Assembly: GCF_019890615.1 (NCBI RefSeq)
Contig: NZ_JAINVZ010000012.1
Coordinates: forward strand, 124,001 to 188,000
Direction of reading: 5' to 3'
Origin: Streptantibioticus parmotrematis
GTDB taxonomy: Bacteria > Actinomycetota > Actinomycetes > Streptomycetales > Streptomycetaceae
DNA: 64,000 bases
Below the pieces are notes generated by a model. The model worked only from the letters and a program-made list of their open reading frames with translations. It was not told the origin of the DNA and made no database searches. The first letter of the stretch is position 1. Every line of letters starts with the position of its first letter. This document shows positions 1 through 64,000 of the stretch, piece by piece. The translations under genes and the position numbers were made by a program.

Positions 1-461
1 GCGACGACCGCGGTCATGCCGCCGGGCCCGGGTTGCGCCAGCACCCGCCAGTGCCCGGATCCGGTGGTCGCCGCGACGGAACGCGGCGCGCCCGTGCGCA
101 GGCCGAGGGCGGCGCGGTCCGCGGCGAGGCCGGGCCCCGGCAGGCGGGAGGAGTAGCCGAGGTTGCGGGTCAGCAACCGCCCGGAGGCGTCGTAGAAGTA
201 GACCCGGAAGTCGGAGGGGAGCACGGCGGCGGAGTCCCGGGGCGCGGCCGGCCCGCCGTGCGGGACCTGGCCCGCCTCCGCCTGGTGGAACGCGAACGCG
301 GGCGGCCGGAATCCGGCGAGCTGCTGGTCGACGCGGCCGACCAGCCAGGAGCGCAGGACGGCGTAACCGACGGCCTGCGAGGCGAGCACCGCGAGCGCGG
401 CGAGCACGGTGACACCGAGCAGCAGACGGGCGCGCAGGGACTTCGGGCCGGCCCTCCTCAC
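1..461 (-). CDS. Sensor histidine kinase, N-terminal part (cut by window edge)
   Basis: The N-terminal ~153 residues of a membrane histidine kinase are visible; catalytic domains lie beyond position 1. The product starts with a short basic stretch (MRRAGPKSLRAR), then one hydrophobic segment at about residues 11-33, followed by an extracytoplasmic sensor region beginning VDQQLAGF, the usual layout of Streptomyces OmpR-partner kinases. The GTG start overlaps the stop of the upstream response regulator (GTGA, 458-461), so the two are translationally coupled and should form one phosphorelay. The signal is unknown. The H-box cannot be checked, so the kinase call rests on gene order, topology and the VDQQL sensor pattern. 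Confidence 0.75.
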   Translation of the reverse strand, partial: MRRAGPKSLRARLLLGVTVLAALAVLASQAVGYAVLRSWLVGRVDQQLAGFRPPAFAFHQAEAGQVPHGGPAAPRDSAAVLPSDFRVYFYDASGRLLTRNLGYSSRLPGPGLAADRAALGLRTGAPRSVAATTGSGHWRVLAQPGPGGMTAVV

Positions 462-1207
462 GGGGCCTGGGCCTCGGTACGGCCACGGGGCAGGCGCAGG
501 CAGTAGCCGACGCCGCGGACGGTGTGGATCAGCGGGGGATCGAAGCAGTCGATCTTCTTGCGCAGGTACTTCACGTACGTCTCGATGATGCGGGCGTCGC
601 CCGCGAAGTCGTAGCCCCAGACGTGTTCGAGGATCTGGTCCTTGCTCACCACGCGGTTGGCGTTGGCCATCAGATAGCTGAGCAGGTTGAACTCGGTGGG
701 CGACAGCTGGATGTACTGCCCGGCGCGGTGGATCTCGTGGGCGTCCCCGTCGAGCAGCAGATCGCCGAAGCGCAGGACGTTCGGCGCGGCCTGCGGGATC
801 TCCTCGCCCGCGGTGCCGGTGCGGCGCAGGATCGCCTCGATCCGCAGCAGCACCTCCTCGATGCTGAACGGCTTGCTGACGTAGTCGTCACCGCCCGCGC
901 TCAGCCCGGTGATGCGGTCGGACAGGTCGGTGCGGGCGGTGAGGAAGAGAACGGGGGTGTCGTCGCCCGCGGCCCGCAGCCGCCGCGTCACCTCGAACCC
1001 GTCCACGTCGGGCAGGAGCACGTCGAGCAGCACCAGGGAGGGCGCCAGCCGTTCGATCTCCAGCAACGCGGACTGCCCTGTGTCGGCGCTGCTCACCGCG
1101 TAGCCGGCCAGCCGCAGGGCCGATTCCAGCAGAGAGCGGATGCTGGGCTCGTCCTCCACGACCAGCAGCCGGTGCCGCGACCTGGCCGTGGCCTGCCCGG
1201 CCGTCAT
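458..1207 (-). CDS. OmpR-family response regulator
   Basis: About 249 residues. The receiver domain covers residues 13-127, with acidic pair VVEDE near 17-20, phospho-acceptor Asp62 in LVLLDVLLPD and Lys112 in DDYVSKPFS. A winged-helix domain follows, ending VRGVGYCLRLPRG. I prefer the ATG at 1207, preceded by GGAAGG with 7-nt spacing; an in-frame ATG at 1222 would add five residues. It overlaps the kinase gene by 4 bp. The next gene on this strand upstream is a PMT-type glycosyltransferase, ending 140 bp away behind a strong hairpin, so co-transcription with it is unlikely. Targets are not evident. Confidence 0.93.
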   Translation of the reverse strand: MTAGQATARSRHRLLVVEDEPSIRSLLESALRLAGYAVSSADTGQSALLEIERLAPSLVLLDVLLPDVDGFEVTRRLRAAGDDTPVLFLTARTDLSDRITGLSAGGDDYVSKPFSIEEVLLRIEAILRRTGTAGEEIPQAAPNVLRFGDLLLDGDAHEIHRAGQYIQLSPTEFNLLSYLMANANRVVSKDQILEHVWGYDFAGDARIIETYVKYLRKKIDCFDPPLIHTVRGVGYCLRLPRGRTEAQAP

Positions 1208-1305
1208 GCCGATGCCTTCCATCCACTTCCCTCAAGGGTGCGTGCGGTTCCATTCTCCCCGATCCCCCCGGGGGCGTGCCGTGCGTCGGGGACGCGCATG
1301 CCGAC

Positions 1306-1338
1306 GGGGGCCGTGCCGGTGGACCCGGCACGGCCCCC
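1306..1338 (-). terminator. Hairpin terminator after glycosyltransferase gene
   Basis: A perfect 12-bp stem (GGGGGCCGTGCC at 1306-1317 with GGCACGGCCCCC at 1327-1338) lies 8 bp beyond the stop of the minus-strand glycosyltransferase gene. There is no T-tract, as is common in Streptomyces. It also insulates the response regulator promoter. Confidence 0.75.
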
Positions 1339-1346
1339 GCGGGCGG

Positions 1347-3872
1347 TCACGAACCGGCGGTGCAGAGGTACAGCGAACCGGTGCCGGAGCCGCCGAACAT
1401 GGCGGCCGGGCCGGAGGACCGCGCACTGCTGGTGCTGCCGCTGTCCTTCACGCCGTAGTCCTCGGCCGGGACCTTCGAGCAGTGGGCGGTGACCCACTTG
1501 CTGATCGCCTGCGACGACCCGCCGGAGCTGCCGCCCATGCCCATGCCCATCGCCGAGCCCGAGCCCTGGGAGAGGACGTAGCGCACCTTGCCCTCCTTCA
1601 CCATCTGCTCGAACGCGGTGAGGGTGGGCTGCGGCACCGAGCCGGAGAACCCGCCGATCGGCAGCACCTTCTCGCCGGTGACCAGGATGTACGACTCGGC
1701 CTGACGCCATCCGATCGTGGCGAGCGGGTACTCGGCGCCGTCGCGGTGCTCGCTGACGTAGTTCCACAGCTTGCGCTCGTCGGAGGTGAGCGACGCCGTG
1801 GCGGTCATGCCGCCCATCCCGGCCGTCGCGCCCTTCGCGTCCTTGCCACCCTTGGCACCCTTCGCCACGGACGACCCGTGCGACGTCGACCCCTTGCCGC
1901 CGAAGGACGCGGGCATGCCGCCGCCCATGCCGCCCATGGACGAGGGCCCGGCACCGGCGTCGAACGCGCTGCCGTCGTAACGGGAGTCGAACGCCGACGC
2001 GGACCACGCGACCGTGCCGCCGAACGCGGCCGTCAGGCCGAGCAGCAGCCCGGTCACGCCCACCCGGGTGCGGTTGCGCCCGCTGAGCCTGCCCAGCACC
2101 AGCGCGACGGCACCGGCCACCGCGCCGACGAGCGTCAGCCACTTCAGCCACGGCAGGAAGCTGGACGCCGAGTCGGACCACAGGTAGAAGGTCCACCCCG
2201 CCTGGACGGCCACGGCCGCCGGCAGCACCCAGGCGCTCCTGCCGCCCGCGCGGTAGGCCCGCCACATCAGGACCGCGCCGGCGCCGCACAGCGCGGCGAG
2301 CGGCGGGGCGAGCGTGGCCATGTACGCGGTGTGCGGGATGCTCGACATCTTGCTGAAGACCAGGCCGACGACGACCAGCCAGGTGCCCCAGGTCACGAAT
2401 CCGCCGCGCACGACGTCCGTACGCCCGGCCCGGCGCCTGCGCAGCAGCCCGAAGGCCAGCGCGATCGCCGCGAACGGCAGGGTCCAGCTGATCTCCGGCG
2501 CGAACCGGCCCTGGAACAGCTTCGTCCACGGGGAACCGCTCTGCCCCATGAAGCCGCCCTTGCCGCCGCCGGGCATCCCGGACCCGCCGCCGCGTGCGTG
2601 GGACCCGGTGCCGGAGGCCCCGAAGCCGCCGGGCATGCCGGAGCCGCCGGACGCCCCGGAGCCACCGGGCATGCCGGAGCCGCCGGGGGCCGAGCCGTTC
2701 GGAGCGGAACCGTTGGGGGCGGAGCCATTGGGCGCCGAGCCGTTGGGGGCGGAGCCGTTGGGCGCGGAGCCGTTGGGAGGCGTGAAGCCGCCCGACCCGC
2801 CGAAGCCGCCGGCCGCCGCGCCGCCCGCCGTGCCGGAGCCCGACCCGGGCTTGCTCCCGGACCCGCCGAAGGCCCCGCCCGGCATGCCGCCGGTGGCGCC
2901 CTTGCCCGCGCCGCTCTTGCCGCCCGGTGCGCCCTGGCCTCCGCCGCCCATGCTGGGCAGGGCACCGGAGAGGTGGATGCCGAAGCGTTCCAGGCCGTTG
3001 TAGCCGAAGACCATGGCGACGGCGCTGTTGTTGGTGCTGCCGTCCACGTACGGCCGGTCCTTGGCCGGTACGACGGTCATCATCGCCACCCAGGACAGCG
3101 ACACCGCCGCGCACACGACCCCGGCGACCAGCAGGTGCCAGACGCGCTTGCGCAGGTGTCCCGGCGCCGTCAGCAGGTAGGCCAGCGCGAGCGCGGGAAG
3201 GATCATCCACGCCTGCATCATCTTCGCCTGGAAGCCCAGGCCCACCCAGACGCCGCTCATGACCAGCGAGCGCAGCCTGCCGCGCTCCACGGCGACCTGG
3301 AAGCGGTCGGCGGCCAGCACCAGGCACATGGTGAGGGCGCCGTCCTCCATCGCGTGGCCGAACATCGAGGCGCACACCGGCGTCAGGGTGAACAGAGCGG
3401 CGGCGATGATGCCCGCCTTCGGCCCCACCCAGCGCCGCACCATCCGGTACATCACCAGGACGCAGATCACGCCCTCGATGCACTGCGGGAGGGTGACCGA
3501 CCACTGGTGGAAGCCGAAGATCCGGGCCGAGATCGCCTGGGGGACGAACGATCCGGCGATCTTGTCGGGGGTGATGGTGGCCCCGGGGTCCATCGCGCCG
3601 AACAGCAGCGCCTTCCAGCTGACCGACATGCTCTTCACGCTGTCGCTGTAGAACATCGCGTACCCGGAGGACGTGATGTTCCAGGCGTACAGCGCCGCCG
3701 CGAACGCGGCGGTCAGGAGCAGGCAGGGCCGGGCCCAGCCGGGCTGGTCCTCGGGGGAACGCCACACCTGCCATGGCCGGCGACCACCACCCACGCGGTC
3801 CGTCCCCCGGGACTGCGGGTGTGTTTCACCGGCCACAGCATGTGATTCCGCGATATCGGTGCTCGACGTCAT
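1347..3872 (-). CDS. PMT/ArnT-family membrane glycosyltransferase with Gly-rich loops
   Basis: An 841-residue multispanning protein of the ArnT-like/protein-mannosyltransferase (GT-C) superfamily, which transfers a sugar from a polyprenyl-phosphate donor on the outer face of the membrane. After a ~75-residue cytoplasmic N-terminus come a first membrane helix (LLLTAAFAAALYAW), an extracytoplasmic loop with an acidic motif (MFYSDSVKSM), and further helix pairs. Start ATG 3872 has GAAGGAA just upstream; a longer frame to 4163 lacks protein-like sequence. Two low-complexity insertions stand out: about residues 311-444, Gly/Ser/Pro-rich with six to seven PNGS/APNGS repeats, and about 641-677, Gly/Lys-rich. 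They probably form a flexible external loop. The C-terminal domain ends with Cys-containing GSLYLCTAGS. The acceptor is unknown. Confidence 0.85.
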   Translation of the reverse strand: MTSSTDIAESHAVAGETHPQSRGTDRVGGGRRPWQVWRSPEDQPGWARPCLLLTAAFAAALYAWNITSSGYAMFYSDSVKSMSVSWKALLFGAMDPGATITPDKIAGSFVPQAISARIFGFHQWSVTLPQCIEGVICVLVMYRMVRRWVGPKAGIIAAALFTLTPVCASMFGHAMEDGALTMCLVLAADRFQVAVERGRLRSLVMSGVWVGLGFQAKMMQAWMILPALALAYLLTAPGHLRKRVWHLLVAGVVCAAVSLSWVAMMTVVPAKDRPYVDGSTNNSAVAMVFGYNGLERFGIHLSGALPSMGGGGQGAPGGKSGAGKGATGGMPGGAFGGSGSKPGSGSGTAGGAAAGGFGGSGGFTPPNGSAPNGSAPNGSAPNGSAPNGSAPNGSAPGGSGMPGGSGASGGSGMPGGFGASGTGSHARGGGSGMPGGGKGGFMGQSGSPWTKLFQGRFAPEISWTLPFAAIALAFGLLRRRRAGRTDVVRGGFVTWGTWLVVVGLVFSKMSSIPHTAYMATLAPPLAALCGAGAVLMWRAYRAGGRSAWVLPAAVAVQAGWTFYLWSDSASSFLPWLKWLTLVGAVAGAVALVLGRLSGRNRTRVGVTGLLLGLTAAFGGTVAWSASAFDSRYDGSAFDAGAGPSSMGGMGGGMPASFGGKGSTSHGSSVAKGAKGGKDAKGATAGMGGMTATASLTSDERKLWNYVSEHRDGAEYPLATIGWRQAESYILVTGEKVLPIGGFSGSVPQPTLTAFEQMVKEGKVRYVLSQGSGSAMGMGMGGSSGGSSQAISKWVTAHCSKVPAEDYGVKDSGSTSSARSSGPAAMFGGSGTGSLYLCTAGS

Positions 3873-4176
3873 GGTTTCCTTCGGGCGGAGGGGACGGTTT
3901 CGGCACGCCTCGCAGGCTTCCCGGAGCGAGCCGCGCGTTTCACCCTCGCCGTCCCGGCTGGGCGGGTACGGGGAGCGGGCTGGGAATTCGCTGTGAACCG
4001 GCACCCCGAAGGGCTGAATTCGGCCGACTTTCGAGCTGCTCTTGTCGCCGGTCGGCGACGGGTGGCCGTGCGCCGCACGGCAGACGGGTGAACGCGCCGA
4101 TTCACCGCACCAGATGGGCGCTGACCACGTGGAACGCGGCCCGTTGTCCGTTCGTGACCGCATTCATAAGGAAGAC
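3873..4176. other. Divergent intergenic region
   Basis: About 300 bp between the glycosyltransferase and the ABC permease, which are divergent. It should hold both promoters. I see only a loose duplication of GAATTC-containing sequence near 3985 and 4016, and no convincing gene or operator. Confidence 0.5.
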
Positions 4177-5754
4177 ATGGCTCCCGTTGACCCCTCTCTC
4201 ATCGAAGGCTTAGGGACCGCTCAGCCACGATTCCTACCGTCTCGGTTCATGTTCTTCACCTACCTCAGGCGCGAATTGCGCCGCCGCCGGAAGGCGGCTC
4301 TGGTCGTCTCGATGGGCCTCGCTCTCGGTATCGGGCTCGTCCTCACGGTGACCTCCGTCTCCGCGGGGATGAAGAACGCCCAGTCCCAGGTGCTGCATTC
4401 GCTCTACGGCCTCGGCACGGACGTCACCGTGACCAAGCAGGCCGCGTCCGGGCAGGACGGCGGCGGCCAGAAGTTCGGGATCAAGCGGTCCGGCTCCGGC
4501 AGCCAGAGCAGCAGTTCGGACCGGCTCACCATCAGCGCGGGCACCACCACGCTCACCTCCTCCCAGCTCGCCACCATCGCCAAGCAGAACGGCGTCTCGA
4601 CGGCGGTCGGTTCGCTGTCGCTCAACGACTTCAAGTTCAACGGCAGCTTCAAGCTGCAAGGCGGCACCTCGGGTTCCTCGGGCTCGGGTGTCTCCGGTGC
4701 CGGTGCCGGTGCCGGTGGCTTCGGCGGCGGCCAGCGTCCGGGCGGGGCGGGCGGCTCGGGCGGCACGCCGCCGTCCGGTGCGGCCAACTTCAGCCTCAAC
4801 ACCTTCACCATCGACGGCGTCGACACCAGCCACCTCTCGGTGGGCCCGATCAGCAGCCTGGCGATCACCAGCGGCAAGAACTTCACCAGCGCCCAGAGCG
4901 ACTCGGCGGTCGCGGTCGCGGACTCCTCCTACGCCAAGTCGAAGAAGCTGAGCGTGGGCAGCACCGTCACCATCTCCGGCACCAAGTTCACGATCATCGG
5001 CATCGCCACCGCCTCCAGCGGATCGTCCACCGCCAACCTCTACATCCCGCTCACCAAGGCCCAGACGCTGGCCGGCCAGAAGGACAAGGTCACCACCGTC
5101 TACATCAAGGCCACCAGCTCGCAGAAGATCGCGGCGGTCAAGTCGGAGGTGCAGAAGGCGGTTTCCGGCACCACCGTGACCACCGCCTCCGACATGGCGT
5201 CCACCGTCTCCGGTTCGCTGTCCACCGCGGCCAACCTGGCGACCAACCTCGGCAAGTGGCTGTCGATCGTGGTCCTGGCCGCCGCCTTCCTGATCTCCTC
5301 GCTGCTGACCTCCTCCGCGGTCAACCGACGGGTGCGGGAGTTCGGCACCCTCAAGGCACTGGGCTGGCGCAGCAAGCGGGTCATCGGCCAGGTCATGGGT
5401 GAGGCCGTGGTCAACGGCCTGATCGGCGGCGCCCTCGGCATCGCCCTGGGCCTGGCGGGCGCGGAGGCCATCACCGCGTTCTCCCCGAGCCTGAGCGCCT
5501 CCCTCGGCGGTTCCTCCGGCAGCGGCGGCTCGGGCGGCTTCGGCGGCCCCGGCGGCGGTGGCGGTGGCGGTTTCGGCGGCCACGTCGCGCAGGCGGCCCA
5601 CCAGGTCACCGTCCACCTGACCGCCCCGGTCACCCTGGCGTCCATCGGCCTGGCCGTGGCCCTCGCGGTCGCGGGCGGCCTCGTCGCCGGCGGCTTCGGC
5701 GGCTGGCGCGCCTCCCGGCTCCGCCCGGCGGACGCGCTGCGCCGCGTCGAGTAG
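4177..5754 (+). CDS. MacB/FtsX-family ABC transporter permease
   Basis: A 525-residue permease of the FtsX/MacB fold. It has a first membrane helix after a very basic segment (ELRRRRKAALVVSMG), a large extracytoplasmic domain (about residues 60-360) with a Gly-rich loop, and a C-terminal three-helix domain ending in the family signature (KALGWRSKRVIGQ, then GWRASRLRPADALRRVE). The start at ATG 4177 is supported by AAGGAAG 5 nt upstream; homologues often begin at the internal ATG 4249 (MFFTYLRREL), which has no ribosome site here. A second Gly-rich loop sits between the last helices. The ATPase gene follows after 37 bp, giving a two-gene exporter or mechanotransmission unit. Confidence 0.9.
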   Translation: MAPVDPSLIEGLGTAQPRFLPSRFMFFTYLRRELRRRRKAALVVSMGLALGIGLVLTVTSVSAGMKNAQSQVLHSLYGLGTDVTVTKQAASGQDGGGQKFGIKRSGSGSQSSSSDRLTISAGTTTLTSSQLATIAKQNGVSTAVGSLSLNDFKFNGSFKLQGGTSGSSGSGVSGAGAGAGGFGGGQRPGGAGGSGGTPPSGAANFSLNTFTIDGVDTSHLSVGPISSLAITSGKNFTSAQSDSAVAVADSSYAKSKKLSVGSTVTISGTKFTIIGIATASSGSSTANLYIPLTKAQTLAGQKDKVTTVYIKATSSQKIAAVKSEVQKAVSGTTVTTASDMASTVSGSLSTAANLATNLGKWLSIVVLAAAFLISSLLTSSAVNRRVREFGTLKALGWRSKRVIGQVMGEAVVNGLIGGALGIALGLAGAEAITAFSPSLSASLGGSSGSGGSGGFGGPGGGGGGGFGGHVAQAAHQVTVHLTAPVTLASIGLAVALAVAGGLVAGGFGGWRASRLRPADALRRVE

Positions 5755-5791
5755 TCCGTACCGAGACCGTCCTGACGAGGAGTCAACCACC

Positions 5792-6478
<687 letters not shown>

Positions 6479-6545
6479 ACGTCCGGGCGCGCGGTTGATT
6501 CCTGCGGCCGGGGGGGAGCCTCGGCCCCGCGAAGGCCCCGACCCC

Positions 6546-6582
6546 GCGAAGGCCCCGGCCACTCGGTGGCCGGAGCCTTCGC
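6546..6582 (+). terminator. Terminator after ABC operon
   Basis: Long stem GCGAAGGC...GCCTTCGC with inner stem CCGGCCAC/GTGGCCGG around a TCG loop and one mismatched pair. It lies 68 bp after the ATPase stop and just before the convergent esterase gene, so it may act in both directions. Confidence 0.8.
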
Positions 6583-6638
6583 ACCGTGCGAGTTCAGCCG
6601 CCCCGCGGTACGGCCTCACCCCTGTGCGCGGTACGGCC

Positions 6639-7898
6639 TCACCCCCGTGGGACGTCCTTGACGAACACGAGGCCGTCGCAGCCGGGCAGGTGGGCCGGGT
6701 CGAAGGGCGCGTAGCCGAACCAGGGGGAGACGCGCGGCGCGGGCGGTGCGGTGGCGAGGGCGGTGGCCAGCCCTCGGGCGTCGACGACGCAGCGGTCCTC
6801 CGTGCGCGCGTACAGGAGGCCCTCGACGGTGTCCGGAGGCGGTGTGTCCACGCCGCGGTGCCGGATCGTGCCGAGTGCCGTGGGTACGAACGCGTAGTCC
6901 GCACCGAGCCGGGCGGCGGCCAGCGCACCGGCGCTCCACCACTCCACCGTCCCCTGCCACATCCGCATCGTGCTCTTCTCCCGTTGGAGGTGGGCGTTGT
7001 GGGCGTGGACCAGCACCGGGCCCCGGTCGGCCAGGGCGAGGAGGTTGCCGGCCATCATCAGGTCCCGCAGCGCGCACAGCCGTGTCATGCGCGCCGGTGA
7101 GGTGTCGGCCATGGCGTGGTGGTAGCGCAGCAGACCGGTCGCGGTGCGTCCGTACAGCCGCGCGTGGTCCCAGTCGTCCGGCGGGGGCGTCGCGCGCAGA
7201 CGGGGTTCATGGGCGTCGAGCAAGGCCGTCAACTCGTCTGCGAGCAACCGTAGTTCGCAGGCTTCGGCCGACCGCCCCACGGACCGCGCCGGATCCGTCA
7301 TCGCGTCGGGATCGGTCCACCCTTCGTCGGCGCCGGTCAGGGCGTCGAGCGTTGCCGCGGTGCAGGGCAGCAGGTCGGCGTCGACGTGGGCCGCGAGGTA
7401 GCCGTGGAGCGCGGTGAGGGCCTGCCGTGGGCTCGCGGCGCCGGTGATCTCCAACGGGCCGTCGAAACCGGCGAAACGGAGCCGTTCGGACGCGGGCCTC
7501 CCGTCGTTGAACTCGCGCATCCAGCAGACGAGTTCACGGTTGGCCGCGTGGGCGCCCCAGCCGTGGCTGAAGCCGTGTTCCATGACGTCGTCGAGGGCGC
7601 CGCCGCCCGCGACGTCGTGGAGGCCGCCCCCGCCGGTGACGTCGTCGAGGCCGTCGCCCGTGCCCGAGGCGACGTACTCGTCCACGGCCAGGCCCTTCAC
7701 GCAGTCGGTCTCGATCGCGATGGTGCGGTAGCCCTCCTTCTCGACGAGTTCCCGGAAGAGTTCGTTGCGCAGCCGGAGCAGCGCGTCCTCGCCGTGGGTC
7801 GGCTCGCCCAGCGCGAGCAGCCGCGGACGGGCCGGAAGCAGTCCCACGACGGCGGCGGCCCCGGCGGTGTGAAGGGTGTCCTTGATGTCGTTCGCCAT
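6639..7898 (-). CDS. Erythromycin-esterase-like hydrolase
   Basis: A 419-residue member of the erythromycin esterase family (Ere-like, PF05139), cytosolic hydrolases some of which open macrolide lactones. Near the N-terminus it shows the family signature LLALGEPTHGED, with the conserved Glu and His, then TIAIETDC, and further His-containing motifs (VHAHNAHL, TMRMWQGTVEW) that line the active site. Start ATG 7898 (MANDIKD) is chosen; an in-frame GTG at 7940 would add 14 residues and overlap the palindrome in the divergent promoter. Neither has a good ribosome site. A DDVTGGGGLHDVAGGG-like degenerate insertion lies near residues 87-110. It is divergent from a MerR-type regulator that probably controls it. 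Most chromosomal members have no proven macrolide activity. Confidence 0.85.
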   Translation of the reverse strand: MANDIKDTLHTAGAAAVVGLLPARPRLLALGEPTHGEDALLRLRNELFRELVEKEGYRTIAIETDCVKGLAVDEYVASGTGDGLDDVTGGGGLHDVAGGGALDDVMEHGFSHGWGAHAANRELVCWMREFNDGRPASERLRFAGFDGPLEITGAASPRQALTALHGYLAAHVDADLLPCTAATLDALTGADEGWTDPDAMTDPARSVGRSAEACELRLLADELTALLDAHEPRLRATPPPDDWDHARLYGRTATGLLRYHHAMADTSPARMTRLCALRDLMMAGNLLALADRGPVLVHAHNAHLQREKSTMRMWQGTVEWWSAGALAAARLGADYAFVPTALGTIRHRGVDTPPPDTVEGLLYARTEDRCVVDARGLATALATAPPAPRVSPWFGYAPFDPAHLPGCDGLVFVKDVPRG

Positions 7899-7926
7899 GC
7901 CCGTCAACGGTATCGTTGAACTTTCG

Positions 7927-7940
7927 GTGGAAACTTCCAC
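7927..7940. promoter_or_regulatory. Palindrome in esterase/MerR divergent promoter
   Basis: GTGGAAACTTCCAC, 6-bp arms around a 2-bp centre, lies 28 bp upstream of the esterase ATG and 18 bp upstream of the regulator ATG. Its position suits a MerR-type operator; this is inference. Confidence 0.5.
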
Positions 7941-7957
7941 ACGACAGCGGCGGGCTC

Positions 7958-8668
7958 ATGGAGCGAAAGTCTCAAAGGGGTGATCGGCTCAGGCCGGTCG
8001 ACCTGGCCCGCGCGCACGGCCTGTCCACGCAAGCGGTCAGGAACTACGAGGAGGCCGGCATCCTCCCGGCCGCCGATCGCACACCCCACGGCTACCGCGT
8101 CTACACCCCGCTGCACGCGGCGGCGCTGCGGGCGTTCCTGGCCCTGGTGCCGGGCCACGGCCACCGGACGGCGGCGGCGGTCATGCGTGCGGTGAACGAC
8201 GGCGAGGCCGACGAGGCGTTCCGTCTGATCGACGGGGTCCACGCGCAGCTGCTGGAGGACCGCGGGACCCTGCGGGCCGTGGAGGACGCGCTCCGCGATC
8301 TGGAGCCCGTGGCGCCGGGCCCCGGCCGCACGTTCATCGGACCGCTGGCGGCCAGGCTGGGAATCCGTCCCGCGACGCTGCGCAAGTGGGAACGCGCGGG
8401 CCTGCTCACCCCGCGCCGCGACCCCGCGACCGGGTACCGCGTCTACGACGAGTCCGACGTACGGGACGTGATGCTGGCCCACCAACTCAGGCGCGGCGGC
8501 TACCCGTTGGAGCGGATCGCGCCGCTGATCGCCCAGGTGCGTTCGGCCGGAGGCCTGGAACCGCTGGAGTCCACGCTGGAGGAGTGGCGGACACGGCTGT
8601 CCGCCCGGGGGCGGGCGATGCTGTCGGGGGCGGCGGAACTGGACGCGTATCTGCGCGAGTTGGAGTGA
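7958..8668 (+). CDS. MerR-family regulator with two HTH domains (TioE-like)
   Basis: 236 residues. The N-terminal MerR winged helix (about residues 9-75: LRPVDLARAHGLSTQAVRNY ... GYRVY) is followed, after a linker, by a second MerR-like HTH (about 125-205: PLAARLGIRPATLRKWE ... TGYRVYDESDVRDVMLA). This tandem arrangement matches the TioE type of actinobacterial regulators, and no ligand-binding domain is apparent. It is divergent from the erythromycin-esterase-like gene, with a 14-bp palindrome between them, suggesting joint control. The start at ATG 7958 lacks a strong ribosome site; upstream in-frame codons would run into the palindrome. Confidence 0.85.
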   Translation: MERKSQRGDRLRPVDLARAHGLSTQAVRNYEEAGILPAADRTPHGYRVYTPLHAAALRAFLALVPGHGHRTAAAVMRAVNDGEADEAFRLIDGVHAQLLEDRGTLRAVEDALRDLEPVAPGPGRTFIGPLAARLGIRPATLRKWERAGLLTPRRDPATGYRVYDESDVRDVMLAHQLRRGGYPLERIAPLIAQVRSAGGLEPLESTLEEWRTRLSARGRAMLSGAAELDAYLRELE

Positions 8669-8880
8669 GGGCGCGGCTGGTGGGTCAAACGCGGCAGGGG
8701 CGCTTCGTGCGTGGTGGCCGCCTCGGGGGCTACAGGCCTGGCTGGGCGTTATTGCCGTGCGAGGTGGGCCCCTCGGGCTGGATGATCCAGGTGCCTCGCG
8801 TCGTCCGGTCTCTCACGGTTCCCTGAGCCGTGGGGGTTCCCATCGGGGCGGCGCCGCCGTACCAGCCATGAAAGGCCTTC

Positions 8881-9723
8881 ATGAACGTCATATCGGTCGT
8901 GACGCCCGTACACGCCGACGCGGTGCGCTTCCTTCCCGAGGCCTACGCCTCCCTGCTCGCCCAGGAGTTGCCCGAGGGGTGGTCGTGGGAATGGTGTGTT
9001 CAGGAGGACGGGACGGGCGTCGGCGCGGCGGCCCAACTCCCCACCGGCGACGGGCGCGTACGGATGTCGGCCTCGCGGGCCGGTGGGCCGCACGTGGCGC
9101 GCACGATGGCGTTCGCCCGCTCGACCGGTGTGTACGTGAAGACCCTGGACGCGGACGACCGCCTGACCGCGGGAGTGCTGGCCCGTGACATCGCGGTGCT
9201 CCAGGAGCACCCGTCAGTGGGCTGGACCACGAGCCGCGTGGTCGACCTCCTGGAGGACGGCAGCACGGTCTCGTTCGAGGGGAGCGACCCGCATCCGGGG
9301 CGGCTGCGTCGTGGGAACGCGTTCCGCTTCTGGAAGGAGCACCAGCGCCCCCAGGTGCACCCGGCGACGCTGTGCGCCCGGCGCTCGCTGATGGCTTTGC
9401 TGGGAGGGTGGTTGGCCCTCCCGGCTTCCGGCGACACGGGCCTGCTGATGGGCCTGGACGCGCTGGCGGACGGGTGGTTCACCGGAGAGACGGGCCTGCT
9501 GTACCGCAAGCACGACGGCCAGATCACCGCGCACCCCGCTCACACGTCCGGGACGGAGTGGGAAGCGCGGATGTCGTTGATCAGGGAACGCGCGGAGGCC
9601 CTGCGGATGTGGACGAGCACGGACACCTTCGCACGATCCGGCACCACGGCCCTCAGACACCACGACCGCGTCCCCGCCCAGGATTCCCACCCCACGAGGC
9701 GGACGGCCTTGCGGGAGCGGTGA
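8881..9723 (+). CDS. Family 2 glycosyltransferase
   Basis: 280 residues with the GT-A fold of family 2: N-terminal ISVVTPVHADAVRFLPEAYA, a central DXD-like KTLDADDRL, and a later SGDTGLLMG segment. It is probably cytosolic, as no membrane segment is visible. AAAGGC lies upstream of ATG 8881. The donor and acceptor cannot be read from sequence. It stands alone, with about 210 bp of unremarkable DNA upstream and 146 bp downstream, so no pathway is implied. Confidence 0.8.
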   Translation: MNVISVVTPVHADAVRFLPEAYASLLAQELPEGWSWEWCVQEDGTGVGAAAQLPTGDGRVRMSASRAGGPHVARTMAFARSTGVYVKTLDADDRLTAGVLARDIAVLQEHPSVGWTTSRVVDLLEDGSTVSFEGSDPHPGRLRRGNAFRFWKEHQRPQVHPATLCARRSLMALLGGWLALPASGDTGLLMGLDALADGWFTGETGLLYRKHDGQITAHPAHTSGTEWEARMSLIRERAEALRMWTSTDTFARSGTTALRHHDRVPAQDSHPTRRTALRER

Positions 9724-9869
9724 GGCAACGGCACCAACCGGCCGTTGGGTGCGCGCCTGTACGGCGGGTTGCTGGTGACAACAGGGCACCGGCGCTACTC
9801 AGGTTGCGCATATCCGACCGAATCGGTCCGTCCGGCCGCGTTGTCAGACCCGCAGGTTACATTTGGCAG

Positions 9870-10925
9870 ATGCCGTCTCTTGACCTCACCCCCGGACTGA
9901 TTACGACGCGCGAGAAGGTCGCGGAGGTCTATGGGGGTTCCGTGTTTAGCGGAGGAATCGTTCCCGCCAAGGCATCCAAGAAGGTGTTCGTTTACTCCGA
10001 CCCGGCGGTCGGAGAGAAGCACGGATACACCTTCGACGGATGGGCGGAAAGCGATGAATTCGGCCTCCTCTACCTCTATACCGGTGCCGGCGGCACGGGA
10101 GATCAGCAGCTGAAGCGCGGCAACAAGGTGCTGCTCGATACGTTGGATGAGGCATGGCAGGCGGACGGTGGCCAGGTCCACCTCTTCGTCGCCAACGGCA
10201 AGGTGCCGGGCAAGGCTGAAGTGTCCCAGCGTTACGTCGGACAGGTGGTGCTCGACGCCGCCCAGCCGTATGAGGAACGGAAGGCGCCGGGCAGCGATGA
10301 CGTGATGCGCTGGGTCTTCGTCTTCCGGCTACGTCCCGCCGAGGGCGCGACGCTGGCCCTGACCGAGGCCGACGAGGTGCCGCCTGCCACGCAGACCACG
10401 GTCTTGGACCTGCCCAAGGCGACGGGAGCACCGAAGCTTCCCAAGGCGCCCGCCGCCCCGAAGACGCCCAAGGTCGCGATCTCGACCGGTGCCAAGGACA
10501 AGCCCACAGAACAGCACGTGACGGCCCAGACGGTTTCCCACCACGCTGGCGGTCAGCGGGCAGTCATGCGCCGGGAAGGCCAGCTCGTCGCGGAGTTTGA
10601 GAAATGTCTGGAAGCAGCCGGCCACGAGTTCAAGAGCTTCCAGATCACCGTCAAGGGTGAGTCGGGGGCACTCGTACCCGACCTTTATGACGCCACCGAG
10701 AACGTACTCTACGAGGCGAAGGGTGCGGCCACGCGTTCCAACGTGCGCATGGCCATAGGGCAGTTGCTGGACTACCGGCGTCATATCAAGGTACCGCCCG
10801 GCTTGCGGCTGGCCGTGCTCCTGCCTACGCCGCCCACCGCGGATGTACGTGACTTGCTTGCGGCGCAGAACATCGCGATGGTGACGCAGACGGAGAGCGG
10901 CTTCGCCGGTTTCCCGGTCTCTTGA
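9870..10925 (+). CDS. Putative type IV restriction enzyme: SRA-like domain plus PD-(D/E)XK nuclease
   Basis: 351 residues in two domains. Residues 1-155 resemble the SRA-like modified-base-binding domain of ScoMcrA-type enzymes: TTREKVAEVYGG, FSGGI, KHGYTFDGW, YLYTGAGGTGDQQLKRGN. A Lys/Pro/Ala linker (185-215) leads to a C-terminal nuclease: RREGQLVAEFE, then PD with Asp271, Glu282-Ala-Lys284 in VLYEAKG, and Gln298/Tyr302 in GQLLDYRR, the QxxxY feature of this superfamily. ATG 9870 is chosen because in-frame sequence further upstream is not protein-like. No methyltransferase is adjacent, as expected for modification-dependent restriction. Its base composition is less GC-rich than its neighbours, suggesting acquisition. 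The substrate (5mC, phosphorothioate or other) is unknown. Confidence 0.72.
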   Translation: MPSLDLTPGLITTREKVAEVYGGSVFSGGIVPAKASKKVFVYSDPAVGEKHGYTFDGWAESDEFGLLYLYTGAGGTGDQQLKRGNKVLLDTLDEAWQADGGQVHLFVANGKVPGKAEVSQRYVGQVVLDAAQPYEERKAPGSDDVMRWVFVFRLRPAEGATLALTEADEVPPATQTTVLDLPKATGAPKLPKAPAAPKTPKVAISTGAKDKPTEQHVTAQTVSHHAGGQRAVMRREGQLVAEFEKCLEAAGHEFKSFQITVKGESGALVPDLYDATENVLYEAKGAATRSNVRMAIGQLLDYRRHIKVPPGLRLAVLLPTPPTADVRDLLAAQNIAMVTQTESGFAGFPVS

Positions 10926-11183
10926 TCACGGGCTGCGAACGCGTTTCGTCGATGGTGCACCCGCAACGCCTGTAGACCATCCCTGCGCCGGCCCCGCCCG
11001 CTCCCCCTGTGGCGTGCTCCTGTCGCGTTACGTCCGTGTTAGGCCTCCGGCGACAGACTTGCCGATCGTCGGGTGGTGCGGGCGTCGTGCTGCTCGGTGG
11101 CCGGGTCGAGTGGTGGGCGTTGTGGGAAAGGGCGGTGCGGGGCGGTGGGTGTTCGGGTGGTGGAGAAGGAGGCCCTGCGGGGC

Positions 11184-11972
11184 GTGGTGGCTTCCGGGGC
11201 GCTCAGCAAGGTGCCCGAGGTGACCGTCGCCTTCTGGGTGACCAAGGTGCTGACCACCGGCATGGGGGAGGCCACCTCCGACTTCCTCGCCCAGCACATG
11301 GACCCCGTGCTCGCGGTCGGCATCGGGGGCGTGGCGTTCGCCGTCGCGCTCGCCGTGCAGTTCCGCGTGCGGCGCTACATCGCGGCGGTGTACTGGACGG
11401 CCGTCGTCACGGTCAGCGTCTTCGGCACCATGGCCGCCGACACCCTGCACGTCGCCCTCGGCGTCCCGTACGCCGCCTCCACCTGCGGCTTCGCCCTCGT
11501 GCTCGCCGGTGTCCTGGCCCTGTGGCACACATGCGAACGCACGCTGTCCATCCACAGCGTGCGCACCCCGCGCCGGGAGGCGTTCTACTGGGCCACCGTC
11601 GTCACCACCTTCGCGCTCGGCACCGCCACCGGTGACCTGACCGCCACCACCCTGCACCTGGGCTACCTGCCCTCCGGCCTGCTGTTCGCCGTCGTCATCG
11701 CGGTGCCCGCGCTCGCGCACCGGCGGCTCGGGCTCAACCCGGTCGTCGCCTTCTGGTCCGCCTACGTCGTCACCCGTCCGCTGGGCGCCTCGTTCGCCGA
11801 CTGGATGGCGGTCTCCCCCTCCCGCGGCGGGCTGGGCTGGGGCACCGGGCCGGTCAGCCTCACCTGGGCCGTGGCGATCGCCGCGTCCGTCGCCTACCTC
11901 GGCGTCTCCCGCGCCGACGTGGCGCAGCCCGACGTGGCGCAGCCCGAGGTGGCGCAGCCCGAGGTGGCGTGA
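11184..11972 (+). CDS. COG4705 family integral membrane protein
   Basis: 262 residues, about eight membrane helices arranged as two similar halves (FWVTKVLTTGMGEATSDFLA and FYWATVVTTFALGTATGDLTA). This is the pattern of the uncharacterised COG4705 family commonly found beside flavin electron-transfer genes. GTG 11184 is preferred: AAGGAGG lies 11 nt upstream and homologues begin just before SKVPEVTVAFW. The C-terminus ends in a short tandem repeat (VAQPDVAQPEVAQPEVA) encoded by about four 15-bp units. It overlaps the next gene at TGATG. Its role is probably quinone- or redox-linked but is not established. Confidence 0.82.
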   Translation: MVASGALSKVPEVTVAFWVTKVLTTGMGEATSDFLAQHMDPVLAVGIGGVAFAVALAVQFRVRRYIAAVYWTAVVTVSVFGTMAADTLHVALGVPYAASTCGFALVLAGVLALWHTCERTLSIHSVRTPRREAFYWATVVTTFALGTATGDLTATTLHLGYLPSGLLFAVVIAVPALAHRRLGLNPVVAFWSAYVVTRPLGASFADWMAVSPSRGGLGWGTGPVSLTWAVAIAASVAYLGVSRADVAQPDVAQPEVAQPEVA

Positions 11973-13486
11973 TGAGCGACAACCCGCTGGTCCTGTCCGC
12001 TCGCCCCGACTCCCGGTCCGCCCGGCACCGGGCCGGGCCGCCGCGCCCCGCCCGGCAGCGCCGCGAGCCGATGCCGCTCGTGCTGACGGCCCTGATCGTC
12101 GCGGGGGCGCTTCCGGTGGCGTTCGTGTGGTGGCAGAACACCATCCCCGGCTCGCTGGACTCCCCGGCGGCCGACCTGACCGCCGCCGGGCGGATCGCGG
12201 GGCTGCTCGCCGCCTACCTCCTGCTGGTCCTCGTCGCCCTGATGGCCCGTGTGCCGTTGCTGGAGAACCGGATCGGCTCGGACACCGTGGCCCGGCTGCA
12301 CCGCGCGCTCGGCGAGTACACCGTCGCCCTGGCCTTCGCGCACGCCGCGCTGATCGTCTGCGGCTACGCCTGGCAGGGCCGCACCGACCCGCTGACCGAG
12401 ACCTGGGCGGTCGTGACCGGGTACACCGACGTGTGGCTCGCCGCGGTCGCGCTCGGGCTGCTGGGCCTGATCGGGGTGGTCTCCGCCCGCGCGGTGCGGC
12501 GCCGCGTCGCCTACGAGTCCTGGTACCACGTCCACCTGCTCGCGTACGCGGCGACAGCGCTGGCGTTCTCGCACGAGTTCGCGGTCGGCACGGAGTTCTC
12601 CGCCTCCCCGCGCAACCGCCTGCTGTGGTCGGCCGCGCACGTCGTGGTGGGCGCCGCCGTCGTGGTCTTCCGCCTCGCGCTGCCGCTGTACCGCTCGCTG
12701 CGGCACGGCGTGCGGGTGGCCGCGGTGGTCGCCGAGGGGCCGGGCGTGGTCTCCGTCCACCTCACCGGGCGCGACCTGGACCGGCTGGGGGCGCGCGCCG
12801 GGCAGTTCCTGCGCTGGCGCTTCCTCGCCCGCGGCCAGTGGTGGCAGTCGCACCCCTACTCGCTGTCGGCCGCGCCCACCCCGGACGCCCTGCGGATCAC
12901 CGTGAAGGCGCTGGGCGACGCGAGCGGGGCGCTGGCGCGGCTGCGGCCGGGCACGCGCGTGTGGTTCGAGGGGCCGTACGGGGCCTTCACCGCCCGGCGG
13001 GCGACCTTCACCGCGCGGGGGACCTTCACCGCCCGGCAGACCTTCACCGCGCGGTGGCGGCGCGGGACGGCCAGGCCGGTGCTGCTGCTGGCGGCCGGTG
13101 CGGGCGTCACACCGCTGCGCGCGCTGTACGAGACGCTGCCCGCGCGGGCGAGGGGCGGCCCCGGTCACCATGACGGCGGCGCCCACCACGACGGCGGCGT
13201 GCTGCTGGTCCAGCGTGCCTCCCGGGACGAGGACCTCGTGCTCCACGCCGAACTGCGCCGGATCGCGCAGGCCCGCGGGTTCGGCCTGCTCGCCGTCGTC
13301 GGCCCGCGCGGCGGTCCGTCCGGCGACCCGCTGCGTGCCGACCGCCTGCGCGCGATGGTCCCCGGGCTGGCCGAGCACGACGTCTACCTGTGCGGTCCGG
13401 CCGGCTGGACCGCGTTCGTACGAGCCGAACTGCGCCGGGCCGGCGTGCCCGCGCGCCGCATCCGCACCGAGGCGTTCGCGTTCTGA
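11972..13486 (+). CDS. Ferric-reductase-like transmembrane flavocytochrome
   Basis: 504 residues. The N-terminal ~230 residues form a ferric-reductase-like haem domain with six helices and paired histidines (ARLHRALGEY, AFAHAALIV, WYHVHLLAY, FSHEFAVG). A FAD-binding domain follows (about 245-330: HPYSLSAAP), then an NAD(P)-binding domain (LLLAAGAGVTPLRALYE; DVYLCGPAGWTAFVR). It should pass electrons from cytosolic NAD(P)H through FAD and haem to the outer face, here presumably to the flavinylated partner encoded next. Between the FAD and NAD domains is a four-unit FTARxxT-type repeat (12980-13055), probably a microsatellite-like expansion in a loop. The start overlaps the previous stop. Confidence 0.88.
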   Translation: MSDNPLVLSARPDSRSARHRAGPPRPARQRREPMPLVLTALIVAGALPVAFVWWQNTIPGSLDSPAADLTAAGRIAGLLAAYLLLVLVALMARVPLLENRIGSDTVARLHRALGEYTVALAFAHAALIVCGYAWQGRTDPLTETWAVVTGYTDVWLAAVALGLLGLIGVVSARAVRRRVAYESWYHVHLLAYAATALAFSHEFAVGTEFSASPRNRLLWSAAHVVVGAAVVVFRLALPLYRSLRHGVRVAAVVAEGPGVVSVHLTGRDLDRLGARAGQFLRWRFLARGQWWQSHPYSLSAAPTPDALRITVKALGDASGALARLRPGTRVWFEGPYGAFTARRATFTARGTFTARQTFTARWRRGTARPVLLLAAGAGVTPLRALYETLPARARGGPGHHDGGAHHDGGVLLVQRASRDEDLVLHAELRRIAQARGFGLLAVVGPRGGPSGDPLRADRLRAMVPGLAEHDVYLCGPAGWTAFVRAELRRAGVPARRIRTEAFAF

Positions 13487-13539
13487 CGCGCGACGACATC
13501 CGACGCCGACACCCGACGACCCCGAGGAGGGACGACACC

Positions 13540-14043
13540 ATGCGTGCGACCACCGCCGCCCTCGCGCTGACCGGCTGCTCGGTCGCGCTGCTGATCGGGG
13601 TCAGGGCCGGGACGGGCGGCCTGCCCCGCTCCGCACTGACCGGCGCCGACCGCGCCGCCGGGACGCATCCGGGCGTCGCGAAGGGGACCGAGAAGGGCAC
13701 CCCTGACGGCACCACGCCCGCCCCCGCCCCCGCGACCTCGACCAGGACCACGACGACCCCGGCCGCCGCCACCGGCACCTTCACCGGTGCCGCGGAAGAC
13801 ACCCCCTACGGCACCGTCCAGGTCGAGGCCGTCGTGCGCGGCGGCAAGCTCACCGACGTGACCGTGCTCCAGCAGACGCACGGCGGCCGCAGCGACCAGA
13901 TCGACGCCTACGCGCTGCCGGTGCTCAGGTCGGAGGCGCTGGCCGCCGGGAGCGCCGACATCGACGTGGTCTCCGGCGCGACCTACACCTCCGGCGGATA
14001 CGCCCGCTCCCTCCAGGCCGCCCTGGACGCGGCCCGCCGATGA
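13540..14043 (+). CDS. Exported FMN-binding domain protein
   Basis: 167 residues: an N-terminal signal or anchor (residues 1-25; a Cys13 lies in a weak LTGC context), a Thr/Pro/Ala linker, and an FMN_bind domain (about 83-167). The domain ends with VVSGATYTS; by analogy with NqrC/RnfG, Thr148 in SGAT is the residue to which ApbE would attach FMN covalently. AGGAGG precedes ATG 13540. It overlaps apbE by 4 bp, strongly supporting substrate and enzyme pairing. It would be the extracytoplasmic electron carrier receiving electrons from the flavocytochrome. Confidence 0.9.
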   Translation: MRATTAALALTGCSVALLIGVRAGTGGLPRSALTGADRAAGTHPGVAKGTEKGTPDGTTPAPAPATSTRTTTTPAAATGTFTGAAEDTPYGTVQVEAVVRGGKLTDVTVLQQTHGGRSDQIDAYALPVLRSEALAAGSADIDVVSGATYTSGGYARSLQAALDAARR

Positions 14044-14924
14044 GCCCCGCGGGCCGCCCCTCACCGGGCCCGCCGCGCAGCGCCGTCACCCACGTCATGG
14101 GCACCGTCGTCTCGCTCGCGGCGCCCGCCGCGGTCGGCGCGGAGGCGTTCCGGGCCGCCGCGCGCGAGGCGTTCGGCGAACTGCGGCGGATGGACGAGGT
14201 CTTCTCCCCGTACCGGCCGGACAGCCCGGTCAGCCGGATCAGGGACGGCCGCCTGCGCACCGCCGACCTGCCCGGACACCCGGAAGGGCCGCTGCTGACC
14301 GAGGTCCTGCGGCTGTGCGAGCGGCTGCACGCGGACAGCGGCGGCGCGTTCGACGCCTGGGCGGTCGGGGATCCGCCGGGCTTCGACCCGTGCGGCGCGG
14401 TCAAGGGCTGGGCCGCCGAACGCGCCGCCGACCTGCTCGCGCGACGCCTGCCCGCGTTCGCGCTCAACGCGGGCGGCGACGTGCGGGTGCGCGGCGGCTG
14501 GGGCGGCGGGCCGTGGCGGGTGGGCGTGACCGATCCGCACCGGCCCGGCGGCGTGCTGGCGGTGCTGCCGCTGAGCGACGCCGCGGTGGCCACCTCGGGC
14601 ACGGCGGAACGCGGCCGCCACGTGTGGCACCCCGGCACCGGGCGCCCGGCCGCCGGGCTCGCGCAGGTCACCGTCGTCGGTCCCGACCTCGCGCTGGCCG
14701 ACGGCTACGCCACCGCGGCCATGGCGAGGGCGGCCACCGCCGCCGACGTGGACGACGCGCACGCCTGGCTGGAGGCGCTGGCCCGGCGGGACGGCTACTG
14801 GTCGCTCACCGTGGACCCGGCCGGGCGGGTGCGCCGCCTCGACGGCCTCGACGGTCGTGACAGCCCCGGTACGTCTCGCGCCGCCGCCCCGGCTGCCGCC
14901 TCGTCCGGTCCTGACGGAGGATGA
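14040..14924 (+). CDS. apbE: FAD:protein FMN transferase (ApbE family)
   Basis: 294 residues. ApbE transfers FMN from FAD to Thr/Ser of a target protein outside the membrane. Visible motifs are HVMGTVVSL, the FSPYRPDSPVSRIR region, DPCGAVKGWAAERAAD, LNAGGDVRVRG and DAAVATSGTAERGRHVWHP. No clear signal peptide is present, so it may flavinylate its substrate before Tat export or act inside. The ATGA overlap with the FMN-binding protein and position in the operon identify the probable substrate. A C-terminal Ala/Pro tail after VRRLDG is not part of the conserved fold. Confidence 0.92.
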   Translation: MSPAGRPSPGPPRSAVTHVMGTVVSLAAPAAVGAEAFRAAAREAFGELRRMDEVFSPYRPDSPVSRIRDGRLRTADLPGHPEGPLLTEVLRLCERLHADSGGAFDAWAVGDPPGFDPCGAVKGWAAERAADLLARRLPAFALNAGGDVRVRGGWGGGPWRVGVTDPHRPGGVLAVLPLSDAAVATSGTAERGRHVWHPGTGRPAAGLAQVTVVGPDLALADGYATAAMARAATAADVDDAHAWLEALARRDGYWSLTVDPAGRVRRLDGLDGRDSPGTSRAAAPAAASSGPDGG

Positions 14925-14928
14925 CAGC

Positions 14929-15597
14929 ATGCGCATTCTGGTCGTGGAGGACGAGGAACGCCTGGCCGCCCGGATCGCCGAGGGGCTGCGCGACCGGGGC
15001 ATGGCCGTCGACGTCAGTCACGACGGCGCCGACGCCCTGCACAAGCTCGACGTCAGCGAGGGCTACCAGGTCCTCGTCCTCGACCGCGACCTGCCCGGGC
15101 TGTCCGGCGACGACGTGTGCCGGGCGCTGTCCGGGCGGGCCGACGCGCCGATGATCCTCATGCTGACCGCCCTGTCCGGCACCGACGACCGGGTCGACGG
15201 GCTGACGCTGGGCGCCGACGACTACCTGGGCAAGCCGTTCTCGTTCGCCGAGCTGGTGCTGCGCGTGCAGGCGCTCGGCCGCCGCGGCCGTTCCCACAGC
15301 GCGGTGCTGACCTGGGGGGACGGCGACATCACCATGGACACCCTGCGCCGCGTCGTGCTGCGCGCCGGCCGGCCGGTGGCGCTCACCGCGAAGGAGTTCA
15401 CCGTGCTGCGGCTGCTGCTGGCGGCGGACGGCGCCGTGCTCAGCCAGGAACAACTGCTGGAGCGGGCGTGGGACGAGCACGCCGACCCGTTCACCAACAC
15501 CGTCCGGGTCACCGTCAACCGGCTGCGCCGCAAGCTGGGCGCCCCCGATCCCATCGAGACGGTGGTCGGCGCCGGATACCGGATCGCGCGGCCATGA
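14929..15597 (+). CDS. OmpR-family response regulator (CutR-like)
   Basis: 222 residues. Receiver Asp52 lies in VLVLDRDLPG and Lys102 in DDYLGKPFS; the winged-helix domain ends [15 protein letters not shown] precedes ATG 14929, 4 bp after apbE, and the stop overlaps the kinase start (ATGA, 15594-15597). The LDRDLP receiver type and operon position resemble CutR-type regulators. Control of the flavin electron-transfer genes is inferred from linkage. Confidence 0.93.
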   Translation: MRILVVEDEERLAARIAEGLRDRGMAVDVSHDGADALHKLDVSEGYQVLVLDRDLPGLSGDDVCRALSGRADAPMILMLTALSGTDDRVDGLTLGADDYLGKPFSFAELVLRVQALGRRGRSHSAVLTWGDGDITMDTLRRVVLRAGRPVALTAKEFTVLRLLLAADGAVLSQEQLLERAWDEHADPFTNTVRVTVNRLRRKLGAPDPIETVVGAGYRIARP

Positions 15598-16814
15598 CGT
15601 CCCCGCGGAGAGCCCGACCGCAATCCCCGCCGCCCGCGGGCCCGTCGGCGTATCTGCGCCGTCTCGCGGGCCGCGTCCGCAAGCCCGCGCTGACCATCAG
15701 GACCCGGCTCACCCTGATCTACGCGGGCCTGTTCACCCTCGGCGGCGGCGTGCTGGTGCTGGCGATGACGACCGCGTTCTACCACCTGCTGTTCAAGCCG
15801 CTGCCCGACAGCGAGATCCCCAGCCGCCTCGACCCGGACCACGACCACTTCGTGGGCCTCAGCGACCAGATCCGAGACGCCGCCGCCTCCCATCTGCTGC
15901 GGATCGCGCTGGTGTTGCTGCTGGTGGTGGTCGCGGTGTCGGCGCTGCTGGGCTGGTGGATCGCGGGAAGGATGCTGCGGCCGATCGCCGCGATCACCGC
16001 CGCCGCCCGCCGCGCCACCGGCACCACGCTGCACGAACGCCTCAACCTGCCCGGTCCGCCCGACGAGTTGAAGGAGCTGGGCGACACCTTCGACCGGATG
16101 CTGGAGCGGCTGGACGCCGCGTTCGCCGCGCAGCGCCGCTTCGTCGCCAACGCCAGCCACGAGCTGCGCACCCCGCTCGCGCTGACCCGGGCCGCCGTCG
16201 AGGTCACCCTCGCCAAGCCCGCCGTCACCGAGGAGCAGTGGCGCACGATGGCGCAGGACGTCAGCCAGTCCACCCACCACGCCCAGCGGCTCACCGACGC
16301 GCTGCTGGTCCTGGCCCGCTCCGAGCAGCGGATGACGGAGTACGAGGTGGACGACCTCGCCGACCTCGCCGCCGAGGCGCTGGACCAGGTCGCGGCCCGG
16401 CGGGCGGAACGCGGCCTGCGCCTGACCGCCGACCTGCCTCCGGCGCCGGTGCGCGGCAACGTGGCGCTGCTGGGCATCGCGGTCGGCAACATCGTGGAGA
16501 ACGCGGTCAAGTACAACCGCGACGGCGGCCTGCTGAGCGTCACCACCCGCCGCACGGAGTCCGGTCAGGCGCAGCTGGTCGTGCGCAACGACGGCCCGGT
16601 GCTGGACGAGGGCACGGCCGACGAGTTGTTCGAGCCGTTCCACCGCGGCCGCCACACCCGTTCCGGCCGCGCGGACGGCACGGGCCTGGGCCTGTCCATC
16701 GTGCGGGCGGTCACCGAGGCGCACGGCGGCCGGGTCGCACTGCGGGCGCCGTCCACCGGCGGCCTCGTGGTCACCCTGTGCCTCCCGGCACCGGACGCAG
16801 CGCGTCCCTCCTGA
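15594..16814 (+). CDS. Sensor histidine kinase (CutS-like)
   Basis: 406 residues: membrane helices at about 41-63 and 103-125 enclosing a short (~40-residue) extracytoplasmic loop rich in Asp and His (DPDHDHFVG), a HAMP domain (126-178), H-box [10 protein letters not shown] with His189, N-box [10 protein letters not shown], and G-box DGTGLGLSI. The Asp/His-rich loop could bind metal; this is inference. It is the last gene of the six-gene redox operon. Its 3' end overlaps the convergent lactate monooxygenase remnant by 44 bp. Confidence 0.94.
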
Positions 16815-17343
16815 GCGCGTCCGGCGTGGGATAGCCGTCGACCGCCATCAGCAGGTCGGCCTCGGCCAGGAACGAGCGCAGCACGTGCACCACCCCGTCG
16901 GTCCCGCCCAGCGCCAGCCCGTACGCGTAGGGCCTGCCGATGCCGACCGCGGTCGCGCCGAGGGCGAGCGCCTTGACGACGTCCGTGCCGGAACGCACCC
17001 CGGAGTCGAAGAGCACGGGCAGTCCGTCCGCCGCCTCGACCACGCCGGGCAGCGCGTCCAGCGCCGCGAGGCCGCCGTTGGCCTGACGGCCACCGTGGTT
17101 GGAGCAGTAGACGCCGTCCACGCCGAGGTCCTTCGCCCGCCGCACGTCCTCCGGATGGCACAACCCCTTGACGATCAGCGGCAGTCGGGTGAGCGAACGC
17201 AGCCAGGGCAGGTCGTCCCAGGTGAGCGGGTTGCCGAAGACCTGCGTCCAGCGCAGCACCGCCCCTTGCGGGTCCTCCTCCGGCGGCCGGGGCAGGCTCG
17301 CGCGGAAGACCGGGTCGGTGGTGTAGTTGACGAGACAATTCCC
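16771..17343 (-). pseudogene. Lactate 2-monooxygenase-like gene, 3' part (split by AICE)
   Basis: 191 codons encoding the C-terminal half of an FMN-dependent alpha-hydroxy-acid oxidase of the lactate 2-monooxygenase type: [20 protein letters not shown], the active-site [11 protein letters not shown], the phosphate-binding DSGVRSG and [10 protein letters not shown]. It begins at the attL core (CCC, read as Gly GGG). The N-terminal half lies 12.3 kb away beyond attR at 29690-30295. Joined, they give 393 codons in frame including the stop (392 residues), a normal family length. In the integrated state this fragment has no native start and is presumably silent. Confidence 0.9.
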
Positions 17344-17356
17344 ACAGTGCTTCAAC
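17321..17356 (+). other. attL of the integrated element
   Basis: Host sequence (GACGAGACAATT) joins element sequence (ACAGTGCTTCAAC) through the 3-bp core CCC at 17341-17343. The element side carries GCTTCAAC (17349-17356), the right arm of the attP inverted repeat. Confidence 0.82.
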
Positions 17357-17373
17357 GGAGTACGTTTCTATGT

Positions 17374-19002
17374 ATGACCTACATCGAGGGCAAGAACCTG
17401 GTAGAGCGAGCGCGTTGGGGCCGACTGGAAGGAATGAGGATTGCCGCCCTCGTTCGGCTATCAACCGAAGAGGCGGATGGGCAACTTGATGACTCCCCAG
17501 AGGCCAAGCGTTTTTTAACTGGGCGAGACATCAAGAGCACCGCAGAGCAAACCATTGACGCTAAAACCTTTGTGGAAGAGCGCGGCGGGCGCCTTATCCA
17601 CGTCTACGTTGAGCCCGATACGTCAGCATGGAAGCGTCGCAGGGTTCAGCTTCCGGATGGCAACTGGGGTTACCGGGTCGTGCGCCCAGTTTACAAGGGT
17701 GCACTAGATGACTTGAGGAAGGGGGTAATTGAAGAGATAGGAGAAGAGGTTGATGGGCTAGTTGTGTACGACATCGACAGGCTCACTCGGGATAACCGTG
17801 ACCTAGAAGACGCCATTGATGTCGTGGTTCACTCCTTCCGGCCGATACTCGACATTACTGGCACGCTCGATCTCCTGACGGATAATGGTCGGGTTGTGGC
17901 GCGGATTGCCGTGGCGATTGCCAACAAGCAATCGGCGGATACTTCTCGTCGGGTGGCGCGAAAGCACCAGGCATTGCAGAGAAATGGAATTCCGGGTGGG
18001 GGTCCGAGGCCGTACGGATGGCAGGAAGATCGACGGACCAAGGACCCCGAAGAGTCTGCCCGAATGCGAGAAACGGCGCTAGATCTGATAGGGCGCCGTA
18101 TCGGTAAGTACGGGGCAATAGCCCGATGGAATCAGGCCGGATATTTATCTGCCAACGGCAAGAAGTGGACCGAGAACTCATTCGTTCACGTAATGACAAG
18201 TCCTCGAATCGCAGGTCTGCGTGCCCGCGCCGTATACCGAACCAATCCGGTGACAGGAAAACAGAAGCGCGTCACTGAACCCGTATACGACGAGGATGGC
18301 AACTATGTTAAGGGTCAGCAGGAGGCCATTCTTACGGTTGCGGAGTGGAAGGAGCTATGTCCGATATTGATGTCAGCGCCCACAGAGATAGACCTTGACT
18401 ACAACACGCGAAGGTACCTGGGCACGGGAACTCTGCGGTGCGGAAAGTGCAATGCCAAATTGCGGACGACTAAGGCGCCGAAGTCGAGGAATAAGTCGCC
18501 CGATTATTTCATATACCAGTGTGCCGCGAGCACTACAGGGCGCGGATGTGGTGGAGTAGCAATACCGGGGCCGGAGACGGACGAGCTGGTACGGAAGCTT
18601 GTCATTGCGAAGCACCTCCAAGAAAAGGCGGCACGCGCGGCTGAGCCGCTTCCGGAAAAGTGGCCTAAAGAGCAGGAGCTTAAGCGAGTCGAGGAAGACA
18701 TGCAGGAGGCAGAAGCAGCGCGTTCCAGAGGAAAAATCAGCGCCAGCCTCTTTTATCGTATGCTGGCCAAATGTGAAGCGCGACAGTCACAGCTTATGCG
18801 CGAGCGCAACGCGTGGGAGCGCAAGAACCGGCCAATCCGCCCAGGGTTTGACATGGAAAAGGAATGGGACCGGCCGGATATCACTATGGAGGAGCGTCGG
18901 GCCTACCTTGGCCGTGCCTTTGCGGCCATCATCGTGCTTCCGGTAGGAAAGGGGGCGAGAGTTCCTGTGAGGAACCGGCTTGTTCCTGTATTCGCTGATT
19001 GA
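17374..19002 (+). CDS. int: Large serine recombinase (integrase)
   Basis: 542 residues. The resolvase-type catalytic domain begins RIAALVRLSTEE with nucleophile Ser30, followed by the helix region VVYDIDRLTRDNRDLE and IANKQSADTSRRV. Then come a recombinase domain (GGGPRPYGWQ, NSFVHVMTSPRIAGLR), a zinc ribbon (LRCGKCNAKL ... YQCA ... GRGC) and a coiled-coil C-terminus. It catalyses attP x attB recombination through a 2-bp crossover. ATG 17374 is chosen, with GGAG 13 nt upstream; ATG 17434 (MRIAALV) is an alternative but its ribosome site is too close. The gene starts 30 bp inside attL, the usual position for a serine integrase. Its codon use is much less GC-biased than its surroundings. Confidence 0.96.
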   Translation: MTYIEGKNLVERARWGRLEGMRIAALVRLSTEEADGQLDDSPEAKRFLTGRDIKSTAEQTIDAKTFVEERGGRLIHVYVEPDTSAWKRRRVQLPDGNWGYRVVRPVYKGALDDLRKGVIEEIGEEVDGLVVYDIDRLTRDNRDLEDAIDVVVHSFRPILDITGTLDLLTDNGRVVARIAVAIANKQSADTSRRVARKHQALQRNGIPGGGPRPYGWQEDRRTKDPEESARMRETALDLIGRRIGKYGAIARWNQAGYLSANGKKWTENSFVHVMTSPRIAGLRARAVYRTNPVTGKQKRVTEPVYDEDGNYVKGQQEAILTVAEWKELCPILMSAPTEIDLDYNTRRYLGTGTLRCGKCNAKLRTTKAPKSRNKSPDYFIYQCAASTTGRGCGGVAIPGPETDELVRKLVIAKHLQEKAARAAEPLPEKWPKEQELKRVEEDMQEAEAARSRGKISASLFYRMLAKCEARQSQLMRERNAWERKNRPIRPGFDMEKEWDRPDITMEERRAYLGRAFAAIIVLPVGKGARVPVRNRLVPVFAD

Positions 19003-19006
19003 CATG

Positions 19007-19040
19007 ATGGTCACCCTTCATTCGGAAGGGTGACCATTTT
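19007..19040. terminator. Intrinsic terminator between converging AICE genes
   Basis: Perfect 13-bp stem (19007-19019 with 19025-19037), 5-nt loop and TTTT. It follows the integrase stop by 4 bp and overlaps the end of the converging 52-residue ORF. It is the only T-tailed terminator noticed in the window. Confidence 0.92.
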
Positions 19041-19176
19041 CCTTCTGTGTCACGAAATTTAGCCTTAGAAGTGAATTCATGGTCTTCCATTTCGCGTCAG
19101 ACCATGGGGGAGACTTGCGGACCATCTTCCTGGCCCACTCCCAATCTTGCCCTTCTCTCTCTTCGTCAGGGATCAT
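19018..19176 (-). CDS. Small AICE protein next to integrase
   Basis: 52 residues (MIPDEEREGQDWEWARKM ... SPPWSDAKWKTMNSLLRL). ATG 19176 is preceded by GGAG at 8-nt spacing and overlaps the end of rep by 11 bp, so it is probably translationally coupled. The Trp-rich, charged sequence resembles short proteins seen near integrases of actinobacterial plasmids and phages, but I do not recognise a named family. Its position beside a serine integrase makes a recombination directionality factor possible; this is speculation. Confidence 0.6.
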   Translation of the reverse strand: MIPDEEREGQDWEWARKMVRKSPPWSDAKWKTMNSLLRLNFVTQKENGHPSE

Positions 19177-20566
19177 AGGAATTCTCCGATAAATTCCTAG
19201 CCGCAGTAGCACTCTCGCGATTGTTTTGGCGTGACTCTCGTATCGATCTCGCGAACCATTGCTCTCCGAGGGTCAGCCCGGAACCGACGAAACGCCATTC
19301 CGCTGCGGTCACCTGGGCCTTGTCGCCTGCCAACGACCCCTTTCGGTGTTCCGCGCGTTCGGCGCGTAATGCACCGTAGGTGGTGGAGTAGGCGCGGCTT
19401 TTAGTGAGGATGTGGCCCCGGTAGCCGAGAGTGTGTATCCAGGCGCGAAGGCGAAGCCCGGCGAATTCGGGGAGGCCGCCGAGTCGCCAGCAAGCGCGCA
19501 TGAGGGCGCGTACGTGGGGGGTGACGGCGGCGGCCGCTATCTGCCCGGGGGTGGTGATGCGGTGGTCCGCGCCGCCGCTCGCCCCGGCGCTCTTGCTGGT
19601 GTACTTGGCGATGTACGCGGCGACCGCATCGTCGGTGACTGCCCCGTCCTCGATGCCGGTCCGGATGGGGTGGGCGTCCATCTGCGGGCCGAAGCGGACG
19701 GTCCGGTCCCCCACGGCGGGCGAGTAGGGCAGGGGGACGCTGGCGGCCCGTGTGGCGTCTTCCACGGCCTGCGTGAGCACGTCGGTCGTGGCCCAGGCGG
19801 GCGGAGTGTCAGCGGGCCCCTGGGGGCCGTCGAGGCGCACCACCACGTGGTGGTGCACGGCGGCGCGGCGTTGGTACTCGGCGACCTTGGCGAACGACAG
19901 CCGGGCCGCCTCGGGGAAGCGGGAGACGGGGACGCCTGCGGCGCGGGCGAGGCCGCGTCGTACCCGGTCGCACCACCGGTTCCACAGGCGTCCGGCTGCG
20001 GCGTGCCAGAGGGCGTGTCCGGCGTAGTCGTAGCAGTCGGGGCACACGGGCTGGCCGCACGCGGGGTCGGTGGGTTCGTGCTCCAGGCCGCAGCCGAGGG
20101 GCCGCCCGTGGTCGCAGGTGCCGGAGCGGTAGGGGTGGCAGCCTCCGGCACGGTGGACCCGGCCGAAGGACGGGGCGGTCAGGGTGACGAACAGTCGGGG
20201 GTGCGTGGCGACCGCCGACGTGATGCCTTTGCCTCCGGCGAGTCCGGCCCGCACCAGGTGGTAGGTGTCCCCGGAGTGGAGGCGGGCGCAGGTCGGGCAC
20301 ACGGCCGTCCGCCGGTTGCCGCAGCGCACGGCCAGCCGTTCGCCGGGTTCGTCGCGGGTGCTGTACGCGTGGAGCACGGCGCCGGTCGCGCGGTCGAAGG
20401 TGACGCTTCGGCCCGCGAGGTAGATGGGGTGTGTGCAGCCGCCGACCGCTTCCATCTGCGTCAGCCAGCGCCGGAAGTCGGGGCGTTCGGCGACGCGCAC
20501 CATGTCGGCGATCGTGAGGGGGGAGGGCAGCCCGGAGCGCCGCGCGGGGGCGGGCGTGCCGGGCAT
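19166..20566 (-). CDS. RepSA-like rolling-circle replication initiator
   Basis: 466 residues. Features of plasmid initiators of the pSAM2 RepSA type are a Cys-rich region (VCPTCARLHSGDTYHL ... VCPDCYDYAGH), LFVTLTAPSFG (about 125-135), a metal-binding HHHVVVRLDG (238-247) and the nicking-tyrosine region AAYIAKYTSK (317-325). It would nick the element's double-strand origin for rolling-circle replication after excision. Start ATG 20566 has CGGAGG 6 nt upstream; the frame stays open to 20776 but without a ribosome site. It lies in the minus-strand run tra, small membrane protein, rep, small ORF. Confidence 0.88.
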   Translation of the reverse strand: MPGTPAPARRSGLPSPLTIADMVRVAERPDFRRWLTQMEAVGGCTHPIYLAGRSVTFDRATGAVLHAYSTRDEPGERLAVRCGNRRTAVCPTCARLHSGDTYHLVRAGLAGGKGITSAVATHPRLFVTLTAPSFGRVHRAGGCHPYRSGTCDHGRPLGCGLEHEPTDPACGQPVCPDCYDYAGHALWHAAAGRLWNRWCDRVRRGLARAAGVPVSRFPEAARLSFAKVAEYQRRAAVHHHVVVRLDGPQGPADTPPAWATTDVLTQAVEDATRAASVPLPYSPAVGDRTVRFGPQMDAHPIRTGIEDGAVTDDAVAAYIAKYTSKSAGASGGADHRITTPGQIAAAAVTPHVRALMRACWRLGGLPEFAGLRLRAWIHTLGYRGHILTKSRAYSTTYGALRAERAEHRKGSLAGDKAQVTAAEWRFVGSGLTLGEQWFARSIRESRQNNRESATAARNLSENSYDP

Positions 20567-20788
20567 TGCGAACCTCCGAGGGTGGCGTGCTGGTGGGGGT
20601 GGGCTGGCGAAGGGGCCAAGTGCGGGGCGTTGTGCAGGCCGCTGCGCGGCCGGCACGGTGGCCGGGCTTCGAGCCGGGGCCGGGGTGTCGGCGAGGGGAC
20701 GCTTGAGCCGCGGTGCCCCACGGTCGGCGCCCAGGTGCGGGCGGGATGGCCGAGGGGCACAGCGGCTCAAGCTCACGCCGTCAGGCGG

Positions 20789-21001
20789 TTACGGCAGGAA
20801 CGCCTTCAAGATGCTGTTGGCGAGCCAGCCGACGCCCCAGCCAGCGGGGGTGAAGGCGATCTCGTAGAAGAACAACCCCACCACGGTGACGTGCCATGCG
20901 CGGAGTTCCTTGGAGCGCACGAGCATCCAGACGACGACGCCCAGGACGAGCTCCAGGACGTACAGGTTCCCCTGAGAGATCGTGGGGAAGTTCGGATGCA
21001 T
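20789..21001 (-). CDS. Small two-helix membrane protein of AICE transfer region
   Basis: 70 residues with two predicted membrane segments (YVLELVLGVVVWMLV and VTVVGLFFYEIAFT, plus an amphipathic tail). AGGAGGT lies 7-10 nt before ATG 21001, inside the end of the tra gene, and the two are 2 bp apart. Location between the translocase and rep is typical of small transfer or spread (Spd-like) proteins, but no specific family is recognised. Confidence 0.72.
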   Translation of the reverse strand: MHPNFPTISQGNLYVLELVLGVVVWMLVRSKELRAWHVTVVGLFFYEIAFTPAGWGVGWLANSILKAFLP

Positions 21002-21003
21002 CC

Positions 21004-22350
21004 TTACGCACCTCCTTCCTTGTCCAGGTCGAGGGCGGGCGCCAGTACTGCCGTGACGCGCGGGAGTTCCTGCCGGAGCCCGGCGGTGTCGGTGGCGGTC
21101 TGCCGGGCCGCCTCGGTGGTGACGAGGGTGGAGCGGGCGCGCATCCACACGCCCCCGTCCGTGGTGATCGCCACCCCTTGTTCCTCGGTGGTGATGGACT
21201 GCGCGGCGTCGATCGCGTCGGGCGCCAGGTCGCCGAGGGCCATTTCCGCCGTCTGGGAATCGGCCGTGCGGTGGGCGACCCGTCCAGCGAGCTGGGCCCG
21301 CAGGGCGGTTGCGCCGGGGCCGAGTTCGGCACCGAAGCGCTGGCCGGACACGACGAGGTGCACGCCGAGGGCCGCACCGAGTTGGGCGATCCGCAGTAGG
21401 GCGGTTGCGCAGGCCGTCGCCTCTTCCTTGGACGCGCGGGACCCGTCCGTCAGGAACAGTTCTGCGATCTCGTCCACCAGGACCACGATGGGCACCGGCC
21501 GGTCGGCATCAGGTAGCTCCCACACGTCCCGCACGGCCGCCGCCCGGCAGACCGCCATCCGGTCGGCCAGCTCATCCACCAGGGCGCCGAGCACCGAGCG
21601 GGTCTCGGCCCGGGTGACCGCCAGCGCCGACAGCCGGGCCGCCCACGGGGCGAGTTCGAGACCGCCCTTGAGGTCCACGCCGACCAGGGCGACCGGCTGA
21701 GGCGCCAGCGCCAGCGCCAGGGCGTTGATCCAGTTGCTTTTGCCGGACCGGGTAGTGCCGACCACCAGCCAGTGAGGCACCATCAGAAGACTGACGATCC
21801 AGGGCCTTCCCTGCTCCAGGCGACCGACCGGCGCCGTCAGCACCGGGACCTCACGCCGCTTACCTGACGGGTCGTCACCGGCCAGGGGGTCCTGTGCGGT
21901 GACCGTCATCACCACCTCTCCCCGGGCAGGGGAGGTGACGCGCACGGAGTAGACCCGCCAGGCGTGCGCGAGCGCTTCCGCCGCTTGCAGGAAGGGCCGG
22001 GGTGTCTGGCCGGGGTGGAGGGCGACGCGCACCACCAGGCCGTCACGGGTGGGCCGGGGGACACCAAGTCGAGGTGGGGACTGCCGCAGGGCCGTCCCCG
22101 AGACCGCGACCCCGCCCAACACGCGCTGGTTCCCGCGACGGGAGATCGACAGCTGAGCGATCAGCGCCGTCTGACGCCACGTCACCCTCATGCGTACGGC
22201 AGTGACCGGGTAGCCGACCAGCAGCCACCGCCACGGCACCGTGCGCACGTCCAGGCCGCGCCGGGCGAGGCGGGGCGCCCACCGCTTGCGGGTGAGATAG
22301 GCAAGCCCCGCCAGGACCAGCAGCGCGACGGGTATCAGGTGCGCCACCAT
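21004..22350 (-). CDS. FtsK/SpoIIIE-type conjugal DNA translocase (TraB/TraSA-like)
   Basis: 448 residues: an N-terminal membrane helix (LIPVALLVLAGLAYL), then a RecA-like motor with Walker A GTTRSGKS (198-205) and Walker B IVVLVDEIAEL (288-298), and sensor motifs LVVSGQRFG and GRVAHRT. This single-protein motor moves double-stranded plasmid DNA between hyphae in Streptomyces conjugation. ATG 22350 follows GGAGGTGAGG. It overlaps the upstream 75-residue gene by 16 bp and is followed 2 bp later by the small membrane protein gene. Confidence 0.93.
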   Translation of the reverse strand: MVAHLIPVALLVLAGLAYLTRKRWAPRLARRGLDVRTVPWRWLLVGYPVTAVRMRVTWRQTALIAQLSISRRGNQRVLGGVAVSGTALRQSPPRLGVPRPTRDGLVVRVALHPGQTPRPFLQAAEALAHAWRVYSVRVTSPARGEVVMTVTAQDPLAGDDPSGKRREVPVLTAPVGRLEQGRPWIVSLLMVPHWLVVGTTRSGKSNWINALALALAPQPVALVGVDLKGGLELAPWAARLSALAVTRAETRSVLGALVDELADRMAVCRAAAVRDVWELPDADRPVPIVVLVDEIAELFLTDGSRASKEEATACATALLRIAQLGAALGVHLVVSGQRFGAELGPGATALRAQLAGRVAHRTADSQTAEMALGDLAPDAIDAAQSITTEEQGVAITTDGGVWMRARSTLVTTEAARQTATDTAGLRQELPRVTAVLAPALDLDKEGGA

Positions 22351-22562
22351 TCCTCACCTCCCCGGCCCGCCTGCATCCGGGCCAGCAGAAGCCGCGCGGT
22401 CGCCGACGCGTCCTCGGCGTGCCTGCCGACCAGGGCGAGCAGGTATTCCTGCTCACGGGTGTCCTCCATGACGGACAGCAGCGCTTCCGTCCCCCGCAGT
22501 ACGGCGAGGGTCGAGAGCAGGTGGCCTATCAGCCCGTCGAACTCGTCCCGGTCCCTCCTCAC
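22335..22562 (-). CDS. Small AICE protein upstream of translocase
   Basis: 75 residues, mostly alpha-helical and acidic (MRRDRDEFDGLIGHLLSTL ... LLLARMQAG). GTG start overlaps the stop of the upstream gene by 4 bp (GTGA) and its 3' end overlaps tra by 16 bp, so it belongs to the transfer operon. No family recognised. Confidence 0.7.
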   Translation of the reverse strand: MRRDRDEFDGLIGHLLSTLAVLRGTEALLSVMEDTREQEYLLALVGRHAEDASATARLLLARMQAGRGGEEWWRT

Positions 22563-22930
22563 GCGTCACCGCCCCCGCTCTTGCTGCGAGCCGCAGGCGA
22601 GGAGGAGCCTGCCGCCGTCCCGGCCGGGGTGATGGCCGCCGCCGACCACGACTCGCCCGACCGCCCGTCAATGGCCCAGTCGTTGTGCCACAGGTCCACC
22701 AGAGCCACCGGCATACCGGCGGTGATCCCCTGTGGCTCACCGGGCACCACCACATCGATCACGTCGGAGTCAGCCCTACGACCGTTGTTGACCGTCACCG
22801 CGACCGACGTCACCCACTGCGTCACGCCGTCTCGATCCTTGCGCGGCTGGCCCGCCTGATCAGTCCGCATACGCGGCGCGACCAGGCACAACGCCACTTC
22901 GAGCCGGGATGTGTCCACTGGCTTGAGCAT
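22559..22930 (-). CDS. Conserved AICE/plasmid protein, first gene of the transfer operon
   Basis: 123 residues beginning MLKPVDTSRLEVALCLVAPRM, with a beta-rich core (VTSVAVTVNNGRRADSDVI, VVVPGEPQGI) and DGRSGESWSAAAI. This pattern recurs next to GntR regulators in Streptomyces plasmids and AICEs. Function unknown; an SSB- or OB-like fold is conceivable. ATG 22930 has AAGGACGG upstream. The gene is divergent from the GntR regulator across an operator-rich region and heads the minus-strand transfer/replication operon. Confidence 0.75.
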   Translation of the reverse strand: MLKPVDTSRLEVALCLVAPRMRTDQAGQPRKDRDGVTQWVTSVAVTVNNGRRADSDVIDVVVPGEPQGITAGMPVALVDLWHNDWAIDGRSGESWSAAAITPAGTAAGSSSPAARSKSGGGDA

Positions 22931-22953
22931 GTTCACCGTCCTTGAGTCGGCAA

Positions 22954-23072
22954 CTTGTAGTGTTAACGCGTTGTCATTACAAGTTAGTTCCCCGGTGAAG
23001 TTGTCCAGTTCCCCGGTGAAGTCGCCCTCTGGGGGTTGTAGTAACAACCGGTTAGTGTGTTCACCGCTGAAG
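22954..23072. promoter_or_regulatory. Operator-rich divergent promoter of the transfer operon and GntR gene
   Basis: Three copies of a 14-bp imperfect palindrome (consensus GTTGTNATNACAAG): 22954-22967 (inverted), 22970-22983 and 23035-23048 (GTTGTAGTAACAAC, perfect arms). Interleaved are copies of a second motif, AGTTCCCCGGTGAAG, at 22986-23000 and 23007-23021 (21 bp apart) and a variant at 23060-23072. The same motifs recur before the SH3-protein genes of the element. Confidence 0.65.
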
Positions 23073-23101
23073 TCGATACCAGTGATAGGGGACTCGCCTT
23101 G

Positions 23102-23869
23102 ATGCTCGAACAGCCGTCAGACGCCCGGTATATGCAGCTAGCAAGGCTGCTGTCCGACCGCATCATGTCCGGAGAGTGGCCGCCCGGCACGCGCATCCCG
23201 ACTGAGGCGGAGATGCTCAAGGAGTACGGGATCAGCAAGACCACGATCCGCGCCGCGTTGAACGAGCTGAGCCACCAGGGTCTTGTGCAGGGCGTCCAGG
23301 GGAGGGGGACCTTCGTTCGGGACTGGGCGGGCGCCCGCGAAGCCGCCACCGTGAGCCGTGCCGTCCACCGCAGGGGCAAGCACCTGGTTCTGACGGACGA
23401 CCTGAGGCAGGTCGGTGAACCGGTCGTGAGCCGCGTCGGCATCAGCGGTGATGCTGCCGCCTACTTGGGCCGGGACCCAGAGCGAGGCGAGGGCGGCATG
23501 GCGGTAGACCGGACCCTGACAGATCCGGCCGGTGGGGTGCTGCTGCACCGGCTGACTCTGCCCGGCGATCTCGTCGAGACCGCACCGGCCGTTCTCGATT
23601 CCCCGGCCGCGCCAGTCGAGCAGATTTACGACATGCTTTCTGCCGCAGGGCTCTCCCTGGGCTGGACCGAGTACGTCACCGCTCGTCCGAGCCTGCCGTC
23701 CGAACTGTCGGCCCTGAGCATGCCCGAGCACGGCCCGATTCTGATCACGCACCGCGTCACCCACGCCGATGACCAGCCGCTCATCCATGAGCAGTTGTCC
23801 GCTTCGGCCGCCCGCACGCACCTCGCCTTCCCGATCACCGCCACCCGCGCCCCGGCCCGGCCGAAGTGA
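23102..23869 (+). CDS. GntR/HutC-family regulator (KorSA-like)
   Basis: 255 residues. The N-terminal GntR winged helix (YMQLARLLSDRIMSGEWPPGTRIPTEAEML ... GRGTFV, about residues 9-78) precedes a UTRA-type effector domain. ATG 23102 has AGGGGA upstream. By position it corresponds to KorSA-type repressors that keep conjugative transfer and replication off. It probably binds one or both repeated motifs in the promoter it shares with the transfer operon and upstream of the two SH3-protein genes. Confidence 0.88.
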   Translation: MLEQPSDARYMQLARLLSDRIMSGEWPPGTRIPTEAEMLKEYGISKTTIRAALNELSHQGLVQGVQGRGTFVRDWAGAREAATVSRAVHRRGKHLVLTDDLRQVGEPVVSRVGISGDAAAYLGRDPERGEGGMAVDRTLTDPAGGVLLHRLTLPGDLVETAPAVLDSPAAPVEQIYDMLSAAGLSLGWTEYVTARPSLPSELSALSMPEHGPILITHRVTHADDQPLIHEQLSASAARTHLAFPITATRAPARPK

Positions 23870-23900
23870 CCGCTGCGTAGATTTTCTTCACTGGCTCAAG

Positions 23901-23991
23901 GGCGCGCGCCTGTCGGCGCGCGCCGTCGTGCGGACGCCCGCCCGGCTGCGGCGTTCCGTCGGTCCGGGCGGGCGTCCGCACGACGGCGCGC
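23901..23991. repeat. Large inverted repeats after the GntR gene
   Basis: A 10-bp GC-only hairpin (23901-23910/23915-23924, loop TGTC) overlaps the left arm of a perfect 28-bp inverted repeat (23918-23945/23964-23991) around an 18-bp centre (CTGCGGCGTTCCGTCGGT). It is non-coding. The structure is larger than an ordinary terminator and could be a replication origin or transfer site; it may also simply terminate the GntR transcript. Confidence 0.8.
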
Positions 23992-24018
23992 ACACCAGGA
24001 GCCGACCCCGAGCACGAC

Positions 24019-24046
24019 GAAGCCCCCGCCGCGCAGCGGGGGCTTC
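24019..24046. terminator. Bidirectional hairpin terminator
   Basis: Perfect 11-bp stem GAAGCCCCCGC/GCGGGGGCTTC with a 6-nt loop, between the GntR gene and the convergent zinc-finger gene. Confidence 0.8.
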
Positions 24047-24077
24047 TGCGTTGATCAGGTCGAGGGCCGAGGCGATC

Positions 24078-24245
24078 TCACCGGCCCTTAGTGCACTCCC
24101 GGGCGTGAGCCCGAGCCGTGAAGGCACTCGGGCTGACACCCGTGATCAGCCGCCGGGCCCCGCACCCGTCGCAGCGCAGGAAGTCACCGCGCGCCGTCTG
24201 CTCCACCCAGACCCGGTGTCCCTTGCGAGTCTTCCAGTCGTCCAT
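24078..24245 (-). CDS. Small zinc-finger-like AICE protein
   Basis: 55 residues: MDDWKTRKGHRVWVEQ, then FLRCDGCGARR ... AHARECTKG, i.e. a CxxC plus H/C set that could bind one zinc ion. GAGAGGGG precedes ATG 24245. Short proteins with this arrangement are frequent in actinobacterial mobile elements; function unknown. Confidence 0.65.
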   Translation of the reverse strand: MDDWKTRKGHRVWVEQTARGDFLRCDGCGARRLITGVSPSAFTARAHARECTKGR

Positions 24246-24273
24246 GTCATCCCCTCTCGGTTCGTGCACGTGG

Positions 24274-24537
24274 TCATGCAGCGTGGTCGGAGAGCCAGCC
24301 GGCCAGCGCATCGGCATCCGAGGCAGAGAGCTGCACGGCGCCGCAGCCGTCGTGGGAAACCCAGGCGACAGCTCGCACCCGGCCACGTAACGGTGCGGGC
24401 AGCGCGCGGTTCAGCGCCCGTGCACCAGCCACCGCTTCCGCCCACCCCGTCGCGTAACCGTGCTCCGCCGCCTTCTGGTCATCCACGATCAGCTCAGGCT
24501 CAGTACCGCACTCGTCCGGTCCACCCACGTCCGTCAC
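24274..24537 (-). CDS. Hypothetical AICE protein
   Basis: About 87 residues from GTG 24537; the open frame extends to 24648 but the extra N-terminus looks non-native. The C-terminal part (RVRAVAWVSHDGCGAVQLSA ... LAGWLSDHAA) has regular alternation and ends in a WL motif like other small element proteins. No good ribosome site, so start and reality are uncertain. Confidence 0.45.
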   Translation of the reverse strand: MTDVGGPDECGTEPELIVDDQKAAEHGYATGWAEAVAGARALNRALPAPLRGRVRAVAWVSHDGCGAVQLSASDADALAGWLSDHAA

Positions 24538-24703
24538 GCTCCCGCGCCCCCTCTTGCCTGTCCTTCCTGACACGCCATCAGGCTCGCGGTCCGGATTGGT
24601 TCGGCCACGTTCTGGAATGGCGTCATAGCACTCTCTGTAACCGGCCAATGCGCTCCGGGTCCAGGGAGGCCATGAATCGTACGCTCATTCGCCCCGGCGC
24701 GCG

Positions 24704-24741
24704 CGGCCCCTCCCCCCGTGTCGAGATGGGGGAAGGGGCCG
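24704..24741 (-). terminator. Hairpin after first SH3-protein gene
   Basis: CGGCCCCTCCCCC paired with GGGGGAAGGGGCCG with one unpaired position, about 35 bp beyond the stop of the minus-strand SH3-like gene. Confidence 0.6.
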
Positions 24742-24776
24742 TCAAATCGCCGTCTGAGCAGCCGGTTAGCCCAGTT

Positions 24777-25154
24777 CTACATGCCGCACACGCCCCCAGT
24801 TGGCGTGCTGGGCTTGCAGTAGAGGTAGGCGTTCGACACCCACCCAGCCGAGCCCTCGTGCAGGCCGCCCCGACTCCGTACTGTCAGGTAAACACGACTC
24901 CAAGTTCCGGACGTGACCAGCACTTCCACCGGGTCGCCCCGGTACAGCAGCCCTTCCACCGGACCACTCGGCGAGCCGTAGTGGAGCCGCACCCCGTTGC
25001 CGCTGATCTCCGTGTCGTACACGTCGGACGCATGGGCACCTGGCCGAATTCCGACACCGGTTGAGGCGTCCGCAGTTCCCGTTCCGGCCGTGACGATCGC
25101 CGCCATGGCGAATATGCCAGTGGCCAAAGCCGTTACACGCTTGTGACCGATCAT
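24777..25154 (-). CDS. Secreted SH3-like protein 1 (AICE cargo)
   Basis: 125 residues: a signal peptide (MIGHKRVTALATGIFAMAAI, predicted cleavage near TADA-ST) followed by one bacterial SH3-like domain (GVRLHYGSPSGPVEGLLYRG ... WSRVYLTVRS ... GWVSNAYLYC), with two Cys near the C-terminus. Such domains often bind peptidoglycan peptides. ATG 25154 is preceded by GGGAGGAAA. An operator-like palindrome lies about 90 bp upstream. Its neighbour at 25279-25725 has the same architecture, so the two are probably diverged duplicates. Function unknown. Confidence 0.8.
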   Translation of the reverse strand: MIGHKRVTALATGIFAMAAIVTAGTGTADASTGVGIRPGAHASDVYDTEISGNGVRLHYGSPSGPVEGLLYRGDPVEVLVTSGTWSRVYLTVRSRGGLHEGSAGWVSNAYLYCKPSTPTGGVCGM

Positions 25155-25244
25155 GACTTTCCTCCCGCGTGGCGGCACGGCGCCGGGGACTGTCCCAGCG
25201 CCGCGCCGCCCGCTTGTGGTGTCGTCATGTCCACCGGTTACCCG

Positions 25245-25258
25245 GTTAACATGACAAG
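25245..25258. promoter_or_regulatory. GntR-type operator candidate upstream of SH3 gene 1
   Basis: GTTAACATGACAAG matches site 22954-22967 (read inverted) at 12 of 14 positions. It lies between the two SH3-protein genes, 91 bp before the ATG of the downstream one. Confidence 0.55.
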
Positions 25259-25278
25259 TTGGCCGATCTGAAAGAGCG

Positions 25279-25725
25279 TCACTGCGACAGCGTGTGACCG
25301 GTCACCGGCCACTGCGAGTTGGCGGACAGGTAGTCCGAGTCCACCCACCCCTCAGCCCCTGCCGCCAGGCCGCCCGCGCTGGCGCCGGGAAGGGTGACCT
25401 CCTGCCACGTCACCCCGTCCTGAGTGATCAGCGAGCCGGGAACCGCCTGCACCGTGTCACCGGTCCACAGCAGCCCCTGTATGACGCCGTTCAGGTTCGG
25501 GCCGCCACGCAGCCGCAGGCCGTCCACCTCCACGGTCGAGAGCGAACCGACGTCCCCGTATGAGGCCGCATCCGCCAGCGGCCCGGCGACCGCCGCCGAC
25601 CCCAGCCCGGGGGACTCGGAGTCCGCCGACGCGACCGAGACCCCCAGGACCGACGCCGCGACCGCAGCCGCCGTCACGAGCGCCACCCGCACCGGGTGAC
25701 GAGCCGTCAGATTGCACATGGGCAT
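25279..25725 (-). CDS. Secreted SH3-like protein 2 (AICE cargo)
   Basis: 148 residues: signal peptide (VRVALVTAAAVAASVLGVSVA, cleavage near ASA-DS), a Gly/Ala linker, then an SH3-like domain (VDGLRLRGGPNLNGVIQGLLW ... TWQEVTLPG ... GWVDSDYL). ATG 25725 has AAGGGG 6 nt upstream; ATG 25719 is possible. It shares architecture with protein 1 but sequence similarity is low outside the SH3 core. An operator-like palindrome and the second repeated motif lie within 100 bp upstream, linking it to the element's GntR regulator. Confidence 0.8.
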   Translation of the reverse strand: MPMCNLTARHPVRVALVTAAAVAASVLGVSVASADSESPGLGSAAVAGPLADAASYGDVGSLSTVEVDGLRLRGGPNLNGVIQGLLWTGDTVQAVPGSLITQDGVTWQEVTLPGASAGGLAAGAEGWVDSDYLSANSQWPVTGHTLSQ

Positions 25726-25783
25726 ACCTCTCCCCTTGGCCGACCAGCCCCCTTGCGGAACCGGTCCGGATGGCCAGCATGCA

Positions 25784-25822
25784 ACTTCCCCGGTGAAGCG
25801 GTCAACACGTTGTTATGACAAG
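25784..25822. promoter_or_regulatory. Operator candidates upstream of SH3 gene 2
   Basis: Second-motif copy ACTTCCCCGGTGAAG (25784-25798) and palindrome GTTGTTATGACAAG (25809-25822), the same pair as in the GntR/transfer promoter, 59-97 bp upstream of the SH3 gene 2 start. Confidence 0.6.
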
Positions 25823-25825
25823 CAG

Positions 25826-26320
25826 GGAAGTTGCGGGGAAGTTGAAGGCCGGTCTCCCGACGCTGGCCCCGCGGCGCCCCCGCGCTCCCCCACAGCGCGG
25901 CAGGATGCCCCGAGGGCGCAGCGGCCCCAGCTCCCGCAGTCGGCGACCGCGCGTCGGCCGAGGCGGATCAGTACAGGTCAAGCGGCTTTCTGCACCTGTC
26001 GGCAGGCCGCTGGCGCGGCCGGCCTACGGACCCAGCGGGGACCGGTCACGGCACCGTGGCTGAGGGGGCGGCCCGTGCCCCACCTGGAAACGCGGGCGTA
26101 CTCGCAGCCGCCCAAGCACCGCCACAGGCCGAGCCCGGAGCGCACCAACGGCCGTACGAGCACCCGTCAGAGACCGGCACAGTGGTTACTGCCGGTGGGG
26201 GTACGCCGCGCACACGCGCGCCAGCCCGATCGCCGCACCCGCCGCCGTGGCTGACTGTCCGTGGCTGAGGCCCGTTCGGTTCAGGGAGTGCTTTCTGCGG
26301 GAGACCCGGGGAATAGCAAA
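25826..26320. other. Non-coding or unassigned part of AICE
   Basis: About 500 bp without a convincing gene. A 70-codon GTG frame at 26056-26268 (+) is Pro/Ala-rich and lacks a ribosome site or recognisable motif. No strong repeats were seen. Confidence 0.5.
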
Positions 26321-26363
26321 GCGCCCCGCTCGTGGCCGGTTGAAGCGGTCACGGACGGGGCGC
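26321..26363 (-). terminator. Terminator after kinase-like gene
   Basis: Outer stem GCGCCCCG/CGGGGCGC and inner stem CGTGGCCG/CGGTCACG (one wobble pair), 17 bp past the stop of the minus-strand kinase-like gene. Confidence 0.78.
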
Positions 26364-26379
26364 GATTGAGCCGAAGATG

Positions 26380-27243
26380 TCAGGCGCGGCGGGGCGGATG
26401 ACGAGGGGCCGGGAACGGCACCTGATGTGGGAAGCCGAGCAATGCGCGGAACCGCTTGTTACTCGACTCCGCGCCGCGTTCGCCCAAGGCTGCCGAGGTT
26501 TGGCGACAGACCGCATCCACGAAAGCCGCTACCGCCCTCGGGTTAGCCTGCTTCCAATGCTCCAGTGGAGCCAACCATTCAACAGCGCTTTGCGGCTCGT
26601 GGCCGCACTCCATGAGTCGTACCGCTGTATAGGCCGCGTCCACCCAGGCCGGGCCGCGCGCGGGCATTGCCCAGTCGACCACGTACGTCTTTCCGTCTCG
26701 CGAGGAGACCATGATGTTGTGCGGGTTGGTGTCGGTGTGCAGGAGAGATTCCCCATCCAGCAGCGCGGCGCCATCCGCCGACAGGTGTTCCCACATCCTT
26801 TCCGACAGCCGAGGAATGCGGATATCTGAGTCGGTCAGCCAAAAACTGTTACCGCTCAGATACCTCATTCTGTTCAGCGCCGAACGCACAGAATCCAGAT
26901 CCCCAGAACCGGGGCTCAGGTCCGCGTGACTCCCCTCGATGAAGTCGAAGGCCAGGCAGTACCAGTCTTCCACGTCGAACCTGTAGAGGACCACCGGCCC
27001 AATACCGGCGACGACCTGATTGACGGCCTCTTCGTTCCGCAGGCCGTCAAGACCCACTCCATCAGACTTGCGGACCCCCTTCAGGAAAAGCGTTCCATTC
27101 TTTTCGGTGGTCACCTTAAAGGCTGCCGAACAATTGAGCCCGGTAGAAATCACCTCAGCGTGCATCACCTTCCCCGTGTGCCTCTCGACGGAATCACGCA
27201 GACACGCGGGCAGCTCACCCCAGGTAACTCGCGTGATCAACAC
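26380..27243 (-). CDS. APH-like phosphotransferase (AICE cargo)
   Basis: 287 residues with a protein-kinase-like/aminoglycoside phosphotransferase fold. An N-lobe Lys lies in GTLFLKGVRK, the hinge is CLAFDFIEG, the catalytic loop is HTDTNPHNIMVS (His169, Asp171, Asn176) and the metal site is YVVDWAMP (Asp190). GTG 27243 is preceded by GGAGGGGAGG. It probably phosphorylates a small molecule; an antibiotic-resistance role is possible but cannot be concluded, since many family members act in metabolism. It is closed by its own terminator, consistent with an independent cargo gene. Confidence 0.8.
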   Translation of the reverse strand: MLITRVTWGELPACLRDSVERHTGKVMHAEVISTGLNCSAAFKVTTEKNGTLFLKGVRKSDGVGLDGLRNEEAVNQVVAGIGPVVLYRFDVEDWYCLAFDFIEGSHADLSPGSGDLDSVRSALNRMRYLSGNSFWLTDSDIRIPRLSERMWEHLSADGAALLDGESLLHTDTNPHNIMVSSRDGKTYVVDWAMPARGPAWVDAAYTAVRLMECGHEPQSAVEWLAPLEHWKQANPRAVAAFVDAVCRQTSAALGERGAESSNKRFRALLGFPHQVPFPAPRHPPRRA

Positions 27244-27551
27244 ATCCTCCCCTCCAGCGGTGGGAGGGGCCTGACCACTCAAGCCCCTCCCACCAGCAGC
27301 TAGCCGCTATCCTTGCAGCGTTGCCCCGCATTTCCGGCAACGCCACTTACCACTCCACCCCACCCAGTCGTGGTCACACCCTCTCAGAACCCACGGCTCC
27401 ATGGCTATCCTTCCTGGAGATTCATCCTTCGAGTGATCCGCCCGACCGCCGTAGCGGCTCAATTCCTGAGGCAGATTTTGGCACCCCTCCCTGTATCGGG
27501 ATCAATTCACGGCAGCACCGGAAAGGCCATCCGATACAGGGTGGGAGTCAT
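27244..27551. other. AICE intergenic region
   Basis: About 310 bp between the kinase-like gene and the end of the small-gene operon. I see no convincing gene; it should contain the kinase-like gene promoter. Confidence 0.45.
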
Positions 27552-27650
27552 CTAGAGTCGGTGAAGAAACCAGCCGATCAGCACCCCGGAAAATCCGAAA
27601 GTGGCAGCCAGAAAAGTAGTTCCTGCTAATCGCTCAACCCAGGCGATCAT
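27552..27650 (-). CDS. 32-residue single-helix membrane peptide
   Basis: A short ORF of 32 residues: MIAWVERLAGTTFLAATFGF followed by SGVLIGWFLHRL, essentially one membrane helix with charged ends. Its ATG overlaps the stop of the upstream DUF7848-like gene (ATGA, 27647-27650), the same coupling used by the three preceding genes. That makes it likely to be translated as the last gene of this four-gene unit. Function unknown; single-helix peptides in mobile elements may be toxins or membrane-protein modulators. Confidence 0.6.
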   Translation of the reverse strand: MIAWVERLAGTTFLAATFGFSGVLIGWFLHRL

Positions 27651-27922
27651 GCGCCGCTCTCCTCTCCGTCAACGTGGCGCACCGGCCGCACGATGGGGGC
27701 GAGTTTCCGCGACGTGACATTCACGTAATCCGCCTGCGACCGAGCGAACTCTGAATGTCCTGTCTCCCGCGAGTGGCCGAAGATCCACATGGCGAGATCT
27801 TCTTCACTGAAGCAAGCGTCAGACTCTTCATGACAGGCCGTGCAAGCAGCCTCCCAGGTTCGCGGCTTTGCCGAGTCCCGGCAAACTGCCCAGAATAGAT
27901 CTCGGATTACTGCGCGGGTCAC
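27647..27922 (-). CDS. DUF7848-like small AICE protein
   Basis: 91 residues beginning MTRAVIRDLFWAVCRDS, with a CTAC ... C pattern and ATWAY-like AMWIFGHSRETGHSEFAR, resembling the DUF7848 family common in Streptomyces. GTG start overlaps the previous stop (GTGA), and its own stop overlaps the 32-residue peptide. Possible zinc-binding protein; role unknown. Confidence 0.7.
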   Translation of the reverse strand: MTRAVIRDLFWAVCRDSAKPRTWEAACTACHEESDACFSEEDLAMWIFGHSRETGHSEFARSQADYVNVTSRKLAPIVRPVRHVDGEESGA

Positions 27923-28146
27923 TCGGTGATTCCCTTCCGGCTACGCCCATTCGCCACAGCTACGCGGGCGCTCAAGACTTCCGATTGACTTATCTGCTCC
28001 ACGTTCTCAAGGTCCGTCTTCCATTCGCGCCCACCGCCAAGAGGGCGCAGGAAGACCCACCCGCGATCGAGGGCCCGAAACTCCCCCACGCGGCCCGTTG
28101 CCACGTCTCGCACGGGCTCACCGACCGCAGGCGTCCAGCCGGTCAC
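27919..28146 (-). CDS. Conserved small AICE protein
   Basis: 75 residues: TPAVGEPVRDVATGRVGEFR, WVFLRPLGGGREWKTDLENV, SEVLSARVAVANGRSRKG. A short beta-barrel-like sequence common in Streptomyces next to DUF7848 and XRE genes. GTG start and stop both overlap neighbours by 4 bp, so it is translationally coupled. Function unknown. Confidence 0.72.
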   Translation of the reverse strand: MTGWTPAVGEPVRDVATGRVGEFRALDRGWVFLRPLGGGREWKTDLENVEQISQSEVLSARVAVANGRSRKGITE

Positions 28147-28367
28147 CGCTCCGCCTCCTCCACAAGTCGCCGCGCCTGAAGCGGGTCCAGACGGACCGTC
28201 ACAACCGGGCGACCGTCCTTCGCTACCTCCGGCTCCACCGACACGTTGTTGTGTCCCCGCCGCGCGAGAGCGATCTTGAGCCGCGCCGCCTCCCGAGCAG
28301 CGACGAGACGACCGTCTATGCGCGGCCGACGGGGGGACGGCACGATGGGGGCGGGGGGCGTGCTCAC
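28143..28367 (-). CDS. Small basic AICE protein, first gene of coupled unit
   Basis: 74 residues with a Pro-rich N-terminus and helical body (GRLVAAREAARLKIALARRG ... DPLQARRLVEEAER). GTG 28367 follows GAGGTG. It heads the four-gene coupled unit 28367 to 27552 and is divergent from the XRE regulator gene, so that regulator may control the unit. No family recognised. Confidence 0.65.
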   Translation of the reverse strand: MSTPPAPIVPSPRRPRIDGRLVAAREAARLKIALARRGHNNVSVEPEVAKDGRPVVTVRLDPLQARRLVEEAER

Positions 28368-28470
28368 GGGTGCACCTCGGTTCGAGAGGGGGTTACTGAC
28401 TGTGCTTCAACCGTGACGGCAAGCGCGTACGATGAACAGGGGTAGGACCATTCCAAGGCCATGCGCCACA

Positions 28471-28500
28471 TTCCAACGCCCCTGGAATATAGGGGCGTTG
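28471..28500. promoter_or_regulatory. Inverted repeat upstream of XRE gene
   Basis: CAACGCCCC (28474-28482) and GGGGCGTTG (28492-28500), perfect 9-bp arms around TGGAATATA. TTCCA/TGGAA (28471-28487) forms a second, overlapping dyad, and ATTCCAA is repeated near 28460. Candidate operator for the XRE regulator or its divergent neighbour. Confidence 0.5.
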
Positions 28501-28521
28501 CCATGAATGGAGGAGGAACCG

Positions 28522-29349
28522 ATGAACGAGGAGCCGGTAGAGCCGTCAGCCGCCCCGCCAAGCCCCGCTGCATACTTCGGCAGGGAGGCGCGCGCCCTCC
28601 GGACTGCTCTGGGCATGTCTCAAGGCGAGTTCGCCAGCGCGCTGCACTATCAACAGTCTGCGATCAGCAAGGTGGAGAGCGGTAGTCTCTTTGCCTCTTT
28701 GAAGTTCGCAGAAGCGTTAGACCGTGTAGCCGGGACACCGGGCGTGTATGTGCGCCTTCGCGAGAGGCTAGCCACCGAGGGACATCCCGACTGGTTCGTG
28801 CCGTACCTGGAGTTGGAGCGGCACGCAACGAGCATCCTGGACTTCTCAACAACCGTGATCATGGGGATACTTCAGACCCCGGAATACGCAACGGCGGTTT
28901 TCCAGGCCGGACACCCACGAGAGGGCACAGACCTCATCAAGGGGCGGGTGGAGCTACGACTAGCACGCCGCGAGGTCATGGATCGAGAAAATCCACCACT
29001 GTTGTGGGTGATTCTCGGTGAAGCGGTACTCAGAACGAAAGTGGGCGGGCCGGGTGTCATGGAGGACCAGCTAGACCACCTGCTAATGATGGCTGAATCG
29101 CCGAACGTCACCCTTCAGGTCTTGCCGTTCAAGGACGGTGCTCCAGCGGCGGCCGAGAGCTTCACCGTTCTGACCTTTGGGAAGCGAGCCCCGATCGGGT
29201 ACGCCGATACTCCGATCGCTGGCCAGACCGTAGACGCTCCGGACACAGTGGCTAGCCTGATGGCTACGTACGATCAACTGCGCGCGACGGCCGCAAGTCC
29301 AGCCAAGTCGCTGGACATGATCAGAACCGCTAAGGAGTTCAAGCCATGA
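28522..29349 (+). CDS. XRE-family regulator with DUF5753
   Basis: 275 residues: an N-terminal HTH (about 20-75: REARALRTALGMSQGEFASA ... ISKVESG) and a DUF5753 domain (about 95-265: YLELERHATSILDFSTTVIM, GILQTPEYATAVF, LQVLPFKDGA). ATG 28522 has GGAGGAA upstream; ATG 28507 lies inside that ribosome site. It overlaps the DUF397 gene (ATGA). XRE/DUF397 pairs are abundant in Streptomyces and act in developmental control or toxin-antitoxin-like regulation. Confidence 0.92.
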   Translation: MNEEPVEPSAAPPSPAAYFGREARALRTALGMSQGEFASALHYQQSAISKVESGSLFASLKFAEALDRVAGTPGVYVRLRERLATEGHPDWFVPYLELERHATSILDFSTTVIMGILQTPEYATAVFQAGHPREGTDLIKGRVELRLARREVMDRENPPLLWVILGEAVLRTKVGGPGVMEDQLDHLLMMAESPNVTLQVLPFKDGAPAAAESFTVLTFGKRAPIGYADTPIAGQTVDAPDTVASLMATYDQLRATAASPAKSLDMIRTAKEFKP

Positions 29350-29567
29350 GTGTCCCGTTCGACCGCTCTGCCGCGCGCTGGGAGAGGTCCAGTTACAGCA
29401 ACGCCAACGGCGGTCAGTGCGTCGAGTTCGCCCGAACCTTTGCAAGCGATGGCGTGATCCCTGTCCGGGACAGCAAGGACCCGCACGGGCCTGCCTTGAC
29501 CTTCTCCCCGGCCGCGTGGAGCGCGTTCACGGACGCGGTGAAGCGTGGGGAGCTTCCCGCCGTATAG
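29346..29567 (+). CDS. DUF397 protein
   Basis: 73 residues typical of DUF397: [45 protein letters not shown]. It probably binds the upstream XRE protein as partner or antagonist. Four-bp start/stop overlap with the XRE gene. It is the last gene before attR. Confidence 0.93.
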
Positions 29568-29583
29568 CCTCTCAGCCACACTA

Positions 29584-29617
29584 CGGCCCCGGCTTGCGAC
29601 CTTCCCTGCCGGGGCCG
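29584..29617 (+). terminator. Terminator at right end of AICE
   Basis: Perfect 10-bp stem CGGCCCCGGC/GCCGGGGCCG with a 14-nt loop, 16 bp after the DUF397 stop. Confidence 0.8.
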
Positions 29618-29674
29618 CAGCACGTCTCTGGTGACTTGTGAGGCCCCTGACCAGGCAAGACAGTACTTGCTTCT

Positions 29675-29710
29675 GTTGAAGCGTTGCCCGCGTAGCTGCG
29701 GGAAGTTGGC
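29675..29710 (+). other. attR of the integrated element
   Basis: Element sequence with left attP arm GTTGAAGC (29675-29682), core CCC (29687-29689), then host sequence GCGTAGCTGCGGGAAG of the split oxidase gene. Confidence 0.82.
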
Positions 29711-30295
29711 GGTCGCCAGGTCGCGCGGACGCCAGCCGGTGATCCAGGTGTCGAGGGTGACCACGATGCCGCGGAACCCGGCGCGTTCCGCCCGGTGCAC
29801 CAGGCTCTCGGCCAGCGCCCGGTCGGTGGGCGTGTAGAGCTGGAAGAAGCCGGGGGTGTCCCCGAAGCGCGCCGCCACGTCCTCCAGCGGATCGGCGGAC
29901 AGCGTCGAGGCGACCATCGGCACGCCGGTGCGGGCGGCGGCGTCGGCGGTCGCCAGGTCGCCGTGCCCGTCCTGCGCGCACAGCCCGATCACACCGATCG
30001 GCGCCATGAACACCGGCGACGGCAACCGCATGCCGAACAGCTCGACGGACAGGTCGCGTTGGGCCGCCCCGACGAACATCCGCGGCATCAGGCCCCAGCG
30101 GGTGAAGGCCGCCGCGTTGGCGCGCTGGGTGTGCTCGTCGCCCGCGCCGCCCGCCACGTACGACCACACCGAGGGCGGCAACGCGGCCCGCGCCCCGGCC
30201 TCCAGGCCCTCGAAGGTGAGCGGGTGGCGCGGCACGATCCCGGCCAGCCCGTTGAGGTAGATCTCGTCCTGGTAGCCGCCGTAGGGCTGGCCCAT
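29690..30295 (-). pseudogene. Lactate 2-monooxygenase-like gene, 5' part (split by AICE)
   Basis: 202 codons of the N-terminal half of the FMN-dependent oxidase: [75 protein letters not shown] 30295 has CGGAGG 7 nt upstream; ATG 30337 lacks one. In the integrated state the frame runs past attR into the element and ends at 29414 with unrelated sequence. That chimera lacks the catalytic SNHGGRQ half and must be inactive. Excision would rejoin it to 16771-17343. Confidence 0.9.
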
Positions 30296-30402
30296 CTCCG
30301 GCCTCCGCTCGTCCGCCAACGATCTGGTGGCCGCCATGATGACGCACGGCCGCGCCGCCGGGCTCCCGGCCCTTCCGTGTCACGGCGTCACGGCGTGAAA
30401 AC

Positions 30403-30441
30403 GCCCGCCCCGCCCGGCGGTTGAGGCCGGGCGGGGCGGGC
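30403..30441 (-). terminator. Strong hairpin terminator after sedolisin gene
   Basis: Perfect 16-bp stem (30403-30418/30426-30441), 7-nt loop, between the protease gene stop and the oxidase remnant. Short CTTCGGAC repeats lie between it and the stop. Confidence 0.88.
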
Positions 30442-30514
30442 TGGGGTGCTTCAGGGGCCTTCGGTCAGCCCCGGTCGGCCGGACCTTCAGTCCTTCGGAC
30501 CTTCGGACCTTCGG

Positions 30515-32641
30515 TCAGACCTTGCCGGAGGTGCCGGTGGTCCACAGCTGGCCGCCCGCGGTGGCGCTGCCGCCCTTCTTGTAGACGACGAGGTTGCCGT
30601 CGTTCTGGGCGACCGCGTACGCACCGGAGTTGCCGTAGGTGCCGCTGGACCACAGCGCGCCGCCCTTGCCGGGGGCACCGGTGGACTTGTAGACGACGAA
30701 GTTGCCGTCGCTCTGCATGTACGCGTACGCGCCCGCGTTGCCGTTGGACTTGGCCGACCACAGCGCCACGCCGTCACTGTCGCGGTACAGCACCAGGTTG
30801 CCGTCCGCCTGCATGACCAGGCGGGTGGTGGTGCTCTGCGTCCACCAGCCGGCGGTCATCTTGGTGTTGGAGGCGATGGTCTGCGAGCGGCGCCAGGTGC
30901 CGCTCGACCACAGGGCGCTGCTGCCCTTGTAGACGACGAGGTTGCCGTCCGACTGGAGCGAGGCGTACGCGCCGCCGTGGCCGTAGGTGCCGCTGGACCA
31001 CAGGGCGCCGCCGGTGGCCGGGCCGCCGCCCTTCTTGTAGACGACGAAGTTGCCGTCCATCTGCATGATCGCGTACGCGCCCGCGTTGCCGTTGGTGTGG
31101 CTGGACCACACCGCCGGGCCGTTGCCGCTGGCGCCGGTCTTCAGGTACGCGACGAGGTTGCCGTCGGTCTGCATGGTCAGCGTCATCGCGGCGTTGCTCA
31201 GGCTCTGGCCCGCCAGCAGCTCCTGGCCGGACGCCAGGGTGGTGCCGTTGCCCGCCGGGGCGGTGAAGGCGGCGGTGCCGTTCGGCGTGCCGAGGCCGGT
31301 CGGGCCGTCGTAGCCGGTGCCCGCGGTGCACAGGTAGCCGGGCGAGCAGGAGCCGTTGGAGCCGGTGGTGACGTCGTTGAGGGCCGCGGTGTCCGCGTAC
31401 GGGTACGACGCCGGGACGGTGCCGGCCGCGGGGGCGCCCGCCAGCGCGTAGACCGAGGCGATGATCGGCGACGAGGCGCTGGTGCCGCCGTAGACGTCCC
31501 AGCCGGAGGCCTGGTAGCTGTCGTAGACGGCGACGCCGGTGGCCGGGTCGGCGACGGCGGAGACGTCCGAGATGGTGCGGTGCGAGCAGCCGGTGTCCTT
31601 CTGCCAGGACGGCTTGGCCTCGTCGGCCGAGCAGCCGGAGCCGGTGCCCTCGGCGGCGCTGGTCGACCACACCGACTCGCTCCAGCCCCGGGAGTTGGTG
31701 GCGTGGCTGAGCGCCGTGCCGCCCACGGAGGTGACGAACGGGGAGGCGGCCGGGTACTGCGCGCCGTACGCGTCGTCACCCGCGCTGGCGGTGATGGCCA
31801 CGCCCGGGTGGTCGAAGTACGCCAGGTCGGACTTGACCTCGCTGGGGTCCTCGTAGCCGCCGTAGGAGTTGGAGACGTACTTGGCGCCCATGGTCACGGC
31901 GCGGTCGACCGCGGTGCCCAGGTCGTCCATCGACGGGGAGTTCGCCTCGACCAGCAGGATGCTGCACTGCGGGCAGGTGGCGCTGACCATGTCGAGGTCG
32001 AGGGAGATCTCACCGGCCCAGCCGGCGTCCGCGACCGGGTAGTCGGTGCCGCCGTTCTGGTCGACCTTGTGGAAGCAGCCGTTGGCGGTGGTGCACGCGG
32101 GCAGACCGTACTGCGCGCGGTACGCGGCGAGGTCGGCCTCGGCGTTGGGGTCGTCCTGGGCGTCCACGATCGCCACGGTCTGCCCCGCGCCGGCGCTGCC
32201 GGACGGCAGGTTGTAGGCGCTGCGCAGATCGGCGGGGCCGTAGCCGGACGGCGTGGCGTTGGGCGCGACGCTCATCCGCTGGACGACGTCGGTGCGCGCT
32301 TCGGCGAGGCAGGCCATCTCGCCCGGCTTCGTCGGCTGCGCGCACAGGTGCTTGACGGCCACGGCGGAGTGCGTGACCGGGGTGGAGTGCGTCGCGGCCG
32401 GGGCCGAGGCGCGGGTGGCCGCGGTGTGCGCGGTCGAGGCCGCCTTGTGCGCGGCGGGGGCCGTGGTGTGCGCGGCGGTGGCCGGGTTGTGCGCGGCCGG
32501 GGCGGCGGCGAGCGACGGGGTCGCTGCGAGCAGGCCGCCGGAGACGAGCGCGGCGGTGGACAGCGCGGCGGTCGCGACCGAGGCCACCCGCCGTCCGCGT
32601 CTGCCGCCGGGTCCCCCCGTGGGACTTTCGGTCGAGCGCAA
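30515..32641 (-). CDS. Secreted S53 sedolisin-type peptidase with B-lectin repeats
   Basis: 708 residues. Signal peptide (residues ~1-47: GRRGRRVASVATAALSTAAL, cleavage near LAAAPA), Ala/Thr/His-rich spacer, then an S53 catalytic domain with Glu211/Asp215 in AGEISLDLDM and Ser388 in YGGTSASSP, near-neutral members of the sedolisin class. The C-terminal ~230 residues hold six QxDGN(L/F)VxY motifs (for example QTDGNLVAY, QMDGNFVVY), i.e. two bulb-type mannose-lectin-like domains that may target glycans. I choose TTG 32641 because GAAGGG lies 8 nt upstream and it gives a clean signal peptide; a GTG at 32752 would bury it. It is divergent from a trypsin-like protease. Confidence 0.85.
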   Translation of the reverse strand: MRSTESPTGGPGGRRGRRVASVATAALSTAALVSGGLLAATPSLAAAPAAHNPATAAHTTAPAAHKAASTAHTAATRASAPAATHSTPVTHSAVAVKHLCAQPTKPGEMACLAEARTDVVQRMSVAPNATPSGYGPADLRSAYNLPSGSAGAGQTVAIVDAQDDPNAEADLAAYRAQYGLPACTTANGCFHKVDQNGGTDYPVADAGWAGEISLDLDMVSATCPQCSILLVEANSPSMDDLGTAVDRAVTMGAKYVSNSYGGYEDPSEVKSDLAYFDHPGVAITASAGDDAYGAQYPAASPFVTSVGGTALSHATNSRGWSESVWSTSAAEGTGSGCSADEAKPSWQKDTGCSHRTISDVSAVADPATGVAVYDSYQASGWDVYGGTSASSPIIASVYALAGAPAAGTVPASYPYADTAALNDVTTGSNGSCSPGYLCTAGTGYDGPTGLGTPNGTAAFTAPAGNGTTLASGQELLAGQSLSNAAMTLTMQTDGNLVAYLKTGASGNGPAVWSSHTNGNAGAYAIMQMDGNFVVYKKGGGPATGGALWSSGTYGHGGAYASLQSDGNLVVYKGSSALWSSGTWRRSQTIASNTKMTAGWWTQSTTTRLVMQADGNLVLYRDSDGVALWSAKSNGNAGAYAYMQSDGNFVVYKSTGAPGKGGALWSSGTYGNSGAYAVAQNDGNLVVYKKGGSATAGGQLWTTGTSGKV

Positions 32642-33013
32642 GTAAGTGCCCTTCTGTTCTGAAAAGGACGGTTCTGAAAAGGACGGTGCGACTGTCTTCG
32701 ACGAGGACGGCGCGGCGTGAGGCACCCCACCCGTGCGCGCGTGGTGCTCCACGACTACGCGGAGAACGTGTCCGGCGTGTGAAGAGAGTGTTCGAGCCTG
32801 GGCACTCTACTTCCTTGTGCGACAATCCGGCGATCACATTTGCCTGTTCCGTGGCTGTGCGATGTCGGTGTGATGCCGTTGTGCCGCTGATGTCCCGCCG
32901 GTCTCCGGCGGAGGGACCGCCTCCGCTGGTTGAACACCACGAGCGAGACAGGCGTATGTGACGGCGCGGGGCTGCCCGCGCGGATCGTTTCATCGCTTGG
33001 GGGGAACACTCTT
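32642..33013. promoter_or_regulatory. Divergent promoter region of two secreted proteases
   Basis: 372 bp carrying both promoters. A 15-bp unit (GTTCTGAAAAGGACG) is exactly duplicated in tandem at 32656-32670 and 32671-32685, 15 bp upstream of the sedolisin start, probably in its leader. No other gene is evident. Confidence 0.55.
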
Positions 33014-34870
33014 TTGTCTTCGCGGTACTCGCGACGTTCGTCGCGTCCGGCGGTGCTGGCCGCCGTCTGTGCGGCGGTACTCGGGCTCACCGGGGCGCAG
33101 GCGTCCGCCGCGCCTGCGGCCCACCACACCTCCGGAGCCTCCGCTTCCGTCCACCACGCCCCCGCCGCCGACCCCGGGGCCAAGGCGCGCGCCGCCGCCT
33201 CGTACTGGACGGCGCAGCGGATGGCGAACGCCCGCCCGCTGGACGCGCGGACCGGCGGCATGCGGCCGATGACGCCGAAGGGCGCGGGCGTCCCGCAGGG
33301 GACGTTCTTCAAGGGCACGCCCCTGGTCGGCACGTTCTTCGGCTCCGACGGCCCCACCGGCACCGACTGGACCTGCACCGGCAGCGTCATCGACACCCCG
33401 GTGCGCGACGTCATCCTCACCGCCGCCCACTGCGGCCTGGGCATCCACGCCAACTACGTCTTCGTGCCGGACTTCGTGATGGGCGCGGCGCCCGACAAGC
33501 AGCCGTACGGCATCTTCCCCGTGCAGCAGGTCTACATCGACCCGCGCTACACCCCCGACCCGGGCTCGCACACCACCAAGGGCCCCACCTCCGACCTGGA
33601 CACGGCGTTCGCGACGCTGGCGCCCAACCAGAACGGGCAGCAGGTTCAGGACGCGGTCGGCGGCGGGCTGACGTTCACCGAGCCCACCACGTACGACAAC
33701 CCGCAGGTGACCGTCGTCGGCTACCCCGGCTACGGGCACAACCCGAACGGGTCGGCCATCAAGTGCACGGTGCCGACGACCCAGTTGCCCGGCTTCCGGC
33801 AGATGTCGATGACCTGCGGCGGCTACTACGGCGGTGTCTCCGGCAGCCCGTGGATCACCGACTACGCGGACGGCGCGACCTCCGGCCACGTCATCGGCGA
33901 CCTCGGCGGCTACAACGGTGGCGGTAACGACAGCGACGTCGACTACATCAGCTACGGCACGTACTTCGGTTCCGACGCCGCCGCGCTGCTGGCCCGCGCG
34001 GTCGCGGGAACGCAGCAGCCGCCCACGCCGCTGCCCCCGTACACCGGTCTCCCGCCGAAGCTGCCCGGCGGCGCGGCGCTGTGGAAGCACGCCAAGCTGC
34101 TGGCGTCCGGCGACTTCACCGGCGACCACCACGGCGACCTGGTCGTGGTGTGGGACGACGGCGAGGTCACCCTCTACCCCGGCGACGGCAACGGCGGCTT
34201 CCTGCCGGAGAAGCAGCTCATGGCGCCCAACGCCACGTGGAAGCAGGCGGTCACCATCACGTCCGGCGACTTCGCGGGCAACGACCAGTACGACCTGATG
34301 GTGCGCTGGGCCGACGGTCACCTCGGCCTCTTCCCCGACGTCGGCTCGTCGGGCCTCGGCCACGAGACCGTGCTGGCGAAGCCGGGGCCGGTGTGGAAGA
34401 ACGCCGCGCAGATCGCCGGTGGCCGGTTCCACGCGGGCAGTTACGTCACCGACCTGCTGGTGCGCTGGGCCAGCGGCGAGGTCGACGTCTACACCGGTGT
34501 CGGCGCCAACACCCTCGGAACCAGGCACCAGTTGCTCGCCGCCAACGCCACGTGGAGGTCCGCGACGTCGGTGACGGCCGGCCGCTTCGGCGCCGCGAAC
34601 GCGGACTGGGACGTGACCGTGCGCTGGGTGGACGGCGAGGTCGACGTCTACCCGGCCACCTCGCAGTCCGGCCTGGGACCCCAACACCGCCTGCTCAACC
34701 CCAACGCCCGCTGGAAGTCCGCCGCGGCGACGACGGTCGGCGCGTACACGGCCGACACCTCCGCCGACGACATCCTCACCCGCTGGCCGGACGGCTCGGC
34801 CAGCCTCTTCCAGGACACCACTCCGGCCACCTTGGGCAGCGAGCAGTCACTGGTCCTGCCGGGAACGTGA
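33014..34870 (+). CDS. Secreted trypsin-like serine protease with FG-GAP/VCBS-like repeats
   Basis: 618 residues. Signal peptide (SRRSSRPAVLAAVCAAVLGL, cleavage near ASA-AP), His-rich propeptide, S1 protease domain with His139 (LTAAHC), probable Asp196 (SDLDTAF) and Ser276 (GGVSGSPW), then about five 50-residue repeats of the pattern ASGDFTGDHHGDLVVVWDDG...LYPG, as in FG-GAP/VCBS beta-propeller-like domains. TTG 33014 with GGGGGAA upstream is preferred. Both it and the divergent sedolisin start with TTG. It likely degrades external protein, with the repeat domain binding surface or substrate. Confidence 0.85.
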   Translation: MSSRYSRRSSRPAVLAAVCAAVLGLTGAQASAAPAAHHTSGASASVHHAPAADPGAKARAAASYWTAQRMANARPLDARTGGMRPMTPKGAGVPQGTFFKGTPLVGTFFGSDGPTGTDWTCTGSVIDTPVRDVILTAAHCGLGIHANYVFVPDFVMGAAPDKQPYGIFPVQQVYIDPRYTPDPGSHTTKGPTSDLDTAFATLAPNQNGQQVQDAVGGGLTFTEPTTYDNPQVTVVGYPGYGHNPNGSAIKCTVPTTQLPGFRQMSMTCGGYYGGVSGSPWITDYADGATSGHVIGDLGGYNGGGNDSDVDYISYGTYFGSDAAALLARAVAGTQQPPTPLPPYTGLPPKLPGGAALWKHAKLLASGDFTGDHHGDLVVVWDDGEVTLYPGDGNGGFLPEKQLMAPNATWKQAVTITSGDFAGNDQYDLMVRWADGHLGLFPDVGSSGLGHETVLAKPGPVWKNAAQIAGGRFHAGSYVTDLLVRWASGEVDVYTGVGANTLGTRHQLLAANATWRSATSVTAGRFGAANADWDVTVRWVDGEVDVYPATSQSGLGPQHRLLNPNARWKSAAATTVGAYTADTSADDILTRWPDGSASLFQDTTPATLGSEQSLVLPGT

Positions 34871-35063
34871 ACCCGCCCCCGGCGACCTCTCGTTTCAGGC
34901 AATGAATCGGGAAAGACCCGCGTCCGGTCCCGAAACCATGCAGACAAACGTATGTGTGAATCTTTAGTGTTCCCGGCGTACTTGCTGTGAAGGCGGCGCC
35001 GGCGGCCGGACTCCCGCCCGGACGCGCCCACACGCTCATTCGCACCTGGGGGGATCAACCCGT

Positions 35064-36491
35064 ATGAGACCGAATCCGGCACGCCGTGCCGCCGCGCTCG
35101 GCGTGGCCGTGGCCGCCTCTGCGGCCTGCGCACTGACCGGCGTCACGCCCGCCGCTGCCGCGACCGCTCCGGCCGAGCCCGTGATCACCGTCCACACTCC
35201 GCTACCGGTGGCGGTGCCCACGACCTCCTCGGTGGCGTTCCAGCAGGCGGTGCAGCCGTCCCTCGACCTCACCACCACCGCGAGCAGCCTCAACGCCCAG
35301 GCGACGCTGACCATCGACGCGCGGAAGGTGGCGAAGATCGCCACCGTCACCTTCTCCGACAACTGCACGGTGCACGACTACGTGGCCAGCTGCTCGGAGA
35401 TGTTCTTCGAGAGCGGCCTGACGCCCACGATGGGGCTGGGGACCGTCACGCAGATGAGTCTGGGCCCGCGCAAGGGCGTCAAGCCGGGCGCCTCCGCCAC
35501 CTACACCGTCTCCGGTACGGCGGACACCGCGAAGATCACCGGTGCCACCGGGACGGTGCAGGCAGGCGGCGCGGCGTTCGACGAGACCCAGCCGGCGAAC
35601 CACACCGGCCTCAAGGTCGGCAGCACGGTCAGCGAGCCCATCCGCTTCACCAACCTCGGCGACCGGCCGGCCACCGCCACCGAGGTGGGCCTCGTCCTCT
35701 CGCCGGGGCTGGAGTTCGCCCAGCGGTACTCCAACTGCCATTACTCGGCCGCCTCAGGGCAGGTGTTCGAGGCGGCGCTGTGCACCTTCCCCGGCACCTT
35801 CCGTGTCGGTGAGACCGCTGAGCTGGCCGACCAGGTCAAGCTGAAGGTGGAGAGCACCGCGTACTACACCTACCTGGACACCGTCGTCGCTCCGCAAGGC
35901 GACCCGTCGCAGAGCTGGCTGACCGGCGGCCGGACCTGGAAGCAGGGCACGGGCAAGGCGCTGGGCCTCAAGGTGATCACCGCGGGGCACACCACCTCGG
36001 CGCCGCCCTCCACCGTCCAGCTCGCGGAGGCCGGTTCGCACGGCGACTACCGCATCACCAGCCTCCAGGCGGTCAACACTGCCGACTTCGCGGTCACCGG
36101 CGCGAGCGCGAAGGCCGCGCAGGGATCCACGGTCAAGCTGTCGTTCAGCATGGTCGACCACGGTCCGGCCACGATCTACGACCGCAGCGGCGAGGGCTTC
36201 GGGGTCAAGGTGACGCCGCCGCCGGGAACGACGATCGTGGGATCGTCCGCCGCCTGCCAGCCGTACACCGAGGGCGACCCGACGGTCACCGCGCACGGAC
36301 CGTACGAGTGCGGTACGGACTACCTGGTCCCGGCCGGGCACGTCTGGAACTTCTCCCTGACCCTCCGCGTCGACCAGGTCATCACCGGTGCCAAGGGTTC
36401 GGTGGCGATGGACTGGAGCCCGCAGGCCGGATGGCGCCCGCCGTTCGACCCGAACCCGAAGGATGACAGCGCGGTGCTGGCTCTCAACTGA
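35064..36491 (+). CDS. Secreted protein of unknown function with Ig-like repeats
   Basis: 475 residues. Signal peptide MRPNPARRAAALGVAVAASA with cleavage near AAA-TAP, then beta-rich modules (ATLTIDARKVAKIATVTF, SEPIRFTNLGDRPATATEVG, AAQGSTVKLSFSMVDHGPAT) resembling DUF11 or Ig-like domains, with Cys pairs suggesting disulfides (CTVHDYVASC; CHYSAAS...C; CQPY...YEC). GGGGGAT precedes ATG 35064. No catalytic motif; probably a cell-surface or matrix protein. About 190 bp upstream has no gene. Confidence 0.7.
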   Translation: MRPNPARRAAALGVAVAASAACALTGVTPAAAATAPAEPVITVHTPLPVAVPTTSSVAFQQAVQPSLDLTTTASSLNAQATLTIDARKVAKIATVTFSDNCTVHDYVASCSEMFFESGLTPTMGLGTVTQMSLGPRKGVKPGASATYTVSGTADTAKITGATGTVQAGGAAFDETQPANHTGLKVGSTVSEPIRFTNLGDRPATATEVGLVLSPGLEFAQRYSNCHYSAASGQVFEAALCTFPGTFRVGETAELADQVKLKVESTAYYTYLDTVVAPQGDPSQSWLTGGRTWKQGTGKALGLKVITAGHTTSAPPSTVQLAEAGSHGDYRITSLQAVNTADFAVTGASAKAAQGSTVKLSFSMVDHGPATIYDRSGEGFGVKVTPPPGTTIVGSSAACQPYTEGDPTVTAHGPYECGTDYLVPAGHVWNFSLTLRVDQVITGAKGSVAMDWSPQAGWRPPFDPNPKDDSAVLALN

Positions 36492-36510
36492 CCTGCCAGC
36501 AGCAGCGATT

Positions 36511-36544
36511 GAGGCCCGGCCTTGACCGCGGGGGGCCGGGCCTC
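36511..36544. terminator. Bidirectional terminator between convergent genes
   Basis: Perfect 11-bp stem GAGGCCCGGCC/GGCCGGGCCTC with 12-nt loop. Its right arm touches the stop of the convergent monooxygenase gene. Confidence 0.85.
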
Positions 36545-37748
36545 ATGCTGTTCCGTCGAGCCGTGCGGAGAAGGCCGTCGCCGATGGAACCGTGCCCACG
36601 TCGTACGTGTAGAGCCAGTCGGTCGCGCGGGCGTGGAAGTGGCGCAGGGCCAGCGGCATGACGAGGTCCTGGACGCGGCGGCGCAGCGGGCCGCCGGACT
36701 TCGCGTCGCGGTTGCCGCCTGCCGCCTTGGCCATCCGCAGCAGGCGCGGACGGCGCTCCCGGTCGTACGCGGCCAGCGCCTCGCGCGGGCTGTCCGCGCC
36801 GCCACGGGCCAGGGCCCGGGCCAGCACCACCGCGTCCTCGACCGCCATCCCGGCGCCCTGGCCCGCGCCGACGGGGTGCAGCGCGTCGCCGACCAGCACG
36901 ACCCGGTCGCCGTACCGCACGGGGACGTCGGCGAGGGTGTGCATGGGCGTCGGGCGGTCCACCCGTACCGCGTCCCGCAGGATCGCCGACGCGCGGTCCT
37001 CGCCGGCGTACAACTCCCGCAACACTTCCGGTAGTCGGGACCGTGCGGCAGGCGGCTCCGGGGCGGCGACCTGGGCCGACCACCACACCGTGCCGTCCGG
37101 CGCGGGCACGTCGAGGAACGCGCCGCGGCGGCCGAACGTCATGGTGAAGACGCCCGGTTCGAGCCCGCCGGGGGCCGACCGCGCGGACCGGGCGCCGGAG
37201 ATCCCGGAGACGGTGTACAGCCCGCAGTAGCGCGGCCTCGGTGCCCGGCCGTCCAGCGCGCCGCGGGTCACCGACCACAGGCCGTCCGCGCCGACCAGCA
37301 GGTCCGCCTCGTCGGTCGTCCCGTCCGCGAAACGAGCCCGCACGCGGTCCGCCTCCTGGTCCAGGCCGGTCAGCCTGCGGCCCGTCCCGATCCGGGCCCC
37401 GGCGTGCGACGCCCGCTCGCGCAGCGTCTCGACCAGCCTGCCGCGCATCACGGTGACGCTCGGCGACGGGTCGGACGCCCGCCTGCCGCGCGGGACCTGG
37501 CCCAGCACCTTGCCCGAGGCGGAACACAGGCGCAGGTCGGGCACCGGGAAGCCGGCCGCCCGCACGGCGTCGCCGCAGTCGAGGGCGTCCAGCGCGCGCA
37601 GGCCGTTGGAGGCCAGGCTGAGGAACGAGCCGACCTCCCCGGCCGCGTCGGCGTACGCCTCGTGGACGGTGACCTCCGCACCGATGCGGCGCAAGGCGAT
37701 GGCGCAGGTGGTTCCGGCGATCCCGCCGCCGATGACGATCGCTCGCAC
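36543..37748 (-). CDS. FAD-dependent aromatic-ring monooxygenase
   Basis: 401 residues, group A flavoprotein hydroxylase (PHBH fold): N-terminal Rossmann [19 protein letters not shown], the mid DG motif [16 protein letters not shown], and GD motif [25 protein letters not shown]. It would hydroxylate or epoxidise a small aromatic or polyketide-like substrate using NAD(P)H and O2. GTG 37748 has GGGGGAG 7 nt upstream. Divergent from a TetR regulator with palindromes between them, so the substrate is probably the regulator's ligand class. No biosynthetic cluster surrounds it; detoxification is plausible. Confidence 0.9.
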
Positions 37749-37772
37749 GACACACTCCCCCGGTCGACACTC

Positions 37773-37805
37773 ACTGAACAATGATTCACTGAACTCTCGT
37801 TCAGT
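37773..37805. promoter_or_regulatory. TetR operator candidates
   Basis: ACTGAAC-TCTC-GTTCAGT (37788-37805, perfect 7-bp arms) preceded by a degenerate copy ACTGAAC-AATG-ATTCACT (37773-37790), 15 bp apart and overlapping. Located between the divergent monooxygenase and TetR genes. Confidence 0.72.
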
Positions 37806-37887
37806 TTTGCGGAGTGATAGGAAGACGTCAAGCGGGCGGGACGTCCGGCGGCGAGTGGGGAACGACCAGCGAGAAGGGGAGCGCCCG

Positions 37888-38574
37888 GTGGGAGTGCGCA
37901 AGGAGCGGGCGGCCGGGACCGAGGCGGCGCTCAAGGAGGCGGCGCGTCGGCTCTTCGTGGAGCGCGGCTTCCTCAACACGAAGATCACCGACATCACCCG
38001 CGCCGCGGGCCGCTCCACCGGTTCCTTCTACGAGCACTTCACCGGCAAGGACGACCTGCTCCAGGCGCTGATGCGGGACCTGGACGCGCAGGCCGACGAG
38101 GCGATCGGCGCCAACGAGCCGCGCCCGCAAGGACATCCGCGCGAGCACGACCTCTCCGACCGCGCCCAACTGCGGGCCCACGTGGCGGTCTTCTGGCAGG
38201 TCTACCGCGACCACCTGCCGGTCGTCGTGGCCCTCACGCAGTCCGCGCTGGCCGACCCGCCCGGTTCGGGCCGCGCCTGGCGCGAACTCGTCGAGGAGAC
38301 CGGCGACTTGCGGGCCCACTTGGAGTACATGCGCGAGCGCGGCCACACCCTGCCGGGTGAACCGCGGCTGGTCGCCGCCGCGATGGGCGCGATGCTGTCG
38401 ATGTTCGGCTACGCGGCGATGACGGCGGCGGGGGAGGGCGGGCCGGACGCCTCGGACGACGAGATCGTGGACACGTTGACCGCGCTGCTGCACGGGGGGC
38501 TGTCGTCCGGGGCGTTCCAGGCGTCCGAGGCGAGCCGTCCCTCCGGCGCGAGCCGTTCCTCCGGCGCGAGTTGA
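37888..38574 (+). CDS. TetR-family transcriptional regulator
   Basis: 228 residues. N-terminal HTH ([33 protein letters not shown], about 15-62) and a helical ligand domain. GTG 37888 follows AAGGGGAG. The C-terminus has a short repeat ([12 protein letters not shown]). It probably represses itself and the divergent monooxygenase through the overlapping palindromes at 37773-37805. The convergent methyltransferase gene ends 8 bp away. Confidence 0.92.
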
Positions 38575-38581
38575 GCGCCGC

Positions 38582-39769
38582 CTACACCCGCCAGCGTTCC
38601 CCCTCCGCGGCGTCCAGCCAGGCCCACTCGCCCTCGCGGGTCACCGTCAGGCCGAAGCGGTCCGGATCCGGGCGGCCTGCCGCGTCCCACCACTGCCAGG
38701 CCGCCGCCACCTCGTCCCACAGCCTGCGCGGGCCCGACTGGTGGACGGTGGCCTCCTTCGCGCCGCCCCTGAACAGCACCGCCGCCCAGGAACGGTCGCC
38801 GTCCAGGCCGTACCACCACACGCTGTGGTCCCCGTCCCGTTCGTCCGCCGCCCACGCGCACCGCGGTACCCGCAGTCCCGCCGCGAACGCGAACGCCCCG
38901 AAGCGGTCGGCGAATCCGTCGTCCGCGGTGAGCGTCGTCGTGGTGGCCGTCGCGCCGCCGGGGAAGCCGTCCGGCAGGTACGCCGCGTGCGGCGGCCGCG
39001 TCGTGCGCTGGCTGCGCGCCTTCATGAACTCCACCGCCCGCCGGAAACGCCCGCTCGCGGAGCGGCCGTCGGGCGCGACGGTGAGCACGACGACCGTGTC
39101 GCGGTTGGCGTAGGCCGTCCCCCACGGTGCGACGACCAGCCCGCCGGGCGCGGTCTGCTCGATCCACGCGTACGGGATGCGGCGCATGCCGCAGGTCGCG
39201 ATGGTGCGGTCGTAGGGGGCGGCGGCGGGGTGGCCCAACAGGCCGTCGGCGGTGAGGACTTGGGGGGTCAGGTCGAGGGAGCGCAGGGCGGTGCGGGCGC
39301 GGTCCGCCACGGCGGCGTCCACTTCTACGCTCGTCACGCCACGGCCGCCCAGGCGGTACGCCATCAGGCCCGCCGTCCAGCCCGTCCCTGTGCCGATCTC
39401 CAGCACCCGCATGCCGTCGGCCGGCGCGAGGTCGTCCAGCATCCGGAAGACGACGGAGGGCATGGACGACGACGAGGTGGCGACCCTTCCCGGCGCCGGT
39501 CCTTCGTGCGCGCCGTCGTCCCACTGCGTGGTGATCGGCACGTCGCGGTCGGCGTGGGCGTACCAGGCGTCCGGGTCGGCGCGCCGGTCCACCGTGGTGC
39601 TGGCGCCGGTCGCCATGTCGTACGGCCACATCACGTCGGGCAGGAACGCGGCCCGGTCGACCGCCTCGAAGGCGGGCACCCACTCCTGGCCCAGGGCGCC
39701 CGAGGCGCGCAGGGCGCGGCCCAGCTCCTGCCGGGTGGGCCGCGCTCGCGCCGTGTCGCGCAGGGTCAC
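38582..39769 (-). CDS. PIMT-family O-methyltransferase of peptide cassette 1
   Basis: 395 residues. The N-terminal half is a protein-L-isoaspartate O-methyltransferase-like domain: ATSSSSMPSVVFRML (about 97-111, the PIMT substrate-binding segment), SAM motif I RVLEIGTGTGW (121-131), YDRTIATCGMRRIPYAWIEQ and GGLVVAPWGTAY. A C-terminal extension of about 150 residues (HQSGPRRLWDEVAAAW ... FGLTVTREGEWAWLD) is absent from housekeeping PIMT. GTG 39769 overlaps the stop of the 45-residue peptide (GTGA), arguing that the peptide is its substrate. It is clearly paralogous to 42984-44123. Related enzymes convert Asp to aspartimide in RiPPs; this role is inferred. Confidence 0.88.
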   Translation of the reverse strand: MTLRDTARARPTRQELGRALRASGALGQEWVPAFEAVDRAAFLPDVMWPYDMATGASTTVDRRADPDAWYAHADRDVPITTQWDDGAHEGPAPGRVATSSSSMPSVVFRMLDDLAPADGMRVLEIGTGTGWTAGLMAYRLGGRGVTSVEVDAAVADRARTALRSLDLTPQVLTADGLLGHPAAAPYDRTIATCGMRRIPYAWIEQTAPGGLVVAPWGTAYANRDTVVVLTVAPDGRSASGRFRRAVEFMKARSQRTTRPPHAAYLPDGFPGGATATTTTLTADDGFADRFGAFAFAAGLRVPRCAWAADERDGDHSVWWYGLDGDRSWAAVLFRGGAKEATVHQSGPRRLWDEVAAAWQWWDAAGRPDPDRFGLTVTREGEWAWLDAAEGERWRV

Positions 39770-39903
39770 TTGCGGTGCTTCCCGTCCCCCTCGGGGCTGC
39801 CGCCGTCCGGGCTCGGCGGTTCCTGCGGGGGCTGCCAGGGCTGGCCGGGGAGGCTGTCGCCGCCGTCGCCGCCGTCCGCGTGCGGCCGGATCTCGATCCT
39901 CAT
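39766..39903 (-). CDS. Putative RiPP precursor peptide 1
   Basis: 45 residues: N-terminus MRIEIRPHADGGDGGDS, then LPGQPW, then a tail PPSPDGGSPEGDGKHRK. Both start (ATGA with the 105-residue gene upstream) and stop (GTGA with the methyltransferase) overlap neighbours by 4 bp. The start MRIE, the LPGQPW block and the SPDGGSPxGDGKHRK tail recur in peptide 2 (44120-44272), likewise next to a PIMT-family gene. The tail has Asp-Gly pairs (Asp33, Asp40), the dipeptide most prone to aspartimide formation. No Cys, no signal peptide. Not in any family I can name. Confidence 0.75.
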   Translation of the reverse strand: MRIEIRPHADGGDGGDSLPGQPWQPPQEPPSPDGGSPEGDGKHRK

Positions 39904-40217
39904 GGCGTTCCCTCCTGGGGCTGGGACGGGTGGTCGTGGCTGTCGTCGTGATCGTCTTGGTCGTCGTGATCGTCTTCGTTGCCGGTGCGCGTGATCTCCG
40001 CCCACGCCACCGCCGTGTCCGTCGTGCGCGCGTGTCCGTAGCGGTCGGCGCGACGCAGGGCGTCGACCAGGGCGGTGTGCAGCGGCTCCGGGATCTCGTC
40101 GGGGACGTCGACCTCGACCCGGATGGCGTCCGGGGTCGAGGTGGTGCATGCCTCGGTGCCGGTCGCGGCCGCCAGCAGTGCGGCGACCTCGCGGGCGCGG
40201 GCTTCGGGTGAACGCAC
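39900..40217 (-). CDS. Hypothetical protein with Asp/His-rich tail, cassette 1
   Basis: About 105 residues from GTG 40217 (GGGGA 6 nt upstream; an ATG at 40253 has no ribosome site). The body (EVAALLAAATGTEACTTSTP, VEVDVPDEIPEPLHTALVDA) looks globular; the C-terminus is a run of Asp and His (NEDDHDDQDDHDDSHDH) that could bind metal. It overlaps the peptide gene by 4 bp and is divergent from a GntR gene. No counterpart precedes cassette 2. Function unknown; a peptide-binding or immunity-type partner is conceivable. Confidence 0.65.
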   Translation of the reverse strand: MRSPEARAREVAALLAAATGTEACTTSTPDAIRVEVDVPDEIPEPLHTALVDALRRADRYGHARTTDTAVAWAEITRTGNEDDHDDQDDHDDSHDHPSQPQEGTP

Positions 40218-40259
40218 GCATGTCCCCAGGTGAGACGGTCGGTGATCACGCATCGTAAT

Positions 40260-40273
40260 GCTGCTTAAGCAGC
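40260..40273. promoter_or_regulatory. 14-bp perfect palindrome, GntR operator candidate
   Basis: GCTGCTTAAGCAGC lies in the divergent promoter between the GntR gene (92 bp from its ATG) and peptide cassette 1 (43 bp from its first start). Confidence 0.6.
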
Positions 40274-40364
40274 TTGTACCTGATGCAGTAGCTTTGTCAA
40301 CGGAGCAAAGGCACCCAAGAGCGCACCAACCGGTAGACGGCACACGGCAGTCGGGAGACGGCGG

Positions 40365-41087
40365 ATGGCACGCGAGGCCCCCTACCTCGAAGTCGCCGAG
40401 GCCCTGCGCGCCCGGGTCAGGGGCGGGGAGTGGGCCACCGGCGAACGCCTGCCGTCACGCGCCCGCCTCGCCGAGGAGTACGGCGTCGGACGGAACGTGA
40501 CGCAGCGCGCGGTCGACCTGCTCATCGTCGAAGGCCTGCTGGAGGGCCGGGCGGGCTCCGGCACGTACGTGCGCGAACCGCGCGAGCGCCACCGGATGGT
40601 GCGGACCCGCGGCGAGGGCGGCCCGGGCCCCGGCGCGGCCTGGGAGGTGCACAGCGACGCGCGCGTCCCGGCCCCGGCGGACATCGCGCGCAGGCTCAAG
40701 GTCGCGGAGGGCGACCCGTGCGTACGGACGCGCTACGAGTTCGTCGCCGACCACCAGCCGGTGCACCTGTCGGTGAGCTGGGAGCCGATGGGGCTCACCG
40801 GCGCCACGCCCATCGTGCTGCCGGAACTCGGCCCGATGAAGGGCAAGGGCGTGGTGGCGCGGATGCGCAGCATCGGCGTGGAGATCGCCCGGGCGGTGGA
40901 GATCCCCCGCCCCGCGCGGGCCACCGCGACGGAGGCCGCGTTGCTCGGCATCACCCCCGGTGACCTGTTGCTGCACATCGAGCGCACGTACTACGCGACG
41001 GACGGCCGCCCGGTGGAGACGGCCGACATCACGGTGCCGGACCTGCGGCTGGAGATCGCGTACGAGATCGGTCTCGGGCACGGCTGA
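40365..41087 (+). CDS. GntR/HutC-family regulator
   Basis: 240 residues. GntR winged helix (PYLEVAEALRARVRGGEWAT ... GSGTYV, about 5-68) and UTRA domain (about 90-235: ARRLKVAEGDPCVRTRYEF, SVSWEP, LLHIERTYYATDGRPVE). ATG 40365 has GGGAG upstream. Divergent from peptide cassette 1 with a perfect palindrome between, so it likely controls that cassette and itself. Confidence 0.9.
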   Translation: MAREAPYLEVAEALRARVRGGEWATGERLPSRARLAEEYGVGRNVTQRAVDLLIVEGLLEGRAGSGTYVREPRERHRMVRTRGEGGPGPGAAWEVHSDARVPAPADIARRLKVAEGDPCVRTRYEFVADHQPVHLSVSWEPMGLTGATPIVLPELGPMKGKGVVARMRSIGVEIARAVEIPRPARATATEAALLGITPGDLLLHIERTYYATDGRPVETADITVPDLRLEIAYEIGLGHG

Positions 41088-41255
41088 GGCGGCGTGCCGC
41101 ACGGCGTCCGGCGCTGCCGTTCCGTACCTCGCCCCGGGGACCGTTCCGTACCGCGACGCAACGGCGCTCGACTCGTGACCCCGTCGCCATGGGCGGCGGA
41201 CGCGCGTAGCGCTAAGGTCGAATCCAGGACCAGGAACGATGGGGGATGGCCGTCG

Positions 41256-41507
41256 ATGGCGTCGGACGAGGCTGTGGTCGGTTGCGCGGGGGTGCTGCTC
41301 GTCGGCACCCGCGGGGCCGCCGGGCCCGGTGAGGTGCTGGTGCGGGTCCGGGGCGGATCGGAGGCGTTCCTCGCCTGGTCCGCGGAGCCGCTGCCCAAGG
41401 GAGCGAACGTCCTGGTGGTCGAGTCCCGGGGCACCCGCCAGGTCGACGTCATCGAATGGGCCGATCCGTTGGACGCGTTGGCCGGTGACACCGGCGACGC
41501 TGGTTGA
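41256..41507 (+). CDS. Small NfeD-like protein
   Basis: 83 residues (VVGCAGVLLVGTRGAAGPGE VLVRVRGGSEAF ... ANVLVVESRGTRQVDVIEW): a compact beta-barrel like the soluble OB-fold domain of NfeD proteins, without the usual membrane segments. ATG 41256. It ends 11 bp before the flotillin gene, the partner NfeD proteins usually have. Confidence 0.7.
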   Translation: MASDEAVVGCAGVLLVGTRGAAGPGEVLVRVRGGSEAFLAWSAEPLPKGANVLVVESRGTRQVDVIEWADPLDALAGDTGDAG

Positions 41508-41518
41508 GGAGACGAAGG

Positions 41519-42715
41519 ATGTTCGGTTACCGCGTTCCCGCCCCTGACGAGGCGATGCTGATCTCGGGGGGCAGGCGGGGCCAGGGGGGTGCTCCGTTCC
41601 GGGTGGTGACGGGGCACGGCAAGTTCGTCCTCCCCGTGTTCCGCAAGGTCCGCTTCCTCACCCTCGCGATGTGCGAGGCGGAGGTCTCCGAGAAGTGCGT
41701 GACCAAGCAGGGCATCGCGCTGACGGTGAAGGCCGTGATCGCGTTCAAGGTCGGCAACGACAACGAGAGCATCGTCAACGCCGGTCAGCGCTTCCTGTCC
41801 GACCAGGACCAGATGTCGATCCTGACCGGCCGCATCTTCGCGGGTCACCTGCGCGCGATCATCGGCTCGATGACGGTCGAGGAGATCGTCACCGAACGGC
41901 AGAAGCTCGCCACCGAGGTGCTGGAGACGTCCAAGTCGGAGATGGCCAAGATCGGCCTGATCGTGGACTCGTTGCAGATCCAGTCCATCGACGACGGCGC
42001 CACCGGCTACATCGACGCGATGTCCGCCCCGCACAAGGCGGCCATCCAGCGGCAGGCGCAGATCGCGCAGGCGCAGGCCACCCAGCAGTCGGTGGAGGCG
42101 CAGCAGGAGGCGGCCCGCAACCAGGCCGAGTACGCCCGGCAGACCGCGATCGTGCAGGCGCAGTACAACGCCGAGGTCGACCGCGCGCAGGCGCAGGCCG
42201 CCCAGGCGGGACCGCTGGCGCAGGCGCACGCCCAGCAGGAGGTGCTGGCGGCGCAGACCGAACTGGCCGAGCGCGCGGCCCAGTTGCGGCAGCAGGAGCT
42301 GGTGGCCGAGGTGGTCAAGCCCGCGCAGGCGGAGGCCGAGCGCATCCGGGTGCTGGCGATGGCCGAGGCGGAGCGGATGAAGATCCAGGCGGAGGCCGCC
42401 GCCTCGCACGACCGCGTGGCGCTCGACCGCATGCTGATCGACCAGCTGCCGCAGATCGTCAAGGAGGCGTCGGCGGGCCTGGCCGGCGCGAACGTCAACG
42501 TCCTCAACGGCGCGGACGGCCTGGGCGAGATCGCGGCGGGCCTGGTCGGCCAGGGCCTGACGATCCTGGACTCCGTCCGCCGCAACCTCAGCGGCGCGGA
42601 CGGCGCCTCGTCCTCCCCGGCCCCTGGCGCGCAACTCCAGCGCTACCTGGGCACGGCCAAGACCCGCCCGGAGGACGGCGGTTCCGACGACGACGGCCCG
42701 GTGAACATCCGCTGA
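41519..42715 (+). CDS. SPFH/flotillin family protein
   Basis: 398 residues. SPFH domain (about residues 25-170: FRVVTGHGKFVLPVFRKVRF, LTVKAVIAFKVG, VETERQ-like EEIVTERQKLATEVLE) followed by a long Ala/Gln/Glu-rich coiled coil (about 175-300), and a C-terminal region with NVLNGADGLGEIAAGLVGQG. GAGGAG precedes ATG 41519. Flotillins assemble on the inner membrane and organise microdomains. Paired with the NfeD-like gene; no clear hydrophobic hairpin is seen. Confidence 0.9.
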   Translation: MFGYRVPAPDEAMLISGGRRGQGGAPFRVVTGHGKFVLPVFRKVRFLTLAMCEAEVSEKCVTKQGIALTVKAVIAFKVGNDNESIVNAGQRFLSDQDQMSILTGRIFAGHLRAIIGSMTVEEIVTERQKLATEVLETSKSEMAKIGLIVDSLQIQSIDDGATGYIDAMSAPHKAAIQRQAQIAQAQATQQSVEAQQEAARNQAEYARQTAIVQAQYNAEVDRAQAQAAQAGPLAQAHAQQEVLAAQTELAERAAQLRQQELVAEVVKPAQAEAERIRVLAMAEAERMKIQAEAAASHDRVALDRMLIDQLPQIVKEASAGLAGANVNVLNGADGLGEIAAGLVGQGLTILDSVRRNLSGADGASSSPAPGAQLQRYLGTAKTRPEDGGSDDDGPVNIR

Positions 42716-42734
42716 CGCGCTGACTCGACCCCGT

Positions 42735-42778
42735 CCGAAGGCCCCCGCCACGTCCGCGTGCGTGATGGGGGCCTTCGG
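42735..42778 (+). terminator. Terminator after flotillin gene
   Basis: Perfect 12-bp stem CCGAAGGCCCCC/GGGGGCCTTCGG with a 20-nt loop. Confidence 0.85.
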
Positions 42779-42891
42779 CTTGGGCGAACGTGTGACGCCC
42801 GTCAGGCGCTCGACGCGGCGCCGATCGGCCGGGCGCCTGAGACGTCGGCCCCGTGATCGCGCTCCTCGTCGCCCCGGATGCCTTGCCCCGT

Positions 42892-42967
42892 GAATCGCTT
42901 GTCACGCCCTTGTCGGCGACAAGGGATTGTCAACTCTGGGTTGTTGCCGGAGACAAGGGTGTGACAA
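42892..42967. repeat. 76-bp hairpin direct repeat, copy 1
   Basis: Matches copy 2 (45397-45472) at 65 of 76 positions in the same orientation. Outer arms CTTGTCACGCCCTTGTC and GACAAGGGTGTGACAAG pair at 16 of 17 positions. It lies between the convergent flotillin and methyltransferase 2 genes. Confidence 0.9.
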
Positions 42968-42983
42968 GTGATCGCCGGAGCGG

Positions 42984-44123
42984 TCAGACGGTCCAGGCGT
43001 CGGCGGCGTCCCCGAGCCAGGCCGACTGGCCGTCGGGGGTGACGGTGAGTCCGAAGTGATGCGGCTCCGGAGAGCCCTCCCGTTCCCACCAGTCGAGGAC
43101 GCCCAGCACCTCGTCCCACAGACGACGCGACCCCGACTGCCGTACCAGCGGCGCGCCCTCCTCCGGAAACTCCGCCAGGGTCCAGGACGTCGAGTCCATG
43201 TCGAAGAGCCAGACGCGGTGCCCGTTGACGACTTGGGCGCAGCGTGGCATCCGCAGCCCGCACGCGAACCGCTGCGCGAGGCCTGCCAGTTCACCAAGCG
43301 TGGCGTCGGTCCCGCGGACGGCGGGAATCGACTCGTAGTGGTCCGGGACGTGGCCGGAGAACCGTTCCCAGTCGAGACGCTGGCCGCGCAGCGTCATGAA
43401 CTCGACCGCCCGCAGGAACGGACCCGACGCCGTGCCGTCCTCGCTCACCGTCAGGCGGACCAGGGCCTCCTGGTTGCTGTAGTGGGTGCCCCAGGGAGCG
43501 AGGACGACCCCGCCGGGCCGGGTCTGCTCCACCCACGCGTACGGCACGCGCCGCACGCCCGCTGTGGCGATCACGCGGTCGAACGGGGCGCGGTCGCGGT
43601 GTCCCGCCGCACCGTCGCCGCAGATCACTTCCGGCCGCCATCCGGCCCTGCCCAGCGCGGTGCGCGCGGTGGCGGCCACCTGGGCGTCGACCTCGACGGT
43701 GACGACGTTCGCGTCGCCGAGACGGGCACACAGGAGCCCGGCGTTCCAGCCCGTCCCGGTGCCGATCTCCAGTACGCGCGCGCCGTCCACGACGTCGAGG
43801 TCCCGGAGCATGCTCAGCACCACGGAGGGCATGGACGCCGAACTGGTGGCGAGTTTCCCGGCCGCAGGCCCGGTGTGCCGGCCGTCGTCCCATTGCGTGA
43901 CGATCGGAGCGTCGCGGTGGGCGGCACGAGTCCAGGCCGCCAAGTCGGCGCGTCGGTCGTGGAGTTCGGTTGCCTGCGTCTCTATGTCCCAGACCCACAT
44001 CCGTTCGGGCAGGAACGCCGCACGCGGCACGGCGGCGAAGGGCACGGCCCAGTCCGACGTCATGTCACCGCGATCGAGGAGGTACCGCCCCAGCTGCTCG
44101 CCGGGGCGGTCGGTGTCGGTCAC
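42984..44123 (-). CDS. PIMT-family O-methyltransferase of peptide cassette 2
   Basis: 379 residues, collinear with the cassette 1 enzyme: ATSSASMPSVVLSML (92-106), SAM motif ARVLEIGTGTGW (115-126), FDRVIATAGVRRVPYAWVEQ, GGVVLAPWGTHY, and the same C-terminal extension (RQSGSRRLWDEVLGVLDWWE ... FGLTVTPDGQSAWL). GTG 44123 overlaps the stop of peptide 2 (GTGA). The two enzymes are obvious paralogues, with divergence highest at the N-terminus, which might reflect recognition of different peptide leaders. Confidence 0.88.
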   Translation of the reverse strand: MTDTDRPGEQLGRYLLDRGDMTSDWAVPFAAVPRAAFLPERMWVWDIETQATELHDRRADLAAWTRAAHRDAPIVTQWDDGRHTGPAAGKLATSSASMPSVVLSMLRDLDVVDGARVLEIGTGTGWNAGLLCARLGDANVVTVEVDAQVAATARTALGRAGWRPEVICGDGAAGHRDRAPFDRVIATAGVRRVPYAWVEQTRPGGVVLAPWGTHYSNQEALVRLTVSEDGTASGPFLRAVEFMTLRGQRLDWERFSGHVPDHYESIPAVRGTDATLGELAGLAQRFACGLRMPRCAQVVNGHRVWLFDMDSTSWTLAEFPEEGAPLVRQSGSRRLWDEVLGVLDWWEREGSPEPHHFGLTVTPDGQSAWLGDAADAWTV

Positions 44124-44272
44124 TTGCGGTGCTTCCCATCGCCCTGTGGGCTGCCACCGTCCGGCGACGGAGGCTGCGGAGTCCACGGTTGCCCGGGCAA
44201 CTTGTCCTTCTCCTCGTCACCTAGCGCGACCGCGCTGCCGGTGTGCGTGTGGTTGATCGCTTCGATTCGCAT
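44120..44272 (-). CDS. Putative RiPP precursor peptide 2
   Basis: 50 residues: MRIEAINHTHTGSAVALGDE, a short charged stretch, then KLPGQPWTPQ and tail PPSPDGGSPQGDGKHRK. GAAGGGG precedes ATG 44272 and the stop overlaps the methyltransferase. The first four residues, the LPGQPW block and the tail are shared with peptide 1, while the segment between is unrelated, the reverse of the usual conserved leader with variable core. Asp38 and Asp45, each followed by Gly, are candidate aspartimide sites. Confidence 0.75.
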   Translation of the reverse strand: MRIEAINHTHTGSAVALGDEEKDKLPGQPWTPQPPSPDGGSPQGDGKHRK

Positions 44273-44443
44273 TCTTTCCCCTTCGGTTTCGATCTGTCGG
44301 TGAGGTGGTTACGCGGTGATTGGCGCGCGGTTCAGCCGTGCACGCTGCACCAACGGGGTCCGCCCTGGGCTGGCCGGAGTGCGGCAGGGCCAACTGGAGC
44401 CGGGCATAACCTCGCTGAGTACACCGTGACGAGAGAGGCCGAC

Positions 44444-44809
44444 ATGTCGCAGAGCGAGGGTGCACGACTGTTCCGGGAGGCCTGGGTCGAGGGGGCGCGG
44501 CGGCACTTTCCCGGTGAGCCGAAGGCCGGCTACGTGACTCCGTGGGACGACACCCCGCAGTGGGAACGGGAGGCGGCGGGGGCCGTTTACGAGCAGGTGC
44601 GTCAGCTTGTCGAGACCAGTGACGCCAAGACAGATCGGCTGTCCCGCGAGCAGAAGAGCCGCTTCGTCGCCACCTGCTGGACCGCGCAGATGTTCAAGCA
44701 CTTCGACGACCCGAAGCCGGGCTATGTGGCGGACTGGCCGGATCTTCCGCTGTGGCAGCGGGAGACCGACGCGGACATCTTCGAGACCATCGAGAAGTCG
44801 GTGCGCTGA
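44444..44809 (+). CDS. Hypothetical soluble protein with internal duplication
   Basis: 121 residues. Two similar halves are visible: GEPKAGYVTPWDDTPQWERE (near residue 21) and DDPKPGYVADWPDLPLWQRE (near residue 88), each followed by a helix with ADIFE/GAVYE. ATG 44444 has GAGAGAGG upstream. No known domain recognised. It precedes the Nudix gene by 27 bp, so the two probably form an operon. Confidence 0.72.
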   Translation: MSQSEGARLFREAWVEGARRHFPGEPKAGYVTPWDDTPQWEREAAGAVYEQVRQLVETSDAKTDRLSREQKSRFVATCWTAQMFKHFDDPKPGYVADWPDLPLWQRETDADIFETIEKSVR

Positions 44810-44836
44810 CGGTCCGAGGCGAGAGGCGGCAGCGCA

Positions 44837-45367
44837 GTGCAGTGGACGAATCTGGGTGAGCACACCGTGTACGAGAACCCGTGGCTGCGGGTGAATCTCG
44901 CTGATGTGGAACTGCCGGACGGCCGCCATCTGGACCACTACGTCATCCGGCAGCGGCCCGTGGCCCTGGCGACCGTCGTCAACGAGGCCGACGAGGTCCT
45001 CCTGTTGTGGCGGCATCGCTTCATCACTGATACGTGGAGCTACGAGCTGGCCGCCGGAGTGGTCGAGGACGGGGAGGAGCCGGCGGAGGCCGCTGCGCGG
45101 GAGATGCTGGAGGAGACGGGCTGGCGGCCGGGGCCGTTGCGGCAGCTGATGATGGTCGAGCCGCAGCACGGGCTGACCGACGCCCGCCACCACGTCTTCT
45201 GGGCCCAGGACGCCGAGTACGTCGGCGAGCCGGAGGACGCCTTCGAGTCCGAGCGTCGGGAGTGGGTGCCGCTCAAGGACGTGCCGGACCTGGTGGTTCG
45301 CGGCGTGATCCGTTCGGCCAACGCCGTCGCGGCTCTGCTGATGCTTCACCACATCCGGAGCGGCTGA
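44837..45367 (+). CDS. Nudix hydrolase
   Basis: 176 residues. Complete Nudix box GVVEDGEEPAEAAAREMLEE-TGW (about residues 73-95), in an ADP-ribose-pyrophosphatase-like context (VYENPWLRVNLADVELPDG, HHVFWAQDAEYV). It hydrolyses a nucleoside-diphosphate-linked substrate; which one is not clear. GTG 44837. The gene ends next to hairpin repeat copy 2. Confidence 0.92.
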   Translation: MQWTNLGEHTVYENPWLRVNLADVELPDGRHLDHYVIRQRPVALATVVNEADEVLLLWRHRFITDTWSYELAAGVVEDGEEPAEAAAREMLEETGWRPGPLRQLMMVEPQHGLTDARHHVFWAQDAEYVGEPEDAFESERREWVPLKDVPDLVVRGVIRSANAVAALLMLHHIRSG

Positions 45368-45385
45368 CGGCGGCACGCCTCGCTG

Positions 45386-45490
45386 CCGCCCCTCGCGAAT
45401 CGCTTGTCACCCCCTTGTCAGTGACAACGAATTGTCAACCTGAGGTTGTTGTCGGAGACAAGGGGGTGACAACCAATCCGCGAGGGGCGG
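45386..45490. repeat. Hairpin direct repeat, copy 2, with extended arms
   Basis: The 76-bp core (45397-45472) matches copy 1 at 65 of 76 positions. Inner arms TTGTCACCCCCTTGTC/GACAAGGGGGTGACAA pair perfectly, and outer arms CCGCCCCTCGCG (45386-45397)/CGCGAGGGGCGG (45479-45490) extend the dyad to 105 bp with a 6-nt internal mismatch. It separates the convergent Nudix and lipoprotein genes. Confidence 0.9.
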
Positions 45491-45494
45491 ACGG

Positions 45495-46100
45495 TTACGC
45501 CGACGGGGTCGCGGCGGCTGTGGGGTTGTTGGAGGGCCGCTGGGGGAGCAGGGGCTTGCAGGTCTTGTAGGCCGCGGCCGTCTTCGGGTCCGAGGTGTTC
45601 AGGCCTCGCATGCCGCCGCCCATCGTGCCGGGGGAGGCGGACGGGAGGTTGACGCCGTGGTCCTTCAGGCACCCCGTGAAGGCCTTGAACGCCGTCGCGT
45701 AGGCGCTGTTGCCGTTGCCGCCCGCGCCGCCCCTGAACTGCGGACGCAGACTCGCGCACGCCTGCGCGGCCTTCTGCATCGCCGGGTTCGCCGACGCCCC
45801 GCCGCCGAACCCGAAACCGCCGCCCCCGCCGCCGTGGCGGAAGCCACCGCTCGGCCGCGCGCTCGGGCGGCCCGACGGGCGGGTGATCTTGACGCCGTGC
45901 TGCGACAGGCACTGCGTGTACGCGGCCATCTGCTGCCGCCCGCCCGCTGAGGACGAGGACGAGGATGATGACGCCGACGCGTTCGACGACGCGGAGGGGG
46001 ACGAGGACGACGAGCACGCGGTCAGCAGCAGCGCGCCCGAGGCGATGACGGCTACGGACGCGGCGGCCCGCAGCGCCGTCGGGGTGGTCCGGGTCGTCAT
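45495..46100 (-). CDS. Putative lipoprotein with Gly/Ser-rich linker
   Basis: 201 residues. Lipoprotein signal with lipobox LLLTAC (Cys ~27), then a Ser/Ala tract, and two similar Cys-containing modules (MAAYTQCLSQHGVKITRPSG; ATAFKAFTGCLKDHGVNLPS) separated by a Gly-rich linker. ATG 46100 has GGAG upstream. Divergent from the MacA-like gene with PhoB-type repeats between, so it is probably co-regulated with the exporter. Confidence 0.8.
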   Translation of the reverse strand: MTTRTTPTALRAAASVAVIASGALLLTACSSSSSPSASSNASASSSSSSSSAGGRQQMAAYTQCLSQHGVKITRPSGRPSARPSGGFRHGGGGGGFGFGGGASANPAMQKAAQACASLRPQFRGGAGGNGNSAYATAFKAFTGCLKDHGVNLPSASPGTMGGGMRGLNTSDPKTAAAYKTCKPLLPQRPSNNPTAAATPSA

Positions 46101-46118
46101 GGGCGCGGTCTCCTCGCG

Positions 46119-46140
46119 GGTTCGAGAACGGTTCGAGAAC
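46119..46140. repeat. Tandem 11-bp repeat in lipoprotein leader/promoter
   Basis: GGTTCGAGAAC occurs twice back-to-back (46119-46129, 46130-46140), followed by GGTACGG, just upstream of the lipoprotein ribosome site. Possible regulator site or slippage duplication. Confidence 0.55.
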
Positions 46141-46223
46141 GGTACGGATGGCGTGACGCGCCCGCTTCCGGGTACGCACGCCATCACCGACGCACGACTG
46201 AACCGCACCGGCATGGAGGACCC

Positions 46224-46256
46224 CTGGGAACGACCCGGGAGTTTCCTGGGAGCGGC
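46224..46256. promoter_or_regulatory. PhoB/OmpR-type direct-repeat operator A
   Basis: Three 11-bp units starting CTGGGAA, CCGGGAG, CTGGGAG (46224, 46235, 46246), the period expected for an OmpR/PhoB-family dimer, about 125 bp upstream of the lipoprotein start. Confidence 0.6.
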
Positions 46257-46343
46257 GCCCGGCTGGTGCCCATGCGTTGAGCATGATTGCGGACGGTTCG
46301 CACCGTTCTGTCGCCGCTGAAGCGACCCGTCGGCGGCCTCCCA

Positions 46344-46372
46344 CTGTCAGCGAACTCCCAGATCGCTCCCAG
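46344..46372. promoter_or_regulatory. PhoB/OmpR-type direct-repeat operator B
   Basis: CTGTCAG, CTCCCAG, CTCCCAG at 46344, 46355 and 46366, period 11 bp, inverted relative to operator A, 26 bp before the MacA-like start. Confidence 0.6.
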
Positions 46373-46397
46373 GGGTTCACTGGAGCGGGCGGTCAGG

Positions 46398-47849
46398 ATG
46401 CGCGGCATGAAGGTGCTCCCACGGCGGCGCAGGGCCGTCCTGATGAACTCGGTGCTCGGCGTGGTGCTCCTCGCTGCCGCCGCCGGTTCCTACGCGGCGG
46501 TGAACAGCGGCAGCGGCGGTTCCGCGCACACGAGCACGCGTACCGCGACCGTTGCCAAGGGGACGGTGCTGGCCACGGTCTCCGGCTCCGGATCGCTGAC
46601 GTCGCCCACCGACGCGGGGGTCGACTTCACCACGGGCGGCACGCTCACCGAGGTCGACGTCAAGCCAGGCGACAAGGTCACCAAGGGCGAGACGCTCGCC
46701 AAGGTCGACCCGACCTCCGCGAACGAGACGCTCAGCGAGGACGAGGCCAACCTCACCGCGGCCCAGGCCAATCTGACCAAGGTCGAGGAGGGGGAGAGCA
46801 GCACCACCACCTCCGGCTCCGGGTCCGGCGGCTCCGGGTCCGGCGGCTCCGGGTCCGGTTCTGGCGGGTCCGGTGGATCGAACGGCGGCGGGGCCCGCGA
46901 TTCCTCGTACATCACGAGCGGCACCACGACCGCCACCGCCACCGACGCCGCGTTGACCACCACCGTCGACCCCGCGCAGCTCGCGCAGGCCGAGGCGAGC
47001 GTGACCCAGGCGCAGGACGCGGTGGACGCCGCGCAGCGCGCCGTGGACGGCACCGTGCTCACCGCCCCGGTCGGCGGCACCGTCGCCTCGGTGGGCGGCA
47101 AGGTCGGCGACACGGTGTCGGGCTCCAGCAGCGGAAGCGGCGCGAGCGGGAGCGGGAGCGGCAGCGGCAGCACCGGAAGCAGCGGCTCGTCCTCCAGCTC
47201 CTCGTCCACCCCCTCCGGCTTCGTGGTCATCACCAACCCCACCGGCATGGAGGTCACCGCGGACTTCTCCGAGACCGACGCGCTCAAGGTCGAGCCCGGC
47301 CAGGCGGCCACCGTCAGCCTCAACGCGGAGTCCGGCACCACCCTCAACGCGAAGGTGGTGTCGGTCAGTTCGCTCCCGGTCAGCAGCGGCTCCGGCTCCA
47401 GCGGCGGCGGGGGTGGCGGCAGCAGCTCCGGCAGCGCCGTCCAGTACGCGGCCACCCTGGCCATCACCAGCTCCACCGCGAACCTGCGCACCGGCCTGAG
47501 CGCGACCATCCAGGTGGTCACCGGCGAGGCGTCCGGCGCCCTGTACGTGCCGACCGCCGCGGTCAGCGGCACCGGCACCGACCGGACCGTGACCGTCGTC
47601 AAGGCGGACGGCTCCACGCAGCGGGTCAACGTCACCGTAGGCGTCGAGGGCGACACCGACGACCAGATCACCAGCGGCCTGACGCAGGGCGAGAAGGTGC
47701 AGATCGCCTCGGTCGCCTCGACCGGCGGCAACGGCTTCCCCAGCGGCTCGTTCCCCGGTGGCCTGGGCGGCGGCAGCCGTGGCGGCTTCGGCGGTGGCAC
47801 CGGGCGCGCCGGCGGCGGGTTCCGGTCCGGTGGCGGGGGCCGCGGATGA
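46398..47849 (+). CDS. MacA/HlyD-type efflux periplasmic-adaptor-like protein
   Basis: 483 residues. N-terminal membrane anchor (RAVLMNSVLGVVLLAAAAGS), then biotinyl-lipoyl-like half (GTVLATVSGSGSLTSPTDAG, VDVKPGDKVTKGETLAKVD), helical hairpin interrupted by a long Gly/Ser tract, second lipoyl half (GTVLTAPVGGTVASVGGKVG), a beta-barrel (ATVSLNAESGTTLNAKVVSV) and a C-terminal domain, ending in Gly-rich sequence. Start 46398 or 46407 (MKVLP). It links to the ABC pair through ATGA overlaps and should be the extracytoplasmic adaptor of the exporter. Confidence 0.88.
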   Translation: MRGMKVLPRRRRAVLMNSVLGVVLLAAAAGSYAAVNSGSGGSAHTSTRTATVAKGTVLATVSGSGSLTSPTDAGVDFTTGGTLTEVDVKPGDKVTKGETLAKVDPTSANETLSEDEANLTAAQANLTKVEEGESSTTTSGSGSGGSGSGGSGSGSGGSGGSNGGGARDSSYITSGTTTATATDAALTTTVDPAQLAQAEASVTQAQDAVDAAQRAVDGTVLTAPVGGTVASVGGKVGDTVSGSSSGSGASGSGSGSGSTGSSGSSSSSSSTPSGFVVITNPTGMEVTADFSETDALKVEPGQAATVSLNAESGTTLNAKVVSVSSLPVSSGSGSSGGGGGGSSSGSAVQYAATLAITSSTANLRTGLSATIQVVTGEASGALYVPTAAVSGTGTDRTVTVVKADGSTQRVNVTVGVEGDTDDQITSGLTQGEKVQIASVASTGGNGFPSGSFPGGLGGGSRGGFGGGTGRAGGGFRSGGGGRG

Positions 47850-48730
47850 TCGGGTCCCTGCGGCAGCGCCGCCGGGGCGCGGATGCGGACGCGAACGCGA
47901 TGCCCGACCCCGACTCCCTTGGCGGGCAAGGCCCTTGGGGCCCTCCGCCGGTCATCGAGGTGCGCGCGCTGCGCAAGGTGTACGGGCACGGCGAGGCCGC
48001 CGTCCACGCGCTCAAGGGCCCGGACGACCCGGAGGGCGGCGAGCCGCTCGGTGTCGAACTGACCGTGGAGCAGGGCGACTTCGTCGCGGTGATGGGAAGT
48101 TCCGGCTCGGGCAAGTCGACGCTGATGAACATCCTCGGCTGCCTCGACGTGCCCACCCACGGCCGCTACCTGCTGGACGGCATCGACGTAGGCGGCCTGG
48201 ACGAGCACCAGTTGTCGCTGGTGCGCAACCGTAAGATCGGCTTCGTCTTCCAGTCGTTCAACCTGATCCCGCGCACCCCCGCGCTCGACCAGGTCGAACT
48301 GCCGCTGGCGTACGCCGGGGTGAAGTCCGCGGAACGCAGGCGGCGGGCCGAGGCCGCGCTGACCCTGGTGGGCCTCGGCGACCGGATGGACCACCGGCCC
48401 AACGAGCTGTCCGGCGGCCAGCAGCAGCGTGTGGCGGTCGCCCGCGCGCTGGTCACCGCGCCCGCGATGCTGCTGGCCGACGAGCCGACCGGCAACCTCG
48501 ACAGCCACAGCACCGAGGAGGTGCTGGCCATCATCGACCGGCTCAACGCGTCGGGGCGCACGGTCGTGCTGATCACCCACGAGGACGAGGTGGCCCGGCA
48601 CGCCAAGCGGGTGCTGCGGCTGGTCGACGGCCGTGTCGTGGACGACGTACGGCAGGCGCCGGTGGACGGACCACCGCCCGCGCTGCGTGATCCCGCCGCC
48701 TTCGCGGCGGCCCCGGGAGGCGGGCGATGA
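47846..48730 (+). CDS. MacB-type ABC transporter ATP-binding protein
   Basis: 294 residues. Walker A MGSSGSGKST, Q-loop FVFQSFNLIP, signature LSGGQQQR, Walker B MLLADEPTGNLD, H-loop LITHED. A short insertion (HALKGPDDPEGGEPLGVEL) separates the first strands. A 35-residue N-terminal tail precedes the fold. ATGA overlaps with both adaptor and permease genes. Confidence 0.95.
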   Translation: MIGSLRQRRRGADADANAMPDPDSLGGQGPWGPPPVIEVRALRKVYGHGEAAVHALKGPDDPEGGEPLGVELTVEQGDFVAVMGSSGSGKSTLMNILGCLDVPTHGRYLLDGIDVGGLDEHQLSLVRNRKIGFVFQSFNLIPRTPALDQVELPLAYAGVKSAERRRRAEAALTLVGLGDRMDHRPNELSGGQQQRVAVARALVTAPAMLLADEPTGNLDSHSTEEVLAIIDRLNASGRTVVLITHEDEVARHAKRVLRLVDGRVVDDVRQAPVDGPPPALRDPAAFAAAPGGGR

Positions 48731-49938
48731 ATCCGTTGCAGACGCTGCGGTTCGCCGTGGCGGGCCTGGCGGCGAACAAGGTGCGGTCCGCGCTGACCAT
48801 GCTCGGCGTGCTCATCGGTGTCGCCGCGGTCATCCTGCTGCTGGCGGTGGGCAACGGCTCGTCGCAGGCGGTCAAGGACTCCATCGAGAAGCTGGGCACG
48901 AACTCGCTGACCGTCACCTCGGGGAGTGGCTTCGGGAGCGAGTCCTCCGCGACCACCGTCAAGCCGCTGACCGTGGACGACGCCAAGGCGCTGGCCGACC
49001 CGAAGCAGGCGCCGGACGTGGAGTCGGTCGCGCCCGAGGTCACCACGTCGCAGACCGCGATCTACCAGGGCACCTCGCACACCGTCAGCCAGGTCGTCGG
49101 CACGTACCCGGCGTACTTCGAGGCGTCCAACAGCAAGGTCGCCAAGGGCGATTACTTCAGCGACGACGACGTGCTCAACTCCCGCAAGGTCGCGGTGATC
49201 GGCTCGACCACGGCCACCGACGTGTTCGGCACCGTGAACCCGGTCGGCAAGCAGATGGTGCTCGGTGGCACGCCGTTCACCGTGGTCGGCGTGCTTCAGA
49301 CCAAGGGCGGCACCGGGTTCCAGGACCCGGACGACGTGGTGATCGCGCCGTTGCCGACCGTGCAGAACGCGTTCACCGGCTTCGGTTCGCTCAACCAGAT
49401 CCTGGTCGAGGCGAAGTCGTCCTCCGCGACGACCGCCGCGCAGAACGAGATCACCACGGTGCTGATGGGCCAGCACGACATCACCGACCCGACCGCGCTG
49501 GACTTCCAGGTCAGCAACCAGGCGTCGCTGCTGACCACGCAGGCGTCCACCAACCAGACGTTCACCGTGCTGCTGGGCGCGGTCGCCGCGATCTCGCTGC
49601 TGGTCGGCGGCATCGGCATCACCAACATCATGCTGGTCACCGTCGCCGAACGGACCCGTGAGATCGGCATCCGCAAGGCGATCGGCGCGCCCAAGGGCGT
49701 CATCCTCGGGCAGTTCCTCGCCGAGTCGACGCTGCTGTCGCTGATCGGCGGCGGACTGGGCGTGGCCGTGGGCCTGCTCGGCTCCCGCTTCAAGATCGTG
49801 GGCATCACGCCGGTGGTCATCCCGGAGTCGGTGGTCGGCGCGTTCGCCATCGCCGTCGCGATCGGGCTGTTCTTCGGCAGCTACCCGGCCAAGCGGGCGG
49901 CGAGCCTGCGGCCGATCGAGGCGCTGCGACACGAGTAG
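48727..49938 (+). CDS. MacB-type ABC transporter permease
   Basis: 403 residues: TM1 (KVRSALTMLGVLIGVAAVIL), MacB_PCD periplasmic domain (about 50-270), then three helices with the family signature (GGIGITNIMLVTVAERTREI GIRKAIGA) and C-terminus KRAASLRPIEALRHE. Works with the ATPase and adaptor upstream as a MacAB-like exporter of peptides or small molecules. Confidence 0.95.
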   Translation: MNPLQTLRFAVAGLAANKVRSALTMLGVLIGVAAVILLLAVGNGSSQAVKDSIEKLGTNSLTVTSGSGFGSESSATTVKPLTVDDAKALADPKQAPDVESVAPEVTTSQTAIYQGTSHTVSQVVGTYPAYFEASNSKVAKGDYFSDDDVLNSRKVAVIGSTTATDVFGTVNPVGKQMVLGGTPFTVVGVLQTKGGTGFQDPDDVVIAPLPTVQNAFTGFGSLNQILVEAKSSSATTAAQNEITTVLMGQHDITDPTALDFQVSNQASLLTTQASTNQTFTVLLGAVAAISLLVGGIGITNIMLVTVAERTREIGIRKAIGAPKGVILGQFLAESTLLSLIGGGLGVAVGLLGSRFKIVGITPVVIPESVVGAFAIAVAIGLFFGSYPAKRAASLRPIEALRHE

Positions 49939-50034
49939 CCCAGGCCGCCCGCCCCGACGCCGCCCGCCCCCGACCACCACCACTCCCCATCCCTTCCCCA
50001 CGACTCGACTCCCGTACGGACAGGAGAACCGGAC

Positions 50035-50874
50035 ATGGCCCGACGCCGCACCGATCTCGTGAAGGCGGACGCCCACCACCCGGCGCCGTCCGACACCTTG
50101 CTCGACGAACCCAGGGACGAATCCAGAGACGAACGCGGGGGCGACCCCAGGGACGAACGCGGGGACGAGCCCACCGCCGTGCTCGCCACGATGGACGACG
50201 CGGGCGTGGTCGCCGCCGCCGTCGAGCCGGTCACCGACCCGGAGGCGGTCCTCGCCGAGCCGCCGGACGCCCGCGACATCTCCGCCGAACTGGCCGCGCC
50301 GCCGCGCCGCAAACTGCCGTGGCTGACGCTGGCGCTGTCCGGCGCGGTGGTCGCCGCGCTGGCGTTCGCGGGCGGCGCGCTGGTGGAGAAGAACAACCTC
50401 AACGGTTCCGGGCACGCGGGCGGCACGTTCGCCGCCGGAGCGCGCGGAGCGGCGGGCACCGGCACCGGGTCGGGCACAGGCGCCTCCGGTGCGGCGGGCC
50501 GCTTCGGCGGGAGCGGTGCCTCCGCGGGCGCGGGCCGAAGCGGCTCCGGCTCCGGCATGACCATGGGCACGGTGAAGCTGGTAGACGGCAGCACGATCTA
50601 CGTGACCGACGCCCAGGGCGACATCGTGAAGGTCACCACCGGCAAGTCCACCCAGGTCACCGAGGCGAAGCCGGGCAAGGCGTCCGACCTCCAGCCCGGC
50701 CAGACGGTCACCGTGCGCGGCACGCAGGACTCCTCCGGCGACATCGCGGCGACGACGGTCACCGAGGGTGCGAGCACCGGCTTCGGCGGAGGCGGGTTCG
50801 GCGGCGGCGGTGGCGGCGGCTTCGGCGGTGGCGGCACGGGTGCCGGGGCCTCCGGTGGCGGCGGCAACGGCTGA
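50035..50874 (+). CDS. Membrane-anchored protein with DUF5666-like domain
   Basis: 279 residues. An acidic/basic cytoplasmic N-terminus with a repeat (DEPRDESRDERGGDPRDERG), one membrane helix (LPWLTLALSGAVVAALAFAG), a Gly/Ser-rich linker, then a small beta-barrel (TMGTVKLVDGSTIYVTDAQG DIVKVTTGKST ... LQPGQTVTVRGTQD) like DUF5666, and a Gly-rich tail. ATG 50035 has AGGAGAA upstream. It sits between the exporter genes and the two-component genes and probably senses or buffers a ligand at the cell surface. Confidence 0.78.
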   Translation: MARRRTDLVKADAHHPAPSDTLLDEPRDESRDERGGDPRDERGDEPTAVLATMDDAGVVAAAVEPVTDPEAVLAEPPDARDISAELAAPPRRKLPWLTLALSGAVVAALAFAGGALVEKNNLNGSGHAGGTFAAGARGAAGTGTGSGTGASGAAGRFGGSGASAGAGRSGSGSGMTMGTVKLVDGSTIYVTDAQGDIVKVTTGKSTQVTEAKPGKASDLQPGQTVTVRGTQDSSGDIAATTVTEGASTGFGGGGFGGGGGGGFGGGGTGAGASGGGGNG

Positions 50875-50977
50875 CGCGACGTCTCAGGGATTCCAAAGAT
50901 TGCGGGCGTACCGTGCGCTCGCCCGTACCGACCGCGCGCGACCCACGCCCGCAACCTCCCCAGGGGCCGCAACGACC

Positions 50978-51718
50978 ATGGACGCATCCGCACCCGAGGC
51001 CAGCCTGCTGGTCGTGGACGACGAGCCCAACATCAGGGAACTGCTCTCCGCCTCCCTGCGCTTCGCCGGCTTCAAGGTCGCCTCGGCCGCCTCGGGGAAC
51101 GAGGCGCTGGCCGCGGTCGCCAAGGAGCGGCCCGACCTGGTCGTGCTGGACGTGATGCTGCCGGACATGGACGGCTTCGCGGTGGTGCGGCGGCTGCGCG
51201 AGGAGTCCGGCGCGTACGGCAGGAGCGCGGCGGCGGCCCGCGACCGGCTTCCGGTGATCTTCCTGACCGCCAAGGACGGTGTGGAGGACAAGGTCTCCGG
51301 GCTGACCGCGGGCGGCGACGACTACGTCACCAAGCCGTTCAGCCTGGAGGAACTGATCGCCCGCATCCGGGCCATCCTGCGCCGCACCGGCGGGCCGGAG
51401 GAGGACGGCACGCTGGTCGTCGGCGACCTGGAACTGGACCCGGTGGGCCACCAGGTGCTGCGCGGCGGGCGGCCGGTGTCGCTGTCGCCGACCGAGTTCA
51501 AGCTGCTGGAGTACCTGATGGCCAACGCGGGCCGGGTGATGTCCAAGCCGCAGATCCTCGACCACGTGTGGGCCTACGACTTCGGCGGCGACCTGAGCAT
51601 CGTCGAGTCGTACATCTCCTACCTGCGCCGCAAGGTCGACTCCGGCGAGGGCGGCGCGCCCAAGCTCATCCACACCGTGCGCGGCATCGGCTACGTGCTG
51701 CGCAAGCCGCAGGGCTGA
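50978..51718 (+). CDS. OmpR-family response regulator
   Basis: 246 residues. Receiver Asp58 in LVVLDVMLPD; the region before beta-4 has a 10-12 residue insertion (GAYGRSAAAARDR); Lys in DDYVTKPFS; winged helix ending VRGIGYVLRKPQG. ATG 50978. GTG of the kinase follows its stop by 1 bp. It is the best candidate to bind the 11-bp direct repeats at 46224-46372. Confidence 0.94.
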   Translation: MDASAPEASLLVVDDEPNIRELLSASLRFAGFKVASAASGNEALAAVAKERPDLVVLDVMLPDMDGFAVVRRLREESGAYGRSAAAARDRLPVIFLTAKDGVEDKVSGLTAGGDDYVTKPFSLEELIARIRAILRRTGGPEEDGTLVVGDLELDPVGHQVLRGGRPVSLSPTEFKLLEYLMANAGRVMSKPQILDHVWAYDFGGDLSIVESYISYLRRKVDSGEGGAPKLIHTVRGIGYVLRKPQG

Positions 51719-51719
51719 C

Positions 51720-53366
51720 GTGGTGACGGCGTCGTCCGCGCGGGCGCCCCGGCCGGCGGGGGTGCTCGGGCCGCTGGGCCGCAGAACGGGCCGGCTGCTC
51801 GCGTCGCTGCGGCCGTCCGCGCTGTCGTTGCGCTCCCGGCTGGTGCTGCTGGCACTGGCGCTGGCCGCGCTGGGCCTGACGGTCAGCGACACGGTGGTGC
51901 TGGGGTCCGTGCAGGGCAAGCTGGTGCAACGCGTCGACCAGCAACTGGAGCGCTTCGGACGGCCGTTGGCGCGTCGGCTCACCGTCGAGGGCGTGCCGGA
52001 ACCGAGGGTGCACGGCGACGGCGGACGTGCCTGGCTGCCCAGCCAGTACGTGGTCGCCTTCGCCGCGTCGAACGGCACCATCGCCGACCAACTGCGCGAC
52101 CCGGTCGCCGCCGGGGACCCGCGCCCGCTGTGGCCCACGATGAACGCGGCGCAGCTCAAGGCCCACATGGACACGCCGTTCGACGTGCCGAGCGACCACG
52201 GCGGCGGCAGCTGGCGGGTGCTGATCCTGCCGGTGGACACAGGCCCGGTACCGGGCGGCGGCACGGGCGGCACGGTCGGCGACACGGGCGGGCCGGGCAC
52301 CGTGGGGGCCGCCGCGGCGCAGGAGCCGACCGCGCTGCCCGCCGGGGTCGTCGTGGCGTCCTCGCTGGACGACGTGACGACGACGACCTCGCGGCTGCAC
52401 ACCGCGTTCCTGCTGATCGGCGCGGTCGTCGTGGCGCTGCTGGGGATCGCGGGCTGGTTCGCGGTACGGGCGGGGCTCGGGCCGCTGCGCAGGATCGAGG
52501 CGACGGCCGCCGAGATCGCCGCCGGGCGCCCGCTGTCGCACCGGATGCCCGAGGCCTCCCCGCGCACTGAGGCCGGACGCCTGTCCAGCGCCCTGAACGG
52601 GATGCTGGCGCAGATCGAGTCCGCGTTCGCCGCCCGCGCCGAGTCCGAGGACCGGATGCGGCGGTTCGTCGCCGACGCCAGCCACGAACTGCGCACGCCG
52701 CTCGCCGGGATCCGCGGCTTCGCCGAGCTGTACCGCATGGGCGCGCTCAGCGAGGAGGCCGACGTCAAGCGCACGATGGCCCGTATCGAGAGCGAGGCGG
52801 TGCGGATGGGCGGGCTGGTCGAGGACCTGCTGACGCTGGCCCGGATGGACGAGCAGCGCCCCCTGCAACTGGCCCCGATGGACCTGCGCACCCTGGCCGC
52901 CGACGCGTTGCACGACACGACCGCGCTGGACGCCACCCGCCCGGTCGCCCTGACCGGCCCCGGCGGCGACGGCACCCCGCCCGGCCCGGCCCTCGTGCTG
53001 GGCGACGAGGCACGGCTGCGGCAGGTGGTCGCCAACCTGGTCGGCAACGCCGTCGCGCACACCCCGAAGGGGACGCCGGTGCGGATCGGGGTGGGCACGG
53101 TGGACGGCCGCGGGGTGATCGAGGTGGCCGACGAGGGGCCGGGGCTGACGCCGCACCAGGCGGACCGGGTCTTCGAGCGCTTCTACCGGGTCGACGCCTC
53201 CCGCAGCCGGCAGGAGGGCGGCGGCGCGGGCCTGGGCCTCGCCATCGTCACCGCGCTGGTCACCGCCCACCAGGGCCGGGTGGACCTGGAGACCGCCCCG
53301 GGCAGCGGCGCGGTCTTCCGGGTGAGCCTCCCGCTCGCCGCGACGGACCCGGCGACGACGGCGTAA
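51720..53366 (+). CDS. Sensor histidine kinase
   Basis: 548 residues: TM1 (about 38-62, SRLVLLALALAALGLTVSDT), a ~150-residue extracytoplasmic sensor with Gly/Thr-rich loop, TM2 (about 225-248), HAMP, H-box [10 protein letters not shown] with His322, N-box NLVGNAVAHT, G-box GAGLGLAI. It forms a pair with the adjacent regulator and presumably responds to the substrate of the MacAB-like exporter. Confidence 0.95.
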   Translation: MVTASSARAPRPAGVLGPLGRRTGRLLASLRPSALSLRSRLVLLALALAALGLTVSDTVVLGSVQGKLVQRVDQQLERFGRPLARRLTVEGVPEPRVHGDGGRAWLPSQYVVAFAASNGTIADQLRDPVAAGDPRPLWPTMNAAQLKAHMDTPFDVPSDHGGGSWRVLILPVDTGPVPGGGTGGTVGDTGGPGTVGAAAAQEPTALPAGVVVASSLDDVTTTTSRLHTAFLLIGAVVVALLGIAGWFAVRAGLGPLRRIEATAAEIAAGRPLSHRMPEASPRTEAGRLSSALNGMLAQIESAFAARAESEDRMRRFVADASHELRTPLAGIRGFAELYRMGALSEEADVKRTMARIESEAVRMGGLVEDLLTLARMDEQRPLQLAPMDLRTLAADALHDTTALDATRPVALTGPGGDGTPPGPALVLGDEARLRQVVANLVGNAVAHTPKGTPVRIGVGTVDGRGVIEVADEGPGLTPHQADRVFERFYRVDASRSRQEGGGAGLGLAIVTALVTAHQGRVDLETAPGSGAVFRVSLPLAATDPATTA

Positions 53367-53367
53367 C

Positions 53368-53416
53368 GCGGGACGTGGCACCGACGGCGTGGGGCGGGAC
53401 GTGGCACCGACGGCGT
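53368..53416. repeat. 23-bp tandem repeat after kinase gene
   Basis: Two exact copies (53368-53390, 53394-53416; unit starts GCGGGACGTGGCACCGACGG), 3 bp apart, directly after the kinase stop. The final kinase codons contain a partial copy. Confidence 0.75.
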
Positions 53417-53632
53417 AGGCGGGGCCCGGCCGACCGCGTCCGGCCCGGCTGCCCGGCCCGGGCCCCGGCGGCCGAACCTGTGGGTGGGCGGCGAAGCGTT
53501 GTCCCGTCGGCAGATTGTCATGTACGTTTCATCCGCTTGTCGACGCGGGGCAGCCCACCCCACGTTCTACGCGCGAAGAATGCGCTTCGCACCCGCACCG
53601 CCACCTACCACCCCACACGGAAGGTATGACGG

Positions 53633-55273
53633 ATGCCAGGACCCATCAGACCCACGGCCCGCCCCGCCCGACCGGCCCGGCGCTCCCGGCGCGTCGTCGG
53701 CGCGCTGGCCGCCGTGGCCGTGGCCGCCGCCTGCGCGGCCGTGCAGCAGGCCGACGCGGCGACCCCGCGTACCAGCCTCGCGGCACAGGCGGCGTCGACC
53801 GCCCACCCGGACGGCACGGCCGCCAGGCCCGCCGCGTCCAGCGGCACGCGCCGCGTGCTGTTCGACGACACCAAGGCGGAGACGGCCGGCAACGCCGACT
53901 GGATCATCAGCACCAGCCAGCCGGACCCGACGGCCCAGAACCCCGATCCCACCAAGGAGACGGACTGGACCGGCGCGATCTCCGCCTGGGGCGTCGCCCT
54001 CCAGCAGACCGGCGACTACTCGCTCGACACCCTGCCGTCCGGCGACAGCATCACCTACGGCACCTCCGGCGCGCTGGACCTGAAGAACTTCGACGCCTTC
54101 GTCCTGCCCGAGCCCAACATCCTGCTCACCTCGGCGGAGAAGACCGCGCTGATGGAGTTCGTCCAGAACGGCGGCGGGCTCTTCCTGATCTCCGACCACA
54201 ACGGCAGCGACCGCAACAACGACGGCGCCGACTCGCCGAAGATCATCAACGACCTGATGACCAACAACAGCGTCGACTCCTCCGACCCGTTCGGGTTCTC
54301 CGTCGACCTGCTCGACATCAGCTCCGACAGCCCCAAGGCGATCAGCGACCCCAGCGACCCGGTGCTCAACGGGCCGTTCGGCACGGTGACCGGCTCGTCC
54401 ATCAACGACGGCACCACCTTCACCCTCAAGCCGTCCGACAACTCCTCGGTCAAGGGCCTGGTCTACCGCACCGGTTACAGCGGTGACACCGGCGCGTTCT
54501 TCGTCACCTCCACCTTCGGCTCCGGCCGGGTGGCGATCTGGGGCGACAGCTCGACCATCGACGACGGCACCGGCCAGTCCGGCAAGACGCTCTACAACGG
54601 GTGGAACACCGCCAGCAACGCCGACCTGGCCCTGAACGCCACCGCCTGGCTCTCCGGCGCGACCGGCGGCGGCGGGACGACGACCGGCGGCACCTCGACC
54701 GGCGGCACGACCACGGGCGGCACGACGGGCGGTTCCACGACCGGGGGAACGACCACGGGCGGGACCACGACGGGCGGGACCACGACCGGCGGCGGGGGCA
54801 CGTGCTCCTCCGGTCAGCTGCTCGCCAACCCCGGCTTCGAGTCCGGCAACACGGGCTGGACGGCCACCAGCGGCGTCATCAGCACCAGCAGCAAGGAGCC
54901 CGCGCACTCCGGTTCCTACAAGGCTTGGCTCAACGGCTACGGCGACGCCAACACCGCCACCCTCGCGCAGACGGTCACCATCCCGTCCGGCTGCTCGGCG
55001 AGCCTGTCCTTCTGGCTGCACGTCGACACCGCGGAGACCACCTCCTCGACGGCGTACGACACCCTCAAGGCCCAGGTGCTGAGCAGCTCCGGCACGGTGC
55101 TGGGCACCCTCGCCACGTACTCCAACCTGAACGCGGCGAGCGGTTACACCCAGCGCACGTTCGACCTGAGCGGCTACGCGGGCCAGACGGTCACGGTGAA
55201 GTTCACCGGCACCGAGGACGCCCAGAAGCAGACCTCGTTCGTCATCGACGACACCGCGCTGAACGTCGGCTGA
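53633..55273 (+). CDS. Secreted multidomain protein with GATase-like and CBM-like domains
   Basis: 546 residues. Signal peptide ([20 protein letters not shown]), an alpha/beta domain (about 70-340) with [49 protein letters not shown] and [13 protein letters not shown], reminiscent of secreted class-I-glutamine-amidotransferase-like folds, a Thr-Gly linker of about 12 TTGG units, and a C-terminal jelly-roll ([13 protein letters not shown] ... [10 protein letters not shown]) like a carbohydrate-binding module. ATG 53633 has GGAAGG 8 nt upstream. Probably an extracellular hydrolase or binding protein; substrate unknown. Confidence 0.78.
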
Positions 55274-55333
55274 CCGCCACGCCGACCACCGCAGCGGCTG
55301 CGGCGGGGCCCCGGCGAGGGGATCATCGGCGGT

Positions 55334-55942
55334 ATGAACCACACGATCCACCTCGCCCAGGACCCCGCCGCGGACGCGCTGCTCGGCCGCAGCCCGCTGG
55401 CGGCGCTCACCGGCATGCTGCTGGACCAGCAGGTGCCGATGGAGTGGGCGTTCTCCGGCCCGTACACCATCGCCCGGCGGCTCGGCGACGACGACCTGGA
55501 CGCGCACCGCATCGCCGCCGAGGACCCCGAGGCGTTCGCCGCCCTGCTCTCCGCCAAGCCCGCGGTGCACCGCTACCCGGGGTCGATGGCCAAGCGCGTG
55601 CAGCAGCTGTGCCAGTACCTCGTCGAGCACTACGACGGCGACGCGGCCGCCGTCTGGCGCGACGTCCCCTCCGGCAAGGACCTGCTCGCCAGGCTCAACG
55701 CCCTGCCCGGCTTCGGCAAGCAGAAGGCGCAGATCTTCCTGGCGTTGCTGGGCAAGCAGTACGGCGTGACCCCGCCCGGCTGGCGCGAGGCGGCCGGACC
55801 CTACGGCGAACAGGGCTCGCACCGCTCCGCCGCCGACATCACCGGCCCCGAGTCGCTCGCCAAGGTGCGCGCCTTCAAGCAGGAGGCCAAGCGCGCGGCC
55901 AAGGCGGCGAAGTCGGCGAAGCAGGCCGAGCAAACCGAGTAG
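55334..55942 (+). CDS. HhH-GPD-type base-excision DNA repair protein
   Basis: 202 residues. The helical fold contains a helix-hairpin-helix (LLARLNALPGFGKQKAQIFL, about 116-135) as in endonuclease III/MutY relatives, but no C-terminal FeS-binding cysteines. A Lys/Ala-rich tail (KRAAKAAKSAKQ) could touch DNA. N-terminal LLGRSPLAALTGMLLDQQVP is typical of the actinobacterial subgroup. It ends 26 bp from the convergent geosmin synthase gene. Confidence 0.85.
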   Translation: MNHTIHLAQDPAADALLGRSPLAALTGMLLDQQVPMEWAFSGPYTIARRLGDDDLDAHRIAAEDPEAFAALLSAKPAVHRYPGSMAKRVQQLCQYLVEHYDGDAAAVWRDVPSGKDLLARLNALPGFGKQKAQIFLALLGKQYGVTPPGWREAAGPYGEQGSHRSAADITGPESLAKVRAFKQEAKRAAKAAKSAKQAEQTE

Positions 55943-55967
55943 GCCGAGTAGGCGCGGCGGGGCGGTC

Positions 55968-58586
<2,619 letters not shown>

Positions 58587-58749
58587 CTACCCCTGGTCAC
58601 GGATGCTTACTCCGTGTCGCCAATCGTCATACAAACAACCACTCGTTGGAGTGAGGACGTGATGTCCGGACCGCAGCGCGCGGCCGGGCGGGGCGAGTGG
58701 CCGCCTCGGGCGGCGCCGGTTGTCGGTGGGCCCCGATATCGTCGTAAGC

Positions 58750-61065
58750 GTGTCTCTCGCTCTGTACCGCCGCTACCGTCCCGAGTCCTTCGCCGAGGTC
58801 ATCGGGCAGGAGCACGTCACCGACCCGTTGTCGCAGGCGCTGCGCAACAACCGGGTCAACCACGCGTACCTGTTCAGCGGTCCGCGCGGCTGCGGCAAGA
58901 CGACCAGCGCGCGGATCCTCGCCCGGTGCCTGAACTGCGAGCAGGGGCCGACGCCGACGCCGTGCGGCGAGTGCCGTTCCTGCCGCGACCTGGCGCGCAA
59001 CGGGCCGGGCTCGATCGACGTCATCGAGATCGACGCCGCGTCGCACGGCGGCGTGGACGACGCGCGCGACCTGCGGGAGAAGGCCTTCTTCGGGCCCGCC
59101 TCCAGCCGGTACAAGATCTACATCATCGACGAGGCCCACATGGTCACCTCGGCGGGCTTCAACGCCCTGCTGAAGGTGGTCGAGGAGCCCCCGGAGCACC
59201 TGAAGTTCATCTTCGCGACCACCGAGCCGGAGAAGGTCATCGGCACGATCCGGTCGCGCACCCACCACTACCCGTTCCGCCTGGTCCCGCCGGGCACGCT
59301 CCGCGACTACCTGGCCGAGGTCTGCGGCCGGGAGGACATCGCGGTCGAGAACGGCGTGTACCCGCTGGTGGTCCGGGCCGGCGCGGGCTCGGTCCGTGAC
59401 TCGATGTCGGTGATGGACCAGCTGCTCGCGGGCGCGGGCGAGTCCGGCGTGACGTACGCGATGGCCACCGCGCTGCTCGGCTACACCGACGCCGCGCTGC
59501 TGGACGACGTGGTGGACGCCTTCGCGGCGGGCGACGGCGCGGCGGCCTTCGAGATCGTCGACCGCGTCATCGAGGGCGGCCACGACCCGCGCCGGTTCGT
59601 CGCCGACCTGCTGGAGAGGCTGCGCGACCTGGTCATCCTGGCCGCCGTCCCGGACGCGGGCGAGAAGGGGCTGATAGACGCACCGGCCGACGTGGTCGAG
59701 CGGATGGCGGCGCAGGCCTCGGTCTTCGGCGCCGCCGAGCTGAGCCGTGCGGCGGACCTGGTCAATACCGGGCTGACCGAGATGCGCGGAGCCACCTCCC
59801 CGCGCCTCCAGCTGGAGCTGATCTGCGCCCGCGTGCTGCTGCCCGCCGCCTACGACGACGAACGCGCCGTCGCCGCCCGGCTGGACCGGCTGGAGCGGCA
59901 GGCGCTCGCGGGGGGACTCGCGGCGCCCGCGGGTTATGCGCCCCAGCCGGACGGCGGCGTGCAGGTGACCGGTGCGGTGGACGGCTCCGCGGTGGCCCGG
60001 GCGGCGGTGCGGCCCGGGCAGGGCGGTCCGGGCCAGGCGCCCGCGCCCACCACGCCTCTGGCCCCCGCCCCGGCCCCGGCCCCTGCCGCGCCCGCGGCTC
60101 CGGCTCCGGTGCCCGACCCCCCGGCCGCGCCTTCTGCTCCGGCTCCGGCGTCCCCCGCCCAGGCGGCTCCGGCGACCGGTGACGCACCGGCCGCTCCCGC
60201 CGCCCGGGTCCCCGGGGCCTGGCCGACCGCCGCGCGGCCCGGGTCCGGGGGAGCCCCGCCCGCGCCGGGGGCCTGGCCCACCGCCGCCCCGCCGCAGTCG
60301 TCCCCGGCGGCCCCTGCTCCCGCGGCGCCCGCGCAGGCCCCCGCCCCCGCACCGGCCGCGCCTTCGCAGGCGCCCGCTCCGAGCGGTTCCGGTTCCGGTT
60401 CCGGTTCCAAGGCTGTCGCGGGCGATCCGTCCCGGGTGCGCCAGATGTGGCCCGACATCCTTGAGGCGGTCAAGAACCGCCGCCGCTTCACCTGGATCCT
60501 GCTGAGCCAGAACGCGCAGGTCGTCGGCTTCGACGGGACGACGCTCCAGCTCGGGTTCGCCAACCCGGGTGCCCGCGACAGCTTCGTCAGCGGCGGCAGC
60601 GAGGACGTCCTGCGTCAGGCGGTCAACGACCTGCTGCACGTCGAGTGGAAGATCGAGGCGCTGGTCGACCCGTCCGGTGGCGGGGGAGGGGGAGCGCAGG
60701 GCGGTTTCGGCCCGCCCGGGTCCTCCGGGCCGCAGGGCGGCGGCTTCCCCGGTCCGTCCCGTCCGTCCGCCGGAGCGCCGTCCGGCGCGGCCCCGTCCGC
60801 CCCCTTCGCGCCCCCGGCGCATTCTGGCCAGGGCGGTCCAGGCGGGCAGGCCCGTGGACCGCAGCAGCCGCAGCAGCCGTCGTCCGGGCCCGAGCCGTCG
60901 CGCGGCGCCGCGCCGTCCGCGCCGGAGCCGCCCCCGGTCGTCTCGGTCGAGGACGACATCCCGGAGGACGACGACCCCGACCTCGACGACACCGCGCTCA
61001 CCGGCCACGACCTGATCGTCCGCGAGCTCGGCGCCACGGTGATCGAGGAGATCGTCAACGAGTGA
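58750..61065 (+). CDS. dnaX: DNA polymerase III subunit gamma/tau
   Basis: 771 residues. Clamp-loader ATPase: LALYRRYRPESFAEVIGQEH, Walker A GPRGCGKT (44-51), zinc Cys cluster (CLNC ... CGECRSC), Walker B YIIDEAHM, sensor FATTEPEKV. A Pro/Ala/Gly-rich linker (about 410-555) leads to a tau-like C-terminal domain (VRQMWPDILEAVKNRRRFTW ILLSQ). GTG 58750 is chosen by homology; an in-frame ATG at 58720 would add ten residues. First gene of a replication/repair block with ybaB and recR, as in many bacteria. Confidence 0.97.
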   Translation: MSLALYRRYRPESFAEVIGQEHVTDPLSQALRNNRVNHAYLFSGPRGCGKTTSARILARCLNCEQGPTPTPCGECRSCRDLARNGPGSIDVIEIDAASHGGVDDARDLREKAFFGPASSRYKIYIIDEAHMVTSAGFNALLKVVEEPPEHLKFIFATTEPEKVIGTIRSRTHHYPFRLVPPGTLRDYLAEVCGREDIAVENGVYPLVVRAGAGSVRDSMSVMDQLLAGAGESGVTYAMATALLGYTDAALLDDVVDAFAAGDGAAAFEIVDRVIEGGHDPRRFVADLLERLRDLVILAAVPDAGEKGLIDAPADVVERMAAQASVFGAAELSRAADLVNTGLTEMRGATSPRLQLELICARVLLPAAYDDERAVAARLDRLERQALAGGLAAPAGYAPQPDGGVQVTGAVDGSAVARAAVRPGQGGPGQAPAPTTPLAPAPAPAPAAPAAPAPVPDPPAAPSAPAPASPAQAAPATGDAPAAPAARVPGAWPTAARPGSGGAPPAPGAWPTAAPPQSSPAAPAPAAPAQAPAPAPAAPSQAPAPSGSGSGSGSKAVAGDPSRVRQMWPDILEAVKNRRRFTWILLSQNAQVVGFDGTTLQLGFANPGARDSFVSGGSEDVLRQAVNDLLHVEWKIEALVDPSGGGGGGAQGGFGPPGSSGPQGGGFPGPSRPSAGAPSGAAPSAPFAPPAHSGQGGPGGQARGPQQPQQPSSGPEPSRGAAPSAPEPPPVVSVEDDIPEDDDPDLDDTALTGHDLIVRELGATVIEEIVNE

Positions 61066-61307
61066 CCCCCGGGCCGGTCAACGTGATCAGCGGCCACGTA
61101 ATCAGTCGGTAAGGGAAAGTTGGCGAAGGGATGACCCCGTCGCCATGACATCGGCGTACTCCTGGTAGTGGTGGTGAAAGGGTGGGCGCACGGCGCACGT
61201 TCCGCCGCGCTGGATCCTCCGCACGGCGTAGCGCGCTCCGCCGTTGGAGCACGTAGGCTCGCCCTACCGCATACGTTGGAACGTTGTCGTACGGCAGGAG
61301 CGAACCC

Positions 61308-61652
61308 GTGATCCCCGGTGGTGGTCAGCCCAACATGCAGCAGCTGCTCAAGCAGGCCCAGAAGATGCAGCAGGATCTCGCCGACGCCCAGGCCGAGCTG
61401 GCCGAGGCGAAGGTCGAGGGCACCTCGGGCGGCGGGCTGGTGAAGGCCACCGTCAGCGGGGCGGGCGAGCTGGTCGGCCTGGTGATCGCCCCCGACGCGG
61501 TCGACCCGGACGACACCGAGACGCTTGCCGACCTCGTCCTCGCCGCCGTGCGGGACGGCAACGCGGCGGCGCAGGCGCTCCAGCAGGAGAAGCTGGGCCC
61601 GCTGGCCCAGGGCATGGGCGGCGGGGGCGGCATCCCCGGCCTGCCGTTCTGA
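61308..61652 (+). CDS. ybaB: YbaB/EbfC nucleoid-associated protein
   Basis: 114 residues: [60 protein letters not shown] and the Gly-rich tail [11 protein letters not shown], all typical. Small dimeric DNA-binding protein linked to recombination and repair. GTG 61308 has AGGAG 8 nt upstream; TTG 61284 would add eight residues. The 242 bp between dnaX and this gene should hold its promoter. Confidence 0.95.
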
Positions 61653-61667
61653 CCCCGGGCCCGCGAG

Positions 61668-61775
61668 CCGAACCGCGGGACCGAAGCTCGTCGCGCTGAA
61701 CCGCAGGAGCCCGTCGAGCCGAACCGCAGGACCGCTCGGCCGCAGAACCGCTGAACCGCAGAGCCGCAGAACCGA
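61668..61775. repeat. Degenerate GAACCGCAG repeats between ybaB and recR
   Basis: About six imperfect copies of CGAACCGCAGGA-like units in ~110 bp of non-coding DNA. They probably form a slippage-prone spacer. Confidence 0.6.
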
Positions 61776-61801
61776 AGAAGGCACAGAGAGAAGGCGTTTT
61801 C

Positions 61802-62401
61802 GTGTACGAAGGCGTGGTCCAGGACCTCATCGACGAACTGGGCAGGCTGCCCGGCGTCGGGCCCAAGAGCGCGCAGCGGATCGCCTTCCACATCCTCCAG
61901 GCCGACCCGGCCGACGTCCGGCGGCTGGCGCACGCGCTGGCCGAGGTCAAGGAGAAGGTGCGGTTCTGCGGGATCTGCGGCAACGTGGCGCAGGACGAGC
62001 AGTGCCGGGTCTGCCAGGACCCGCGCCGCGACCCCGCGGTGATCTGCGTCGTCGAGGAGCCGAAGGACGTCGTGGCGGTGGAGCGGACCCGGGAGTTCCG
62101 GGGCCGCTACCACGTGCTGGGCGGGGCGATCAGCCCGATCGAGGGCGTCGGCCCGGACGATCTGCGGATACGGGAACTGCTGGCCAGGCTGGCCGACGGT
62201 ACGGTCACCGAGCTGATCCTGGCCACGGACCCCAATCTGGAGGGAGAGGCCACCGCGACCTACCTCGCGCGCATGGTGAAGCCCATGGGCCTGAAGGTGA
62301 CGCGGCTGGCCAGCGGGCTGCCCGTGGGGGGCGACCTGGAGTACGCCGACGAGGTCACGCTCGGGCGTGCCTTCGAAGGGAGACGACTGCTCGATGTCTG
62401 A
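61802..62401 (+). CDS. recR: Recombination mediator RecR
   Basis: 199 residues, standard length. HhH motif ([20 protein letters not shown]), C4 zinc finger ([16 protein letters not shown]) and Toprim domain ([35 protein letters not shown]). It loads RecA at gaps with RecF/RecO. GTG 61802. Overlaps the DUF5063 gene by 8 bp. Confidence 0.98.
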
Positions 62402-63281
62402 CACAGCGGCCCGCGGCAGCACCCCGGGCGAGCCCCGGCCGACGCCCGCGACGACTGCCGCGTCGGCGAACGCCAAGATGAACGACAAGATGAACGACAG
62501 GGCCAACGGCACGGCGAGCGCCGCACCGGGCGCCGCGCCGACCGCGGGGTCCGGCCGTCCGGCCGCCTCGCACGCGGCGCCCCGCGCGCCCCACGCGGGC
62601 CCGGGCGACGCGCCCGCGCCCCCGCGCGGACGCGGCGGATCCGGAGCTCCGGACGACTTCGCGGTGCAGATCGCCGACCAGATCGAGAGCTTCATCGTGG
62701 CGGTGCGGGAGGTCGCCAAGGGCGACGAGCCCGACAGCGCGGTGCCGTTCCTGCTGCTGGAGGTCTCCCAGCTGATGCTGGCGGGCGGGCGGCTCGGCGC
62801 GCACGAGGACATCGTCCCGGACGAGCGCTACGAGCCCGACGCGGGCCCGGAGCCGGACGCCGACCAGCTGCGGGAGAACCTCGCCCGGCTGCTGGAGCCG
62901 ATCGACGTCTACTCCGAGGTCTTCGACCCGTACGTGCCGCGCAGCATGCCGGTGGCGTGCCGGATCTCCGACGACCTCGCGGACGTGGTGACCGACCTGT
63001 CGCACGGCCTCGCCCACTACCGGGAGGGCCGGGTCAGCGAGGCGCTGTGGTGGTGGCAGTTCTCCTACCTGTCCAACTGGGGGCCGACCGCCAGTGCCTC
63101 GCTGCGGGCGCTCCAGTCACTGGTGGCGCACGTACGGCTGGACTCGCCGCTGGACGAGCTGGACGGCCTGGACACCGACACCGATGCGTCGGCCGGTGAC
63201 GAGACGCTGGCGGAGGAGGCGGGCCGGGTGATGGCCGCCGAGATCGCCGAACCGCTGGGCCTGCGTCGCCCCCGCGTATGA
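62394..63281 (+). CDS. DUF5063 domain protein
   Basis: 295 residues: a disordered Ala/Pro/Gly-rich N-terminus (about 80 residues, with a NDKMND repeat) and a conserved helical domain ([74 protein letters not shown]). It regularly sits between recR and aspartokinase in Streptomyces. ATG 62394 overlaps the recR stop. Function unknown. Confidence 0.88.
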
Positions 63282-63472
63282 CGGGACGCGGGTCGCCCAC
63301 GCGTGTGACCTGTCTTACGTCTCCGTGTGCCGTCGCGAGGAACGGGCATGCTCCGCAGCTGAAGCGGCCGAGCGGTGCACGCCTGCGCCGGTGTGATCAT
63401 GTGGTGAGCAGGAAGTCTCACGATGTGATACGCCCGGGGCGGATCGTGCCCGCTCGTTAGACTGAGCCGAAC

Positions 63473-63512
63473 GCATTCCCCCCTCGCGGGGGTCTGGGGG
63501 GAATGCCCCAGA
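63473..63512 (+). promoter_or_regulatory. Mutually exclusive hairpins in aspartokinase leader
   Basis: GCATTCCCCCC (63473-63483) can pair with GGGGGGAATGC (63496-63506), or its C-run with GGGGG at 63488-63492 (TCGC loop). TCTGGGG (63493-63499) can pair with CCCCAGA (63506-63512). It ends 23 bp before the aspartokinase start. An attenuator or bidirectional terminator are both possible. Confidence 0.55.
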
Positions 63513-63535
63513 AAACACAGTTGCGAGGAGCGCAC

Positions 63536-64000
63536 GTGGGCCTTGTCGTGCAGAAGTACGGCGGCTCATCCGTTGCGGATGCCGAGGGCATCAAGCGCGT
63601 CGCCAAGCGGATCGTCGATGCCAAGAAGAGCGGCCACCAGGTGGTCGTCGTGGTGTCGGCGATGGGTGACACGACGGACGAGTTGATCGATCTCGCCCAG
63701 CAGGTATCTCCGATCCCTGCCGGACGCGAGTTCGACATGCTGCTGACCGCCGGAGAGCGGATCTCCATGGCCCTGCTGGCGATGGCGATCAAAAACCTCG
63801 GTCACGAGGCGCAGTCCTTCACCGGAAGCCAGGCCGGTGTCATCACCGACTCGGTCCACAACAAGGCCCGGATCATCGACGTCACGCCGGGCCGCATCCG
63901 CACCGCGCTGGACGAGGGCAACATCGCCATCGTCGCCGGGTTCCAGGGTGTGTCCCACGACAAGAAGGACATCACCACGCTGGGCCGGGGCGGCTCGGAC
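63536..64000 (+). CDS. ask: Aspartokinase, N-terminal part (cut by window edge)
   Basis: First 155 residues of aspartate kinase: [54 protein letters not shown], and the beginning of the TLGRGGSD motif at the window edge. It catalyses the first step of the Lys/Thr/Met (and DAP) pathway. GTG 63536 has GAGGAG 5 nt upstream. An asd gene would be expected next. Confidence 0.97.

Follow-up and report, generated by a model that had tools for sequence, protein, structure and literature searches.

Two probable imiditide (type I pamtide) cassettes in one genomic window of Streptantibioticus parmotrematis

The window analysed here is a 64,000-nucleotide stretch of the Streptantibioticus parmotrematis genome (contig NZ_JAINVZ010000012.1, positions 124,001 to 188,000). 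It harbours two short ORFs, each joined to a gene encoding an extended PIMT-family methyltransferase, and raises the question of whether these pairs are loci for aspartimide-bearing RiPPs and, if so, of which class, with which modified aspartate and in what biological setting. The features considered were as follows:

38582-39769, minus strand: PIMT-family peptide aspartyl methyltransferase (PAMT) 1, 395 aa, C-terminal WDAAGRP (WXXXGXP)
39766-39903, minus strand: precursor peptide 1, 45 aa, MRIEIRPHADGGDGGDSLPGQPWQPPQEPPSPDGGSPEGDGKHRK; proposed modified residue Asp33 (SPDG)
39900-40253, minus strand: ORF of 117 aa, ATGA overlap with peptide 1
40365-41087, plus strand: GntR/UTRA regulator (PF00392, PF07702), 87% in L040, divergent from operon 1
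41504-42715, plus strand: SPFH/Band 7 protein (PF01145), 98% in L040, between the cassettes
42984-44123, minus strand: PAMT 2, 379 aa, C-terminal WEREGSP (WXXXGXP)
44120-44272, minus strand: precursor peptide 2, 50 aa, MRIEAINHTHTGSAVALGDEEKDKLPGQPWTPQPPSPDGGSPQGDGKHRK; proposed modified residue Asp38 (SPDG)

The TGA of each peptide ORF shares bases with the GTG of its PAMT ORF (GTGA overlap), and both enzymes matched Pfam PF01135 PCMT (E 1.6e-24 and 5.2e-25). Extended PIMT enzymes coupled to small ORFs, as described in a first-pass annotation of this DNA, were thereby confirmed in both cassettes, and the residue numbering given there (Asp33/40 in peptide 1, Asp38/45 in peptide 2) was correct. 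The best NCBIfam match of both enzymes was TIGR04188, 'ATP-grasp peptide maturase system methyltransferase', at 292.2 and 301.9 bits, under the curated cut-off of 380. The catalytic domain fold is shared with housekeeping PIMT (Pcm; PDB 3LBF, 1JG1 and 2YXE), but the window enzymes add a C-terminal domain of approximately 130-140 residues and have a coupled upstream peptide gene. The region beyond approximately residue 250 was confident in the predicted structure and is missing from short PIMTs: the alignments to 2YXE and 1JG1 reach no further than model residue 250, and 1DL5 covers residues 7-373 of the enzyme 2 model (Z 27.4, rmsd 6.4, 305 aligned), its sequence-only match to enzyme 2 spanning residues 89-214. 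The C-terminal domain of enzyme 1 contains an acidic stretch (DERDGD), with no similar one in enzyme 2 at the aligned place. According to excerpts of PMC13001092, an acidic loop of this sort matters in NmaM, and WXXXGXP is the stated motif of imiditide enzymes.

The 117-aa ORF, a possible third gene of operon 1, had no Pfam match, and its counterparts among 117 loci were limited to L040, a locus from another genome of the genus (78%), besides the window's own locus. The GntR/UTRA gene is a candidate regulator, and the SPFH/Band 7 gene is probably unrelated to the cassettes. A Pfam scan of ten neighbouring ORFs revealed no further primary RiPP enzyme, be it of the lanthipeptide, lasso or azole type.

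Assignment to the imiditides

Both loci are very probably imiditide (type I pamtide) cassettes, a reading supported by the gene pairing, the enzyme family, the conservation and the selection on peptide 2 described below. Imiditides are a published RiPP class (PMC10787088, 2023; Cao et al. 2023, cited after excerpts of PMC13001092), of which the two window cassettes would be new members. Of the traits of type I pamtides, the following were found in the window: a two-gene unit, a C-terminal extension of more than 100 aa with WXXXGXP, a Gly/Pro/Asp-rich precursor of approximately 45 aa whose Asp lies near conserved Pro/Gly, and a cluster free of graspetide ATP-grasp enzymes. Gly, Pro and Asp make up 20, 20 and 11% of peptide 1 (45 aa) and 14, 14 and 8% of peptide 2 (50 aa).

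The characterised pairs NmaA-NmaM and SpaA-SpaM likewise consist of two genes, a short Gly/Pro/Asp-rich precursor and an extended PIMT with WXXXGXP; the conserved Asp and the basic C-terminus are also common to them and the window cassettes. By contrast, the window has two distinct cassettes 3.1 kb apart (a third stands in another part of the genome), a possible additional ORF that precedes peptide 1 in translational coupling, and a GntR instead of an XRE gene beside cassette 1. These differences concern the setting, not the kind. Cysimiditides (type II pamtides) share the precursor-PAMT pair, but Cys is absent from peptides 1 and 2 and neither carries the CxxCxGxG...CxxCxGxG zinc motif. Graspimiditides (ATP-grasp plus PIMT) have the same methyltransferase family, with the TIGR04188 match under cut-off; unlike in these systems, the contig shows no ATP-grasp match closer than 79 kb to either cassette.

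By analogy with characterised relatives, from which we infer chemistry, site and recognition, each methyltransferase would bind the linear precursor, probably via the conserved C-terminal stretch, and methylate one aspartate (Asp33 in peptide 1, Asp38 in peptide 2). The methyl ester would then collapse to an aspartimide, which may hydrolyse to isoaspartate.

Related loci and the modified aspartate

The best 80 of 134 confirmed loci were surveyed, and the counts consequently describe close relatives. A precursor was found immediately upstream of the methyltransferase in 74 of these 80; methyltransferase homologues mostly devoid of the small ORF, which the first-pass annotation had named as the outcome that would speak against its proposal, were thus not what the survey revealed. 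In a wider set reaching graspetide-type and other methyltransferases, a precursor was present in 17 of 37 loci, the window's two included. The 74 precursors averaged 45.6 aa, with 21.9% G, 21.7% P and 9.5% D (approximately 45 aa, 17.3%, 16.8% and 10.2% in published type I pamtides; PMC10787088 section 2.3). Among the six loci with no precursor by our criterion, L095 and L103 instead contain small ORFs of another sort, and no small ORF was seen in the 240 bases upstream in L044, L074, L083 and L115. The small ORF of L011, a locus outside the 80, has the tail and no core Asp, and was excluded from the precursor count. The pattern PGxP[WY]...P[DN]G was present in 70 of the 80 methyltransferase loci vs. 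none of 57 random 11.1-kb regions. Two accidental-looking matches to it were observed, one at approximately position 60932 of the window (minus strand) and one in L106. Two of the related loci, L108 and L116, belong to Streptomyces sparsogenes, from which the experimentally tested SpaA/SpaM pair derives (PMC10787088 section 2.5).

A conserved part at the C-terminus, initially considered unusual, turned out to be the rule in the imiditide-type family surveyed. Two cassettes within 6 kb, by contrast, are fairly called uncommon: L040 alone is comparable among the 80 loci, being the sole one in which two core precursors occur and both adjoin a methyltransferase gene or its remnant. L095 has two adjoining methyltransferase genes. 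By coordinates, and among the matches listed, pairs of PAMT matches within approximately 6 kb also occur in genomes G006, G016 and G018; the G016 stretch (L129) yielded a single core precursor.

The first-pass annotation proposed that each peptide has two target aspartates. Of these, the SPDG Asp (Asp33/Asp38) is the likely modification site by analogy with the tested type I pamtide, which is modified at the conserved aspartate (PMC10787088 section 2.5). This position was D in 73 of the 74 precursors and N in one (L109), a conservation partly built in, as the precursor criterion itself required P[DN][GS]. The GDG Asp (Asp40/Asp45) fared less well, being altered or missing in 36 of the 74. Modification of both sites (Asp33 plus Asp40; Asp38 plus Asp45), yielding doubly aspartimidylated peptides, is improbable in our judgement: both sites are Asp-Gly, and 38 of the 74 precursors keep the GDG Asp, as does each of the three core precursors found in this genome, but it is replaced by G, E or N in four of the 74 and lost with the whole tail in 32, and the conserved aspartate is the modified site of the tested type I pamtide.

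Origin of the pair and enzyme-peptide specificity

Enzymes 1 and 2 share 54% identity. In a quick tree of 113 rows (omitting the short rows L006, L018 and L033, and L001, L002 and L009, which are the window's own or duplicates), enzyme 1 grouped with the third cassette of the genome (L003) and L020 (support 98), and enzyme 2 with L040, L010, L011, L038, L039 and L071 (support 96). A fresh tandem duplication was therefore rejected as the origin of the pair, and the two cassettes are only distantly related. Gene conversion of the peptide tails was also unsupported, as 8 of the last 19 codons, counting the stop, differ between the two peptides, 6 of them synonymously. Tail types track the enzyme tree (6 changes vs. 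a shuffled mean of 28.8; none of 200 shuffles was as low). Matching of charge between tail and C-terminal domain gave no clear signal (net charge of the enzyme C-domain -5.6 with tail A, n = 54, SD 3.1, vs. -4.4 with tails B/C, n = 32, SD 2.6); in both analyses, label A means 'neither B nor C' and includes odd tails, e.g. those of L029 and L030.

Peptide 2 is under protein-level constraint. Compared with L040, residues 18-50 show 12 synonymous and no non-synonymous codon changes, and residues 1-17 show 8 non-synonymous and no synonymous ones (Fisher p 8e-6 for the contrast). In L040, the peptide 1 ORF is open and most of enzyme 1 has been lost, so enzyme 2, which is intact there (83%), may serve both peptides. 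Cross-modification of either peptide by either enzyme is likely, because the peptide tails are very similar, and the situation in L040, where peptide 1 stays open next to the remains of enzyme 1, is consistent with it. The window pair, with near-identical peptide tails and two divergent enzymes, together with the relative that lost one enzyme, offers a natural system for enzyme-peptide specificity.

The same retention of peptide 1 without intact enzyme 1 might instead suggest that the methyltransferase targets a different protein of the cell, the small ORF being a partner or adaptor rather than the substrate; some PAMTs of this clade have indeed been suggested to modify an FHA-domain protein (PMC10787088 section 2.3). 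We consider this very improbable, given that both SpaA and NmaA serve as substrates of their own enzymes (PMC10787088 and excerpts of PMC13001092) and that the intact enzyme 2 leaves L040 with a modifying enzyme. Least credible of all is that the cassettes are remnants of graspetide (ATP-grasp RiPP) clusters reduced to precursor and methyltransferase, as the TIGR04188 best match might suggest: that match scores under the model cut-off, the closest ATP-grasp match on the contig lies 79 kb off, 74 of the best 80 of 134 loci have the same peptide-enzyme pairing, and peptide 2 is constrained at the protein level. The distant match is a TIGR04187 fragment; in the other direction the contig ends approximately 41 kb past cassette 2, with no TIGR04187 match before its end. 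Three other PAMT genes in the same genome do adjoin a TIGR04187 ATP-grasp match.

Regulatory genes around imiditide cassettes

We compared the neighbours of the cassettes with random regions. The 80 case loci supplied the neighbour profiles, which were applied to cases and controls alike and whose Pfam names were checked on representatives only; the controls came from nine whole genomes, different from the case genomes (of 60 random regions drawn, 3 overlapping ones were dropped). WhiJ-type XRE regulator genes, mostly upstream of the cassettes, were present in 50 of the 80 related loci (the best 80 of 134) vs. 4 of the 57 random regions. One control with an XRE match (L156) contains a PAMT by chance, and the controls without it give 3 of 56. 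When the 80 enzymes were thinned to 31 (less than 70% identical), 15 of the 31 had an XRE or DUF397 neighbour. The third cassette of the genome (L118) does have XRE/DUF397 neighbours. The window's two cassettes have no DUF5753 XRE plus DUF397 pair within 5 kb, the nearest in the window (28507-29564) being 9.0 kb away from cassette 1. In the literature searched, we found no report of WhiJ-type XRE neighbours for imiditides.

WhiJ/BldB-type regulators act in Streptomyces development (excerpts of PMC10294661). Tentatively, and with more doubt than conviction, we suggest that imiditides of this family may be an output of a WhiJ/BldB-type developmental switch, with precursor and methyltransferase under the control of an XRE regulator just upstream and the aspartimidylated peptide serving development or the control of antibiotics within the colony rather than acting as an exported antibiotic, and that the window pair may be copies that escaped this control and came under a GntR regulator. 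Excerpts of a 2026 review (PMC13001092) regard finding the biological role of aspartimide RiPPs as the larger challenge still to come; the statistical link to WhiJ/BldB-type regulators provides a testable idea for it. HATPase (AbaA-like) neighbours were not significantly enriched (19 of 80 loci vs. 8 of 57 random regions, p 0.19); 10 were upstream and 2 downstream.

Two peptide-methyltransferase cassettes of a known class

Two peptide genes and two methyltransferase genes were found in the window, at the positions assigned to them by the first-pass annotation:

38582-39769, - strand, enzyme 1 (395 aa)
39766-39903, - strand, peptide 1 (45 aa)
42984-44123, - strand, enzyme 2 (379 aa)
44120-44272, - strand, peptide 2 (50 aa)

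GTGA joins each peptide gene to its own enzyme gene. Both enzymes match PF01135 (PIMT family) and carry an additional C-terminal domain. The best Foldseek match of the enzyme 2 AlphaFold model (mean pLDDT 91.1) was 1DL5, the extended Thermotoga PIMT (E 1.1e-19, TM 0.56/0.66, rmsd 6.9), and in a second structural comparison 1DL5 covered residues 7-373 (Z 27.4, rmsd 6.4). The alignments of 2YXE and 1JG1 to this model end by residue 250; with the sequence profile alone, the 1DL5 match was confined to the catalytic part (89-214). Enzymes 1 and 2 both harbour WXXXGXP, which a 2026 review gives as the motif of imiditide, lasso and graspetide methyltransferases (PMC13001092).

Imiditides were first described in 2023 (Cao et al., as cited in PMC13001092), and the type I pamtides of PMC10787088 are the same class. 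The two-gene clusters of both pamtide types comprise 1183 non-redundant precursors with 1539 non-redundant peptide aspartyl methyltransferases (PAMTs) (PMC10787088). The window pair are members of this known class; the imiditide-type assignment made in the first-pass annotation was right in kind, given the two-gene pairing and the extended PIMT-family enzyme with WXXXGXP. For type I precursors, PMC10787088 reports a length of approximately 45 aa, a high content of Gly, Pro and Asp, and conservation of acidic and basic residues at the two termini. Peptide 1 is a close fit (G 20, P 20 and D 11%), whereas peptide 2 is less rich (14, 14 and 8% respectively); both have a basic KHRK end and one early Glu. 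The interest lies in the combination of two enzymes and near-identical peptide tails, and in the regulator link found alongside.

Precursors and target aspartate in related loci

Genome contigs were scanned with enzyme 2; 134 loci were confirmed, of which the best 80 were used as cases. A precursor was defined as a small same-strand ORF directly upstream with a P[DN][GS] core. Such an ORF preceded the methyltransferase in 74 of these 80 closest relatives, so the refutation proposed earlier, a lack of this ORF beside most homologues, was not borne out there; no precursor was detected by this definition in the other six (L044, L074, L083, L095, L103 and L115). In a wider set of 37 whole-genome loci, reaching graspetide-type and other PAMTs and including the window's own two, a precursor was present in 17. 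A stricter core pattern was found in 70/80 case loci vs. 0/57 random regions, with two apparently accidental matches (window position ~60932 and L106). Three tail types recurred (basic GDGKHRK, as in the window peptides, PGVPNPPK and PKVIG-like) and tracked the enzyme tree (6 changes vs. 28.8 with shuffled labels). The enzymes of L074, L083 and L115, for which no upstream precursor was seen, belong to one small clade, while a precursor does precede the enzyme of L098, a near relative.

Two target aspartates per peptide had been proposed. The core of the 74 precursors was PDG in 72, PDS in one and PNG in one (the search itself required D or N there). By contrast, the G-x-G tail carried D in 38, G in two, E in one and N in one, and was missing from 32. 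As the core Asp is near-invariant and the tail Asp is often absent or changed, modification is likely at Asp33 in peptide 1 and Asp38 in peptide 2, and Asp40 and Asp45 are probably not sites. The L109 precursor, encoded by the small ORF that immediately precedes the match at 5001, has Asn replacing the conserved Asp (SPNG), which could give a succinimide through deamidation.

Divergence and origin of the pair

Within the genus, comparison was with one other genome, Streptomyces sp. ICBB 8177 (L040). All 8 changes in residues 1-17 of peptide 2 were non-synonymous, whereas all 12 in residues 18-50 were synonymous. By this pattern, the first part of peptide 2 behaves like a free leader and the remainder like a constrained core. 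In peptide 1, the alignment had a gap of one codon, and there were three replacements close to the start, a single synonymous change, and a Lys-to-Arg change at the last residue. Enzyme 1 matched over 116 codons (12 synonymous and 7 non-synonymous changes), after which the match ended and resumed only at ~34995, indicating that ~4.4 kb of the window is absent from this one draft assembly. The peptide 1 reading frame is still open in L040 and enzyme 2 is intact (83%). These comparisons suggest that, in L040, either enzyme 2 has come to handle both peptides or peptide 1 is being lost. In L073 (4621-5000), two precursor-like ORFs with different tail types lie upstream of a single methyltransferase, also consistent with one enzyme acting on two substrates.

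A recent tandem duplication was ruled out as the origin of the pair, since enzymes 1 and 2 fall in different supported clades; the nearest tree row to enzyme 1 was the third cassette of its own genome (61%). Two cassettes this close are uncommon in the loci compared, as had been remarked: among the 80 case loci, only L040 had two core precursors each adjoining a methyltransferase gene or remnant, and L095 had two methyltransferase genes side by side. A query built from both peptide tails matched clearly at three places in the genome, namely the two window peptides and one site on contig C3; beyond these, no match was better than E 0.47. Ten PAMT matches were found in the genome, three of which adjoin TIGR04187 ATP-grasp matches and are therefore graspetide-type:

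C10:3412-5452, PAMT with ATP-grasp match
C12:387159-389152, PAMT with ATP-grasp match
C4:82091-83589, PAMT with an in-frame stop and partial ATP-grasp match

The small basic ORF upstream of another PAMT (C34:283302-284405) is of a different kind (MGTHGDGKGGAEGDKKQPPRESDGQWPRPIPKK) and may represent one more imiditide type.

WhiJ/BldB-type regulators beside the family

Neighbour families were obtained by clustering the ORFs of the 80 case loci, and profiles built from these were run on cases and controls (57 random 11.1-kb regions from nine whole genomes). XRE, DUF397 and DUF6879 genes recurred, identified by Pfam on cluster representatives (HTH_31 and DUF5753 for XRE). The WhiJ-type XRE gene was present in 50/80 case loci vs. 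4/57 controls (Fisher p 9e-12), DUF397 in 30 vs. 3, DUF6879 in 25 vs. 1, and an unnamed small protein (e.g. L117:4230-4487) in 24 vs. 0; one such small protein, scanned against Pfam, had no match. HATPase neighbours did not differ significantly (19/80 vs. 8/57). XRE genes were located within 3 kb upstream in 45/80 case loci, and in the 60 loci flanked on each side by 4.9 kb of sequence they were upstream only in 29, downstream only in 2, present in both flanks in 5 and absent from both in 24 (sign test p 5e-7).

The XRE and DUF397 neighbours belong to the WhiJ and BldB types. A locus of this type in S. venezuelae controls a sporulation inhibitor (PMC10294661), and DUF397 and DUF5753 genes have been noted alongside two groups of graspetides, including group 13, which is PIMT-linked (PMC13097080). 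The latter work, alone among the papers listed in mentioning both aspartimides and DUF397 or DUF5753, concerns graspetides; no report of this link for imiditides was found in the open-access literature searched, with the imiditide discovery paper outside it. No WhiJ/BldB-type gene lies within 5 kb of either window cassette, and the nearest (28507-29564), ~9 kb from cassette 1, is a typical module of two overlapping genes:

28507-29346, + strand, XRE (HTH_31/DUF5753)
29334-29564, + strand, DUF397 gene

The genome's third cassette does have a WhiJ/BldB-type neighbour, and the association is thus one of the family more than of the window pair.
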